Below are positions 1 to 64,000 of a stretch of 64,000 nt of DNA, in pieces. The stretch comes from Diospyros lotus (taxonomy: Eukaryota > Streptophyta > Magnoliopsida > Ericales > Ebenaceae): contig NC_068350.1 of the NCBI RefSeq assembly GCF_014633365.1, forward strand, positions 4,903,001 to 4,967,000. The letters are read 5' to 3'. Numbering within the stretch: position 1 is the first letter of the stretch; each line of letters starts with the position of its first letter. A model generated the notes under the pieces. It was not told the origin of the DNA. It did no database searches and saw only the letters and a program-made list of their open reading frames with translations. The translations under genes and the position numbers were made by a program.

Positions 1-227
1 CCCAAAACACAACCCTCGAACAACAAAAGAAGAAGAAAAAAAAAGTGGGAAACAAAGTAATAGTAAGAATAGCAAGTAGAAATTATCAGAAATAAAAGGA
101 ACTTGTGTCTGTGATTCGGGGGCTATTGCAAAGCCCAGACGAGTTTACCAGTACGCACCCAGACAGCAGTCGGAAAAAGAAAATCTCACAAAAAAACTAA
201 CGAATCTGTGATTGCTTGAAAACTGAC
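1..227 (-). other. Intron 1 of the AHL gene (partial)
   Basis: Sequence after the donor at 227 on the minus strand. Frames through it contain stops soon after the AT-hook exon, and no acceptor followed by PPC-domain coding is visible before the window edge. Confidence 0.6.
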
Positions 228-606
228 CTAGAGAGGCAAGCAGCTGCCAGTTGCCAGAGCCAGGCGGCCGGCCACGGCCCCTTTTGGAAGAAAACTCGGA
301 AGACGGCGGCGAAAAAGTAAACCCCGGCGGTGGCGGTGTAGTTGAAACATACGGTACTCTCAAGTTACCGTCGGAATCATACTTTCTGGGCCGCCCTCTC
401 TTCTTCTTCACCGACAGATCACCACTTCCGCCGGGAACAATCGCCATAGAACCGGCTCCAGACGCCGGAACACCACCGCCTGCGGTGTCGACAGCAGCCA
501 TCCTCATCACCTGAGGCACCATCCCCCCGCCGCCGCTCGCCGGTGCCGGTTCCGTCCCCGGGTTGGACGGGGCCGACCCGTATCCGGCACTCCCCTTGTC
601 CTCCAT
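228..606 (-). CDS. AHL family AT-hook protein, first coding exon (partial)
   Basis: Start codon at 606-604; the frame runs 126 codons and reaches a good donor (G|GTCAGT on the minus strand, intron beginning at 227), so the exon probably ends at 228. The product has a Gly/Ala/Pro-rich N-terminus, then a basic AT-hook core KKKRGRPRKY (about residues 67-76), then a second hook RGRGRPPGSGNWQLLASLG just before the splice. Two hooks followed by this junction are typical of type II AHL proteins, whose PPC/DUF296 domain lies in later exons; those would be left of this window. Family role: nuclear proteins that bind AT-rich DNA in the minor groove and assemble through PPC domains to regulate transcription. 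The exon is GC-rich against very AT-rich surroundings. Family assignment is firm; which member is not determinable. Confidence 0.9.
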
Positions 607-3600
607 CTCCGAGACAACAAAAATGGAACAGAGAGAGAAAGACAGTTCTAGAGAGAGAAGATTTTGAACAAGTCCCTCTTTTTGGGTAGGGGAAATGGCG
701 CCAGAAGCAGAAGCTGTATGTGTTTTGGACTGTACTCTTTAAATTTCTACTGTACTTTGTTGAAAGAGAGTTTGTAAAGTTGAGTTCCCTCCATTAACGG
801 GGCATGGAATGGAAGAAGCAAAGAAAAGAAAAGAAAAAATAAAACGAAAAGAAGAAAAACATAAGCTGTTATCTTTGTCTGGACTCTACAGTGATCAGTG
901 CGAAATTACGCTATTCTCCTTCTGAATTGGTCAAATGACATGATTTATTTTCTAATTTGCAGATCACAAATTAAAACCACAGGAAATACTCTTACAGACT
1001 ATTAATCTTTTGATATGTTTTTTAAATAAATACTGATTCTCCATTTTATGCTTATTTATTAATATTTGTTGTTTGTATCCAAATATAAACAGTTCAGTTT
1101 ATTTTCCATTTTTCATTATGAAATCTCATTGATGTACTTTTATATTCTCATTTTATTAATATAAAACAATCATCAATTATAAAATTAATTTTGCAGCGTA
1201 ATTACTAGCAAATTCCTAATTGTATTATTATTGCCATAATTCCATGCTAAAAGCAAAACTAACAAAGCAGTGCTTTTTATTTTAGGAAGATAAACAATTC
1301 CAAAGATTTTGTCTTATTATTATTATTATCCACTAAATTAATGCTTTGCTTTATTATAAACAGATAAAAGATTTTTGAGAAAGGGAAAAAAACAATTCTA
1401 AACATATTTGGCATAATTCTGAAAAAGAAAATAATCTATTATCTTAATTAGTATTATTATTATTATACAACATCAATATCAACCCAAAATCTTTATAAAT
1501 AGATATATGATAAAAAAGGACTTATTCACTCACTCACCCACTTTTAAGGGTTTTGTAAGTTTTATTTTAAAATTTTAATAATTCTTCATGACAATTTTTT
1601 ATTATTCGTGTTTAATAACATAAAATTTGTTCAACGCAAATAAATCAAGTGAAATGTACGAACCTCATGGGAGGGGGTGAGGCCCACACACCCACCCGGG
1701 CCACCCCTATAAACTTGCGTCCAACTACATAATATCCCTTTTTATATTAGTAAACAATCATAAAAGATGGTGTTTAATTTAATTATTTAAATAATCATTT
1801 GTCATATTATTTATGAATTTAAAAATTAATAACATATCTCGACTCTTAAAAGAATAAGTATAAAAATAATAATTAGGAATTCCTTTTTAAAAAAATATTT
1901 TAAATAGTATGGTTTACCAGAGTAATTTATAAAAAGTGATTGACATTACTATATATATATATACAAAAAATAGCAGGGGTTTAAATGTTATTTACCTTTT
2001 TAAATAATAACAAAATATTATTTTTATATTTGTTTTTGGTGTATCCAAATCCAAAGCAACGGAAGGGCAAATCGGGGAGAAAGATAAATCGGTTGGTGGC
2101 AGGGCAGGTGGGTATTGTTAAGAAGTTAATAGAAAGCTGATTTTCGGAAGGCACAAAAACCAGCTAATTACCTAAAAGAAAGGGTAAAGAAGGGAAAGAA
2201 GGCGAGGCGAGGGCAGTCAGTCAACTGGTCTGGTGCTGTGCTGTCAAAGCTACGGAGGGACGAAACCACCCTCCCCAACAAGGATAATTTAATGCACTGC
2301 ATCGCTAAAAAAAGTAAAAAAAAAAAAAAAAGAACTTCAAATCCCTTCCCTTCCAAACCCTCCCATTTTCTTTTTTCGTCTTTATTTGGATGTTTGTGAT
2401 TTTGATGAAATGAGCACCCCCCCCTCCCCCCGATGAGAAGACAAGTCTGCCCTCTCCGCTTCAGATTTCAGAAACATTTTCCTCTAAATTTGAATTTTTT
2501 TAACTAAATTAATAAATATATTAAGTGGTCGTGATTTAGTTTGATTTTTGAATGGAATTTTATATTAGTTTACAAGCTTGGGTTTTATATTTCAAATAAT
2601 AGGCTCAAATGGCCCTATTAAAATAAAACCAAACCATTCAGGAAAAAAAAAAATTATAGAAAAGAAATTAAGTGGCATCAGTCAAAGTAGTAGGAGTCAT
2701 AGGCATCATCAAGAGAAATAATCATGCCAAACATATACACATTGACCCTTTAACTTAACAAAATAATGAGTTACACTATTACCATTACCCTTAAACCTTA
2801 CCTTCAATTTACTTACTTAATTCTATCTAATTAATTAATTAAACATTTTTAATAAAGAATTAAAAAACTGGGAGTGGAGAGTGGAAAGAAGGGGGGGGGG
2901 GGGGGAGTGGCGTGGCCCAATCAGAAGTCCCTGGAGATTGGAAAAGAAGCAAACCTTTGGTAAGAAAAGGAATACAATATCTACTACCCAAATTAAAAAA
3001 ATAAAATAAAAAGAATAAAATGGCAGAATAGGAAAAATTAGGAATTCTTAATTAATTAAAATAATAATTCGCGACACTGCAAGAGAAAGAAAAAGCAGAG
3101 ATAACGAAAAGCTGTCTTGACGGCCCGCCGGAACCTTAACCTGCCCCGTTTGTCTCTTCCTATTCACAGAGATGTACGGAAATCAACATTAAAAAACAAA
3201 ATAAATAGTTTAATTGATATTTTAATCGAGTTTAATAATAATATAATTAGATATCTCTCACTTTAAATTTTATAAATTATTTGAATTAAAACTATTTAAG
3301 CAGCAACAACAACGTTTAAAACATGACTCCTCAAATTCATAATTTTCAAACTGGGCAGGATGATTGGTTGAGCAACATATCATTAATATATAAATATTGT
3401 CTAATAAAGTGAATTTAGATTGTTAGGTACGTATCAAATTATCTATTTAATTTGAAGAAATTAATAAATTAATTATTTAAAATATTTTAAAAAAATCTCT
3501 ACCACCATGGGTCATTTAAGATAATTCCATAAAGTTGTATTACATTTAAACCTACAAAATATATAAAAAAACGACCCACTAAACAATTGTTGAATGGTGT

Positions 3601-6150
3601 ATATATTTAAGTAGTGTTTGTTAACTAATATATAGATAAAATAATATAAGATATGGAAGGTTTTTTTAACTTTTTATTATTTTTAATATATTTATTAAAT
3701 TTATCTTATAATATTTAAAAAAAATTACATAATTTATTATTTGAGTATTTTTTAGATATGTTTATCTCTCATTCTCCTGAGATAAGTATATATTGATCAT
3801 TATAAATAATTTAATAAAATTTTTAAAAAAAATTAATTTTATTTTGATCATTTAATGTATTGGTCTAAAAAGGATTTTAACTTTATTTTGATATAATCTT
3901 ATTTTAATAAATATTATTTTAAAAAGATCATAATATTAAAGAATTTTAATTGCACTAAATACATTCTCTAAGGGACCCTTAAAAAGGACACTTGTTTAAC
4001 AGTATTGTTCAAGATTATATCCTAACCCACCTACCCATTTGGGGAGGTTGCGTGCAAATGAGAGAAGAGAGGCATTAAAATACAGGGTGGATTTCCTTTT
4101 CGTCCATTGAAATAAGGGTCGGATGAAGAGTGAGTGAAGACGACTGGGGGGGGGGGGGGGTTTTGTTTGAATGCTCAAGGGGGGATTCCCAATGATGAGC
4201 ATGTGGGGCTAATGAGCGTTAACAACTCAATACGAAATACTTTTGTTTCGCAAACTGAGGCTTTCCAATATGCCTTGATAAAGGCAACATTAATTAATTT
4301 CATTAAACAATTCCATCCCTTGCAACCCAACAAAATTATATTAATTAATTAATTACTTATCTTTGGGAAGAAGGGAGTCCATGTGCTTCTTCTTAACCCA
4401 TGAATCATAATAATAATAAGGATAATAATAATAATAATGGCTTTGTTTTGATTTTTCAAGAGATGGGGGGAGGACCACTGTGCAGCTGCTTAATCTAATC
4501 CTTCCTATTTTCAATTTTTTTTCTTAAAAAAATAATAATTAAGAACTTAAATTAATTAAGTAAAGAAGAAGCATGAAAGCAAAGCTGCAAATGTCTTCGA
4601 TAAATAACTTTACAAAAATCACTTTTTGACTTCTCTTCATGTGATTTGATTCGGGTACTCCTTTGGTGAGAGTTCATTTTTATTTTTATTTTTACAAAAA
4701 AAAAAAGAGAATTTGTAAATTCAATTATAATGAAAAAAATAGTGTAATATTGATTTATTGAAACGTGCGAAAAAAGTTAATGAAGGCAAAGAGAACCGAA
4801 AGCAAAGGATTTGATAAAAAAACATGAAGTAAAGGAAAAAGGAAGAAGAAATGATTCCAAGTTTGAAAAGTGAAGCAAAGATAATATTGCGTGTATTGTG
4901 TCACGCCATTAATTGATTTAGCTTTCTGGAAATAGAAATTTTAAATTTATAGGGGGACTCATTGGGGACTGACTGACTGACTGACTTCCCTTTGGTTTGG
5001 TTTGGCACAACTTCATTCAACTTTCAACATAGTTGTTGGCTTCCTCTCAATCAACAAACACTTTTAATAATATTACATTACATTTGTTTTTCTTACTTGT
5101 TTATCGTCTTTTTATTTTATAATATTATTATTATTATTATTATTGCCCCCTCCTCTTAAGTCTTACCTATTCTCACAAATCATCATGTCCTTTGCATCAT
5201 AATTACATTTAATCAAATACCCTTAATTACACAAATATTAAATTTAATCAACTGATGATCATGTCTATTATTGTGTTTTTTTTTTTATTATTATTCCATA
5301 AAAAACAATTTTTTTTAATTTTAACTAGTACACAAATATCCTTAATTAGACTTTTTTTTTTTATTCAGCAAAAACAAAAAAAATAAAAAAAATCCAAAAG
5401 CATCTTCGTTGGAATGAGATGAATCACGAGCATTGAGTCATGTGGGCCGAAAGCCCATCCTAAGATACTTGGGCTCTAAATCATTGAGCCACGTGGGCCG
5501 AAAGCCTATTAAATTTTATTAATGATAAAAGGAATTTTAAATGAATAATACATAATTTAAATTTATGGCTGCTGCTTAGTGCTTATGACGCCATGCTCGA
5601 TCTTGTTGGTAGATGAGTTCAAGGGCGGGGAAGGATTTTGCCTCGTTCCCAAGAATAAACCATATGCTTATCATACTACCATCAACTTTTTGTTAATTAA
5701 CTTGTACTAACCTTCCATCCTTTGCAGGCCGCGCCTAATCATGTTCATGTTACGGCAATGCTTGAGCTTAGCTAACATCAATTGGGAAGGCCAGTCTGTG
5801 TTAATTATATGGCAAGCATATGCCCTTCAAAATTCCATACCTAAATAATACACACATTAACCAACCACTAAACACTTTTGACTCCCATAATAACAAGTTT
5901 TTAGTAATATTTTTTTATGATTACTAAGAAGAGCTATAATATAAATAATATTTATTTGGTAGACGCAATTCTGTGAATTATTGGGTTTCCATTGATAAGA
6001 AGGAAATAAATTAATAAACAAAATCAGGGTGAAAAAACGGAAGAAAATTGTTCAAACTAAGAGAGCCGCGGTTTAAGAGAGATCAAACTTCGAGATTAAC
6101 GAGGGGCTGGTTGAAATACGTGCTCGGCCTCCTGCTTTGCTAAAAGGCTA
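607..6150. other. Intergenic AT-rich DNA with microsatellites; AHL promoter at its left end
   Basis: No supported gene in 5.5 kb. The first 200 bases hold the AHL leader and proximal promoter, with a purine-rich GAGAGA stretch on the plus strand. Landmarks: two 15-base G runs (2891-2905 and 4146-4160), TTA/ATT microsatellites near 1315-1330, 4409-4437 and 5125-5146, and a short imperfect duplication at about 5434-5512 carrying GTGGGCCGAAAGCC twice (contains TGGGCC, a site II-like motif). Short open frames at 2168-2356 and 3996-4352 are low complexity and look like chance. Confidence 0.6.
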
Positions 6151-6235
6151 AAACATGTCAATGCGACGTCGTTTAACACTCTCGGATGAACCGATTCTCC
6201 GCGATTCGACTAAACGACGCCTGTGGTGCGCACAC

Positions 6236-6242
6236 TATAAAC
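6236..6242 (+). promoter_or_regulatory. TATA box of the DUF668 gene
   Basis: TATAAAC in the context CACACTATAAACATCC, about 130 bases before the proposed leader-intron donor at 6368. It is followed by a C/T-rich leader with CTCTCTCTCTATCTCTG, common in plant 5' leaders. Position and context make it the best start-site candidate; no transcript evidence is available here. Confidence 0.45.
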
Positions 6243-6367
6243 ATCCTCCGCCTTCGATCTTGACTCTCCCATTTCTCTCTCTATCTCTGAAATCTGAAAT
6301 TCCTGCGGCCTCAGATGTCAATGTTGCTTCCCAAAAGCGCAACGCTTTACTCTTCTTCAAATCAAAG

Positions 6368-7211
6368 GTGCGTTCCTTTTCGGTTTTCCTTTTGAGTTTA
6401 CTCCGCTTCTTCTTGTCCTAGAACTTCGATTTGAAAATTTCGAGTAATACATGCCGTTTGGTTGCTTAGAAAGTGTCATGAAGTGAATAAGCGAAGGAGC
6501 TGAAATCTCTTGCACCCTGTCTTCTTCTTAAGTCGTGAATTCTAAAGATTGGCCGAGTTTGGCTGCTCTGATAGTGTGATTATTGAAAGAAAAAAACAAG
6601 ACCAAAAATTGATTGTTTGATATACTTCGTTATTTGCTGCTCATGGTAAAAGACCCTAATTTGGGGAAACCTAACTATGATTATCTTCAATGAGTTATTT
6701 CTCGCTTTTTTTTTATCGGCATCCGTACCTTTAGGGCTCGGGTTTTTGTTTCTCTTGCATTTTTATTTTGTGTTTGCTTTCTTAGGTTGGGGAGGACAAG
6801 GACTAGGCAAATGCAGGTGAAAAAATTGGGGACACTGGTCTCTGTAATATCTTATTTTTGTTTCCGTTAATTATTATATGCTGCTTTACATGGAAAATGC
6901 AATATTTTGTTGAGTCTTTGAATTTCTTACATATTATTTTTTGTATAATTTTTGGAAAGGGGGTATGGTTGAGACAGTCCCAATTACATGAATACGTTTG
7001 CATTATGAAATTGAAATCCAATTGAAATGAAGAAATAGTACTTGCATTTCATCCGTTGTATTCCCCATCCAAATTACTTGAAAATTCAAAACAGGCGTGG
7101 AGGGGGAAAGGGGGGGATTTTATGGTTTCTATGGAGAATCTATATTCAGTAATTTAAGGAAGGTACTTCTGTTAGCTTGCACTTAATTGTTGAAATGCTG
7201 TTTCGCTACAG
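6368..7211 (+). other. Leader (5' UTR) intron of the DUF668 gene
   Basis: Donor AAAG|GTGCGTTCC at 6368 and acceptor TTTCGCTACAG|G at 7211 bracket a T-rich stretch without coding potential, 55 bases before the start codon. An internal acceptor/donor pair (TTTCTTAG at about 6786 and ATGCAG|GTGAAA at about 6814) could define a small extra untranslated exon. The upstream open frame at 6155-6421 crosses the donor and is not supported as coding. Confidence 0.5.
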
Positions 7212-7266
7212 GAACTGCAATATCTGTTGAGAGTTTCAATTATATTTAAGTGGTATTTTTAGGATA

Positions 7267-8997
7267 ATGGGGGGTGAGACTGTGACGGAATCATGGTTTA
7301 GTAGTTTGTGGAGAGCTTCGCGTAAGAGCATAGGGTCAGAACCTGAAAAGGCTGTGATTGGAATTCTGGCATTTGAAGTTGCAAGTATCATGGCTAACGT
7401 GGTTAGTCTGTGGCAGTGTCTAAGTGACAGGCAGTTTGTTAGGTTGAAGGAAGAGATAGTGAACTCACTTGGTATTGGAAAGCTTGTTTCTGAGGATAGT
7501 GATTATCTAATGGATCTTGCATTCACCGAGATAATTGAAAATGTTGGATGTGTGGCAAAATCAGTTGCAAGATTTGGAAAAAGGTGCACAGACCCCGTAT
7601 ATCTCCGTCTTGATCATGTTTTTGATGACCCAAATGAGGTTGATGTAAAATGGCATGGATGGGAATACAAGTTGAAGAAGATGGAGAAGAAAGTTAAGAA
7701 AATGGAAAGATTTGTTGCGGTGACTGCGCAGCTGTATCAAGAGGTGGAAGTGTTGGCTGAGCTCGAGCAGAATTTTAGGAGATTGCGTGGCAATGTTGAT
7801 ATAGGTCAGGTGAAATTATTTGAGTTTCAGCAGAAGGTTATGAGGCAGCGGCAGGAAGTGAAAACTCTGCGGGAAATGTCTCCATGGGTTAGGACATATG
7901 ACTACATAGTTCGGCTTCTATTAAGATCCCTCATCACGGTAGTCAAGAGGATCAAACATGTATTTGAAATTAACCAAGTGGCATCTGTTGAAGAAAACAG
8001 TAACTCTGAACATATAAATGCCGCTGATTGTCTTGTTCGCAGCCATTCCATGTCCACTTATTCGCACGCTTCAGTTAATCCACCTAAGGGTAGCCTGTCT
8101 AGCTTGCATTCTGGGCCTCTAGGTAGGTCAGTTTCCAATCTGGGGCTGGGTGGTAGTAAGATTAGATCAAAGAAGAAGCAGTCTCAAGCTCACCGCCAAT
8201 CACTGGCCCTTCATGGTAATCCCTCCTTACTGAGATCTAGGGGATTGGCTCACGTTGGACCTTTTAAAGGATGCATGACAGCTGGAGGTGAGTCTCCTAT
8301 TCTACAGAGTTTCATGCCTACAAGTACCGACTCTTTAAGATCAGCCAATGCTTTGTCAAATGATATCAACAAAACTAAAGACTGCAACTTGTTGCCTCTT
8401 TCTTCCAATAATGTGGTTCATACTAAATTATCGCCTTTCATCACCAAGCGGAAATCACTGAATGCGCCTCCATGCACCCTTGGTGCTGCTGCTTTAGCTC
8501 TACAATATGCAAACGTTATCATTTTGATAGAGAAGCTGGCTTCAGCTCCTCACTTGATCAGCCTGGACGCAAGAGATGACCTATATAATATGTTACCCAC
8601 AGGCATCAGAGCCTCCCTACGGGAAAAGCTGAAGTTTGTTGCCAAAACTTCAACTTTATCTATCTACAATACTGCCCTTGCAGCGGACTGGAGTTTGGCA
8701 TTGGCAAGCATATTAGGATGGCTTGCCCCGCTTGCCCATAGCACGATAAGGTGGCATTCTGAGCGGAATTTTGAGAAGCAGCACATGGTTCCTGGGACAA
8801 ACATTCTTCTAGTCCAGACCCTTCACTTCGCAAATCTAGCAAAGACAGAAGCTGCAATCCTAGAACTCCTCATGGGTCTGAATTACCTGTCAAGGTTTGG
8901 AAGGGGCACCGAAGAGAAGGCTCTCATGGAATCTGTCAGTGGAAGAGTTTGTGATGATTATATGCATCAAAGGGATAACATGGTATACAGTATGTGA
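7267..8997 (+). CDS. DUF3475/DUF668 protein (PSK-simulator-related)
   Basis: Intact 576-residue frame in one coding exon. Start chosen at ATG 7267 because it gives MGGETVTESWFSSLW, the expected N-terminus, with Gly2 as a possible N-myristoylation site. A DUF3475 region lies at about residues 32-88 (FEVASIMANVVSLWQCLSD), a Lys-rich probable coiled coil at 130-205, a Ser-rich variable linker at 240-395 and a DUF668 region at about 404-492 (LGAAALALQYANVI; LAPLAHSTIRWHSERN). Plant proteins of this architecture include the PSI proteins, linked genetically to phytosulfokine-responsive growth; others are uncharacterised, and the biochemical activity is unknown. I cannot tell PSI1-3 orthology from sequence alone, so no symbol is given. 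Frame, length and domain order argue for a functional gene. Confidence 0.92.
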   Translation: MGGETVTESWFSSLWRASRKSIGSEPEKAVIGILAFEVASIMANVVSLWQCLSDRQFVRLKEEIVNSLGIGKLVSEDSDYLMDLAFTEIIENVGCVAKSVARFGKRCTDPVYLRLDHVFDDPNEVDVKWHGWEYKLKKMEKKVKKMERFVAVTAQLYQEVEVLAELEQNFRRLRGNVDIGQVKLFEFQQKVMRQRQEVKTLREMSPWVRTYDYIVRLLLRSLITVVKRIKHVFEINQVASVEENSNSEHINAADCLVRSHSMSTYSHASVNPPKGSLSSLHSGPLGRSVSNLGLGGSKIRSKKKQSQAHRQSLALHGNPSLLRSRGLAHVGPFKGCMTAGGESPILQSFMPTSTDSLRSANALSNDINKTKDCNLLPLSSNNVVHTKLSPFITKRKSLNAPPCTLGAAALALQYANVIILIEKLASAPHLISLDARDDLYNMLPTGIRASLREKLKFVAKTSTLSIYNTALAADWSLALASILGWLAPLAHSTIRWHSERNFEKQHMVPGTNILLVQTLHFANLAKTEAAILELLMGLNYLSRFGRGTEEKALMESVSGRVCDDYMHQRDNMVYSM

Positions 8998-9260
8998 TGA
9001 AGGGGAAGACGGTTTCTTAGTACATGACAACTGATGGAGTGGAGGCAGAGAGGTCAATTGCGCAAAGCATAGATTTTACGCTTCCAAATTCTTGCGAGTG
9101 ACAAGGCGTTTGGCCATTAATTAAGGTAAATTCTATCTTCTTTTGGAATTAGCCGCCATTGAGTTGGCTTGATTAGTTGACATATAGATTTTGTTTACGT
9201 AATAGATTAATTCAGAAGGTTTCACAGCCATTTCCTTGTAAATTGTATTTACTTCATATT
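8998..9260 (+). other. 3' UTR of the DUF668 gene (approximate)
   Basis: Non-coding sequence directly after the TGA. T-rich stretches with TTGTAAATTGTATTT near 9235-9250 look like a plant polyadenylation region. A possible donor ATTAAG|GTAAAT near 9126 could indicate a 3' UTR intron. Limits are inferred. Confidence 0.35.
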
Positions 9261-9649
9261 GTGCCATTAAGATTTCTGAAGTATATGGAAGCATATGCTG
9301 GTTCTATAAGACACCTCTTTCACATCTTCTGTATCAGCTAGTCAGTAATATTGAATTTAGAATAGCTACCGAGATTAGAGTATGTTGCAAAGGTAAGGCA
9401 TCCGTTATCATCTATCTTAACTTAGGGAGCAGTAATATTTGAAGTTTGAACGTTGAAATTCACCCGGTGTTACGTCTAATTGCAGAAGTGACTTTCCTTC
9501 TTAACATAAGTCTAGTAATTCAGCACGTGCACGTCGACAATCTAACACAGCTCAGTGCCGTGTGGATGGAACCACCCAATCTATCATCGGCGGCATGTAT
9601 CCTTAATTCTTAAACTAAACAAATAAACGAACACAAGCAGTAACATTCT

Positions 9650-9925
9650 TTAGAAGAAGAACATACGGTAAATGCACAATTGCAAATACCACAACCTTCT
9701 CCACTGCTTCGATTCCGTAACACTACCATGTAAATGATCAAAATCCAGCACTACCAACCAAGCGCCCACCTTCTCTAAGAAAATATCTTCCAGCCGCCGA
9801 TTGAGATATGCGTGTACGTCTAGAAATCTATCAATCTCCAATGGCGATTCAAATGTATTATGCCTGATCCTCATTTGATGCATCAATATAAGTATTACAA
9901 TGTCCAATCCAATCCATCCATCCAT
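9650..9925 (-). CDS. Small open frame of unknown nature
   Basis: A 91-codon frame with balanced composition (acidic/basic stretch NRRLEDIFLEKVGAWLVV), unlike the low-complexity frames nearby. I recognise no domain. It could be an exon or relic of a decayed gene, or chance. The nearest gene is the DUF668 gene ending at 8997 on the other strand. Confidence 0.15.
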   Translation of the reverse strand: MDGWIGLDIVILILMHQMRIRHNTFESPLEIDRFLDVHAYLNRRLEDIFLEKVGAWLVVLDFDHLHGSVTESKQWRRLWYLQLCIYRMFFF

Positions 9926-10662
9926 CCAAGATTAAATAAATACAAAAAATAAAATAAAATATTTTGACCGTTGTGGCGCTCAATGCTCCTGCAAAGAAGA
10001 GAAGGAACTGACAAGGGAAAATGTTGGGAATTTTAATATTTTATTTATATTAATCATTAGATTTAAAAATAAAAAAATTCAGTGGCAATGAATCCTTGGC
10101 TTAATAGTAAGTAAGATGCAGAGGCTCTTTAAAATGTGTAATATTTTTTATAATTATGTTCAAATATAATATTCATGTGAGTGCTTGCTTTTATGCCTTA
10201 ATATATTTCCCTTAAAGTAATATAAAAAATTACGAATAATATGATAAAAATAATGTATAAATTAAATTTATACATTAACAGAGATTTATTTAAAATATAT
10301 GTTTATTGAACTGAACAGCGCAAGAGTCGTACTTGGTGGAGTGACTTGTCTTGCGGCTTTTGCACGTAACCACCACCCGTGGTACTTCTTTCGTCATGTC
10401 TCTCATTCTCAGCAGCCCCGGCCCCGCATTACCGGTCGTGTATCGGGTTGCGTGTCTATTTAACTCTCTCAGTTAGCGGGTCTTAAAAGAGTTATAAAGC
10501 AGGTTATTCAAATTTTATTTATTAACACGTTAAGATGTTTACCTTCTGTTAATTTTATTTAAACAAACTCAATTTGTTAGTAAGTTTATTTATGAAAAAA
10601 AATTCTATTTATACATTTATTTGTTAAAGTTTTTTTGTTTTAAAAAAATTATATATATATAT

Positions 10663-11467
10663 TGTCGACGTTCGAAATTGGTTGACGGTGATTCGTTAGA
10701 CCGTTCTGGTGTGCGGGTTCGAAAGGGAGAAAACGGGATACTTGGTTCAATGTCTTGACTGTCGGCCCTTTCTTGCAAAGTACTCTGATGCCCAAGTCAA
10801 TGAGCGAGTAAGTAAGTATGCAAAGTATTTTTACGTGGACAAGAAAAACATACCCCGACTTTCGGAAGAGTTAGCTGATATATATAACTGGGCACATCCC
10901 TCCCTACATGTACTGTACGTATATAGATGATTGGATGGAATTAGCCGGTATTGGCAGGGATGGCCATGCAGCAGTAAAGTGTCGATGAGACCCTCGTTAA
11001 TGTGGATGAGATCCGTAATTAATGAGGATGAGATTTGAGGTGAACGCGCGAAAATCCAGACGCGACTATAATGATGGTGTAAAAAGGGGCCAAGATAGGA
11101 CTAGCGTGGGCCGGCCAAATGAGCAGAGAAAATGGGCTTGAATAGTCCAGCTGGGGCAGAGCCCCTGGCCTACTGATATGTCGTGGCATACGCTTTTTCT
11201 GTTACACGAGCTGATCGGCTGAGCCAACGAACTACAAGGATCGCTGGGAGTTTGTTTGGTACGTAGCTGAGAGCTAACTCGAATACGTTGATAAGTTAGA
11301 GGCATTATCTGAAGTTAGCTTGGTCTTACTGCATGAGCCTAGGCTCCGGTAACGCGTGAGCTCGCTTTGATGAACTTAGCTCGAGGTCTCCTTGATCTTA
11401 AAGAGTTGGCCCGGCCTACTGAATTAAGTCCAATCCACACAAAGTAGAGCAGAAAATATCCTTAACA
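10663..11467. mobile_element. Solo LTR, 805 bp
   Basis: Begins TGTCGACG and ends CTTAACA, with TATAT on both sides (10658-10662 and 11468-11472). Copies B and C lack it: in B the AT tract joins directly to AACTCCATATTATAAC. The target lies in an AT repeat, so the 5-bp duplication alone is weak evidence, but the TG..CA ends plus the empty site in B make a solo LTR the best reading. Small open frames at 10709-10930 and 11066-11305 lie inside it. Confidence 0.7.
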
Positions 11468-11605
11468 TATATATAGAAATGCCAATAACATATATATATA
11501 TATATATATATATATAAACAACTCCATATTATAACAATAAATAAGTTTATTCATCATCAGCGAGTCTCCAAGTTCCAAGTTCTTTATTTGAATTCAAATC
11601 TGACG

Positions 11606-13916
11606 TCAGATTTTGGCTTCGTCTTCGGTCAATAATTCTGCTCGCCGCCTTGGAACTACTTTCAGCGGCAGCAGCTTCCTTAGTGTTATCCCCATCCTCT
11701 CCCTCATGTCCACACTTTCGACGCCGCCTGCGGCCTCCCAGTCAAAAAGGTGCAGCAAAGTGGCCAGCACGAGGAGAATCGTCCGATGAGCCAACGAGTA
11801 CCCGACGCAGATCCTTCTCCCTGCCCCGAACGGAAGCAGCTCGAAGTTCTGCCCCTTGTACTCGACGCTCGAGCCGATGAATCTCTCCGGCCGGAACGCC
11901 GAGGGCTCGGCCCAGGAATCTCCGTCCCTTCCGATGCCCCACACGTTGACGAGCACCTGCGTGTCCTTGGGAATGAAGTAGCCCATGAAATCTGTGTCTT
12001 TTACGGCGTTCCTCGGCACCAGCAGAGGAACTGCCGGGTGCAATCGCAGCGTTTCCTTTACCACCGCCTGCAAATACTGCAGCTCCTCCAGCTGCCCTTC
12101 TTCTACCTTGCTGCTTCTGCTTCTTCCGATGACTCGGTCCAGCTCTTCTTTCACCTTTCTCATTGAACTAGGGTTTTGCAGTAGCTCCGCCATTGCCCAT
12201 TCCGTGCTGCTGCTTGTTGTTTCTGATCCGGCAAAGAACATTTCCTGCATCATTTACCATTGTCAAAAATATATACATAAATAGTATATTTAGTATATGG
12301 TTAGATAATTAAGCTATCAAATTTATCTACTCTTTTATATAAAACTCAATTTGAGTATAAATAGAGGATAGAAATATGTATAATACATAAAATCCAATTA
12401 GAACTTTTTCTTAAATAAAGAGAGATTATTTTGTATTTTTTGAAGCACGATCGTAAATTTTGGATTAAAAATTTGCTGTTATGTGTTAATAATAATAATA
12501 AGATAAATATGTAAAGACATGCATCCTGGGTATTAATTACTTTTTTGGGTCAAAATAATATTTGCAGGTTATATAGGTTTACATTACAATTAACACTTAG
12601 TTTTAGCTCTGTTATTGAACACACATTAGTAATTTAATTAGGTAGCGTACGTACGTAGCCCATTTATTATATCTGTGTATGTGTTATAACTCGAAAATAT
12701 TTATCAAAATTTTAAGGTTTATTTTATTGTGTCTGCAAAATAATTATGTTTTATAATTAATTAATTAATTTCTCAGAGGAGAACCCATATCACAAATATT
12801 AATGGAGTGAATTTTGATTTGTTATCGTGAGGTGGTGAACAGATGTGTTAAATTGATGTCTTGTTTTCTTCTTCATTTTTGATTAGCATGCACTTACCAG
12901 TATGGCATTGATAGCTTTTGACTCCGGGACCGGCGGATCTTTGGCGTCGCCTTTCTGATTCAAGAGCACGTCCAGCAAGTCGTGTTCATCATTAATCTCT
13001 CTGCCCGATTTTTTCTCTTCAATCCTATCCTTCACGAATTTCTCCACGATCCTCCTGGCTCGCCCCATCTCTCTCACCATCTCTCTCTTCATTCCCGCCG
13101 GATCCAGCCGTCGGAGGAAGGGAAAATAATCAGCCAGATTCGCCTTCCCGCCCAGCTCCATCACGTTGTTCATGGCGTCGAAGAACTCGAACCCCTCTTC
13201 AGATTCCGAGCTCAAAACATCTCTGGAAAGCACCAGGTTGCCAACCAGGTTAAACAACGCGACGAAGAGCAGATGCCCGATGTCCACCTATTAATCCAAA
13301 CCATAATTACAATTTATCGATTCAAGTTGTTATAATATATTATGTTGTCTAGCAATAGACTATAGTTTTAGTTATCTCTTAATTAGATACACTTGACTTG
13401 AGAGTTTACCTCGCCTCCGTTTGCCGCCTCAATCCACTTCACCAAGTTATCGACACACTTCCTTCTCATGGCGGCGGTGTCATTTATCCTTTTGGCACTC
13501 AGAAACTCCGCCGAGTAGAGGCGGCGGAGCAGCCGCCAGTACGGGCTGTAACTGTTGAGAGACAAGCCTCCTTCGTGGTAGTTCCAGGCGGTGAGGGCGT
13601 CGGGGACCTTGCGATCGGGGAAATCGAGGTCGTGGTACTTGAACAACTCGGCGGCCGCCATGGCCGACTGCACCACGAGCGTGTTCATTGAGCCGAGCCG
13701 CAGCCAGATAACTGGGCCGTACTTGGTCCGGAGGCTGTGTAAGGTCTGGTGTGACATCGAGCCGAGGTCGAACATGTTTCCGAAGACCGGCCAACCCGGT
13801 GGTCCCGGGGGCGGCCGGCCGGTTCTGGTCTTTTTCCGGCTGATCAGAAGGAGGAGAGTGGCTGATAATAGAAAGACAGTAATAACAAACGTAACGTCTC
13901 CGAAAGTTGTCTCCAT
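11606..13916 (-). CDS. Cytochrome P450, CYP76A-like, copy A (three exons)
   Basis: Exons 13916-13410, 13287-12898 and 12244-11606 join in phase 0 at GT..AG introns of 122 and 653 bp to give 511 residues, normal for a class II plant P450. Visible in order: N-terminal membrane anchor (about 8-27), Pro-rich hinge PPPGPPGWPVFGN, I-helix AGSETT (about 304-309), ExxR as ETLR (363-366), PERF (418-421) and heme loop PFGAGRRICVG with Cys445. The sequence fits subfamily CYP76A best; relatives of the wider CYP76 family oxidise monoterpenols and other specialised metabolites at the ER, but the substrate here cannot be inferred. AATAAA-type signals lie about 60 bases past the stop. All key residues are present, so probably functional. 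Confidence 0.9.
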
Positions 13917-15238
13917 TTTCTTTCTTGCTCTGTGATTGTGTTTCGAACTAACATCTGATATATATATATAGGTGTGTGTATATATATGTATAGGACCATC
14001 AAAATAACTCTTTACCTTATACTGTTTTGCAGTTTTGATCTCCTGCCCGCGTCGGGCTTATCTAGCCCGACCGACGCGGACGTCTCTCACCCCTACCCCT
14101 TCCCCCCCCCCCCCCCCCCCCCCAATCTGGCTAGATAATTTAATAATTTTTAAAATATATAATTATAATATCTGTTAATATTATATTTTTATTTATAAAA
14201 TAATATTATAAATAAATTACAACTTAAATATATTTTATAAAAAAACAACTTTAATATATTGTCCATAATTGCTTATTATATTACACAATTTGAACGTGGA
14301 CAATGATTTATAACAAATGAACTATTACAAGAAATAATTGTTAAAATTCATATGAAAAATATTATAATTGTTATTGATAATATTGGTGAACCCATTATTC
14401 TGCATCCATCAAAAGAATATTGAGGATGATATGGATTATCCAACACATTTGACCTAAAAAGATTAGAAAAACTCCAAAGAACCAGTTGGGCAACTTGGGA
14501 ATGCTAGCTAGCTGTACCATGATGGTCCCTTATTTTTCAAGTATGAAGACAACGTTTGTATTTGCAAATCCATTATGCTCCAAATCATCATGTCGTATAT
14601 GGGCCAGCCGCCACCACCACCACCCCCCCATTGGTCACAGCTTGGTTCATCATTCTTTTCAATCGGTTTCAGAACTCATTTGACATAAAAGATTTGATGA
14701 TTTTTATAGTGGTTGTTGAACTTTTCTATCTTATTTTAACTTGGAATTGACAGGAATTACTCAATTCAAGCAGATTGCTTGCTGGAATGGGTAAAAAGTT
14801 TCGCCCATTATTATTATTATTATTATTATTACATGTAATTGCTTAGAATTTACTTGATAAAGTAGGAGAGAATTAAGTCCTGTAAAAATAACACTAGATT
14901 AGAATATAGTTGTAAATAATAATTTTAAAAAAATAAAAATAGTAAAATTAAATATATATAAATTTTACGTGACAAAATTCAAAATAAATCAAGATATTAA
15001 TTACATGTAAAGATGGTAGAATTTATTATAAAAAAATAATAAAAATTATAATATATTTTTTTAAAATTATAGAGAGATAACAATAATAGTTTTTTTTTTA
15101 AAATAAAAAAAATATTTCTAATATTTTTAACTTTTTAATTATTTTATCTGACAATAGTACACTGAAGTGATTAATAAATGTAAATGACTTTGCCTGACAA
15201 TAGAATAGAATAGTATACTGGAGTGATTAAAAATTTTA
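13917..15238. promoter_or_regulatory. Upstream region of P450 copy A with half of a foldback element
   Basis: The proximal promoter holds alternating TA stretches (about 13958-13990) 40-75 bases before the ATG. A 22-base C run at 14102-14123 and the following 350 bases to about 14475 match the left arm of the complete hairpin found upstream of copy C; the right arm is absent here. Beyond it the sequence is AT-rich and colinear with copy B to 15238. No gene seen. Confidence 0.6.
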
Positions 15239-15732
15239 GGTTACGTTATTTTTATTTTTTATTTTTAATTTTGAGTTTTAAATTTATTTTTTATTTTTTA
15301 TTTTAATAGTCTATTTTAAAAAAATTGAAAATGCATTCTCTTTGTCATTTTGAAAAATTATTTCTTAAAACAAAAAGTTGGAAAACTCGTTCTCTTTAAA
15401 ATTTTAAAAATAATTTTTTAATAATATTTTTTTAATAAATTTGATTATTTAGTAAATTAGAAATATTAATATTAATATATTATTAAAAAAATATACATTT
15501 TAAAATTAATGAATTTTGTAATTTTTTTCTATTACAATAATAAAATATAAATAAATAAATGTGTTTTGAATTTAGAGTTTGTTTTAAATGAAAATATCCA
15601 AAACAATTTTTTGTTACTTTTAGTTTTCTTTATAATTTTTTTTATTTTTAAAAATAATAAAAATAATACGTTTTTATTATTTTAAAAAATTAAAAATTAA
15701 AAATAATTTAAAAATAATAAAGAGAACGCAAC
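15239..15732. mobile_element. AT-rich MITE, about 494 bp
   Basis: Terminal inverted repeats GGTTACGTTATTTTTATT and (minus strand) GTTGCGTTCTCTTTATT. The same place in copy B (about 42935) reads straight through as TTAAAAATTTTAATTATTACAG, an empty site, implying a TTTA-like target duplication. No coding capacity. Confidence 0.65.
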
Positions 15733-16486
15733 TTTAATTATTACAGCTACCGGCTTCTTTTAACTTCTTCTGGCTGCTAAGTTCCTTCCAACTTCTTATT
15801 TCTTTTTTTTCTTATCCTTTTTGTTCAATTTTTCCTTGTTAATAATTTTAATGCAGCACATTTTTGACTTTTAACATTAAGGCCGCCCCCCTGTGTTTTC
15901 ATATTTTAAGGTCTCAATTGCTCTCTCTTGGAGTGACAATCACCAACTTGTTTTTACTTTATTCAAAATATAGATAGAAATTATTTTTCTCTCAACGAAT
16001 TATTTCCATCTCTGTTTATCTCTCTAACTGTCAAATTATTCAAAAAATTATGAATAAAAATATAACATTATAATAATTACTCAAAAATAATTATTTATAT
16101 GCTAATTCAAAATTAATTATTTAGAAAATAATTAAATTTTTTGAATACTTAAAGTTCTTGATATTTATGTTATTGCTTTTATTATTTGTTTTTATCAGCA
16201 CCTATGAATTAACTCCATTAAAAAAATCAAGCACATGCATGCCCTCACTTCCAAATCCTAAAAACAAAATAAAATAAGCTAAAAAAAGATTGCTTATTTT
16301 AATGGACTACTTTCAAATATAATTTGATATATTAACATATATATTAAAGATTAACTTAAGTTCTATTTAATATCCTAAAAAAGAAAGTACCATATTATTA
16401 TAACCAACCTCTATTTATATTTATTATATATATAAACAGTCTTGATTTGCATACATTTCTTATATTACCCGACTAGGACGTGGCAA
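15733..16486. other. Gene-free duplicated flank
   Basis: AT-rich DNA upstream of copy A, matched in part by unit C at about 50839-51280. Contains no open frame of note; I see nothing else in it. Confidence 0.5.
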
Positions 16487-16518
16487 CCATCCCCCCTCCC
16501 CCAAAACAATTGTTGTAT

Positions 16519-16550
<32 letters not shown>

Positions 16551-16945
16551 ATTTTGTTAATATTTGATTATTAATCTATAATGCATAAACAAATAATATT
16601 TGTAATTTATATTTTATTATTCAATATTTATGAAAACTTAAACCTAGTTGGTCAAATTCATATTTTTTATTCTTGTATTTTATTATTTTTTTCGTGTCAT
16701 TTAATTTTTTTTATTATTTTTAATTACACATACAGGCTTGTATTTTTAAATTAATTTAATCTCTATATTTTAATTTTTTTATAAGATAATTTAAAATTTT
16801 CATTACACATCAATAAAATATAAATTAAAAATATTATTATGTTTATGCATTATAGATTAATTTTAAAATAATAAAATATCAACAAAATTAATAATAATAA
16901 TAAATAAAATACAATAATTGTTCCCAGGAGCGGTGTTGTCTGTGT
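16487..16945. mobile_element. Foldback MITE in unit A
   Basis: Left arm CCCCCTCCCCCAAAACAATTG then TTGTATTTTATTTATT; right arm is its near complement (AATAAATAAAATACAATAATTG then a G-rich end in the related C copy). About 110-bp arms flank an AT-rich middle. The same element sits in unit C at 51283-51732, so it predates that duplication. Confidence 0.6.
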
Positions 16946-18541
16946 GAGGGACATGGCGATGCTTGACAAGTCCTTATTGGGTAAGATAATAAATGTCCGA
17001 CGCGGACAGGTGATCAAGACTATATATATAAAAATATGTTGTTTTGGTATTATGAAATCATGTTAACAAAATGATTTCCTAAACATTATTTGTATATTTT
17101 ATCTTAAAAATATAAAATTATTATGTGAACAAAATATAAATTCATAGCTTCTCACATTAAAAATAATATCAACTTAACACCAATTATGCTGCTACTTCTA
17201 AACTTTATATTTATATAAATATTATCTATAAAAACTAAAGTTAAATTATCAAATGTATATTTAAAATTTCGCATACATAACATGTATCATAAATAAATGA
17301 TAAAAAGATGATGATGTGAGATGATTTGCTATTATGCCAACTAATTAACAACACGAGGAAAAAGATGGTGGCGATGTCGACATGTGACAAATGGTTGACC
17401 GTTGATAAATAATAGGCACTAACTAACAAATAATAAGAGAGAAGATAGAAAGATATGGATTAAAATTTTTAAATTTATTTAAGAATATATTTATTTTTTA
17501 TTTGGTTAACATCAGCCTTTTGTGCATAGCATTTAAGATTCAAAAAATAAAAAATAAAAAAAAGTTAGCCCCTTGCATGTAATTTTTTATAGTATAACTA
17601 TTAAGTGTATCCAATAAATTTTTATTTACAATCTTTTACTTTTTAACAAGCATATCTATAACATAGGTCACTCCTCTAATTGTTTTTATGAATGATTTCT
17701 TACTTTTGAATAATATATTTAATTATCTTATTATGTCTACATATTCTATAGTGACATATATATGATATTGTTATAAATGTAAGACACAATTAGTTAAATG
17801 ATATTTTTCTTCTATCTTGTGCTCATGGTGAGCTATTTATTAATTGAGGTACATGCTCAGAAAAATAGTTTCTAAGAAACTAAAAGTAATTAACTATTAA
17901 ATACATATATGATGTGAAAAATATCAATTATTCTATTATTATATTATAAAATAAAAACATTTAATATAGACTTCAGTAACGAAAATTTTATAATCTCTAA
18001 CTGATTTTAGAGATGAAAAAGATTCCATCTTTGAAACTAACTTAAAAGATCGAAAATTTTCATCTTTAAACGAGAAAAAAATTATTTTTCCGTGTCTAAC
18101 ATTAGAGATGAAAATTTTTCGTCTTTGAATCCCTCTCTAAGGGAAAAAAAATTTAGAGATAGAAAATATTCATCTCTGATTCCATCTTTTACTTAGAGAA
18201 GGATATTTTTCGTCTATAAATTCATCTTTAAAAACTTTTTTTGCCAATCCGTTTTTATTAGAGATAGAAAAAAATTTCTTCTCTATAATCGTTTTTTTTT
18301 GCAATTAACATTAGTGCAAGTGAGAGATTGTTAGTATGAGTGTCTTAATGCTAGATTTATATGACATTTAGTATGTAATAGGACTAAATGATAATCTTGC
18401 ACATTAATTAAATGGTTATATTTTCATTCATAACTCTCCACTTGTATATGAATAAATCCTTACATATCCTGACAATCTTATTTTCAAGTTATTAAAAATA
18501 TGTGATAAAGATTTATGACACACAATTTCTTAAAATGATTT
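16946..18541. other. Gene-free duplicated flank, unit A
   Basis: Colinear with unit C 55587-57369 (and just before it). At 17970-18300 it carries repeated GAGATGAAAA/TTTTCATCTCT-type words in both orientations, resembling subterminal repeats of a DNA transposon; the C copy has the same at about 56860-57140. No gene. Confidence 0.5.
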
Positions 18542-21500
18542 TGTAATGACCCACCCTCCCAAAGTGTCACTATTATGGGATTTTTTTTTTTCGCAACACC
18601 ATCTTGATATTCTCAAAATAACATATTTAAAAATCCCTAAACATACATATATTGCATTCCAAGAGAAGTATGGATGTTGTAATCATAGAAGAAATCAAAC
18701 CGTACAATATTGTTCTCAATAACCATAAAATTTATAATATTCGATAAACAAATTAACATATAAATAGCTATAACATGCCACTTAGGGGGTGTTTGGTACA
18801 AGATAAGTATTTAGATTCTTGAAAATGTTAGATTGAGAATCTATATTTCCATAATTGATATAAATATTTTAAAAAAGAATCCTAAAAAATAACATTTACA
18901 AGATTTATTTTTAATAAATTTTTTCTCAAAAAAAATTTCCATCAGGGGTTGAGAATCTTGGATTCCCGTAAAAGTCTAAAACACCCATTATCTTCTTAGA
19001 ATCCCATAGCCATTTTACGATTATATTTGTCATAACTTTCTTTTACAAATATATATATATATTATATTATACAAACATATAAAATGTGTATATATATACA
19101 CACACACACACACGTAATAGACACGCATACGCACACATATACATAATGCGTAAAAAAAATACTGTTTTTTAATTTCCTAAAAGGTTATGGGTCCCAATAT
19201 TTTATATGTTAGAAGGAATTTATCATTTTTAAACAAAAAATCAAATAAGGGTAATTTTGAAAAAATATATATATAAATTTCTATGAATGTTGCATTTCAA
19301 CCAAACATAAGAATGTAAGATTATTAGAAAAGAATATCAAACATTCATGAAAATGTTTAAATCTAATCAAATATAAAATTGCATAAATTTGATAATCAAA
19401 TATTTTCAAGAATTATCAGGAATCATGAATCCCAGGAATTTAAACACTTCTCCTATACCAAACACCCCCTTAATATCAAGATTCTCACAATTTGTTCTAG
19501 TATGAGTGTAGGACTATTACATGACTATCAATACAATCACATCTCAACAATCTCATTTCCTTTTGCACTGCTCGTTTCAGTTGAAGCGTTGAATATTCCA
19601 AGAACAAAGTCAAAATTAGAAGATAAATTTTTTAAATGAGAGTTTAAAATAATTTTTATGAATGTATGATGCATGGACATGAATCAACTGACGCCCTAAG
19701 GTACCTTTCATTAGCATTCTAGCCTTGGCATAGAATCCTCGACAATTCATCTCAGCAATCACACACAACATAAGATACTTTTATGGTCATTTCGACAAAA
19801 CTTACTTAGGGAAATGCAGGTCACGCTACTCGACCAACACCCTAGTCCACCATGGTTATAGATGACACAATTATTGATATGCCAATAATTTAATGTCAAA
19901 TGCAATATCACCAATTATCGATGTAAGCACCCCCGCCCGGATATCCCCAACCACCCGGACTACCCGAACGCGAGCGCCTACGGAAGGAGAAACAGAATGA
20001 ACACAAGACCAAAACCACCCTGACATACATATTCAAAAATGAGAACAACGGAAGCAAAGTTAAACACACGCATGTACTACGGGTACCCCACTAACACAAC
20101 GGTCACAAGATAATTAATGAATATAGACTCCTGTGCCGACATACACGGAACTTGAGGAATGACTTGGCATAGTAAAAAATAATAGAGTAGATCCTACTCA
20201 ACCATCAGAGTTAACAGGGACTGACGGGACTGCCTGTACACTATACCGACTCTGCCACCAAAAGTTAACTCCCTTGCCATGACCCATGCTGCCACTACCT
20301 GGAATGATAGAAAGTAAAGTGAGTTGAGAGACTCAGCAAGCGTAAAGAAAAAAAGTCTGAAGGCTGAACATATCCAGAAAACTCTCCCTAGAATAAACCC
20401 CCAGGTACATACAAGCCATGAGACTCTACAACACAATAGTATAGCAAAATAAAAGCACATACCGGTCTTTGGGGCTCACACAAGACACACGACACCCAAG
20501 TCTCATATCAACTTGCCGCTGCCCTGAAAGGCAACATGTATCTCCAACAAACCTGTGCGCGTTGTCCTGGGTCGGTACTCCCGTCACCCGTCTATGTCGG
20601 TACTCCCGACACCCGAGCCATAGGCTCTCTCGGAACGGTACTCCCGTCTGAGAACTAATAACTACCGGTAACCATGCAATGCACATAAAAATGCAATGGC
20701 GTAGTGAGTATCAACGTGATACACCAGCGCCCATACATCCAAGCATCAGGCCATACTCCGCCCACATAGTAAACCACAAATATATGCTCGTACTGGATGC
20801 AAGCTGACCAAGCTAGCATATCCGTGTTCAAGCATACTTAATAAATGAATATCCCAATATGCAACCCGTACCCATGTGCATATCAAATCATGGACAGTAA
20901 TATAATAAATCTAAACGTGCAGTAAATCACATACTGACAGAGCTAATTAGCAGTGCCCGGCACCGGTCAACGGCTAGTGACTAGGAGTGTCCACCTGACG
21001 GTCCACTTCAGGGCCGTACAATAGTCTACCCCAACGTCACCAACAACCGACCCCTGTCCTACTGCTTGATAGCTCTAACCGAACCATAAATAAATCCAAG
21101 AAAAACTATAAATAAACCCGATAAAATCGTAAATAAACCCGCACGTCTAGGAACCTAGTTCCCAGGTTGGTTCAACATCATTCCCAAAAGGAGTGGGGGT
21201 AGTACAAACCTCACAACAAATAAAACTCTAGATGTCTCGGATTTAATTTAACTTAAAACAAATGAATAATAACTCAACAAATAAGGCTAGGTGCCGAATT
21301 AAAGTAAGGGACGTGATTAAATACGAGAAATCACGGGGTCTTTCACGGGAATTAAAGATCACGAGGAGAGGGTCAGGAGCTTGCATTTCCACGGCCATTT
21401 CCTGCCCTTCTTGCACTCCCACTGCAAAGTAAAATGTTTAATAACGATTAATAAAACCATAGCTCACATAAATTAAACCTAACCGTGTAATATAATTAAT

Positions 21501-23553
21501 TTAACCGTCTAAAATCTCAGGTAGGCGTACCACAATTAAAATCCCAATGAATCTCATATTTAATTTAATTTAAATCACGCTAATAAAATCCCCATTTCGT
21601 ATAATTAATACGCGTAATCGAAACGAGTTAAGGAAAGACGAGGGGTTCCGCCAATGGAAAGAGATCGTAATGGTAGAGGAGAACTTGCCTGAATTTAGTT
21701 ATTTATAGCGTTTCCACACTTGAATACCACCAAATTAATACACGTTGCAAAATAGAATAACTCTCAAAATTAATAAAATTAGACCCAAAATTAAATTCCA
21801 ACCGTAAAGATTAATTAACACACGTGTCCACACTTACCCGACTAATTAAACTTCAATTAAACCAAGATTAACTTGAATTTTCCTTGATTTTACAGCATCC
21901 TTGCGCGTTCCCTCATGCCTAAAATTTTCCTTCTTTACTCACTGTTTAATCCCCAATAAATTCACCCCGTTCTCGGCCTTCAAATGGTAAAAAGAGGAGG
22001 CTCCAGAAACTGCCGCGTGGCAGCCCAGCGCACCCAACCTCCTCTCATGAAACGGCGCCGTTTCTGGCGCCCATGACTTGGAAAATTTCTGCCTAATTTA
22101 TTTCCAGCGCACGCAGCCTTCAGGAATCGATCCCGCGCCCCTCATATGGGCCCTCGCTCGCTCGACCATACGTGTGCCTTGCATCCTCAATTTGAGTACA
22201 CACCATCTATACTTAAAGAAACTTTCTGCTAGCTCATATATTTTCATTTACATAGGACCACATGAACTATTATTATATTCCTATGCATGCTTAGGCTCGG
22301 CTACCACTTCCAATTTTCCAATTGCTTGGTTATTATTTTATTTATAATATATAATACATACTACACACTAAATGATATAGTAATATAAAGTTTAAAACCT
22401 CAATATGCTACACTTAACCATTTTTTTTTCTTAAAAATCCCAATTTAATCACTTCAATTACAAAATTAATAATTATTATTTGTTTTCAAATTTTGAGTTA
22501 TTACAATCGAGGCAATATAACATGTGCATATATATGACAAGATGCACATAAATCACATATATTTTGGCAACCCTTGTGGAATTCATGCTAAATTTAAATA
22601 AATTATTTCATGTATAAAATTTCAAGAAAGACCACTCACCTTAATCCCATTGTTTAAGATTTTTCAAAACTCGTGCTCTGCCTTGAAACACATGCTTTGA
22701 TATTGTTCCTGACCAAAATTTTCGAAAAATTAATAAAATTAAATTCCCTAATTTTTTAGAATTTTTTCAGAAATTTTTTCTCATTTTTTTTTTCAATTTT
22801 CCTCTATATTTGTCTTTCCATTTCCCCCCCCCTTATTTTTCCCTTACCTCACGCATCTACATCCACGCACCTTGCGTGTGCTTTTCACAAGTCTCCTCCA
22901 GCCTTCCTCTCATCGGCCGACCATTGATTTTGCTTGTAATTTCCTTGCTCTATTCTTCCTTCTGAATATGATGGACTCATTGGTGGATCGAAAATCTAGC
23001 CAAAGCACCATCAAATCCGTCAATAACAGTGCATTTTCAGCAAAGCCCGATTTTTTCAGTGGGGCTTCAAAACACCCTTAATCCTATCCCAAAATCTCTC
23101 AAATTCTCCATAAATTTTCTCCCTCACTTGGATAACAAAAGTCCTCTATCCATTTCCCCTAATTTCTCCCTAAATGCTTGAATTTTTTGACTGAAAATTT
23201 GATTAAACCCTCGACCAAAATTCGGCTATTTATAGCCTTTTCTAGCTGTTCATTTGGCTAATCAAGGTACTTTTTTGCACCGAACAACCTAGTCAAACCA
23301 TGATGGCCTCGCCATACCTCTCGGACGTCGATTTGACATTTGTTGCCGGCACTATGGCCACTGACAACTTACAGTGTGTTCACATTGCTTATTACAATCC
23401 AGTTCCCCAACTTTTGCCTTCTTTCACTTTTTCCCCTTGCCCTCAAGTACCCAGGTTCTAAAAAATTATACTTTAGCCCCATAATTTTGAAAAATTACAC
23501 TTTTACCATAATAACTTTGAAAAATTACACTTTTTCCCCAATAAAAATTACAC
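18542..23553 (-). mobile_element. Old long-LTR sequence (Ty3/gypsy-type), interrupted by a younger LTR
   Basis: Begins TGTAATGACCCACCCTCCCA at 18542; the paralogue in unit C starts TGTAAGGACCCGCCC at 57370. It resumes at 22511 after the younger insertion and continues to about 23553 (AAAAATTACA). Composition and end motifs resemble the large LTRs of Del/Tekay-type elements, probably in minus orientation. Shared with unit C to about 23370, so it predates the duplication. Small frames within (for example 19379-19639, 22872-23081) are not convincing genes. Confidence 0.5.
19922..22505 (-). mobile_element. Solo LTR, 2.58 kb, in unit A
   Basis: Ends TGTAAGCACC...TTATTACA with a perfect 5-bp duplication ATCGA at 19917-19921 and 22506-22510. 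Unit C has the uninterrupted site at about 58090 (CACAATTATCGAGGCGATATAAC). A second member in opposite orientation lies at 52556-55362. No gag/pol remains, so this is a solo LTR. Orientation (minus) is inferred from the TGTAATA..-type 5' end usual in this LTR class. Confidence 0.85.
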
Positions 23554-24389
23554 TGTAATCTTCTTCACCGATAGAGACTTTGAAGGGATCGATCAAAACC
23601 TTGATGATCCCATTGTGGTCTCAGTCATTGTGACCAACTTCCTAGTGAAAAGAGTCCTTATTGATCAAGGGAGTTCGGTCAATTTGTTATATCTGCCAAT
23701 CTTAGGAAGCATGGGATCTCGGAAGAGGATCTGGAACCGTTCCCCAAAAATCTAATCAGCTTTTTCGGAGAGCAAGTTAGCTTCAGGGGGTACATTGATC
23801 TATTGACTTCATTTGGAACCCCCCATCATAAAAACAATCAGCATTTGATACTTGGTGGTTGACCGCCAAATGTCGTACAACACACTGCTCGGCCGCCTAT
23901 CTCTCAACGCTTTGGGTGCAGTTGTATAAACCCCCCATCTAGCCATAAAATTTTTGGTGTCAGCCACCTAGGTGGGAGTTATCCACGCCGACCAAAAGGA
24001 AACCAAACAATGTTACCGTGATAGTCTCAGGGCTCAAAGTTCCGAACCTAGCAAGGATGATGAAAGAAACCAGGCCTCCGATAGCGGTAACCAAACCACG
24101 GGTGTTAACGGCCAAGCCCCATGCTATAGCGTAAATACGACCAAATTGGACCCACGAGATGAACTCTCAGACAGTTGCCCTCAACCCACAGAAGAACTCC
24201 GCCATATGAGCTTGGTCCCCCGCCCAGAACAAATTGTCCACATTGGTTCTGTTGTTATCAAAATACAACAATTAAAATTTGTGATGTGGGGTCCACTCGG
24301 GCTCGATGTCGGGTGAAGTTAGGTTGCCGTAAGAGGTGTTGCTTCAAGGGAGATTGCCGTCAGGATGCTCGCCGCAAGGATCGGCCGCT

Positions 24390-24800
24390 AGTTCTCACCA
24401 CGAGGTCTTGCCATTAGCTTTCGCCACTAGCTCTCTCCACGAGGTCTTGCCACTAGCTTTCGCTGCTAGCTCTCGTCACAAGGTCTTGCCACTAGCTCTT
24501 GCCACAAGGTCTCGCCACTAGCTCTTGCACTAGTTTTAGCCACTAGCTCTTGCCACTAGGTTTCGCCACTAGCTTCCGCCACTAGCTCTTGCCACTAGGT
24601 CTTGCCACTAGTTTTCGCCACTAGCTTCCGCCACTAGCTCTTGCCACTAGGTCTTGCCATTAGCTTCCGCCACTAGCTCTTGCCATTAGGTCTTGCCACT
24701 ATCTTTTGCCACTAGCTCTTGCCACTAGCTTTCGCCACTAGCTTTCACCATTAGCTCTTGCCACAAGGTCTGGCCACTAGCTTTGCTGCTAGCTTTGCCA
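24390..24800. repeat. Short tandem repeat field based on GCCACTAGCTCTT
   Basis: About 400 bases of variants of CGCCACTAGCTCTTGCCAC and TTGCCACTAGGTC, repeated some twenty times with phase slips. It lies wholly within the 1138-bp solo LTR. Confidence 0.85.
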
Positions 24801-25119
24801 CGAGCTTCGCTGCAAGACTTTTTCCCTCGCCGCAAGGATTCAGCCCTATTAATGTTGAGAAAATGGGTTAGAAGGCTCGCGGGAATCTTCCCCGCGAAGA
24901 CCCTCCGATGCCAAAGTCAGTCCCGGATCCCAATGACTATTCACGAAAATAATAAAAGTGTATTCAAAGTGTCCAGATTTTACCAAAGTTGGCGGTCCTC
25001 ATTAATGTCCTGTAGCTTGGTATTTATAGGGCATGATTCTCAAGAGTGGCTGGTGTTGACACGTGGCGTTTGATAGATGCGGACAACTTCAACGAAGAAA
25101 GGGGATCACCACGAACCTG

Positions 25120-25350
25120 CCACGAGGCAACTTGCGGCAAGGTGCCGCAAGGCTGGCCCTTGCGGCCAGCCAACAAATGGTCGCAAGGCTGGCAGCCTTG
25201 CGGCCAACCAATTAGCGGCCGCAAGGTTGCCAGCCTTGCGGCCTGCCTCTGTGGGGCAGCAAGGCATCAGCCTTGCGGCCAGCCAATCAGCGGCCTTGCC
25301 CTTGCGGCCTACCATTAAGTGGCCGCAAGCCTTGCGGCCATCCTCCAAAT
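25120..25350. repeat. Palindromic GCGGCCGCAAGG repeat field
   Basis: Repeated CCTTGCGGCC / GGCCGCAAGG words in both orientations (for example GGCTGGCAGCCTTGCGGCC), so the strand could fold into several GC-rich hairpins. Lies in the 3' part of the 1138-bp solo LTR. Confidence 0.8.
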
Positions 25351-26163
25351 TGTTTTTATTTTTATCCTATCTTTTCATGGCACCACAGGTTCCACGTTGC
25401 AAGAAGAATTGAGAGAGAGGCTGATCGGCCTATTCCAACAAAACACCGACCTCTTTGCTTAGACGCTCGCCGACATACCCGGCATAGATCCATCCATCAT
25501 CTGCCACAAGCTGGTGCTAGATTCGGCGGTCATACCAGTTGCCCAAAGAAAAAGAAAGCTAGGAGAAGAAAGGTAGCGTGCAGCTGCCGAGGAAACGATG
25601 AAGCTGCTAAAGGCCGAATTTATCAGGGAGGTCCCATTTATAACGTGGTTCGCTAACATAGTCATGGTGAATAAGTCCTCGGGCAAATGGAGAATGTGTG
25701 TCAACTTTGCTGACTTGAATAAAGCGTACCCAAAGGATTCGTATCCATTACCCAACATCAATTGGCTTGTAGACGTAGCCTTCAGATACAAGTATTTGAG
25801 CTTTATGGATGTTTACTCTGGCGACAACTAGGTACAAATGCATCCTAGAGACGAAGAAAAGATGATGTTCATCGCTGAAAATGACAACTTTTGTTAGCGG
25901 GTAATGCCATTCGGGTTGAAGAATTTGGGAGTAACATATCAGCGACTGATAAACAAGGTGTTCTCTAAGCAGATCGGTCGAAACATCGAAGTATATATGG
26001 ATAACATGGTGGCAAAGACATCGAAAAGTCAAGATCACTACTCGGACTTGGCCAAGATCTTCAGCCAACTTTGACAACACAACATGAGGCTAAGTCCAGA
26101 TAAATGCGCTTTCGGCGTACATGCCGACAAATTCCCCAGCTTCATGTTAACTAGTTGGGGGAT

Positions 26164-28320
26164 TGACTGCACTCTCACCCTACAATTAAAACACAATAAA
26201 AACAAATCATAATAAAACTTTTATATATTTTTTATTTTAGTGAGAGGTTTATACTCGCCAGTGTACGAGTGCAGTTGTAGTCCAAATTTAAATTTATATT
26301 TTCTGGATGAATCCAGGTCGTCCACTGAGAGATTTATTTATGGCAAAAGAAAAAGAATGTCACACACACGCACACGCATTTGGACAAATTGACAACAAGA
26401 TTTTTTATGGTTTTGTTTTTAGACAACAGATACTAGAAAATAAAGTAAGGCAGAAATTGAAATAAACATTAAACGTAAAAATATGAATTTGGATAGTGCT
26501 TGAGTTAAGACAATTTCAGTACCAACCCGTTGATTCCCAAATTTTAGCATAAAAGATTAGCAACATTAATTTAATTTCAGATATGAGGGTTTGTTATTAA
26601 ATGCAATTAGAGATGATAATAGTTTTAGGTTAAGCAATCCCCATACATGATATGCGGGATTCTAATTTAAGCAACTACCATAAATCCAATTACAATTAAT
26701 ATACAAAACAACTAAATTAATCATCCGGGTTTGGGTATGATAGCGTTTCTAGTTCTAGTAACTCTCATACATGGCATGAAAGCTCTAAGTTAGGCTTACG
26801 CTCCAATTCAAACCTAGTGATTTTTCAATAATTAATACACACTCATACTGAAATTTAAATTAATGTTACTTATTTAAAGCGCAGCTTTCTTTAGGAATCA
26901 TTGGCGTTGGACACTGTCCTTGCCTTAACCCAAGATTAGATTTAGCTACTCATATTTATTTGAAAGTTAATTGATAGGAATTTAAATGACGTAATTTAAA
27001 TAACAGAATTTAAACGACAAGAATTAAAATAGTAAAAACTAACCGGCCATTTAGGCGGTGGATAATTAAAAGACAAGAATTAAAATTACAGAAATTTAAA
27101 GGCATAAACTAACCGGCCATTTAGGCGGTGAATAATTAAAAGACAAGAATTAAAATTGCAGGAATTTAAAGGCATAAATTAACCTACCATTTAGGCGGTG
27201 AATAATTAAAAGACAATAAATGACATAAGAATTTAAAAGAAGAAAAAAAAGAAGTAAGATTATAAGAGAAAGTACTAAAGAAAATGAGAAAAAACAAGAA
27301 CAATTCTCAAAGAGAGAATTATAAGGAAACAACTAAACTTTTATTCAAGAATAATAATCACACTTACAAATGCAATCAAGTGATCTATTTATAGGCCACA
27401 AGATACAATACAAACTACACAATTTCAATTATTCAACTAGACATAATTATATCTAATGGGCACTCACACACTTAAAGTTAAATGGATTTTAGCTATAATA
27501 CACACCTAATATTAAATGGATTTTAGCTAAAATACATATCTAATAAAGCACTCATAAAGTTAAATGGATTTTAGCTATAATATCCACCTAATAGTTAAAT
27601 GGATTTTAGCTAAAAAACACACCTAATAAAGCTCTCACATAAAAAATAAAAATAGATTTCTATAAATTGGTTTTTAATCTTCATTAGGATTAAAAATAAT
27701 CCTTGGGCCTTCTCCAAATAATATCTTCCATGGGTTACTCAAATTGGACCTTAATTCTTCATGGGCTTGAATTCTTTATGGACTTTAATTTTTCATGGGC
27801 TTGATTTCTTCATGGGTTTGATTTCTTCATGGATTTGAATTCTTCATGGACTTTAATTTTTCATGGGCTTGATTTCTTCATGGGTTTGATTTCTTCATGG
27901 ATTTGAATTCTTCATGGACTTTAAGTCTTCATGGGCTTGAATTCTTCATGTCTAAAAAAAAAATAATTTAATGTTATTAATAAATTATATATTATATATA
28001 TGTATTACACATGACACACATATATATATATAAATTAGATTATATTATATATATATATATATTACATGCATGCATATAATGATGTATATGTATTATATAT
28101 AATTTTATATATTATTATTATTATTATTATTAAATTTTACTTTAAAATTTCATTTCATTCATTTTTCAATTTAAACTTGCATATAACCATAAAATATATA
28201 TTAATACCTAATTTAAGCCATTTTTAAGATCAAAAAAGGGTATAATTATAACAAAATTTTTACAAAATTAACCACTAATCATAACCCCCAACTTAAACAT
28301 TACTAGTCCCTTAGCAATCA
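26164..28320 (-). repeat. 3' LTR of the LOG-carrying element
   Basis: 2157 bp, TGACTGC...GCAATCA. Contains three tandem units of about 72 bp with CCATTTAGGCGGTG (27040-27230), a field of TTAAATGGATTTTAGCT units (27475-27625), and TTCATGGGCTTGA/TTCATGGATTTGAA repeats (27745-27950). Confidence 0.9.
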
Positions 28321-30108
28321 GACTATACACCTGCCAAACTTTATTCACAATAACTGTATGAATGTAAGAATTTCAAATTTGAAACCAAAATGCATAAAAT
28401 CGAATAAATAATTTAGCATTCTAAATCAGAATTTTGGTTAAAGGTCATGCAATCTCAGGAATAGCAATTAGGATAACCAACACACAGACTTACTCCCTCG
28501 AAGTTTTGACTTCAAATCTCACTATAGATTTTCTCTCCAATAAAAAGGATTCCTCAGGTGTACACAGAAGGGGGTGCACCGTTATAAGAGTAAATGCAGA
28601 ACAAGTTCAAAACTAGGTGTCATCCCAAATACAAGGAACGTATTTTCATGAAAGAACAGGAAAATTGACATAGCTTCATGATTGGAATAATGCTCTAGAT
28701 GAGTAACTTCTGAATTTAAACATGATTCCCTACTCCAAACTCGAATTCTGAGATCACATGATTTATAGCATCAACAGGGACCAGACTGGGTTGTAATGGG
28801 GCTATAAGGTTAATACGGGTTGTCAAAGAAAGGGTAGAGTGTGTAAATGGTGTGTCGGGATTTTTTTTTTTTTTTTAGCATTTATTTTGAAACAGTTATG
28901 CTGAATAGCTAAAAGAATTTGCCTCCTTTTTTCACTTTTTTTTTCTTTTTCTTTTTCTCTTTAAATATGAAAATAGATAAACAGACTAATTCCCAAAATC
29001 ACACCAAGTTGGATAAAATTCATATGGTTATGGGTTAAACGAGGGTAATGAAAGAAATTATACTACAAATGGCTCAAATGGGATAGCAAATGAGGTTAAT
29101 TTAAAGAAAGAAAAAGTTAGTAGGCCCAAAATGAAAGAAATTGATCCCCTATCATGCTTCTCAGTCATCTAATTCGGAGTTTGAAACCAGTCAAATTCAT
29201 CCGCTATCAAACTAGACATTCAAAGAGAATTGATATTTTGAAGGCATTGAAAAGATAAGATAAACAAGAGAGCATATTTAGAGTAAGTGTTATTTCACTC
29301 AAAATTAACGGTTATTAGGCTCAAACACTCACTTGGGTAATAGTCTCCACTTTTGTTGAGGGATCATACAGTGTACTAATCAGCTAATTACTGTTACCTT
29401 TGACTTTATGACCGATAAACAATTTTTAAATTTTGAATCCCCGATGAATGCAAATTACTTATTCTAATACATATACGTTTTCAAATAAGAAATCAATGCA
29501 TTCATGTTTCGTATTGCAAACTTAGCCAGCTATCAGTGCATACCTCCCAAGCTTTAGGAATAGCGTTATTTAAGACACATGGTTTTTTTTTTTTTTTTAA
29601 ATAAGAGCAAATAAAGATAATCAATTCACACAAGACTACAAACTAGCAATAGCAAACTCACAGTTAAATATGAACCAGATAATTCATAACTAGACCTTAC
29701 ACCCCCCAACCTGAATTGCAGTAATAAAATAGAGTTGTTAGAAATACCTGTAACTCCACAAGTCCATAGATTTACTGTGAACTGCTAAAACTCAAACAAA
29801 CAAATGAGCATATCATATAGATACATATTTATATTTTCACACCAAAATAAAAAGTTTATGCAAGTCATAAGATAAGCAAAATGCGTCTCAAGAGTACAAA
29901 AAGTACTCCTTACTCAGCCATCTTATCAAAGACTTTGCTAATAACATTCCACAGTTTTGGTTTTTTTTTTTTTTTTCTCTTTTTTTTATTTATTATTATT
30001 TTTTTTAGAACACACCCAAGAAAAATCCTGCAAGTTGTACAATAATTAGATGCGTCTCAAGAGTACAAAAAGTACTCCTTACTCAGCCATCTTAATAAAG
30101 AGCACTCC
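28321..30108 (-). other. Non-coding internal region of the LOG-carrying element
   Basis: No supported frame. Holds poly-T runs at 28861-28876, 29583-29599 and about 29961-30007 (poly-A on the element's sense strand). It also holds an exact 45-base direct repeat (29881-29925 and 30050-30094). Confidence 0.6.
29881..30094 (-). repeat. Exact 45-base direct repeat with hairpin, bracketing a poly-A-like tract
   Basis: Bases 29881-29925 and 30050-30094 are identical. Each contains AGTACAAAAAGTACT, a five-pair hairpin. The two blocks ATGCGTCTCAAGAGT and ACTCCTTACTCAG also occur in the same order, with a different middle, inside the 181-residue frame at about 31086-31132. On the minus strand the A-rich tract lies between the repeats, just past the LOG stop. 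Confidence 0.8.
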
Positions 30109-30768
30109 TCACAGTGATAAATCTAAATTAATCGGACCTTTTTTGTGCTTGTTACTGATTGCCTTAGACCAGTCTATCCGAGGCTCATAAGGATCGTGCT
30201 GTGGAACATAAGCGTATAATTTCTCTAGCAGCTCATCAATAGAGGATGCAGAAATGAGAATCTTTCTTGCTGAAAGAGAAATGAACTTTTGCTCCACAGC
30301 CTGATCAAGAAAAGAGAGCAACCCATCGAAAAAATGGTTAACATTTAAAAGTCCAATGGGTTTGGTATGGAGATTACTCTTGGCCCAGGAGATTATAAAA
30401 AAGATTTCTTCAAGTGTTCCAAAACCTCCTGGTAAAGCAATGAAGGTATCTGACTGATAAATCTTACAAGCCATGCGCTCAGACATAGAAGTCGTTTCTA
30501 TAAGTCGACCACGTGTAATCTCGAAAATCTGTGGTTCAGCTAAAGGGATTGGCATTACACCTACCACAGATGATTTTCTAAGATGTACAGCTTGTGAAAC
30601 ATAACCATTCAATCCACGACTTCCCTCTCCATATACCAAGTTAATTTTTTTCTCTCCCAATTTTTGGCCAAGTTCGCTCGCTGCAAGTGCGTAACAAATA
30701 TCGCTCCCAAGTTGAGAGCCACAAAGTACACATATGGTATTGATTCGACGAACTAACTGGCCTTCCAT
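30109..30768 (-). CDS. LOG-family cytokinin riboside 5'-monophosphate phosphoribohydrolase-like protein (retrotransposon cargo)
   Basis: Uninterrupted 219-residue frame, start ATG in good context (AACATGG). It shows the Rossmann-like LOG fold signatures: ICVLCGS (12-18), LVYGEGSRGLNG (44-55), SERM with Arg98, and the family motif PGGFGTLEE (113-121), followed by HTKPIGLLNV. The family releases active cytokinin bases from their nucleotides in the cytosol and nucleus. Departures from typical plant LOGs: the usual GGGS is GEGS, and the RKAEM block after the catalytic Arg is altered, so activity is uncertain. Plant LOG genes normally have several introns; this one has none, suggesting an RNA-derived copy. 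It lies inside an LTR element, 167 bases after a zinc-cluster frame on the same strand. Confidence 0.85.
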   Translation of the reverse strand: MEGQLVRRINTICVLCGSQLGSDICYALAASELGQKLGEKKINLVYGEGSRGLNGYVSQAVHLRKSSVVGVMPIPLAEPQIFEITRGRLIETTSMSERMACKIYQSDTFIALPGGFGTLEEIFFIISWAKSNLHTKPIGLLNVNHFFDGLLSFLDQAVEQKFISLSARKILISASSIDELLEKLYAYVPQHDPYEPRIDWSKAISNKHKKGPINLDLSL

Positions 30769-30935
30769 GTTTGTTCCTTTTGTATGTCCTGAAAAGAAGT
30801 TTGGAGATCAAAAGTAGCTATACAACAATTCAACAAGAAATAAATACAAACAAAAATCATGCGTATGTATAAGTAGTTGTGATTGTGGCTCACATCTTTC
30901 TCTGGTTTTACGTCCAGAAACGGCTTAAACACTTT

Positions 30936-31481
30936 CTAAGAAGCGAGGATAAGCTTCCCATCCAATTTTCTTATAGATTGACAAACATGGTCGTTTTTAG
31001 TCAGATTCCCAAGACTATAGCGTTGGTGGTCATTTCTGAACTGGGTCCATAAAGCAAGAAGTTCTCTTTGCACTATTCCACATGGATGCGTTTCAAGAGT
31101 CAATCGGATATCATCTAAAGACTCCTTACTCAGTCCATCCTTTATGAAACTAATTTTATCATCTCGATTTATGGACGTAAACCCCACAGATTTGCATCGT
31201 GTGTTACAGGTCCATCGAGCACATTTATAACAACCATTCACTCTTTTCGTTCTTCTTTTCTTCGCAAAACTACTCTTCCCTAAGCCTGGAAAATGCTTAA
31301 AACTAGGTGAAGTTTCACCAGCTAATCGAACTTTTGCTTCGATCAGCCAACAAATATCTTCAGGGATGTTATTACGCATCAACAGCCTAAGTCTTTCACA
31401 CCTAGCAGCATAAATTTTTTTCAAATCAATCTGCGGGAGAGATGGATAGTACTTGTGAATTTTTGAGAGATAAAGATCCAT
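30936..31481 (-). CDS. Zinc-cluster basic protein, resembling small nucleic-acid-binding proteins of plant RNA viruses
   Basis: Uninterrupted 181-residue frame. A helical N-terminal part (IPEDICWLIEAKVRL, 39-53) leads into GKSSFAKKRRTKR (68-80), then Cys84, Cys87, Cys92 and Cys96 (C-x2-C-x4-C-x3-C), then DDKISFIKDGL. The order helical segment, Gly-x-Ser-x-x-Ala plus Arg/Lys patch, Cys cluster is what I know from the small nucleic-acid-binding proteins of carlaviruses, vitiviruses and allexiviruses, some of which suppress silencing. The C-terminal 60 residues are unlike anything I recall. Alternative: an uncharacterised host zinc-binding protein captured by the element. The frame is intact while the neighbouring gag is broken. 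Assignment to the viral family is an inference from motif layout only. Confidence 0.5.
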   Translation of the reverse strand: MDLYLSKIHKYYPSLPQIDLKKIYAARCERLRLLMRNNIPEDICWLIEAKVRLAGETSPSFKHFPGLGKSSFAKKRRTKRVNGCYKCARWTCNTRCKSVGFTSINRDDKISFIKDGLSKESLDDIRLTLETHPCGIVQRELLALWTQFRNDHQRYSLGNLTKNDHVCQSIRKLDGKLILAS

Positions 31482-32224
31482 TTTTTTTTAAAAAAAAAAA
31501 ATTATACTAAGAAGAAAGTAAAGAACTATAAACTTTACAAAAGGGATGAGAGTACCTGATCAGAGAATAACACAAAGGAGAGAAGATTGAGCTCAAGAGG
31601 GGTGACTTGCCTCATACAGATATGGAGTCTCTTATAGAGCAATGGGCATCACTATTCTACACTCGACTCGAGGCATGCCATAATTGCACCGTCAGACTTG
31701 ACGTCGTTTAGCGTCTCATTTTTCAACATTTGGCAGTGTGCCTTTTTTTTTCAACGCTCGGCGCCTCTGTTTTCAACATTTGGCAGTGTGCCTTCTTTCT
31801 TTATAGGGTAGTGTGATTACACTGCCCAAGAAAAGATGGCTACCACCAGCGTCAATTCTGTCTCTCTCAATTCAAATTTTTTTTAATTAATTTTGTTTTA
31901 TTTTTTATTTTTTTTTAGGTAAAATTTTTTAGACACCTTACCCCCTAACTTAAATTGCGCATTGTCCTCAATTGGCAATAAAAGGATAGAAGATAGGCAT
32001 ACCTGGCGGTCTTCAATACATAAACTCGTATGTAGAAATTTTATTTAGACTCCACATAGAGAAACACTAGTTAAGTAATGCAGAAAAGGAACAATTTATA
32101 TGTATATATAAAATTATTTTATTATATATTTTTATTTATTTTTTTTAGAATTTTTTTTTTCTTTTCTTCCAATTAAGGATCAAATGAGTGGTTGCCCACC
32201 TAATCGTATAATATCTCCCATTCA
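31482..32224 (-). other. Spacer between gag remnants and the zinc-cluster frame
   Basis: About 740 bases without a supported frame. It has short A/T homopolymers next to the start of the zinc-cluster frame (31482-31500) and a duplicated phrase TTTCAACATTTGGCAGTGTGCC at 31722-31743 and 31771-31792, flanking a TTTTTT run. Confidence 0.5.
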
Positions 32225-33505
32225 TTACACCACTTTTAAAGTTATTTGAAAATTATATAAATTGATTTTTCTCATGAATGCACATACATATTTTGAAAAT
32301 ATATCGTCCGGAGGTGTTGGTTTTATTATATCCGCGTATGGCACATTAATTTGCACAAACATCTCACACGTGTTTGATTTAATTTGATCCTCAATAATAT
32401 CGACTAACCTAAAAGATAGAAATTGAGGGGTAAATGTGGATAAACTTATGATTTTTTCATAATTTGGCTCTCGAATTTTATCCTCTTCTTCCTCCCAGGT
32501 TTTTTCTTTTCTTACATCATTTTGGTCTTTTTCTTCCTCCAAGGCTTCATTGACATCTACCTCACTGTGATCAACCACTCTCTCTTCTTGCACCAAAGGG
32601 TGTACTGTCCTAGGGGCATCAAGTTTCTCAATTCCTTAAGACAGTCACTCCTATGTCCTGCTCCTGACTTTCACTTTTGATGATGGGTTTGATTAATGGG
32701 ATTTGGAGTGAGTTGGGATGGACAAGCTCCGATATGCTCAAAGTCTGTGTTAGCTGTGTCAATTGGTTCCTAATGTCCTCTGTAACTCTAATGGTATGTT
32801 CTTGACATTTGGACATTTGTGTAAAAATTTCCATTTGGCCTTGCATAAATAGATTGAAGGTATCTTCTAATGAACTCCCATGAGGGGGTTGATATGCATC
32901 GAATGTAGACCCTTCATTCGTTTGAAATGATTGAGGCTGGGAAAGGAAGTGCTCATGTGGTTGGACTACAAAATCATTTTTCCATGAGAAATTTGGATAA
33001 AAGTGTGAATTAGGGTGATATGCATCAAAGTCCGAATGATTGTTTTCCTCATGATTCTGGTAATACATTCCCTCATAGTTGTGTGTGTGTGTAACTGGAC
33101 TGACCATACAATACCTCCTTAAAAGTAGGTATTATAGGGCAGTCATCTGTTAAATGAGCTGAAGTCTCACACACAGCACACCAAACCTCAATTTCATGGT
33201 AAGTGGGTAACAAATGGGTAGTATCTGGTTGTAAATCAAAAGTGGTTTGCCTAAGAGGGTATAGATAATCCTTAAGAGGTCTAGACAAATCGGATTCAAA
33301 ATGATAATTTTCATCATGATAAGTATCTTGTGCAGACAGATTGTAGTAATTTTGAGACATGAGTGTAAAGTTGACAATCCAATTGCAGGTAAAGACTTAG
33401 AATGATATGAAAATACTGTTTCAAAATTCTACCTGATCTCAGTTTCATATACAATACACAAACAAAAATAAAGTAAAAGAGAAATAGATTTACCGATTTT
33501 ATCAA
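32225..33505 (-). pseudogene. Broken gag of the LOG-carrying element
   Basis: Three overlapping frames (33360-33073, 33107-32628, 32596-32225) together resemble the C-terminal half of an Athila/Tat-like gag. The first has a CCHC zinc knuckle (Cys61, Cys64, His69, Cys74: C-x2-C-x4-H-x4-C), the second has PNFSWKN and a helical region, the third an acidic stretch then a segment with INVPYADIIK. The first break falls exactly in a CA/GT dinucleotide run (33081-33093), so a slippage frameshift is likely. The second is a separate frameshift near 32630. Gag binds element RNA and forms particles; here it cannot be made whole. Confidence 0.6.
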
Positions 33506-33564
33506 GAGATGCTTATTCTTTTATTTTTTATTTATTTATTTTTTTTCTTTTTGTTTTTGCCTTA

Positions 33565-33590
33565 ATCTTCCCGGCAACGGCTCCAAAATT
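33565..33590 (-). other. Primer-binding site of the LOG-carrying element
   Basis: Immediately inside the right-hand LTR, read on the minus strand as TTTTGGAGCCGTTGCCGGG. This is close to the primer site of Athila/Tat-type gypsy elements (complementary to the 3' end of a tRNA, tRNA-Asp as I recall). It fixes the element's orientation as minus. Confidence 0.7.
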
Positions 33591-35734
33591 TGATTGCACT
33601 CACCCTGCAATTAAAACACAATAAAAACAAATCATAATAAAACTTTTATATTTTTTTTATTTTAGTGAGAGGTTTATACTCGCCAGTGTACGAGTGCAGT
33701 TGTAGTCCAAATTTAAATTTATATTTTCTGGATGAATCCAGGTCGTCCACTAAGAGATTTATTTATGGCAAAAGAAAAAGAATGTCACACACACGCACAC
33801 GCATTTGGACAAATTGACAACAAGATTTTTTATGGTTTTGTTTTTAGACAACAGATACTAGAAAATAAAGTAAGGCAGAAATTGAAATAAACATTAAACG
33901 TAAAAATATGAATTTGGATAGTGCTTGAGTTAAGACAATTTCAGTACCAACCCGTTGATTCCCAAATTTTATCATAAAAGATTAGCAATATTAATTTAAT
34001 TTCAGATATGAGGGTTTGTTATTAAATGCAATTAGAGATGATAATAGTTCTAGGTTAAGCAATCCCCATACATGATATGCGGGACTCTAATTTAAGCAAC
34101 TACCATAAATCCAATTACAATTAATATACAAAACAACTAAATTAATCATCCGAGTTTGGGTATGATAGCGTTTCCAGTTCTAGTAACTCTCATACATGGC
34201 ATGAAAGCTCTAAGTTAGACTTACGCTCCAATCCAAACCTAGTGATTTTTCAATAATTAATACACACTCATACTGAAATTTAAATTAATGTTACTTATTT
34301 AAAGTGCAGCTTTCTTTAGGAATCATTGGCGTTGGACACTGTCCTTGTCTTAACCCAAGATTATATTTAGCTACTCATCTTTATTTGAAAGTTAATTGAC
34401 AGGAATTTAAATGACGTAATTTAAATAACAGAATTTAAATGACAGGAATTAAAATAGTAAAAACTAACCGGCCATTTAGGCGGTGGATAATTAAAAGACA
34501 AGAATTAAAATTACAGAAATTTAAAGGCATAAACTAACCGGCCATTTAGGCGGTGAATAATTAAAAGATAAGAATTAAAATTGCAGGAATTTAAAGGCAT
34601 AAATTAACCGGCCATTTAGGCGGTGAATAATTAAAAGACAATAAATGACATAAGAATTTAAAAGAAGAAAAAAAAAAAGTAAGATTATAAGAGAAAGTAC
34701 TAAAGAAAATGAGAAAGAATAAGAACAATTCTCAAAGAGAGAATTATAAGGAAACAACTAAACTTTTATTCAAGAATAATAATCACACTTACAAATGCAA
34801 TCAAGTGATCTATTTATAGGCCACAAGATGTAATACAAACCACACAATTTCAATTATTCAACTAGACATAATTATATCTAATAGGCACTCACACACTTAA
34901 AGTTAAATAGATTTTAGCTATAATACACACGTAATATTAAATGGATTTTAACTAAAATACATACCTAATAAAACACTCATAAAGTTAAATAGATTTTAGC
35001 TATAATATCCACCTAATAGTTAAATGGATTTTAGCTAAAAAACACACCTAATAAAGCTCTCACATAAAAAATAAAAATATATTTCTATAAATTGGTTTTT
35101 AATCTTCATTAGGATTAAAAATAATCCTTGGGCCTTCTCCAAATAATATCTTCCATGGGTTGCTCAAATTGGGCCTTAATTCTTCATGGGCTTGAATTCT
35201 TTATGGGTTTGATTTCTTTATGGGTTTGATTTCTTCATGGGTTTGATTTCTTCATGGATTTGAATTCTTCATGAACTTTAATTTTTCATGGGCTTGATTT
35301 CTTCATGAGTTTGATTTCTTCATGGATTTGAATTCTTCATGGACTTTAAGTCTTCATGGGCTTGAATTCTTCATGCCAAAAAAAAATAATAATTTAATAT
35401 TATTAATAAATTATATATTATATATATGTATTACACATGGCACATATATATATTAGATTATATTATATATATATATATTACATGCATGCATATAATGATG
35501 TATATGTATTATATATAATTTTATATATTATTATTATTATTATTAAATTTTACTTTAAAATTTCATTTCATTCATTTTTCAATTTAAACTTGCATATAAT
35601 CATAAAATATATATTAATACCTAATTTAAGCCATTTTTAAGATCAAAAGAAGGGTATAATTATAACAAAATTTTTACAAAATTAACCACTAATCATAACC
35701 CCCAACTTAAACATTGCTAGTCCCTTAGCAATCA
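33591..35734 (-). repeat. 5' LTR of the LOG-carrying element
   Basis: 2144 bp, TGATTGC...GCAATCA, colinear with the LTR at 26164-28320 and carrying the same three internal repeat fields (34465-34640, 34900-35040, 35170-35375). The primer site adjoins its left edge. Confidence 0.9.
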
Positions 35735-38474
35735 GACGATCCACCTACAAGTTGCTGTCAGTCCTCGGCAATTCCCTTCCCTTTGGAATTGCTGCTTCCA
35801 CCTGGAACGTTAAAATATTCCAGAGACAAAAGTCCAACATAAGATGATGAATCATCTAAGTAGGAGTTCAAAAACATTTTCATGAATGTAAGCAAGACAT
35901 GAAACAACTGAATATCACGACAAAACCTGGCCCAAGAGAAAACCCACCCAGCACTTAACCCTAACCAGGGAAAATGCAATCTCTCTAAAGGCAACACCAC
36001 CACATCGACACATTGGCACAACACAGTCCTAGCTTAAGAGGGAGCAACGTCAATGCATGAATCTAGGAATCACCCCATCATCATTACGTTCCCACTTAAA
36101 AGCTTACGGAGCACTGTCAACATCAATTCTGGCTAAATGATGATCAACACGATCATGGGAATCCATATCCACCTCGAAAATAATACTACCACGCAAAGCA
36201 TCTAGGGTGGTGTCTACTCGTAGCCCCTTCTTGTGGGTCCAGGGTGGTGTACACTCTCAGCCCCGCCACTTGTTGACTCGCAAGGGTGGTGTCCACTCGC
36301 AGCCTCGGTCACAAGTGGGTATTTTCCCTTGACATGCTTCCCTAGTATTGTCACTTCAAGCGCCACATCATAAGTTGACATCCCATCCCATCCCATATGT
36401 ACAACCCGTCACCCTAGTGTAACTTCCTCTACTAAGCCCGGCATGAATACTGAGACGGTCATCCTAGCACACAGCCCAAGATACCCCTGTCTGACAAACA
36501 CACTTGGGGAAATACGACTACACTATCGAAAAAACATCCCCAAGTTGACATCCCATAAAAACATGCCAATGCCACAAAACTTAACTCAATGCATCATATG
36601 AAACAACATTTCACGTATACAATTTATCACAAAATTCAATGCACATGTATAAACCATTTCAGGATAAACCCATACAAAATTAACGATCACAGGTTAAAAT
36701 AATTCACATGCAGCAAAACATTTGCATGAATCAAATTAAGTTTATAAAAGGATAAGTAAAATAAACAAATTTTGGGTTAGAACAACTCATATTTGACAAC
36801 AAATCAGGGTACCTCAAAAAACGCGCACTCATTCAATTTGCATGCCTAACCTCGATTTTTGTGCTAAACTCAAAATTTGCACAAATCACATCACTTTAAT
36901 CCTAAGGGCACCCTAATCAAAAACCTATTTTTCTCACAATTTCTCCATTTTCTCTATTTTTTTTTCTATTTTTGCCTCTAAAAATCCAAATAAATATTTC
37001 CAAAGCTATTTTCTCCGATTCTTCTTCAAAACAAATCATAATAACCTATGAACATCAAGAGAAAAATACTGGACTTACCCGAATGCTGCGATTTCACGCT
37101 AAATGAGGCTCTTTGATGCTAAAATAGAATCACCCGAAAGCCCAACTTCAAAACTTACTACACAGGAACCCAGAACACAATTTTCTAGGAATTTAGGAAA
37201 TTTTTCCAGCCCTTCTCGCACCGCGAGTGGGAAAGAGAGTGAGACTGGCACGTGAGCTTCACGTGCCGGTCATCTTCTCCGGCGATAGCTAGACGGAAAA
37301 TGTTTCCGACTCCACCAGCTTCTTCTCCTCAACCAGTCGATCCCAATAGGCTATCTTACTGCTCGAAACAATGGCCGGAAGGCCCTTAATCAGAGGCTCG
37401 AACCTCAGTCAGGTGGTCGCCACCAATCTTCGACGACTCTTCGAATCGTCATCCAACTTCAACCAAAATACGTCAAAATCCACAAAAATAATCCTTATCT
37501 CATGGGCAATAAAAGCCCTATGTTTTGAAGTTCCAATTTGTTCATTCTCACCTTTGATTTGAAGCTTTATTTTTCTAAATTTTTGGCCAAGCCCTAGCTC
37601 TATTTATAAGCGAATCCGAAACTTCAACCGCCCTTAGCCACTCAAGCCAAGCCCTTAGGCGTTTAACCCTGCCCTAGATTGACCTAAATGCAACCTTCCC
37701 CGACCAAAAACACAACTTACAGGTGTTCGACCATGTAGCCAACCTTCTGGTCGCTTCTTTTTGAAATCCAACCACCTTCGTGGCTTTTGTCGATCCACCC
37801 CTTTACCAAAAGTGTTCCTCGACCACCCCTCGTGCCATCTTCGCGGTCCAAATCGTCGATCGACGATGGTCAATGGCCTGGTCGGTTTCCCATTGTTGCT
37901 ATTTTTTGATTTTGCACTTTTGCCCCACTGAATTTGGTATTCTCATTTTGGTCCTCTTTCAACAAGCCCCTCTGCTTTTGATAATTTCCTATAAGTCCCT
38001 CAAGACTTGCTCCTTACATTTCTCCCTTGAAACTTTTGAAAAAAATTACATTTTGACCCCCTCGGGCAACTTTGAAAAATTACACTTAGGCTCGAATTTT
38101 TGTTTTGGCCCCAAACCCATTCGTTTCTTCCTGAAACCGCTGAAGGGTTGTTCTAATCAATGAATCGAAGCTTCTTGAGGCTTCCGTTCTCATTTCGGGA
38201 GCCTCCTACAATTATTCGATTTTAAAATTTATTCCATAGTTGTATTTTAGTTGTACCGAAAACTATTCCCGATCTAAATTCTTTCGATGTCATAAATCAT
38301 ACATCAAAATACTCGACACCACCATATCATTTTCTCTAGGCATCTTGGCTCCAGGGTACTCCCTGCAGTCGATTCGGTCAATCCATCGAGCTATTTTGAT
38401 ACCTATTTTCCTCAAATCTCATTTTTCTAAGAAAATATTAATTTCTTAATTACCCAAAGTTCTCGGGTATTATA
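35735..38474 (-). mobile_element. Truncated long LTR (Del/Tekay-like)
   Basis: The stretch near 35760-35900 resembles 57720-57850 and 19560-19690, and 37900-38100 resembles 23395-23550 (both with GAAAAATTACA phrases). It ends CTCGGGTATTATA at 38474, which on the other strand is a TGTAATACCCGAG-type 5' LTR end with one change. Its other end is lost next to the LOG-carrying element. No coding region; frames at 35758-36024 and 37371-38163 are chance. Confidence 0.5.
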
Positions 38475-38865
38475 GTGCGCCCACTCCAAATCCCATCTTT
38501 ACTAATGGCAAATCATATCCTTATTAATGACAAATCCTATTCACATTAATGAGGATTCTGTCGACACCATACTATCGTGTATAAATCTCCATCGGTGCCA
38601 AATATTCAATCTTATCACCTGCAAATATACAATACATGCATGCAAGAAGACATTTTTTCCTCATATATGAACCAGCTCTCTGTAGAGTCAAGATATGTTA
38701 TTCTCTTTAATTTACTGATACCGTCACTTTTACTCCCTTATTCACTCAAACATTGGAGTGATTGCACATACCAGCCCCCTCTCCCCCTCTCGACAGACTG
38801 ATCACCGGGACCCATTTCTCGTCATTGCAGGCTCGCCTACCATCCATCCTTTTACCAAAAAGGAA
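38475..38865. other. Unassigned DNA between truncated LTR and unit B
   Basis: About 390 bases including a duplicated phrase (AATGGCAAATC / AATGACAAATC with TTATTAATG nearby). No gene; not matched elsewhere in the window that I could see. Confidence 0.4.
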
Positions 38866-39380
38866 CATAATATGATAAAAATAATGTATAAATTTAATTT
38901 ATACATTAACAGATTTATTTCAAATATATGTTTATTCAACTGAACAGGGCAAGAATCGAACTTGGTGGAGTGACTTGTCTCGCGGCTGTCGCACGTGACG
39001 TGATCCTGGACCATCTGTGTTCCTTCTTTCGTCATGTCTCTCATTCTCAGCAGCCCCGGCCCCGCATTATGGGGCGTGTATCGGGTTGCGTGTCTTTTTA
39101 ACTCTCTCAGGTAGCGAGATATAAAGCAGGTTATTCAAATTTTATTTATAAACACGTTAAGATGTTTACCTTCTGTTCATTTAATTTAAACAAACTCAAT
39201 TTGTTAGTAAGTTTATTTATGAAAACAAATTCTATTTATATATTTATTTGTTAAAGTTTTTTTTGTTTTAAAAAAATTATATATATATATAAATAACTCC
39301 ATATTATAACAATAAATAAGTTTATTCATCATCAGCGAGTCTCCAAGTTCCAAGTTCCTTATTTCAATTCAAGTCTGACG

Positions 39381-41624
39381 TCAGATTTTGGCTTCGTCTT
39401 CGGTCAATAATTCTGCTCGCCGCCTTGGAACTACTTTCAGCGGCACCAGCTTCCGTAGTGTTATCCCCATCCTCTCCCTCATGTCCACACTTTCGGCGCC
39501 GCCTGCGGCCTCCCAGTCAAAAAGGTGCAGCAAAGTGGCCAGCACGAGGAGAATCGTCCGATGAGCCAACGAGTACCCGACGCAGATCCTTCTCCCTGCC
39601 CCGAACGGAAGCAGCTCGAAGTTCTGCCCCTTGTACTCGACGCTCGAGCCGATGAATCTCTCCGGCCGGAACGCCGAGGGCTCGTCCCAGGAATCTCCGT
39701 CCCTTCCGATGCCCCACACATTGACGAGCACCTGCGTGTCCTTGGGAATGAAGTAGCCCATGAAATCTGTGTCTTTTACGGCGTTCCTCGGAAGCAGCAG
39801 AGGAACTGCCGGGTGCAATCGCAGCGTTTCCTTTACCACCGCCTGCAAATACTGCAGCTCCTCCAGCTGCCCTTCTTCTACCTTGCTGCTGCTGCTGCTT
39901 CTTCCGATGACTCGGTCCAGCTCTGCTTTCACCTTTCTCATTGAACTAGGGTTTTGTAGTAGCTCCGCCATTGCCCATTCCGTGCTGCTGCTTGTTGTTT
40001 CTGATCCGGCAAAGAACATTTCCTGCATCATTTACCATTGTCAATATATATATATATATATAGTATATTTAGTATATGCTTAGATAATTAAGCTATCAAA
40101 TTTATCTACTCTTTTATATAAAACCCAATTTGAGCATAAATAGAGGATCGAAATATGTATAATACATAAAATCCAATTAAAAATTTGCTGTTATGTGTTA
40201 ATAATAATAATAATAAGATAAATATGTAAAGACATGCATCCTGTGTATTACTTTTTTGGGTCAAAATAATATTTGCAGGTTATATAGGTTTACATTACAA
40301 TTAACACTTAGTTTTAGCTCTGTTATTGAACACACATTAGTAATTTAATTAGGTAGCGTACGTAGCCCATTTATTATATCTGTGTATGTGTTATAACTCG
40401 GTAATATTTATCAAAATTTTAAGGTTTATTTTTATTGTGTCTGCAAAATAATTATGTTTTATAATTAATTAATTAATTTCTCAGAGGAGAACCCATATCA
40501 CAAATATTAATGGAGTGAATTTTGATTTGTTATCGTGAGGTGGTGAACAGATGTGTTAAATTGATGTCTTGTTTTCTTCTTCATTTTTGATTAGCATGGA
40601 CTTACCAGCACGGCATTGATAGCTTTTGACTCCGGGACCGGCGGATCTTTGGCGTCCCCTTTCTGATTCAAGAGCACGTCCAGCAAGTCGTGTTCATCAT
40701 TAATCTCTCTGCCCGATTTTTTCTCTTCAATCCTATCCTTCACGAATTTCTCCACGATCCTCCTGGCTCGCCCCATCTCTCTCACCATCTCTCTCTTCAT
40801 TCCCGCCGGATCCAGCCGTCGGAGGAAGGGAAAATAATCAGCCAGATTCGCCTTCCCGCCCAGCTCCATCACGTTGTTCATGGCGTCGAAGAACTCGAAC
40901 CCCTCTTCAGATTCCGAGCTCAAAACATCTCTGGAAAGCACCAGGTTGCCAACCAGGTTAAACGACGCGACGAAGAGCAGATGCCCGATGTCCACCTATT
41001 AATCCAAACCATAATTAGAATTTATCGATTCAAGTTGTTATAATATATTATGTTGTCTAGCAATAGACTATAGTTTTAGTTATCTCTTAATTAGATACAC
41101 TTGACTTGAGAGTTTACCTCGCCTCCGTTTGCCGCCTCAATCCACTTCACCAAGTTATCGACACACTTCCTTCTCATGGCGGCGGTGTCATTTATCCTTT
41201 TGGCACTCAGAAACTCCGCCGAGTAGAGGCGGCGGAGCAGCCGCCAGTACGGGCTGTAACTGTTGAGAGACAAGCCTCCTTCGTGGTAGTTCCAGGCGGT
41301 GAGGGCGTCGGGGACCTTGCGATCGGGGAAATCGAGGTCGTGGTACTTGAACAACTCGGCGGCCGCCATGGCCGACTGCACCACGAGCGTGTTCATTGAG
41401 CCGAGCCGCAGCCAGATAACTGGGCCGTACTTGGTCCGGAGGCTGTGTAAGGTCTGGTGTGACATCGAGCCGAGGTCGAACATGTTTCCGAAGACCGGCC
41501 AACCCGGTGGTCCCGGGGGCGGCCGGCCGGTTCTGGTCTTTTTCCGGCTGATCAGAAGGAGGAGAGTGGCTGATAATAGAAAGACAGTAATAACAAACGT
41601 AACGTCTCCGAAAGTTATCTCCAT
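39381..41624 (-). CDS. Cytochrome P450, CYP76A-like, copy B (three exons)
   Basis: Exons 41624-41118, 40995-40606 and 40022-39381 splice in phase 0 to 512 residues. The protein is nearly identical to copy A: one extra Ser in the linker before KVEEGQ, and scattered changes such as Met-Glu-Ile for Met-Glu-Thr at the start. All P450 signatures are intact: Pro-rich hinge, AGSETT, ETLR, PERF, and PFGAGRRICVG with the heme-ligand Cys at 446. Introns are the same as in A with small indels. The very high identity, introns included, points to a recent duplication or gene conversion. Substrate unknown; likely functional. Confidence 0.9.
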
Positions 41625-43075
41625 TTTCTTTCTTGCTCTGTGATTGTGTTTCGAACTAACATCTGATATATATATATGTGTATATATATGTATAGGACCA
41701 TCAAAATAACTCTTTACCTTATACTGTTTTGCAGTTTTGATCTCCTGCCCGCGTCGGGCTTATCTAGCCCGACCGACGCGGACGTCTCTCACCCCTATCC
41801 CTTCCCCCCCCCCCCCCCCCCCCCAATCTGGCTAGATAATTTAATAATTTTTAAAATATATAATTATAATATCTGTTAATATTATATTTTTATTTATTAA
41901 ATAATATTATAAATAAATTACAACTTAAATATATTTTATAAAAAAACAACTTTAATATATTGTCCATAATTGCTTATATTACACAATTTGAACGTGGACA
42001 ATGATTTATTACAAATGAACTATTACAAGAAATAATTGTTAAAATTTATATAAAAAATATTATAATTGTTATTGATAATATTCGTGAACCCATTATTCTG
42101 CATCCATCAAAAGAATATTGAGGATGATATGGATTATCCAACACATTTGTCCTAAAAAGATTAGAAAAACTCCAAAGAACCAGTTGGGCAACTTGGGAAT
42201 GCTAGCTAGCTGTACCATGATGGTCCCTTATTTTTCAAGTATGAAGACAACGTTTGTATTTGCAAATCCATTATGCTCCAAATCATCATGCCATATATAT
42301 GGGCCAGCGCCACCCCCCCCATTGGTCACAGCTTGGTTCATCATTCTTTTCAATTTTATCTGGCATTTTAGCTAACTCTAATTTAAAATCTCTGTCTCAA
42401 TCGGTTTCAGAACTCATTAAACATAAAAGATTTGATGATTTTTATAGTAGTTGTTGAACTTTTCCATCTTATTTTAACTTGGAATTAACAGGAATTACTC
42501 AATTCAAGCAGATTGCTTGCTGGAATGGGTAAAAGTTTCACCCATTATTATTATTATTATTACATGTAATTGCTTAGAATTTACTTGATAAAGTAGGAGA
42601 GAATTAAGTCCTGTAAAAATAACACTAGATTAGAATATAGTTGTAATTAATAATTTTTAAAAAATAATAACAATAAAATTAAACATATAGATTTTAAGTG
42701 AAAAATTTTAAAATAAATCAAGATATAAATTACATGTAAAGATAGAAGATTTTATTATAAAAAAATAAAAATTATAATATTTTTTTAAATTATAGAGAGA
42801 TAACAATAATAGTTTTTTTTTTAAAATATTTTTAACTTTTTAATTATTTTATCTGACAATAGTACACTGAAGTGATTAATAAATGTAAATGACCTTTGCC
42901 TGACAATAGAATAGTACACTGGAGTGATTAAAAATTTTAATTATTACAGCTACCAGCTTCTTTTAACTTCTTCTGGCTGCTAAGTTCCTTCCAACTTCTT
43001 CTTTCCTTTTTTTCTTATCCTTTTTGTTCAATTTTTCCTTATTAATAATTTTAATGCAGCACATTTTTTACTTTT
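41625..43075. promoter_or_regulatory. Upstream region of P450 copy B
   Basis: TA-rich proximal promoter (about 41665-41690), a 21-base C run at 41804-41824 and the left foldback arm to about 42175, as in copy A. Then AT-rich sequence including the empty site for A's MITE near 42935. No gene. Confidence 0.55.
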
Positions 43076-43189
43076 CTTCTAGTCGCAAGAAGGGACTCCT
43101 AATTGGTGACCAACCAACCCAGGGGTGAGGTGGGCGGGGAATTAAACTTTTTGTTTGGGGGGAGGAGGGGAGGGGGGATTTTGGCACGG

Positions 43190-43234
43190 CATGGCAAGGA
43201 AAGGAAAGGAAAGGAAAGGAAAGGAAAGGAAGGG
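43190..43234. repeat. GGAAA microsatellite
   Basis: Tandem AAGGA/GGAAA units, about eight copies, in a G-rich stretch (43140-43240) just before the LBD pseudogene. Confidence 0.85.
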
Positions 43235-43351
43235 GATACTAGGTACTTAGATCTATCTAGTATTCAGATCTAGATAAATCTATCCAGCTCTATCTAATAC
43301 CTAGCTTAAGCTAGATTTACACAATTTTCGAAAAAAGAAAATTAGAAGATC

Positions 43352-43849
43352 ATGTCAAGACTCGGTTCTACGTGCAGTGCTTACAAAGTCTTAAGAAGAA
43401 AATGTATCTAACTATGCGTATTTGCCCCTTACTTCTACCATGAAGAATGACATATTGATTTTGCAGCTATCCACATGATTTTTGGTGCTAGTAATGCCTC
43501 CAAACTCCTAACCCAGCTTCCAGTAAGTGATCGTTATGAGGCTGCCGCTACACTCTTGTATAAAGCTCAAGGTAGGCTTCAAACTCCTATTTACGGCTGT
43601 GTATTCTATATTTTTACCCTCCAACAATAAGTTGTCAATTTTCAATTTCATCTAACTTTTTTGGAGGAATTACTATTTGCAAACTCATATGCAAATCCTC
43701 TCAATGTTCAAAATTGGTTTCACCTAGAAATCAATTCAAACTCATATTATGACAATGGATATTTTCTCATGGATGATCCAAACTCTATTTGGAATTTTGA
43801 AAATCCAGTCATTCAAGAAGAAAATATGTCGTTTCTTTATTTTCAATAG
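43352..43849 (+). pseudogene. LOB-domain (LBD) transcription factor pseudogene
   Basis: One continuous 166-codon frame from ATG 43352 to TAG 43847-43849, broken only by stops at 43409, 43448 and 43628. Between them the class I LBD domain is clear: KVLRRKC, CVFAPYF, FGASNASKLLTQLPVSDRYEAAATLLY and a Gly-Cys-Val block. The second Cys of the C-x2-C-x6-C-x3-C motif is Tyr. No frameshift has accumulated. The frame passes through where many LBD genes carry an intron without any visible intron, so a processed copy is possible but not proven. LBD proteins are plant-specific nuclear regulators of organ boundaries and lateral roots. I cannot name the parental gene. Confidence 0.8.
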
Positions 43850-44300
43850 GTTAGTTCGCAACCTTATCCAATCAAAACTAGCAGCAGAAAGTGACCATTC
43901 CCAGATGATATCGATGAACTTAGATCCGTCGTGTTTGAAAACCATCATCAGCATTGAGCATCGACGAAATCCAAAACTATCAACGTGGGTGAATTAGATT
44001 ATTGTTTTGTAGATTCTATAATGAAGTTGTACCCCTTGAATATTTTATAATTATTTTTTTAGATGTTGTGTAACTTTGGATCTGTAATTAGAATGGTTAC
44101 CACGTAATTCTCTAATAAATGAGCTGCAATCATTGTTTCTTTGCCATTCCAGCTAAACTGATTAACACTTTTAGTTAATTTATTTATTAAAAAATTATAA
44201 AATAATTAAAAGAGACATTAGGAGTGCAAAAATAAAATAAAATAAGAGAATTGTTCTCTCATTCAGTGTCAATATGTATATAATATATATATTATGAGAA

Positions 44301-44333
<33 letters not shown>

Positions 44334-44603
44334 GAGCACACTAATATATAGCACCCATTCTCCCCTTCACCCCTGCAAGCACCCATCCCACCTTGGGTAG
44401 CGTCCTTCGCCCCTTTTGATAAAGTCCATTCCTACAAAGTAAAATTAAAAATATTATTTTATTAAAATTTTTAAAAATAATTTTTTTAATAAAAATTTAA
44501 AATTACCAAAAAATTATAATTTGTCAAAAGTTAAATACTACTAATTATTATTTTATTATTGTATTTGACAAAATTGTGTAATTACATCTCATATTATACT
44601 TCT
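43850..44603. other. Gene-free AT-rich spacer
   Basis: Contains an ATT microsatellite (about 44301-44332) and otherwise only low-complexity AT-rich DNA. Nothing else seen. Confidence 0.5.
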
Positions 44604-45668
44604 CCATCTGTGACCGACGTTGCGTGACCCTCACTAAAGGTTGCACATTCAATGACGACCATATGGGGTCATCACTGTTGTACCTCCATATGTGACCAAC
44701 GTTGCGTGACCCTCACTAAACGTTACACATTATGTGACGACTGTATGGGATCGTCACTAATGCTCCCCCCATCTGTAATCGACGTTGCACGACACTCACT
44801 AATGGTTAAACATTCAATTATGACCATATACGGTCGTCACTAATGCTCCCCCATCTATGACCGACGTTGTGCGACCCTCACTAAAGTTGGACATTCAGTG
44901 ATGACCACATGTGGTTGTCACTATCGTGCCGCCATCTGTGACCAACAATGTGCGACCCTCACTAAAGGTTGCAAATTCAGTGATGACTATATGGGGTTGT
45001 CACTATTATGTTGTCATGTGTGACCAACGTTGCGCGACCCTCACTGCAGATTCAGTGATGACCATATGGGGTCATCACCAATGCTCCCCCTATTTGTGAC
45101 CGACGTTGCGCGACCCTCACTAATGGTTAAACATTCAGTGATGACCATAAGCGGTCGTCACTATTGCCCCCCCTTCTGTCAATCAATGTTGCGCGACCCT
45201 CACTAAAGGTTGCACATTCAGTGACGACCACATATGGTCGTCACTATTGTGCCGCCATCCGTGACCAACGTTGCACGACCCTCATTAAAGGTTGCACATT
45301 CAGTGACGACCATATGTGGTCGTCACTAATGCTCCCCCATCTGTGACCGACGTTGTGCGACCTTTACTAATGGTTAAACATTCAGTGATGACCATATGTA
45401 GTCATCACTAATGCTCCCCTATCTGTGATCGACGTTGAGCGACCCTCACTAAAGGTTGCACATGACTACCCCACGAGATCGTCACTATTGTGTCTCCATC
45501 TGTGACCAACGTTGCGCTATCCTCACTAAAGGTTGCACATTATGATCGTCCCTATTGCCCACCATATGTGATGGATTCCATCTGACCATTATTAAAGATT
45601 GAAATTAGTAACGACTTTTGATTGATCCTCGCTAAATGTGATTACTAAAAGTGTAATTTCTGGTAGTG
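44604..45668. mobile_element. CACTA-type transposon end with about 83-bp tandem repeats
   Basis: About a dozen units of roughly 83 bp, each with ATCTGTGACCGACGTTGCGC, a CCTCACTAAAGG segment and an inner GACGACCATATGTGGTCGTC palindrome. The right edge is TGTAATTTCTGGTAGTG (45652-45668). Its complement CACTACCAGAAATTACA is a classical CACTA terminal sequence, and the P450 copy C flank resumes directly after it. No opposite terminus or transposase was found, so this is a truncated or non-autonomous element. Frames in the array are repeat artefacts. Confidence 0.7.
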
Positions 45669-45895
45669 TAACAGATTTATTTAAAATATATGTTTATTGA
45701 ACTGAACAGGGTAAGAGTCGTCAAATCTGACGTCAAAGTTCCAAGTTCTTTATTTGAATTCAAATCTGACGTCAAATTTTGGATTTGTCTTCGGTCAATA
45801 ATTCTGCTCGCCGCCGGGAAACTACTTTTAGCGGCAGCAGCTTCCGTAGTGTTATCCCCATCCCCTCCCTCATGTCCACACTTTCGGTGCCTCCA

Positions 45896-46971
45896 TCACT
45901 CAATTTTACTTATCGTTAACCATCCATCACTCGTTATAATTCCGTTAAATATTATAAACGAAAAATACTAACGGAATCTAACGTGGCTAATGGAATCTGA
46001 CGTGGCAAAAGTAAATTTAACAAACACTTACTGAACTTTAAAAATGTAACTAATTACTCACTGAATTTTGCTCAATGTTAACCATCTATCACCTCGTTAC
46101 ATCACCGTTTGATCTTGAAAAACACCGGTTACATCACCATTTGATCTTGAAACATATTAAAAACTTTTTATATGCATTTAAGATCACTTACTTTTCAAAC
46201 CAAAAGTCAAAAACTAAACTAATAATTTTAATTTAAAAAATTATTGAAGCAAATCAAAAGTAAAAAAAAAAATCTATTTAAATTTTTTTACCTCCATTAC
46301 GAATAACGAAATTCACAAAAAAAAGTATTCAATAATGAGACCAAGAGCCAAAAATTAATTACAAAAATTGTATTTCTTTTATATAAAAAAATGCATATGA
46401 TATTATTTTCTTACAAATATGATTTTTATAATTAGTTTTTGGCTCTTGGTCTCATTATTGAATACTTTTTTTTGTGAATTTTGTTGTTCGTAATGAAGAT
46501 AAAAAAATTTAAATTGATTTTTTGTTTACTTTTGATTTGCATCAGTAATTTTTTTAATTTAAATTATTAATTTAATTTTTGACTTTTGGTTTGAAAAGCA
46601 AGTGATCTTAAAAGCATATAATTTTTTTTTAATATGTTTCAAGATCGAACGGTGATATAACGGGTGTTTTTCAAGATCAATCGGTGATGTAACGGGGTGA
46701 TAGGTGGTTAACGCTGAACAAAATTCAGTAAATAATTAGTTATATTTTTAAAGTTCAGTGAGTGTTTGTTAAATTTATTTTTGCCACGTCAGATTCCATT
46801 AGCCACGTTAGATTCCGTTAGTATTTTTCGTTTATAATATTTAACGGAATTATAACGAATGATGGATGGTTAACGATAAGTAAAATTGAGTGAGTAAATG
46901 GTTACAATTTAAAGTTGAGTGAACAAATAATTACAACTTTAAAGTTCAGTGACTATTTATTAATTTTACCC
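45896..46971. mobile_element. Palindromic foldback element within P450 copy C
   Basis: About 1.07 kb, two long arms meeting near 46395. Left arm from TCACTCAATTTTACTTATCG, right arm ending CGATAAGTAAAATTGAGTGA (46893), matching over some 450 bases. Beyond 46893 the right side continues about 78 bases to TTAATTTTACCC, with no counterpart on the left. The left tip was therefore lost together with P450 exon 3 sequence. No coding capacity. Confidence 0.8.
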
Positions 46972-46982
46972 ACATATATAGT

Positions 46983-47656
46983 CAGAGCTGGCCCGATAGT
47001 GAAGCGAAATAGGCGACTGCCACAATAGGGACGCCCCACAATTTTAAAATTTTTTAATTTATATATTTTTTAATTTTTAATAATAAATATTTAATTAAAA
47101 ACTTAAATACAAAATATTAAATTTTTATCTTCCCCATCCTCTTGGATACTTTAACCATTCTAAACCCAATTTTGTCTCCCACTAAACCCACTTTTCCTTT
47201 CCCAATTAAATCCACTTTTCTTCTTGTTCTCTCACTCTACAATTTGCGTCTTTTTCACTCTTCAGTTCATTTTCTTGTTCTTAGTGCCTCTCTCTATATC
47301 GTGCGTACTTAAGGTTTTACTAGTTCAGCATCTGTGCAATTCGCAGCCTTATTGCAATTTTCAGGCTTCGACAGATAGCAACATCTCTGTTCGGTACATC
47401 GACAAATAAAAATCGGAGGAGATGGCATGCACGAGAGAGAAGGTCGATCGGACGCAGTTGCCAACACGTGTGCGCTCGTGCACACGCACGAAAGAGAGAG
47501 CCTGCGCTGCTGCCCCTGCCGACACGAGTCGCTGGTCATCGGAGTCATCGGTTTGCCACTGCAAACCCCTTCCCTTCCTTGCAGCGGCCATAATTGTGGT
47601 TGAGGGCCCCTAAACTAGTTACTGCCTAGGGCCCATAATCCCTTGAGCAGGCTCTA
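46983..47656. mobile_element. hAT-like non-autonomous element in intron 2 of copy C
   Basis: Imperfect terminal inverted repeats CAGAGCTGGCCC and (minus strand) TAGAGCCTGCTC, with near-identical 8-bp flanks TATATAGT (46975) and TAGATAGT (47657). Copies A and B show no insertion here. The inside has GGGCCC-type motifs near the right end, as in many plant hAT relics. Frames within are short and unrelated to transposase. Confidence 0.6.
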
Positions 47657-49292
47657 TAGATAGTATATTTAGTATATGGTTAGATAATTAAGTTGTCAAA
47701 TTTATCTACTCTTTTATATAAAACTCAATTTGAGTATAAATAGAGGATAGAAATATGTATAATAGATAAAATCCAATTAGAACTTTTTCATAAAGAAAGA
47801 AAGATTATTTTGTATTATTTGAAACATGATCGTAAATTTTGGATTAAAAATTTGCTGTTATGTGTTAATAATAATAATAAGATAAATATGTAAAGACATG
47901 CATCCTGGGTATTAATTACTTTTTTGGGTCAAAATAATATTTGCAGGTTATAGGTTTACATTACAACTAACACTTAGTTTTAGCTCTGTCGTTGAACACA
48001 CATTAGTAATTTAATTAGGTAGCGTACGTAGCCCATTTATTATATCTGTGTATGTGTTATAACTCGATAATATTTATCAAAATTTTAAGGTTTATTTTTA
48101 TTTTGTCTGCAAAATAATTATGTTTTATAATTAATTAATTAATTTCTCAGAGGAGAACCCATATCACAAATATTAATGGAGTGAATTTTGATTTGTTATC
48201 GTGAGGTGGTGAACAGATGTGTTAAATTGATGTCTTGTTTTCTTCTTCATTTTTGATTAGCATGGACTTACCAGCACGGCATTGATAGCTTTTGACTCCG
48301 GGACCGGCGGATCTTTGGCGTCCCCTTTCTGATTCAAGAGCACGTCCAGCAAGTCGTGTTCATCATTATTCTCTCTGCCCGATTTTTTCTCTTCAATCCT
48401 ATCCTTCACGAATTTCTCCACGATCCTCCTGGCTCGCCCCATCTCTCTCTTCATTCCTGCCGGATCCAGCCGCCGGAGGAAGGGAAAATAATCAGCCAGA
48501 TTCGCCTTCCCGCTCAGCTCCCTCACGTTGTTCATGGCGTCGAAGAACTCGAACCCCTCTTCAGATTCCGAGCTCAAAACATCTCTGGAAAGCACCAGGT
48601 TGCCAACCAGGTTAAACGACGCGACGAAGAGCAGATGCCCGATGTCCACCTATTAATCCAAACCATAATTAGAATTTATCGATTCAAGTTGTTATAATAT
48701 ATATATATATATATTATATTGTCTAGTTATAGACTATATATAGTTTTAATTAGTTATCTCTTAGATACACTTGACTTGAGTTTACCTCGCCTCCGTTTTC
48801 CGCCTCAATCCACTTCACCAAGTTATCGACACACTTCCTTCTCATGGCGGCGGTGTCATTTATCCTTTTGGCACTCAGAAACTCCGCCGAGTAGAGGCGG
48901 CGGAGCATCCGCCAGTACGGGCTGTAACTGTTGAGAGACAAGCCGCCTTCGTGGTAGTTCCAGGCGGTGAGGGCGTCGGGGACCTTGCGATCGGGGAAAT
49001 CGAGGTCGTGGTACTTGAACAACTCGGCGGCCGCCATGGCCGACTGCACCACGAGCGTGTTCATTGAGCCGAGCCGCAGCCAGATAACTGGGCCGTACTT
49101 GGTCCGGAGGCTGTGTAAGGTCTGGTGTGACATCGAGCCGAGGTCGAACATGTTTCCGAAGACCGGCCAACCCGGTGGTCCCGGGGGCCGCCGGCTGGTT
49201 CTGGTCTTTTTCCGGCTGATCAGAAGGAGGAGAGTGGCTGATAGTAGAAAGACAATAAAAAGAAACGTAAGGTCTCCGAAAGTTGTCTCCAT

Positions 49293-49395
49293 TTTCTTTC
49301 TTGCTCTGTGATCGTGTTTCAAAACAACATCTGATATATATATATATATATATAGGACTATCATAATAACTCTTTACGTTATAATATCTGATTTT
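49293..49395 (-). promoter_or_regulatory. Proximal promoter of P450 copy C
   Basis: Alternating TA run (about 49333-49353) 40-60 bases upstream of the ATG, as in copies A and B, but the sequence beyond it differs and leads almost at once into the foldback element. Confidence 0.4.
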
Positions 49396-50440
49396 TGAGG
49401 CAACCCCCCCCCCCCCCCCCCCCCCCCGGGCCCCAACGCCCCTCTCAACAACCACCCCCCTCCCCCCATTATCTCGCTTGATAATTTAATAATTTTTTAA
49501 ATATTCTTATAATATTTTTTAATATTATATTTTTATTTATTAAAGAATGTTTTAAATAAATTATAATTTAAGAATATTTTATAAAAAACAACTTTAGTCT
49601 ATTGTTCCTATCAAGCATTCTTTATGTTACCTAATGTAAATGCGGACAATGATTTAAACAAATGAACCATAACTAATTGTTAAAATTCATATGAGAAATA
49701 TTATAATTTTATTGACAATACTTGTGAATCCATCATTCTGCAATCCATTAAAAGAATACGGGGGATGATATGTGTCATTCAACCCATCCGACCTAAAAAG
49801 ATTAGAAAAAAATATAATATAAAACATGCAATACAACTTATAAAATGAGTTAAATCAGTTTGAAGAAATAATCTAAAAAATATATTACCTATCACTCAAT
49901 CCAACCCATCGTTGCGTGATAGATAATGTATTTTTTAGATTATTTCTTCAAATCAATGTAACTCATTTTACAAGTTGTATTGCGCATCTCATAGTACAAT
50001 TATTTTCGATCTTTTCAAGTTGGATGAGTTGGATAACCCATATCATCACTAATATTCTTTTGATGGAAGGCAGAATGATGGGTTCATAAATATTGTCAAT
50101 AGCAACAATGATATTTTTCATATAAATTTTAACAATTACTTCTCGTGATTATTCGTTTGTTTTAAGTCGACATCTGCATTTGCATTGGGTAACATAAGTA
50201 ATGTTCGATAGGAGAATAGATTAAAGTTGTCTTTTATAAAATATTTTAAAATTGTAATTTATTTATAATATTATTTAATAAATAAAAATATAATATTAAA
50301 AAATATTATAATAATATTTAAAAAATTATTAAATTATCTAGTGATAATTTTTTTTTTTTTTGGAGGGTGTTATTTGGGGGGTGGGGGAGGAGGGGTCTGT
50401 AGTGGGCCAAGGGGTGACACGTTCATGTCGGGCAAAAGAT
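49396..50440. mobile_element. Complete foldback hairpin upstream of P450 copy C
   Basis: Arms of about 420-500 bases are reverse complements around 49905. Inner ends are CCTATCAC (49888-49895) and GTGATAGA (49916-49923); outer parts are CTTGATAATTTAATAATTTTTT (49478) and its complement ending at about 50347, followed by C- and G-rich tips. A 24-base C run lies at 49404-49427. Copies A and B carry only one arm. No coding. Confidence 0.8.
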
Positions 50441-51282
50441 CAGATGATAAAGAATGAATGTTTATAAGAAAATAAATTTAAATTTATTTATAGAAAATTC
50501 AAAATTTGTCAATAAGATTTGAGTGAGTCTGTAAGAAATTAAAATTAAATATGAAAATATGCAAATATATGTATAAAATTAAGAAAATAATCTAATTGAT
50601 TAAAAAATAAGTTAAAACGGGTAACCAAATATATATATAGTAGGTAATATTTTTAAATATATATACATGTGTATATATATATATATGCAATTAAATATAT
50701 AATAGATATAAAAAAAATAGAATTAACAGGTAGGACATAAGGGACAAAGGGACCTTAGCAGGCAGGCAGGCAGGCAGGAAGGATGAACATGTTCGCGCGC
50801 GCGTTATGTACATCTAACTCCAAAGACAGTGGCATGAAAGTAATTACAGCTACCAGCTTCTTTTAACTTCTTCCAACTTCTTCTTTCTTTTTTTGTTCAA
50901 TTTTTCCTTGTTATTAATTTTAGTGCCGCACATTTTTGACTTTTTAACATTAAGGTCGTCCATATGGCCCCTCGTGTTTTCATATTTTAAGGCCTCAATT
51001 GCTCTCTTGGAGTGACAATCACCAACTGAGAGTGCACGCGAAAGAGGTTTTTACATTAAATATTTCCACTGACATTGAGCCCCATATGTTAAAAATGATT
51101 GCTTATTTTAATGGACTACTTTCAAATATAATTTGATCTATTAATATATTAAGTTCTGGTTTAATATCCTTAAAAAGAAAGTATTATATTATTATAACCA
51201 ACCTCTATTTATATTTATTATATATATAAACAGTCTTGATTTGCATACATTTCTTATATTACCCGACTAGCACGTGGCAACC
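50441..51282. other. Gene-free upstream DNA, unit C
   Basis: Partly colinear with unit A 15733-16486. Includes a TA-rich stretch (50630-50690), a GGCA microsatellite (about 50758-50778) and CGCGCGCG (about 50793-50801). No gene. Confidence 0.5.
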
Positions 51283-51732
51283 ATCCCCCCTCCCCCAAAA
51301 CAATTGTTGTATTTTATTTATTCATTTATTTATTATTATTAATTTTGTTAATATTTGATTATCAATCTATAATGCATAAACATAATAATATTTGTAATTT
51401 ATATTTTATTATTCAATATTTATGAAAACTCAAACTTAGTTGGTCAAATTCATATTTTTTTTATTCTTGTACTTTATTATTTTTTGTATCAATGAAATTT
51501 TCTATTATTTTAATTACACATATAGATTGGTATTTTAAAATTAATTTAATCTTTATATTTTAATTTTTATATGATAATTTAAAATTTTCATTATACATTA
51601 ACAAAATATAATAAAATATAAATTAAAAATATAATTATGTTTATGCATTATAAATTAATAATAAAATATTAACAAAATTAATAACAACAATAAATAAAAT
51701 ACAACAATTGTTTGGGGAAAGGGAGGGGGGTG
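51283..51732. mobile_element. Foldback MITE in unit C
   Basis: Same element as at 16487-16945, with both ends better kept: CCCCCCTCCCCCAAAACAATTG at left and CAATTGTTTGGGGAAAGGGAGG at right. Confidence 0.65.
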
Positions 51733-51813
51733 TCTGTATGGGCAGCGGGGGATGCTTGAAACGTACATATCATGCATGATAAGAAATGTTCGACGTAGAT
51801 AAGTGATCAAAAC

Positions 51814-54800
51814 TAGGGGTGAGCAAAAGTTTGGTTAAACCGAACTAACCGAATTGAACCGAAAAGTTCAGTTGGTTCGGTTCAGTTTTTCAAAAATAGC
51901 GATTCGGTTCGGTTATATTTTTGTTTAAAAATTGGTTATTCGGTTCGATTATTTTGATAAAAATACTCAAAAAATCGAACCGAACTTGTAGCAAATAGCC
52001 TCACTCACTTGAACTGAACCGGCCACAACCCCTCTCGTGCGAACTGAATTGCCCCCCTTCACGAGTCACGCATGCGGGCGCGACATTTCATCTTCTATGT
52101 TCTTTGTTCTTCTTTCTCTCTCTATCTTTCTCGTGTCTCAGCATTTCATCTTCTCTTCGATTCGATTTCAAGTTCATAGATTTGGCGATGGAAAATACGA
52201 AGAAGAAGCCGAAGGCGAAGATGAAGGCTCTTCGATGGCGATGGCGAAGACAAAGGCTCTTCGATGCTTCATAGATTAGGCATTGGCCGAAGGCTCTTCG
52301 ACTTCATCTTTTCATCTGTTCTTTCTCCCTCCACCATCCATCACCGTCGCCGATGCCGAAGAAGAAGACGAAGGCGGGAGACGAAAACGAACACGAAGCC
52401 GATGGCTTTTCGATAAGTTTGCACTCTATTTCTCTTTTACATTGAAATTTTGAAACCTAGATCTACTAAAATCCCACCATTAGATGCTTTTAGTTTTTGG
52501 GTATGTGGGTCACCGTGGTTGGGGGAATCTGATCATCAGTTCTGATCATTGAAATTGTAATATCTCGAAATTTTAAACTAAATAATAATTATTCAAATCG
52601 GTGTTTGAGGACATTATTAACTATTTGAGAATTTAAAAGAAAGTATTTATTTATGTGGTTTTTAGGAAAATAAGGAATTAAAGTTAATTAATTAAATTAT
52701 TTCAAAATGGTTGATAATTATTAATTATTGTATTTGTGGTGAATATTGAATATTTGTGGGTTAGGAAATATTAATTTATTTGGGTATTTAGAGATTTAAG
52801 AAAAATGTTTATTTATGTAATTTTGAGGAAATAGGAAATTTAGGTATTTAATTAATTTATTTTGGAACACTTATGGAAATAAAGAAAAAATTAAAGTAAA
52901 TTAATTTAGTGGAATTTCTGAAAATTTCGGGGTGGAAGTGAAATAAGTGGAAGTTAAAATTTGGGGTGTATATGCTGCATTTGGAAGTTTTGGGGCAAGA
53001 GTGTCACTTTCTGCAAGTTGTGGGCATTGCTGTAATTTCGGAGAAAGGTGCGCGGATCACTTTAAAATTAAATCGAAGCATAATATGGTTGAAGGTGGGC
53101 GCGGGCGCGAGCGGTTACGCGCGAGGTCGAGGGTTCGATCCACGGGGGCGTGCGCGCGCTGGGGGGTTTTCTGCTGATTTTTCCAAGCCAATGACGCCCA
53201 AAACAACGTCGTTTTAGGCCTAAGGCGGTGGCCTTTTGCGCAGCCCAGCGGCTGCCACGTGGTCGCGCCCTAACCTCTCATTTTGGCCAATTTAAAAGCT
53301 GATTTCGGCCTTTTTGAGCAACAACTGCAGAGGAAAAAATGGCCGAAGAAGATGGCGCGCACAGTGGAGAAAATGGAGGAGAAATTGGGGTTTTAATCAA
53401 GTTTTATTGCTATTTAATTAGACAGGTAAGTAGAGAAGCTAGTAATAATTATTCTGTACGATTGAAATTTCGTTTAGAGGTCAATTTTATTAATTTTGGT
53501 AAATTTTTGCGATATTACAGTTTGTATAATTTTTACCGCTTTAGGACAGAACAAGCCTAAGGATATCTTCATTAAGGCAAGCTCTTTATTCCCTCTGCGA
53601 TGTTCCTTTCGTTGTCAATTTATTTACCCTTCCTTCGTCTATTTTGGCCCGTTTACTAATTATGGAATTTTGAGTTGTTTGATTTAAATTTAAATTATTA
53701 AGCTGGCTTCAAGGATTTTATTAGCGTGATTTAATTTAAATAAATATGGGATTTATTGAGATTTTATTTGTGGTGCGCCTACGTGGGATTTTAGACGGTT
53801 AAATTATTTATATTAAACAGTTAGATTTAATTAATGTGAACCATGATTTTATTAATTGCTAGAAAAACATTTTACTTCGCAGCGGTAATGCAAGAAAGGC
53901 AAGGAACAGCCGTGTAAAGGAAAGTTCTCAACCATCTCTTCATGCTCTTTAACTCCTGTGAGAGACTCTGAGATTTCTCATATTTTATCCTCTTCCTTAC
54001 TCTAATTCGGCGCCTAGTATTATTTATTGAGTTGTTATTTATTTGTTTTAATTTAAATTAAATCCGAGACTTCTAGAGTTTTATTTGTTGTGTGCTTACG
54101 GGGGTTTGTACCGCCCCCATTCCTTTTAGAATGATGCGAACCCAGCTTGGGGACTAAGTTCTTAGACATGCATATTTACTGTTTTCTCGGGTTTATTTAT
54201 GGTTCGGATAGAGTTATCAAGCAGTAGGGCAGGAGTCAGCTGTTTGGTGACGTTGGGGTAGACTATTGTACGGTCTTGAAGTGGACCGTCGGCTGAACAC
54301 TCCTAGTCACTAGTCGTTGACCGGTGCCGGGCACTGCTGATTAGCTCTGCCAGTATGTGATTTACTACACGATTAGATTTATTATATTATTGTTCATGAT
54401 TTGATATGCACATGGGTATGGGTTGCATGTTGGGATATTCATTTATTGAGTATACTTGGACACAGACATTCTAGCTTGGTTAGGTTGCATCTAGCACGGA
54501 CATATGCATTGCGTGTGGTTTACTATGTGGGCGGAGCATGGCCTGATGCTTGGATGTATGGGCGCCAGTGTATCACGTTAATGCTCACTACGCCATTGCA
54601 TTTTTATGTGCATTGCATGGTTATTGGTACTTATTAGTTCTGGGACGGTAGGACCGTTCCGAGGTAGCCTATGGCTCGGGTGTCGGGAGTACCGACACGG
54701 ACACACGGGTGACGGGAGCACCGACCTGGGACAGCGCGCGCAGTTTTGTTGGAGATACGTGTTGCCTTTCAGGGCAGTGGCATGTTGGTATGGGACTTAG

Positions 54801-55578
54801 GTGCCGTGTGTCTTGTGTGGGCCTCAAGGACCGGTATGTGCTTTTATTTTATTATACTGTTGTATTGTAGCGTCTCATGACTTGTGTGTGCTTGGGGGTT
54901 TGTGTCTTGGGGGGAAGTTTATTGGATTTATACAACCATCGGCCTTTCTTTCTTTATGCTTGCTGAGTCTCTCGACTCACCTTGTTTTCCATCATTCCAG
55001 GTAGTGGCAGCGTGGGCCATCGGCAAGGGAGTCAGCTTCTAGCGACAGAGTCGGTATGGTGTACAGGCAGTCCCGTCAATCTCTATCAACTCTGATGTCT
55101 AAGTAGAATTTACTCTATTATTTTGTACTGTGTCAGGTCTTTTCTCGAGTCTCGTGTATGTCGGCACAAGAGTCTGTGATCGCTGTGCTAGCAGGGTACC
55201 CGTAGTGCATGCATGTGTTTAGTTTCGCTTCCGCTGTTCTTATTTTTGTATATGCATGCTAGGGTAATTTTTGTCTCGTGTTTCATTCTTCTTTTTCCTT
55301 CCGTAAGTGCTCCCGTTCGGGTAGTCCGGGTGGTTGGGAATATCCGGACAGGGGTGCTTACAGGAATCGCCGGCCGGCAGCAACAACAAAGCCAGTCTCT
55401 TGGTTAGTTTGTTTCCAGTTCGATTTTCGGTTTCGGTTTCAGTTAGCACGATTTAGGTTTCGGTTAGTTCGGTTTATTGGGGTTGGTCTGTCGGTTCAAT
55501 TTGGTTCGGTTATTGCATTTGGTTCGGTTCATAATTTTTGGACAATTCAGTTCGGTTATAACCGATTGCACACCCCTA
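51814..55578. mobile_element. hAT-type element with TAGGGGTG ends, containing a nested LTR
   Basis: Terminal TAGGGGTG (51814) and CACCCCTA (ending 55578) with 8-bp flanks ATCAAAAC and ATCAAAAT. Unit A has the unoccupied sequence near 17018 (GTGATCAAGACTATATA). Both ends carry many GGTTCGGTT / AACCGAACC words. Without the nested LTR (52556-55362) it is about 0.96 kb and non-autonomous; frame 52037-52279 is low complexity. Confidence 0.75.
52556..55362 (+). mobile_element. Solo LTR, 2.8 kb, nested in the hAT-type element
   Basis: TGTAATATCTCG...GGGTGCTTACA with flanks GAAAT and GGAAT (four of five identical). Same family as the LTR at 19922-22505 but in opposite orientation; shared landmarks include GGTCAACGG/CCGTTGACC-type blocks and the repeated GTCGGGAGTACCGAC segment near 54680. 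A tRNA B-box-like GGTTCGATCC lies near 53132. No internal retrotransposon domains. Confidence 0.8.
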
Positions 55579-55586
55579 ATCAAAAT

Positions 55587-57369
55587 TGTATATAGAAAAA
55601 TATATCGTTTTGCTGTTATGAAATTATGTTAACAAAATGATTTCCTAAATGTTATTTGTATATTTTATTTTAAAAATATAAAATTATTATGTGAACAAAA
55701 TATAATAATATCAACTTGACACGTAATTGCTGCTACGCCTAAACTTTATATTTACATATCTATAAAAAGTAAAGTTAAATTATCAAGTGCATATTTTAAC
55801 TTCCACATACAAAACATGCCCACACTGCTAGTATATTTATATAAAAATTATTTGACTAGATTTATATATAAAATAATTTTAAATTATATCTAATAATTTT
55901 TATATATCTAATAATCTATTGTATAAATTATATATTAATAAAAATATTATTATACATGAAAATTTGAAGAAAAATAAAAATATAAAGTTTCCACCGTACC
56001 TAGGATTCTCAATCGCGAGTAGAATAATACTAATTAGTTTTGTTGTTGATTGAGAAAGTATCATTGTTGTTGGTGAAACCCATCTCAACTATGGATTCTA
56101 AATTGCTGAATTTCAATGATCTAGAACTTGGAGAGAAAGAAAGAAAATGACGATAAATGACGAAAAGATGACAAAGTGAGATGATTTGTTACTATGCCAA
56201 CTAATTAACAATATATATGAGGAAACACTGGGGATGGCGACATGTGGCCAATGGTTGGTAGTTGACAAATAATAGTCAGTAACTAACAAATAGTAACAGA
56301 AAAAAAAAAAAAAAGATAGATCTAGATTAGAATTTCTAGATTTAGTTGAGAATATATTTAATTTTTATTTGTTCAACATCAACCTTTTGCCCCATAGCAC
56401 TTAAGATTTAAAAAAAAAAAGTTAGCCCCTTATAATGTTTTATAGTATAACTATTAAGTGTATCCAATAAATTTTTATTTGCAATCTTTTATTTTTTAAC
56501 AAGCATATCTATAACATAGGTCACTCTTCTAATTATTTTTTATGAATGACTTCTTAGTTCTTACTTTTGAATAATACATTTAATTATGTTATCATGTCTA
56601 TATATTCTATAGTGACATATATATGATATTGTTATCAAATATAAGACAGATTACAATCTATTCAATTAGTTAAATAATATTTTTCTTTTATCTTGTGCTC
56701 TTAGTGAGCTATTTATTAATTGAGGTACATAATTATAAAAATAGTTACTTACTAATAAACTAAAAATAATTAACTATTAAATACATATATGATGCAAAAA
56801 ATATCAATTATTTTATTATTATATTATAAAATAAAAAAACATTTAATATAGAGTTTAGAAGCAAAAATCTTTCAATCTCTAACTAATTTCGAAGACGAAA
56901 AAGATTCTATCTTTGAATCCAACTTAAAAGATTGAAAATTTTCATGTATAAACGAGAAAAAAATTATTTTTCCATTTCTGATGTCAGAGATAAAAATTTT
57001 CAGTCTCTGAATCCCTTTCTACAAGAAAAAAATTTTAGAGATAGAAAATATTCATCTTTGATTCCATCTTTAACTTAGAAAGGGATATTTTTGGTTTATA
57101 AATCCGTCTTTAAAAGCTTTTTTGGCAATCCATCTTAGTGTAAGTGAGAGATTATTAGTGTGTGTTAGTGTTTTAATGATAGATTTATATGACATCTAAG
57201 TATGTAATCGGACTAAATAATAATCTTGCATATTAGTTAAATAGTTATATTTTTATTCATAACTTCCAATTGTATATGAATAAATCCCCAAAAATCATTA
57301 TAATCTTATTTTTACATTATTAAGAATATGTGATAAAGATTTGTGACACATGATTTCTTAAAGTTATTC
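55587..57369. other. Gene-free duplicated flank, unit C
   Basis: Colinear with unit A about 17018-18541, including the GAGATGAAAA-type repeat patch (56860-57140). No gene. Confidence 0.55.
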
Positions 57370-58842
57370 TGTAAGGACCCGCCCTCTCAAGACGTGTCAC
57401 TATTTTGAGATTTTTTTTTCTCGCAACACCATATTGAAATTCCCAAAATACCATATTTAAAAATTTCTAAACATACACATATTGCATTCCAAACGATAAG
57501 CTAAGGACTGGTAAATTAAATACTTGCGAAAATAGAATCGAAACAATGTTCTCAAAAGAAATCAAACCATACAATAATGTTCTCAATCGCTATAAAAATT
57601 ATAATATCTGACAGACAAATTAACATATAAATAACTATAACATGTCACTTATCAAGATTCTCACAACTTGTCCTAGCATGAATGTAGGACTATTACACGA
57701 CTAACAGTATAATCACATCTCAGCAATACCATTTCCTTTCCCATTGCTTATCTTAATTGGAATGTTGAATATTTCAGAGATAAAGTCCAAATTAGAAGAT
57801 GAATTTTCTAAACGAGAGTTTAAAATAATTTTCATGAATGTATGATGCATGAACATGAATCAACCGACGGCCTAGGGTAGCTTTTGTTAGCATTCTAGTC
57901 TTGGCACGGAATCCCCAATCGTCATCCTACTAATCACACACGACACGAAATACTTCTATAGTCATTCCTACAAAACTTACTTTGGAAATGTAGATTACGC
58001 TACTCAAGCAACACCCTATCCCATCATGGTTAACATGGATGATACAATTATTGATATGTCAATAATTTTATACCAAATGCAATATCACAATTATCGAGGC
58101 GATATAACATGCATATATGTGACAAGATGCACATAAATCACATATATTTTGACAACCCTTGTGAAATTCATGCTCAATTTAGGTAAATTATTTTACATAT
58201 AAAATTTTGAAAAAGACCACTCACCTTGATATGATTGTTTAAGATTTCTCGAAACTCGTGTTCTGCCTCGAAACACGTGTCTTGATATTTTTCTTGATCA
58301 AAATTTTAGAAAAATTAATAAAATTAAATTCCTTACATTTTGAGAATTTTTTCATAATTTTCTCTATTTTTCCAGCCTTCTCTCACCGGCTGACCATTGG
58401 TTTTACTTGTTTCATATTTTTTGCTCTATTCTTCCTTTCGAACACGATAGACTCATTGGTGATTCGAAAATTTGGCTAAAACACCCTCAAATCGATTTAT
58501 TACAGTAGGTCTCTAGCAAAACCCGATTTTTTTGACGAAGTTTTGAAACACCCTCAAACTTACATCAAAATCTCTCAAATTTCTCCAAAAATTCTCTTTC
58601 ACTTGAGAACAAAAGCTCTCTATTCATTTCCCCCAATTTCCCCCCAAATGCTTAGATTTTTCAATTGAAAATTTGGTTAAACCTTCGGCCAAAATTCAGC
58701 TATTTATAGCCTTTTTTCTGTCGTTGCTTTGGCCAATCAGGGCATTTCCTTGCGCTGAACAACCAAGTCAGCCCATGATGGCCTCGCCATACCTCTCGAA
58801 TGTCGATTTGACATCTATTACCGACGGCTATAGTGAGGCCAT
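57370..58842 (-). mobile_element. Old long-LTR sequence in unit C (truncated)
   Basis: Starts TGTAAGGACCCGCCC and matches the LTR of unit A (18542 onward, skipping 19922-22505) up to about 23370 there. Here it is cut at 58843 by a CACTA terminus. Shows the empty site for A's 2.6 kb LTR at about 58090. Confidence 0.6.
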
Positions 58843-59700
58843 CACTAGTAAAATCAAAATTTTAGCGACAGAAAATTCCGTCGCTAAAACATCAAAATTC
58901 GTCTCTAAATTTTTAAGAAACAGATTTAGTGACAGGTACATTTCCGTCGCTAAAAAGGGCGTCGCTGAAATTTAGCGATGAGATTTTTTTAGCGACGAAA
59001 TCAGCGACTGGGGTTGTACCCGTCGTTAATCAGCGACATAATTAGCGATGGGGTTGACTCCGTCGCTAAATTTTAATTTTTTTTTTAGCGACGGGGTTGA
59101 CCCTGTCGCTAAATTTTAATTTTTTATTTATTTTTATTTTTATTTTTCAACCCAAAATTCAAAATTCAATGCGCGCCAGGCCCCGGCCTCCCCTCATGCG
59201 CACCACATGGCCACGCTGGGATATTATTCTCAGCTATTATCTCAAGCTATCTACCGGATTCAAACCCCCAACTTCTCATGATCAAGTTCTGCGCCTGTGC
59301 GAGCTGATCTGGAAGTTTTATTGTCTGTTGATGTATATAAAATATATTTATAGTATTCCCTTCCAAATATTTCAGAATTATATTTACACACCAAAATTCT
59401 CAAACTTATTTAGTAATATCAATTTTAATTTTAATGTTAGTAAAGGGAAATGAATATTAATTTTAATTTTATTTTGTTATTAATTATTATATTAGCAGTG
59501 AAAAATTACGTTTTTATTTTGATTTTAATTTTTAATATATTTAAAAAATTATTAGTTTAATTTTTACTAATATTAATATCACTAAAAATTATTATGATAT
59601 GTTTAAATATAAAATTTTTAATTATTTATTTATTTATTTATTTTTTAGCGACGGGTCACTCCATTGATATATTTTAATTTTTTATTTTATTTTATTTTAT
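58843..59700. mobile_element. CACTA-type terminus with AGCGACGG subterminal repeats
   Basis: Begins CACTAGTAAAATC and is followed by many TTTAGCGACGG / CCGTCGCTAAA words in both orientations (58850-59115, again near 59645). This is the usual subterminal structure of plant CACTA elements. The opposite terminus was not found; the right limit is approximate. Confidence 0.55.
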
Positions 59701-61788
59701 TTTTTAGCTACAAGTTGACCTAGCACATGAGTTACAACATTTGATTAATATGAGATACTAATGACATGCCATAATGCATGAGATACGGACAATAGACATG
59801 TCGGTAGGTGTTAGTTGAACATATATCGAATGTGACATATGTAACATATCACATAGCTATGAGTATTAATGATATGTTACTGCATTTCGATTGTTTAACT
59901 AGTCATTTCACTAAAGGCAACATAGTTGTCTTGTATGCTAGTATCAGAGATTTGTCATTGAGTCGAACCACTCGATTGAGATGTGGGAATATTCTATGTG
60001 AGATCTTTGTTCTATTGGTATATGGAGACAAATGATAATTGATGAGATCTATTGACCTTTGGCGTAAGGTGAATATCTTATGCGATCATAGTTATGTGAT
60101 GATTGTAGAAATCCTCGGCGAAGATACGCATGATCAGAAATGAGTTTTTGATGTTTAAAGGTGTTATAATGTGTCATCTTAATTGTGCTAAATTAGATCT
60201 TAACACAGATTTCGAGTCCTGTGAGTTTAGTCACTCCATGACTCTCACTCGGTCAAGATGATAGTCAGTGGAAGAATTATAGTATATGGTAATAAAACGC
60301 CTTAATATGTTTACTTGAAGTATTAACTTCATTGCCATTATGATCGTCGTCCTAACATAATGTTAGTTATCACTCAAGACCTTTTAGAGTGCTTTGAGGA
60401 AATAGAGAGTTTCTCTTAGTAGATCGAAGTATTCGATTAGTGTAAAAAAATTCGACGTTTCCTAATTGCTATATGACTATGAACCTAAAAGATCACACAC
60501 AAGCTAAGCATAACATTGGATTAGTGATGAATCATTGCAATGTGGTATTAATTATCATTAAGAGTAAATGATGGTGGATGTTGTTAAGAATTAACAAATG
60601 GATGGATAAACTGTTAAGAGTTAACAGTAAGAGACCATTAAGTGTTAATGGGGATCGTTAAGAGTTAACGAGTATGCCATTAAGAGTTAATGATAGGTTT
60701 TTGTTCCATTAAGAGTTAATGGAAAGTCTACTAAGAGTAATTAATAATGGGCCTTGATGTAGTTAATCGAAAGTTATAAATGGAAGAAGAAAAATAGTTG
60801 ATTGGTTCTCTAAAATGGTTGATCGGTTTAGCTTAGTATCAAGAACTATCGACTAGTTTCCCTTAACTATCAATTTTTCCTTGGGTGGGCTTCATGCTCC
60901 TGTGCTAGTCTTTCATTGTTTTTGACAACAGAACATTTAATGCCTTGTCATATCTTCATTTATTACTCTTCTGAGCATTTACGAAGAGAAAAATAAAGAA
61001 GAAAGACCAATTGAAGGAAAGAAAATGAGAAAAAGGTTCTTCATTTGGGCATGATTTAGCCTTTTGTCGTTGCCCTAACCCAAGAGCGTGAGAAACTTTT
61101 CTTGGCTTTCGTTTCTTGCTCTATTCATCTTCTTTCTCACATGCTCCATCTGGTCTCTTTCTTCTATTGCTTTTGTTTCCTTTATCTTGATCCCATAATT
61201 GTGAGACAATCAACATCTTCATTGAGAATTGAAACATAGCTTTGCATCACCTTCGTCGAGACTTAACTAGCACTTCTCTGACGAAAGGTTCTAGTGGCTA
61301 CTTAGATGTGGACTAACTTGATCCCCTACGTTTATGGGGGTGACTTGGTCAGCCAAGGACAAGTAAAGGAGTTGGTTTGAAAGTTGCTTGGAGGCGCTTT
61401 GGGAACTAGTTCGTGGCTGCTTGTGAAACTGTTTGTGGGAGGGTGAAAGGAGGCTGGAAGAGTTCAAATTAGATGCGCATCAAAAGCAACTGACATCTTC
61501 TTCTAACTGTTACCTATTTAATGTATTTTCATATTTTATGATTTTATATATTGCATATGGATGTTGTCATTTTGTCTTGCACACCGATCTTTCGTTGTTT
61601 TTTGTTTTAGTTTTTGAAAACAGGTTTCCCCCCTAGATGGAATTTTCCATGGAAAAAAGCAAAAAACATGTTTTACTGATTATACCATGAAATTTAATTT
61701 CATGAAAAATATAGTGTGTCAAACACCCAAAATGGAATTCAATTCCTTGGATGAGACATTTTCCATTCATTTTCTATGCTATCAAACG
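59701..61788. other. Gene-free DNA with palindrome array
   Basis: No supported gene. Short frames (59808-60035, 61433-61636) lack recognisable domains. Holds the TTAAGAGTTAA palindrome series at 60554-60739. Confidence 0.45.
60554..60739. repeat. Array of TTAAGAGTTAA palindromes with co-varying ends
   Basis: Seven clear units and one partial, 13-33 bases apart: ATCATT-AAGAGTA-AATGAT (60554), TTGTTAA-GAA-TTAACAA (60581), CTGTTAA-GAG-TTAACAG (60611), CCATTAA-GTG-TTAATGG (60635), TCGTTAA-GAG-TTAACGA (60655), CATTAA-GAG-TTAATG (60678), TTCCATTAA-GAG-TTAATGGAA (60704) and a partial ACTAAGAGT (60730). Arms change between units, yet both sides change together. Confidence 0.85.
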
Positions 61789-61982
61789 GTGTGTTTGATT
61801 GCATTACCTAGAAAACAAAAATCATCTCACCTCCTTAGAAAATGAATTCCATGGAAAGAAGTTTTAAATGATTATACCATACATATTTTTTTATGAAAAA
61901 ATTAAGAGTGTTTGATTGTTTTCCATAGAAAATGTGTGATAATTACATATTTTTCATGAAAAATGTGTACAATCAAACACAC
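61789..61982. mobile_element. Small MITE with GTGTGTTTGATTG ends
   Basis: Perfect 13-base terminal inverted repeat GTGTGTTTGATTG (61789-61801) and CAATCAAACACAC (61970-61982), 194 bp, no coding capacity. The left neighbour (61620-61788) contains related TTCCATGGAAAA and ATCAAAC words, so it may sit beside a second degenerate copy. Confidence 0.6.
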
Positions 61983-64000
61983 TCTAAGTGTTAGAACAAA
62001 TTTTCTTTATTTATCAAGTTGTTTAAGAAAATTTAAAAATATTAAATGATGTAACTAAATATTAACCTTTAAAGATATGGACTCACCTATGCTTCAAATG
62101 CACTTTAAATATTTTTTTATTTTTATAGAGCCTTCTAAGCTAGAAGAATTAATCATAATCTATTTGGAGTAATATTTGATCCCTACTTTAATTATTATTA
62201 ACTTCAATAAACCACACACAATAAAACAATTACTCACTTCATGTATTATATTAATTAAAATTGAATGACTAATTAAAAACGCAAAACAACTCCTTGAATT
62301 TTTAAATGTAGAAATCTAATGTATTAGGGTTTTTGAATTCATCGTAGTTCTTCAATTGGTTCAATCTTCTAGTGATCAGGTTTTATAATTCTTGTTTTGA
62401 GCTGAAAATCGATGATCCTAAGTTAATCAAAAGTCTCACTCGATGGTCAATCGAATCTATGTTTATATATGAGATTAATTATCTCTAATTAATCTACAAA
62501 TATATAAACATGCATTTATCCACAATGATCATTTAAATAAGATTTCACAAGACATAACGGTATCTCTACCTATTATCAAACTTTATGTCGTTTATTACCA
62601 AGTGCTAATTTATATTGAATCTTTCAAAAGTAATATAAATCACAAACGAGTTCTAATGGCGGCCAAGTATCAAAAACAGAATTAATACATAACAAATGAT
62701 TAACCCAAAAGACAAGAATATGATAAAACTCGAATACTTTTAATTAAACCATCATTGAACTAGGTTTCATCAATCACCCTAGTCACAAAGTACTTAGCCT
62801 AACATAGTTTCAACCAATAAAAAAATAATAAAGAAGGAGTTCATAATGTCGAAGAGAAGAAAAACAGAAAAATATAACCAAAACTGAAGTTCTTCAAGAA
62901 AATCTCCTTATTCTTCCTCGACTTGCCTTCTTCTCTTCCTCCAAAAGCTCCCCAAATCTTCCAAGAATTCTTTTTTATATTGTGCTTTTTAGATTATCAA
63001 AGTCATGAACTTTCAAGGAGTTCATCCCTACTTGATTTGGAATAAAATGAGCTTAAAACGGTCTTTTCGCAAAGCATTGAGCCTTACCGCAGTCTTACCA
63101 CAAAATGCTTGTCGCGATAGAATTGTGAGCCACAAAATAATTTTCCAACCATTATCTTACCGCAGAATGCTTTTTGCAATAAGGGTGTGAGCTATAGAAA
63201 GTTTAAACAACCACTACTCTACCACAGTTTGATTTGCGTGATAACACCGTGAGCCACAAAAATGAATTCTTACCACGACCCTACTACTCAATGCTTTGCA
63301 TGACAACACTGTGAGCCATTTTTTCTTGATTTTCAACACTTTACCAATGACGTCCTCCTTTTGATGCTTTACGACCTCATCAACCTCAACCCTAAGTGAA
63401 CCTTTGATCTTGTCTTTAATGCTGGTTTAATTCCAAAAAATGCGACAATATCATCACTTTTTGCTCCAAATGTCTTCAACACATACTTCACATCTACATA
63501 ATCACATATTAAACCAAATCTAGTAGAAATAATGCTCATTAAATGTATGAAAAACACTTATCAATAACAATTAATGGTAATGTTATTTAAGGATTTAAGT
63601 TTAATATTTTGGTTAATAATTAATATTAATATTAATATAATATAAAATATATAATATCATTATTAAATATGATATCTGCCTGACGTGTACTTTCTGGTCA
63701 TGTATCAGGGCATAATAATTAGAGACGGAGACTAAAATTTGTGCTTAAATGGGTATCTCATTCTCTATCAATCCCAATCTTTTTTCTTTTTATTTTTATT
63801 TATATATAAATAATAATCATAAATATTTACATTAAAAGGTATAAAAAAATTAAAATTTATATTAATAGGTCATGGGTTTGACTCATTACCTTACGTAATA
63901 AGATAAGATAAAGTCTTTATTTATGATTTATCTTTTTTGTTAAAATTAAAAACATGAGATAAGGTGCAAAAGACAATAATTCTAAATTCACTATCCTATG
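61983..64000. other. Gene-free right end of the window
   Basis: AT-rich, no supported gene. Contains the degenerate repeats at 63060-63320. Frames at 63005-63190 and 63369-63557 are short and unrecognised. Confidence 0.45.
63060..63320. repeat. Degenerate tandem repeat, three to four units of about 75-85 bp
   Basis: Units share TTACCgCA..ATGCTT, a GCGaTAa tract and GTGAGCCACAAAA (GTGAGCCAC at 63126 and 63250, GTGAGCTAT at 63187, GTGAGCCAT at 63311). Possibly part of a decayed LTR. Confidence 0.55.

Follow-up and report, generated by a model that had tools for sequence, protein, structure and literature searches.

A probable accessory pair of NABP-like and LOG-like frames in a pol-less Athila-like retrotransposon copy of Diospyros lotus

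Non-autonomous plant retrotransposons are best illustrated here by the Athila elements of Arabidopsis. According to the account in PMC2410132, seven of the 11 Athila families are devoid of pol, and in these families the gag and env frames are under purifying selection. These elements have long LTRs and a gag region, often keep the 3′ env frame, and were inserted 0.07–2.4 My ago. Enzyme domains can also be acquired by retrotransposons. A YgdH/LOG domain is reported in Gypsy elements of Citrus and, when the n5 filter is omitted, of Populus (PMC9289625, which cites Steinbauerova et al. 2011). In the same screen, an m6A RNA demethylase domain is described from Ty3/gypsy elements of orchids, where it was confined to two Phalaenopsis species. 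As for plant RNA viruses, flexiviruses encode cysteine-rich or nucleic-acid-binding proteins (PF05515 and PF01623), in which a basic stretch is followed by a cysteine cluster. Nucleic-acid binding, nuclear entry, and silencing suppression have been reported for viral members (PMC12172455).

The element described here was found in a 64,000-nucleotide stretch of Diospyros lotus (NC_068350.1, positions 4,903,001 to 4,967,000), called the window, to which all coordinates refer. It is a 9.6 kb LTR element on the minus strand (26164–35734). The 5′ LTR (33591–35734, 2144 bp) and the 3′ LTR (26164–28320, 2157 bp) are 97.5% identical and have TG...CA ends. They share 2080 of 2133 aligned bases, the remainder being 43 transitions and 10 transversions, with 5 gap runs. 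The divergence (K2P 0.025) gives an insertion age of about 1.0 My at an assumed rate of 1.3e-8, or about 1.8 My at an assumed rate of 7e-9. The primer binding site (33568–33585, minus strand) lies 5 bases inside from the 5′ LTR, begins with TGG, and is presumably of the tRNA-Asp type. No target-site duplication was seen at the two element ends (GGGAT versus GACGA), and the flanks have possibly been rearranged. Such duplications are 5 bp long in most plant LTR elements and do not separate Athila from other lineages. The left flank contains a plus-strand reverse-transcriptase fragment (RVT_1), which at 26 bits (E 8.8e-6) falls short of the 29.6 cut-off.

Downstream of the primer site, a truncated gag remnant extends over three minus-strand frames, each in a different reading frame. 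The first (33073–33360) contains a CCHC zinc knuckle (C-x2-C-x4-H-x4-C), while the second (32628–33107) and third (32225–32596) are assigned by position. A Pfam comparison gave no gag family for any of the three at E≤1, and the putative gag label is based on the knuckle, the position, and a resemblance to gag. The open-reading-frame list contains no pol-type frame of at least 80 aa in the element, and the integrase of a related contig (L001, described below) had no tblastn match in 28321–33590 at E≤0.01. The first-pass annotation had listed paired LTRs of about 2.15 kb, a primer site, a broken gag, and no pol, and all of these were re-found. Long LTRs, the presence of a putative gag, the absence of pol, and the insertion age are comparable to those of the Arabidopsis elements; in contrast, gag is truncated and spread over frames, and the slot after pol is occupied by two other frames, one NABP-like and one LOG-like (compare PMC2410132). 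The element is best regarded as Athila-like and non-autonomous. The lineage name is kept loose because the window holds no reverse transcriptase by which to place it and the L001 integrase is known from Pfam only.

The two frames are uninterrupted, lie on the minus strand at 30936–31481 (NABP-like) and 30109–30768 (LOG-like), and are separated by 167 bp, as the first-pass annotation had noted. Chance frames are ruled out since both have many full-length homologues. Neither frame has a second copy within the window. The NABP-like frame encodes 181 aa with a basic stretch and a cysteine cluster. The protein matches Viral_NABP in Pfam (31.5 bits, cut-off 23), in agreement with the earlier comparison to small cysteine-cluster proteins of plant RNA viruses, and stays below the gathering score for Carla_C4 (18.6 versus 20.9). 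Relatives were numerous: out of 426 candidates, 361 passed E≤1, and the best 120 of these all had E≤5.3e-59. An alignment of 90 of the 120 listed proteins with the window protein gave Viral_NABP matches in 81 of 91 members and Carla_C4 matches in 80 of 91, both at E≤0.01. The cysteines of the cluster were present in 83, 88, 90, and 86 of the 91 rows. Judged by these matches, the frame belongs to a large plant family fitting the Pfam model of flexivirus nucleic-acid-binding proteins. A few members also weakly match the unrelated families SHQ1 (4), C6_DPF (1), and AAA_18 (1).

The order of basic stretch and cysteine cluster and the Pfam match above cut-off are shared with the flexivirus proteins. 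Unlike these (PMC12172455), the plant family members are usually 182 aa long, have a conserved C-terminal part, and occur in plant-type DNA beside an integrase. The frame is not carried by a flexivirus, as it lies within LTRs here and adjoins an integrase in L001. Searches with the protein returned nothing from plasmids, and neither the single protein nor the alignment had a confirmed relative among viral contigs.

Contig L001 was the sole genome-contig match of the NABP-like protein. It encodes an integrase core and an H2C2 domain, followed, 204 bp further along the same strand, by an NABP-like frame; counted to an earlier ATG in the same frame, the gap is 192 bp. The NABP-like frame thus belongs after pol. 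The first-pass annotation had proposed that the cargo replaced pol; given the L001 arrangement, pol is simply missing in the window element, whose modules are shuffled relative to L001. The contig is catalogued as a Nomurabacteria genome, but it reads as plant retroelement DNA, and we infer a contamination of that genome. A bacterial, plasmid, or viral-contig origin was rejected on account of this plant-like character, the lack of plasmid matches, and the lack of a confirmed viral relative. No LOG was found in L001 (tblastn, E≤0.01), so the pairing of NABP-like and LOG-like frames is not universal.

Nevertheless, the pair is not limited to a single copy, as the first reading had suspected. Three of the 120 NABP-like proteins listed, all of them Orobanche gracilis gene models, contain both domain sets in the same order as the window. 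Relatives of both proteins are found in several flowering plants, and some clusters are large (e.g., 566 and 328 members) and look repeat-like. Most of the LOG relatives are presumably situated in retroelements. Equal sizes (e.g., 8723) suggesting contigs shared by NABP-like and LOG relatives were not counted; 905 and 734 are too short for both full frames.

The LOG-like frame encodes 219 aa. Its assignment to the LOG family stood up: the protein matches PF03641 (109.6 bits) and has the PGGxGTxxE motif with the catalytic Arg and Glu. Catalytic and pocket residues, with roles taken from PMC4979012, were counted in the proteins with a length of 195–260, a filter that kept 111 of the 120 relatives and 114 of the 120 ordinary plant LOGs, the latter being the nearest matches to AtLOG3, with other LOG classes absent. 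The catalytic Arg was kept in 107 of 111 relatives and the Glu in 108. In contrast, 10 of the 111 have the pocket Lys and 9 have the pocket Glu, whereas each of the two is present in all 114 ordinary LOGs; a cruder motif-based count of the Lys gave 14 of 109. Within the cytokinin side-chain pocket (Met, His, Lys, Glu, Trp), the window protein keeps Met and Trp, whereas His is changed to Ser, Lys to Met, and Glu to Phe. The phosphate-binding serine, the first of CGSS, is retained. Mycobacterial LOG likewise differs in the side-chain pocket (PMC4979012), hence the fold family stands and the substrate is in doubt. The first-pass annotation's view of a cytokinin-activating enzyme is therefore upheld as to family and doubtful as to activity.

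A LOG alignment comprised 32 of the 120 relatives listed and the window protein. Of 65 columns conserved in the family, the window LOG differs at 12, a higher number than in any of the 28 comparison members. Most of these departures are common to its nearest relatives, and one of them replaces a Gly of the YGGGS loop with Glu. The function of this subgroup may have shifted or be failing. In a tree of the same length-filtered sets, the relatives and the window protein form a single group of 112 with support 1.0; the tree lacks other LOG classes, and a single origin does not follow from it.

The C-terminus sets the LOG relatives further apart. An LxLxL motif within the last 14 residues occurs in 89 of the 120 relatives listed and in none of 120 ordinary plant LOGs, and the final 26 residues contain a basic cluster in 111 of 120 versus one of 120. 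The LxLxL tail is found in 19 of 26 representatives (~70% identity), compared with 1.7% of shuffled proteins and two of 120 NABP-like proteins. Some of the 31 of 120 listed relatives missing the tail as scored are truncated or fused models. Elsewhere in the protein, LxLxL occurs in six of 120 ordinary LOGs. Some ordinary LOG models represent long isoforms whose C-termini are unusual. The EAR motif is defined as LxLxL or DLNxxP (PMC6479872), and the C-terminal LDLSL of the window protein fits it. The tail is thus a candidate EAR-repressor-type motif, with repression predicted from the motif.

The frames' being open had been taken as a hint at selection. This holds for the NABP-like family and not for the window copy. 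Between the window and L001, the NABP-like frame gave dN 0.25, dS 0.95, and dN/dS 0.26, which supports selection on the family from one pair of elements. For the window copy, the probability that both frames stay open under drift is about 0.15, or 0.61 ignoring indels. Of its 15 private changes, 5 fall at conserved columns, close to the 5.2 that would be expected if there were no constraint, versus 5 of 57 in its sisters (Fisher one-sided p 0.028). No selection is visible in the copy itself, which probably evolves by drift and may have an inactive LOG.

On balance, we consider it rather probable that the element is a young pol-less Athila-like copy whose after-pol slot holds an accessory pair, an NABP-like protein and a LOG-derived enzyme with a basic-LxLxL tail. 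The pair is probably a nuclear two-protein accessory module of active relatives. Such relatives would make both proteins and move pol-less copies in trans, and both proteins would enter the nucleus. By analogy with its viral relatives, the NABP-like protein may bind nucleic acid and counter RNA silencing or alter host transcription. The LOG-like protein may still cleave a nucleoside monophosphate, perhaps other than the usual cytokinin precursor, and its tail would recruit TOPLESS-type co-repressors. The likeliest benefit would be that the element meets a more permissive host cell. A more far-reaching reading is tentative: a widespread plant retrotransposon lineage would carry two host-reprogramming proteins, one nuclear and of common ancestry with the silencing suppressors of flexiviruses, the other a nuclear TOPLESS-recruiting LOG with a new nucleotide substrate.

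It seems improbable that the frames are passengers, i.e., pieces of a host LOG gene and of an endogenised virus gene gained by template switching and copied along with no benefit to the element. The unconstrained window copy, the broken gag, the shuffled module order, and the recombination documented among Athila elements (PMC2410132) are in line with this idea. The low dN/dS of the NABP-like frame, its retained cysteines, the conserved catalytic residues and tail of the LOG relatives, and the same order in Orobanche speak against it. The first-pass annotation had favoured a growth-related role. In a reading of this kind, LOG would lift active cytokinin in the meristem, the cells kept dividing would help the element to reach the germ line, and the NABP-like protein would act as a growth-promoting transcription factor. 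The catalytic residues agree with it, a carlavirus protein of the NABP type causes hyperplasia (PMC12172455), and activity may persist despite an altered pocket, as the mycobacterial LOG differs there too (PMC4979012). However, the pocket Lys is changed in 101 and the pocket Glu in 102 of 111 rows, and the basic-LxLxL tail is left without a role, which makes this quite unlikely.

One or both frames could also be plant genes now, merely sitting in an element remnant. One relative in Diospyros lotus carries a LOGL10 gene annotation, and the Orobanche matches are gene models. This is very improbable in view of the young intact LTRs flanking the pair, the integrase adjoining the NABP-like frame in L001, and the large repeat-like clusters.

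If the accessory-pair reading is right, retrotransposons of this kind encode proteins aimed at host nuclear regulation, one of a type otherwise known from plant RNA viruses and one a hormone enzyme with a repressor-type tail. If the host-reprogramming reading is true, accessory-gene exchange would tie Athila-type retroelements to flexiviruses. It would also provide the first EAR-type repressor from a retrotransposon, as far as is known. Two Athila-like elements with LOGL4 similarity were reportedly described by Steinbauerova et al. in 2011. That Gypsy elements can carry LOG cargo has been published before, and the Citrus and Populus elements share with the window a LOG-family frame within a Ty3/gypsy element; the orchid elements likewise have an acquired enzyme domain, although a different one (PMC9289625). 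The section of that account on LOG-bearing elements mentions no NABP-like partner, no basic-LxLxL tail, and no changed pocket. In the literature found, the NABP-like partner family, the LxLxL tail of LOG relatives, and the altered cytokinin pocket are apparently unreported. The 182-codon frame may have been overlooked because a 2019 survey counted extra frames only from 250 codons up (PMC6317226).

Conserved non-coding DNA was also found around the pair. No catalogued RNA family matched 28300–33620 at E≤0.5. After the NABP-like stop, a block at 30871–30935 (minus strand) shares 57 of 65 bases with L001. An RNA structure in this block was judged unconvincing, with a z-score of -2.5 in the window but -0.8 in L001, and its 23-base core had no exact match in viral contigs. 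A purine-rich conserved block (31931–31972, minus strand) is common to L001 (2577–2618), in which its place is behind the NABP-like frame. The element further contains, on the minus strand, an NABP-like coding-sequence fragment with an internal deletion (30050–30101) and a second fragment 96% identical to it (29881–29932).

The element (26164-35734) has a minus-strand orientation and is bounded by two long terminal repeats, with the 5' repeat at 33591-35734 and the repeat that is 3' in the sense of the element at 26164-28320. They share 2080 of 2133 aligned bases (K2P 0.025), which places the insertion at one to two million years ago at two assumed rates. A primer site starting with TGG comes directly after the 5' repeat, and the gag remnant is truncated and split across three frames, with a CCHC knuckle present. 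No pol frame of at least 80 aa occurs among the open frames of the element. Two frames are open on the same minus strand, 167 bp apart: one resembling flexivirus nucleic-acid-binding proteins (NABP-like, 30936-31481) and one belonging to the LOG family of cytokinin enzymes (30109-30768). The anatomy described in the first-pass annotation is confirmed. No target-site duplication is visible at the element ends. The left flank holds a weak reverse-transcriptase match on the opposite strand, below the Pfam cut-off, so that the element sits inside or beside another element and one of its flanks may be rearranged.

The NABP-like protein matched Pfam Viral_NABP above the curated cut-off (31.5 bits against 23) and fell just short for Carla_C4 (18.6 bits against 20.9). 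Among the 91 aligned family members, these domains were matched by 81 and 80, respectively (E<=0.01), the length is 182 aa in 63, and the four cysteines of the cluster are conserved in 83, 88, 90 and 86 rows. In the protein search, 361 of 426 candidates reached E<=1; the best 120 all had E<=5.3e-59, and those with a named source come from plants (Populus, Orobanche, Acer, Xanthoceras, Rhamnella). Viral relatives are reported to suppress RNA silencing and to carry nuclear signals, and one is described as a transcription factor that induces hyperplasia (PMC12172455). Two fragments of NABP-like coding sequence (29881-29932 and 30050-30101) lie 3' of the LOG stop. They are 96% identical, share the same internal deletion, carry a GAGTAC-AAAAA-GTACTC hairpin and align with scores of 44-52, whereas 300 shuffles of each reached at most 28.8.

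A second element, the 3330-bp contig L001 (DAIEQH010000041.1), was used for comparison. Its integrase frame (rve and H2C2 domains) ends at 1594. Further along the same strand an NABP-like frame starts at 1799, or at 1787 if counted from an in-frame ATG. The NABP-like frame thus belongs in the position that follows pol. Nothing resembling the L001 integrase was detected within the window element, and no LOG sequence was found in the 3330 bp of L001. In three of the best 120 NABP-like proteins, all from Orobanche gracilis (P0041, P0070, P0088), one predicted protein contains NABP sequence with LOG sequence behind it. The simplest order of acquisition, based on the single contig L001, would be NABP earlier and LOG later. 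Loss of pol, as in the window element, is common in the Athila group of Arabidopsis: pol is reported in only 4 of 11 gag-defined families, and pol-less copies are described as having gag and env frames under purifying selection (PMC2410132). A 65-nt non-coding block past the NABP-like stop (30871-30935; L001:2348-2412) is common to both elements (57/65 bases identical) despite their strong divergence. A conserved purine-rich block stands ahead of the NABP-like frame in the window (31931-31972) and behind it in L001 (2577-2618), so the modules have been reordered between the two elements. L001 (1-3330) is filed within a Nomurabacteria genome and looks like plant retroelement contamination.

The LOG-like frame encodes a LOG-family protein (PF03641, 109.6 bits). 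Its closest solved structures are 2a33 and 1ydh, which are AtLOG3 and AtLOG8 (PMC4979012), and the closest protein among the matches listed is from Diospyros lotus (88% identity), which would suggest an Ericales host. As a comparison set, 120 plant proteins nearest to AtLOG3 were taken as ordinary LOGs. An LxLxL motif is present in the last 14 residues of 89 of the 120 best-listed relatives but in 0/120 ordinary LOGs, and a basic cluster in the last 26 residues of 111/120 against 1/120. The LxLxL tail is retained in 19 of 26 relatives after thinning at about 70% identity and occurs in 1.7% of shuffled proteins. LxLxL is one of two kinds of EAR-repressor motif (PMC6479872), and effectors of several plant pathogens reportedly exploit EAR motifs or TOPLESS. 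The catalytic Arg and Glu, with roles as given in PMC4979012, are kept in 107/111 and 108/111 relatives. The pocket Lys and Glu, each present in 114/114 ordinary LOGs, are kept in only 10/111 and 9/111. The window protein shares this pattern, and the LOG of the element is a changed LOG. It deviates from the family at 12 of the 65 conserved columns; none of the 28 other members compared deviates at as many, and most of these departures are found in its nearest relatives too. Because of these departures and a Glu within the YGGGS loop, the window LOG may be inactive.

The open frames had been taken as a hint of selection. For the NABP-like frame, purifying selection was observed along the window and L001 lineages, with dN 0.25, dS 0.95 and a ratio of 0.26 for this one pair (custom Nei-Gojobori script). 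For the window copy itself, an argument based on the open frames is weak. Of the changes private to this copy, 2 of 7 in the NABP-like frame (40% of columns conserved) and 3 of 8 in the LOG-like frame (30% conserved) hit conserved columns, about as expected without constraint. The nearest relatives show 5/57 (Fisher one-sided p 0.028, small numbers). Moreover, the probability that both frames stayed open by drift since insertion is about 0.15, or 0.61 with indels ignored.

By analogy with Athila, active relatives would produce gag, enzymes and both accessory proteins, and could mobilise pol-less copies in trans. The LOG core with its basic-LxLxL tail would be expected to be nuclear and able to recruit co-repressors. 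Plain cytokinin boosting by the LOG is possible, but it fits the changed pocket less well. The likeliest joint effect of the two proteins would be a weakening of silencing or a shift in host transcription that favours the element.

In the open-licence PMC literature (titles and abstract beginnings of the top matches), no report of NABP-type proteins in LTR elements or of EAR-tailed LOGs was found. LOG/YgdH domains, as in the window element, have already been published for Gypsy elements of Citrus and Populus (PMC9289625).

The element is flanked on both sides by duplicated blocks, 90-97% alike, with repeated cytochrome-P450-like frames (named by eye) on the minus strand at 11606-14057, 39381-41759 and 48750-49373. 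Tandem arrays are located at 24330-24813 (13-nt unit) and 44596-45541 (spacing of roughly 80 nt).
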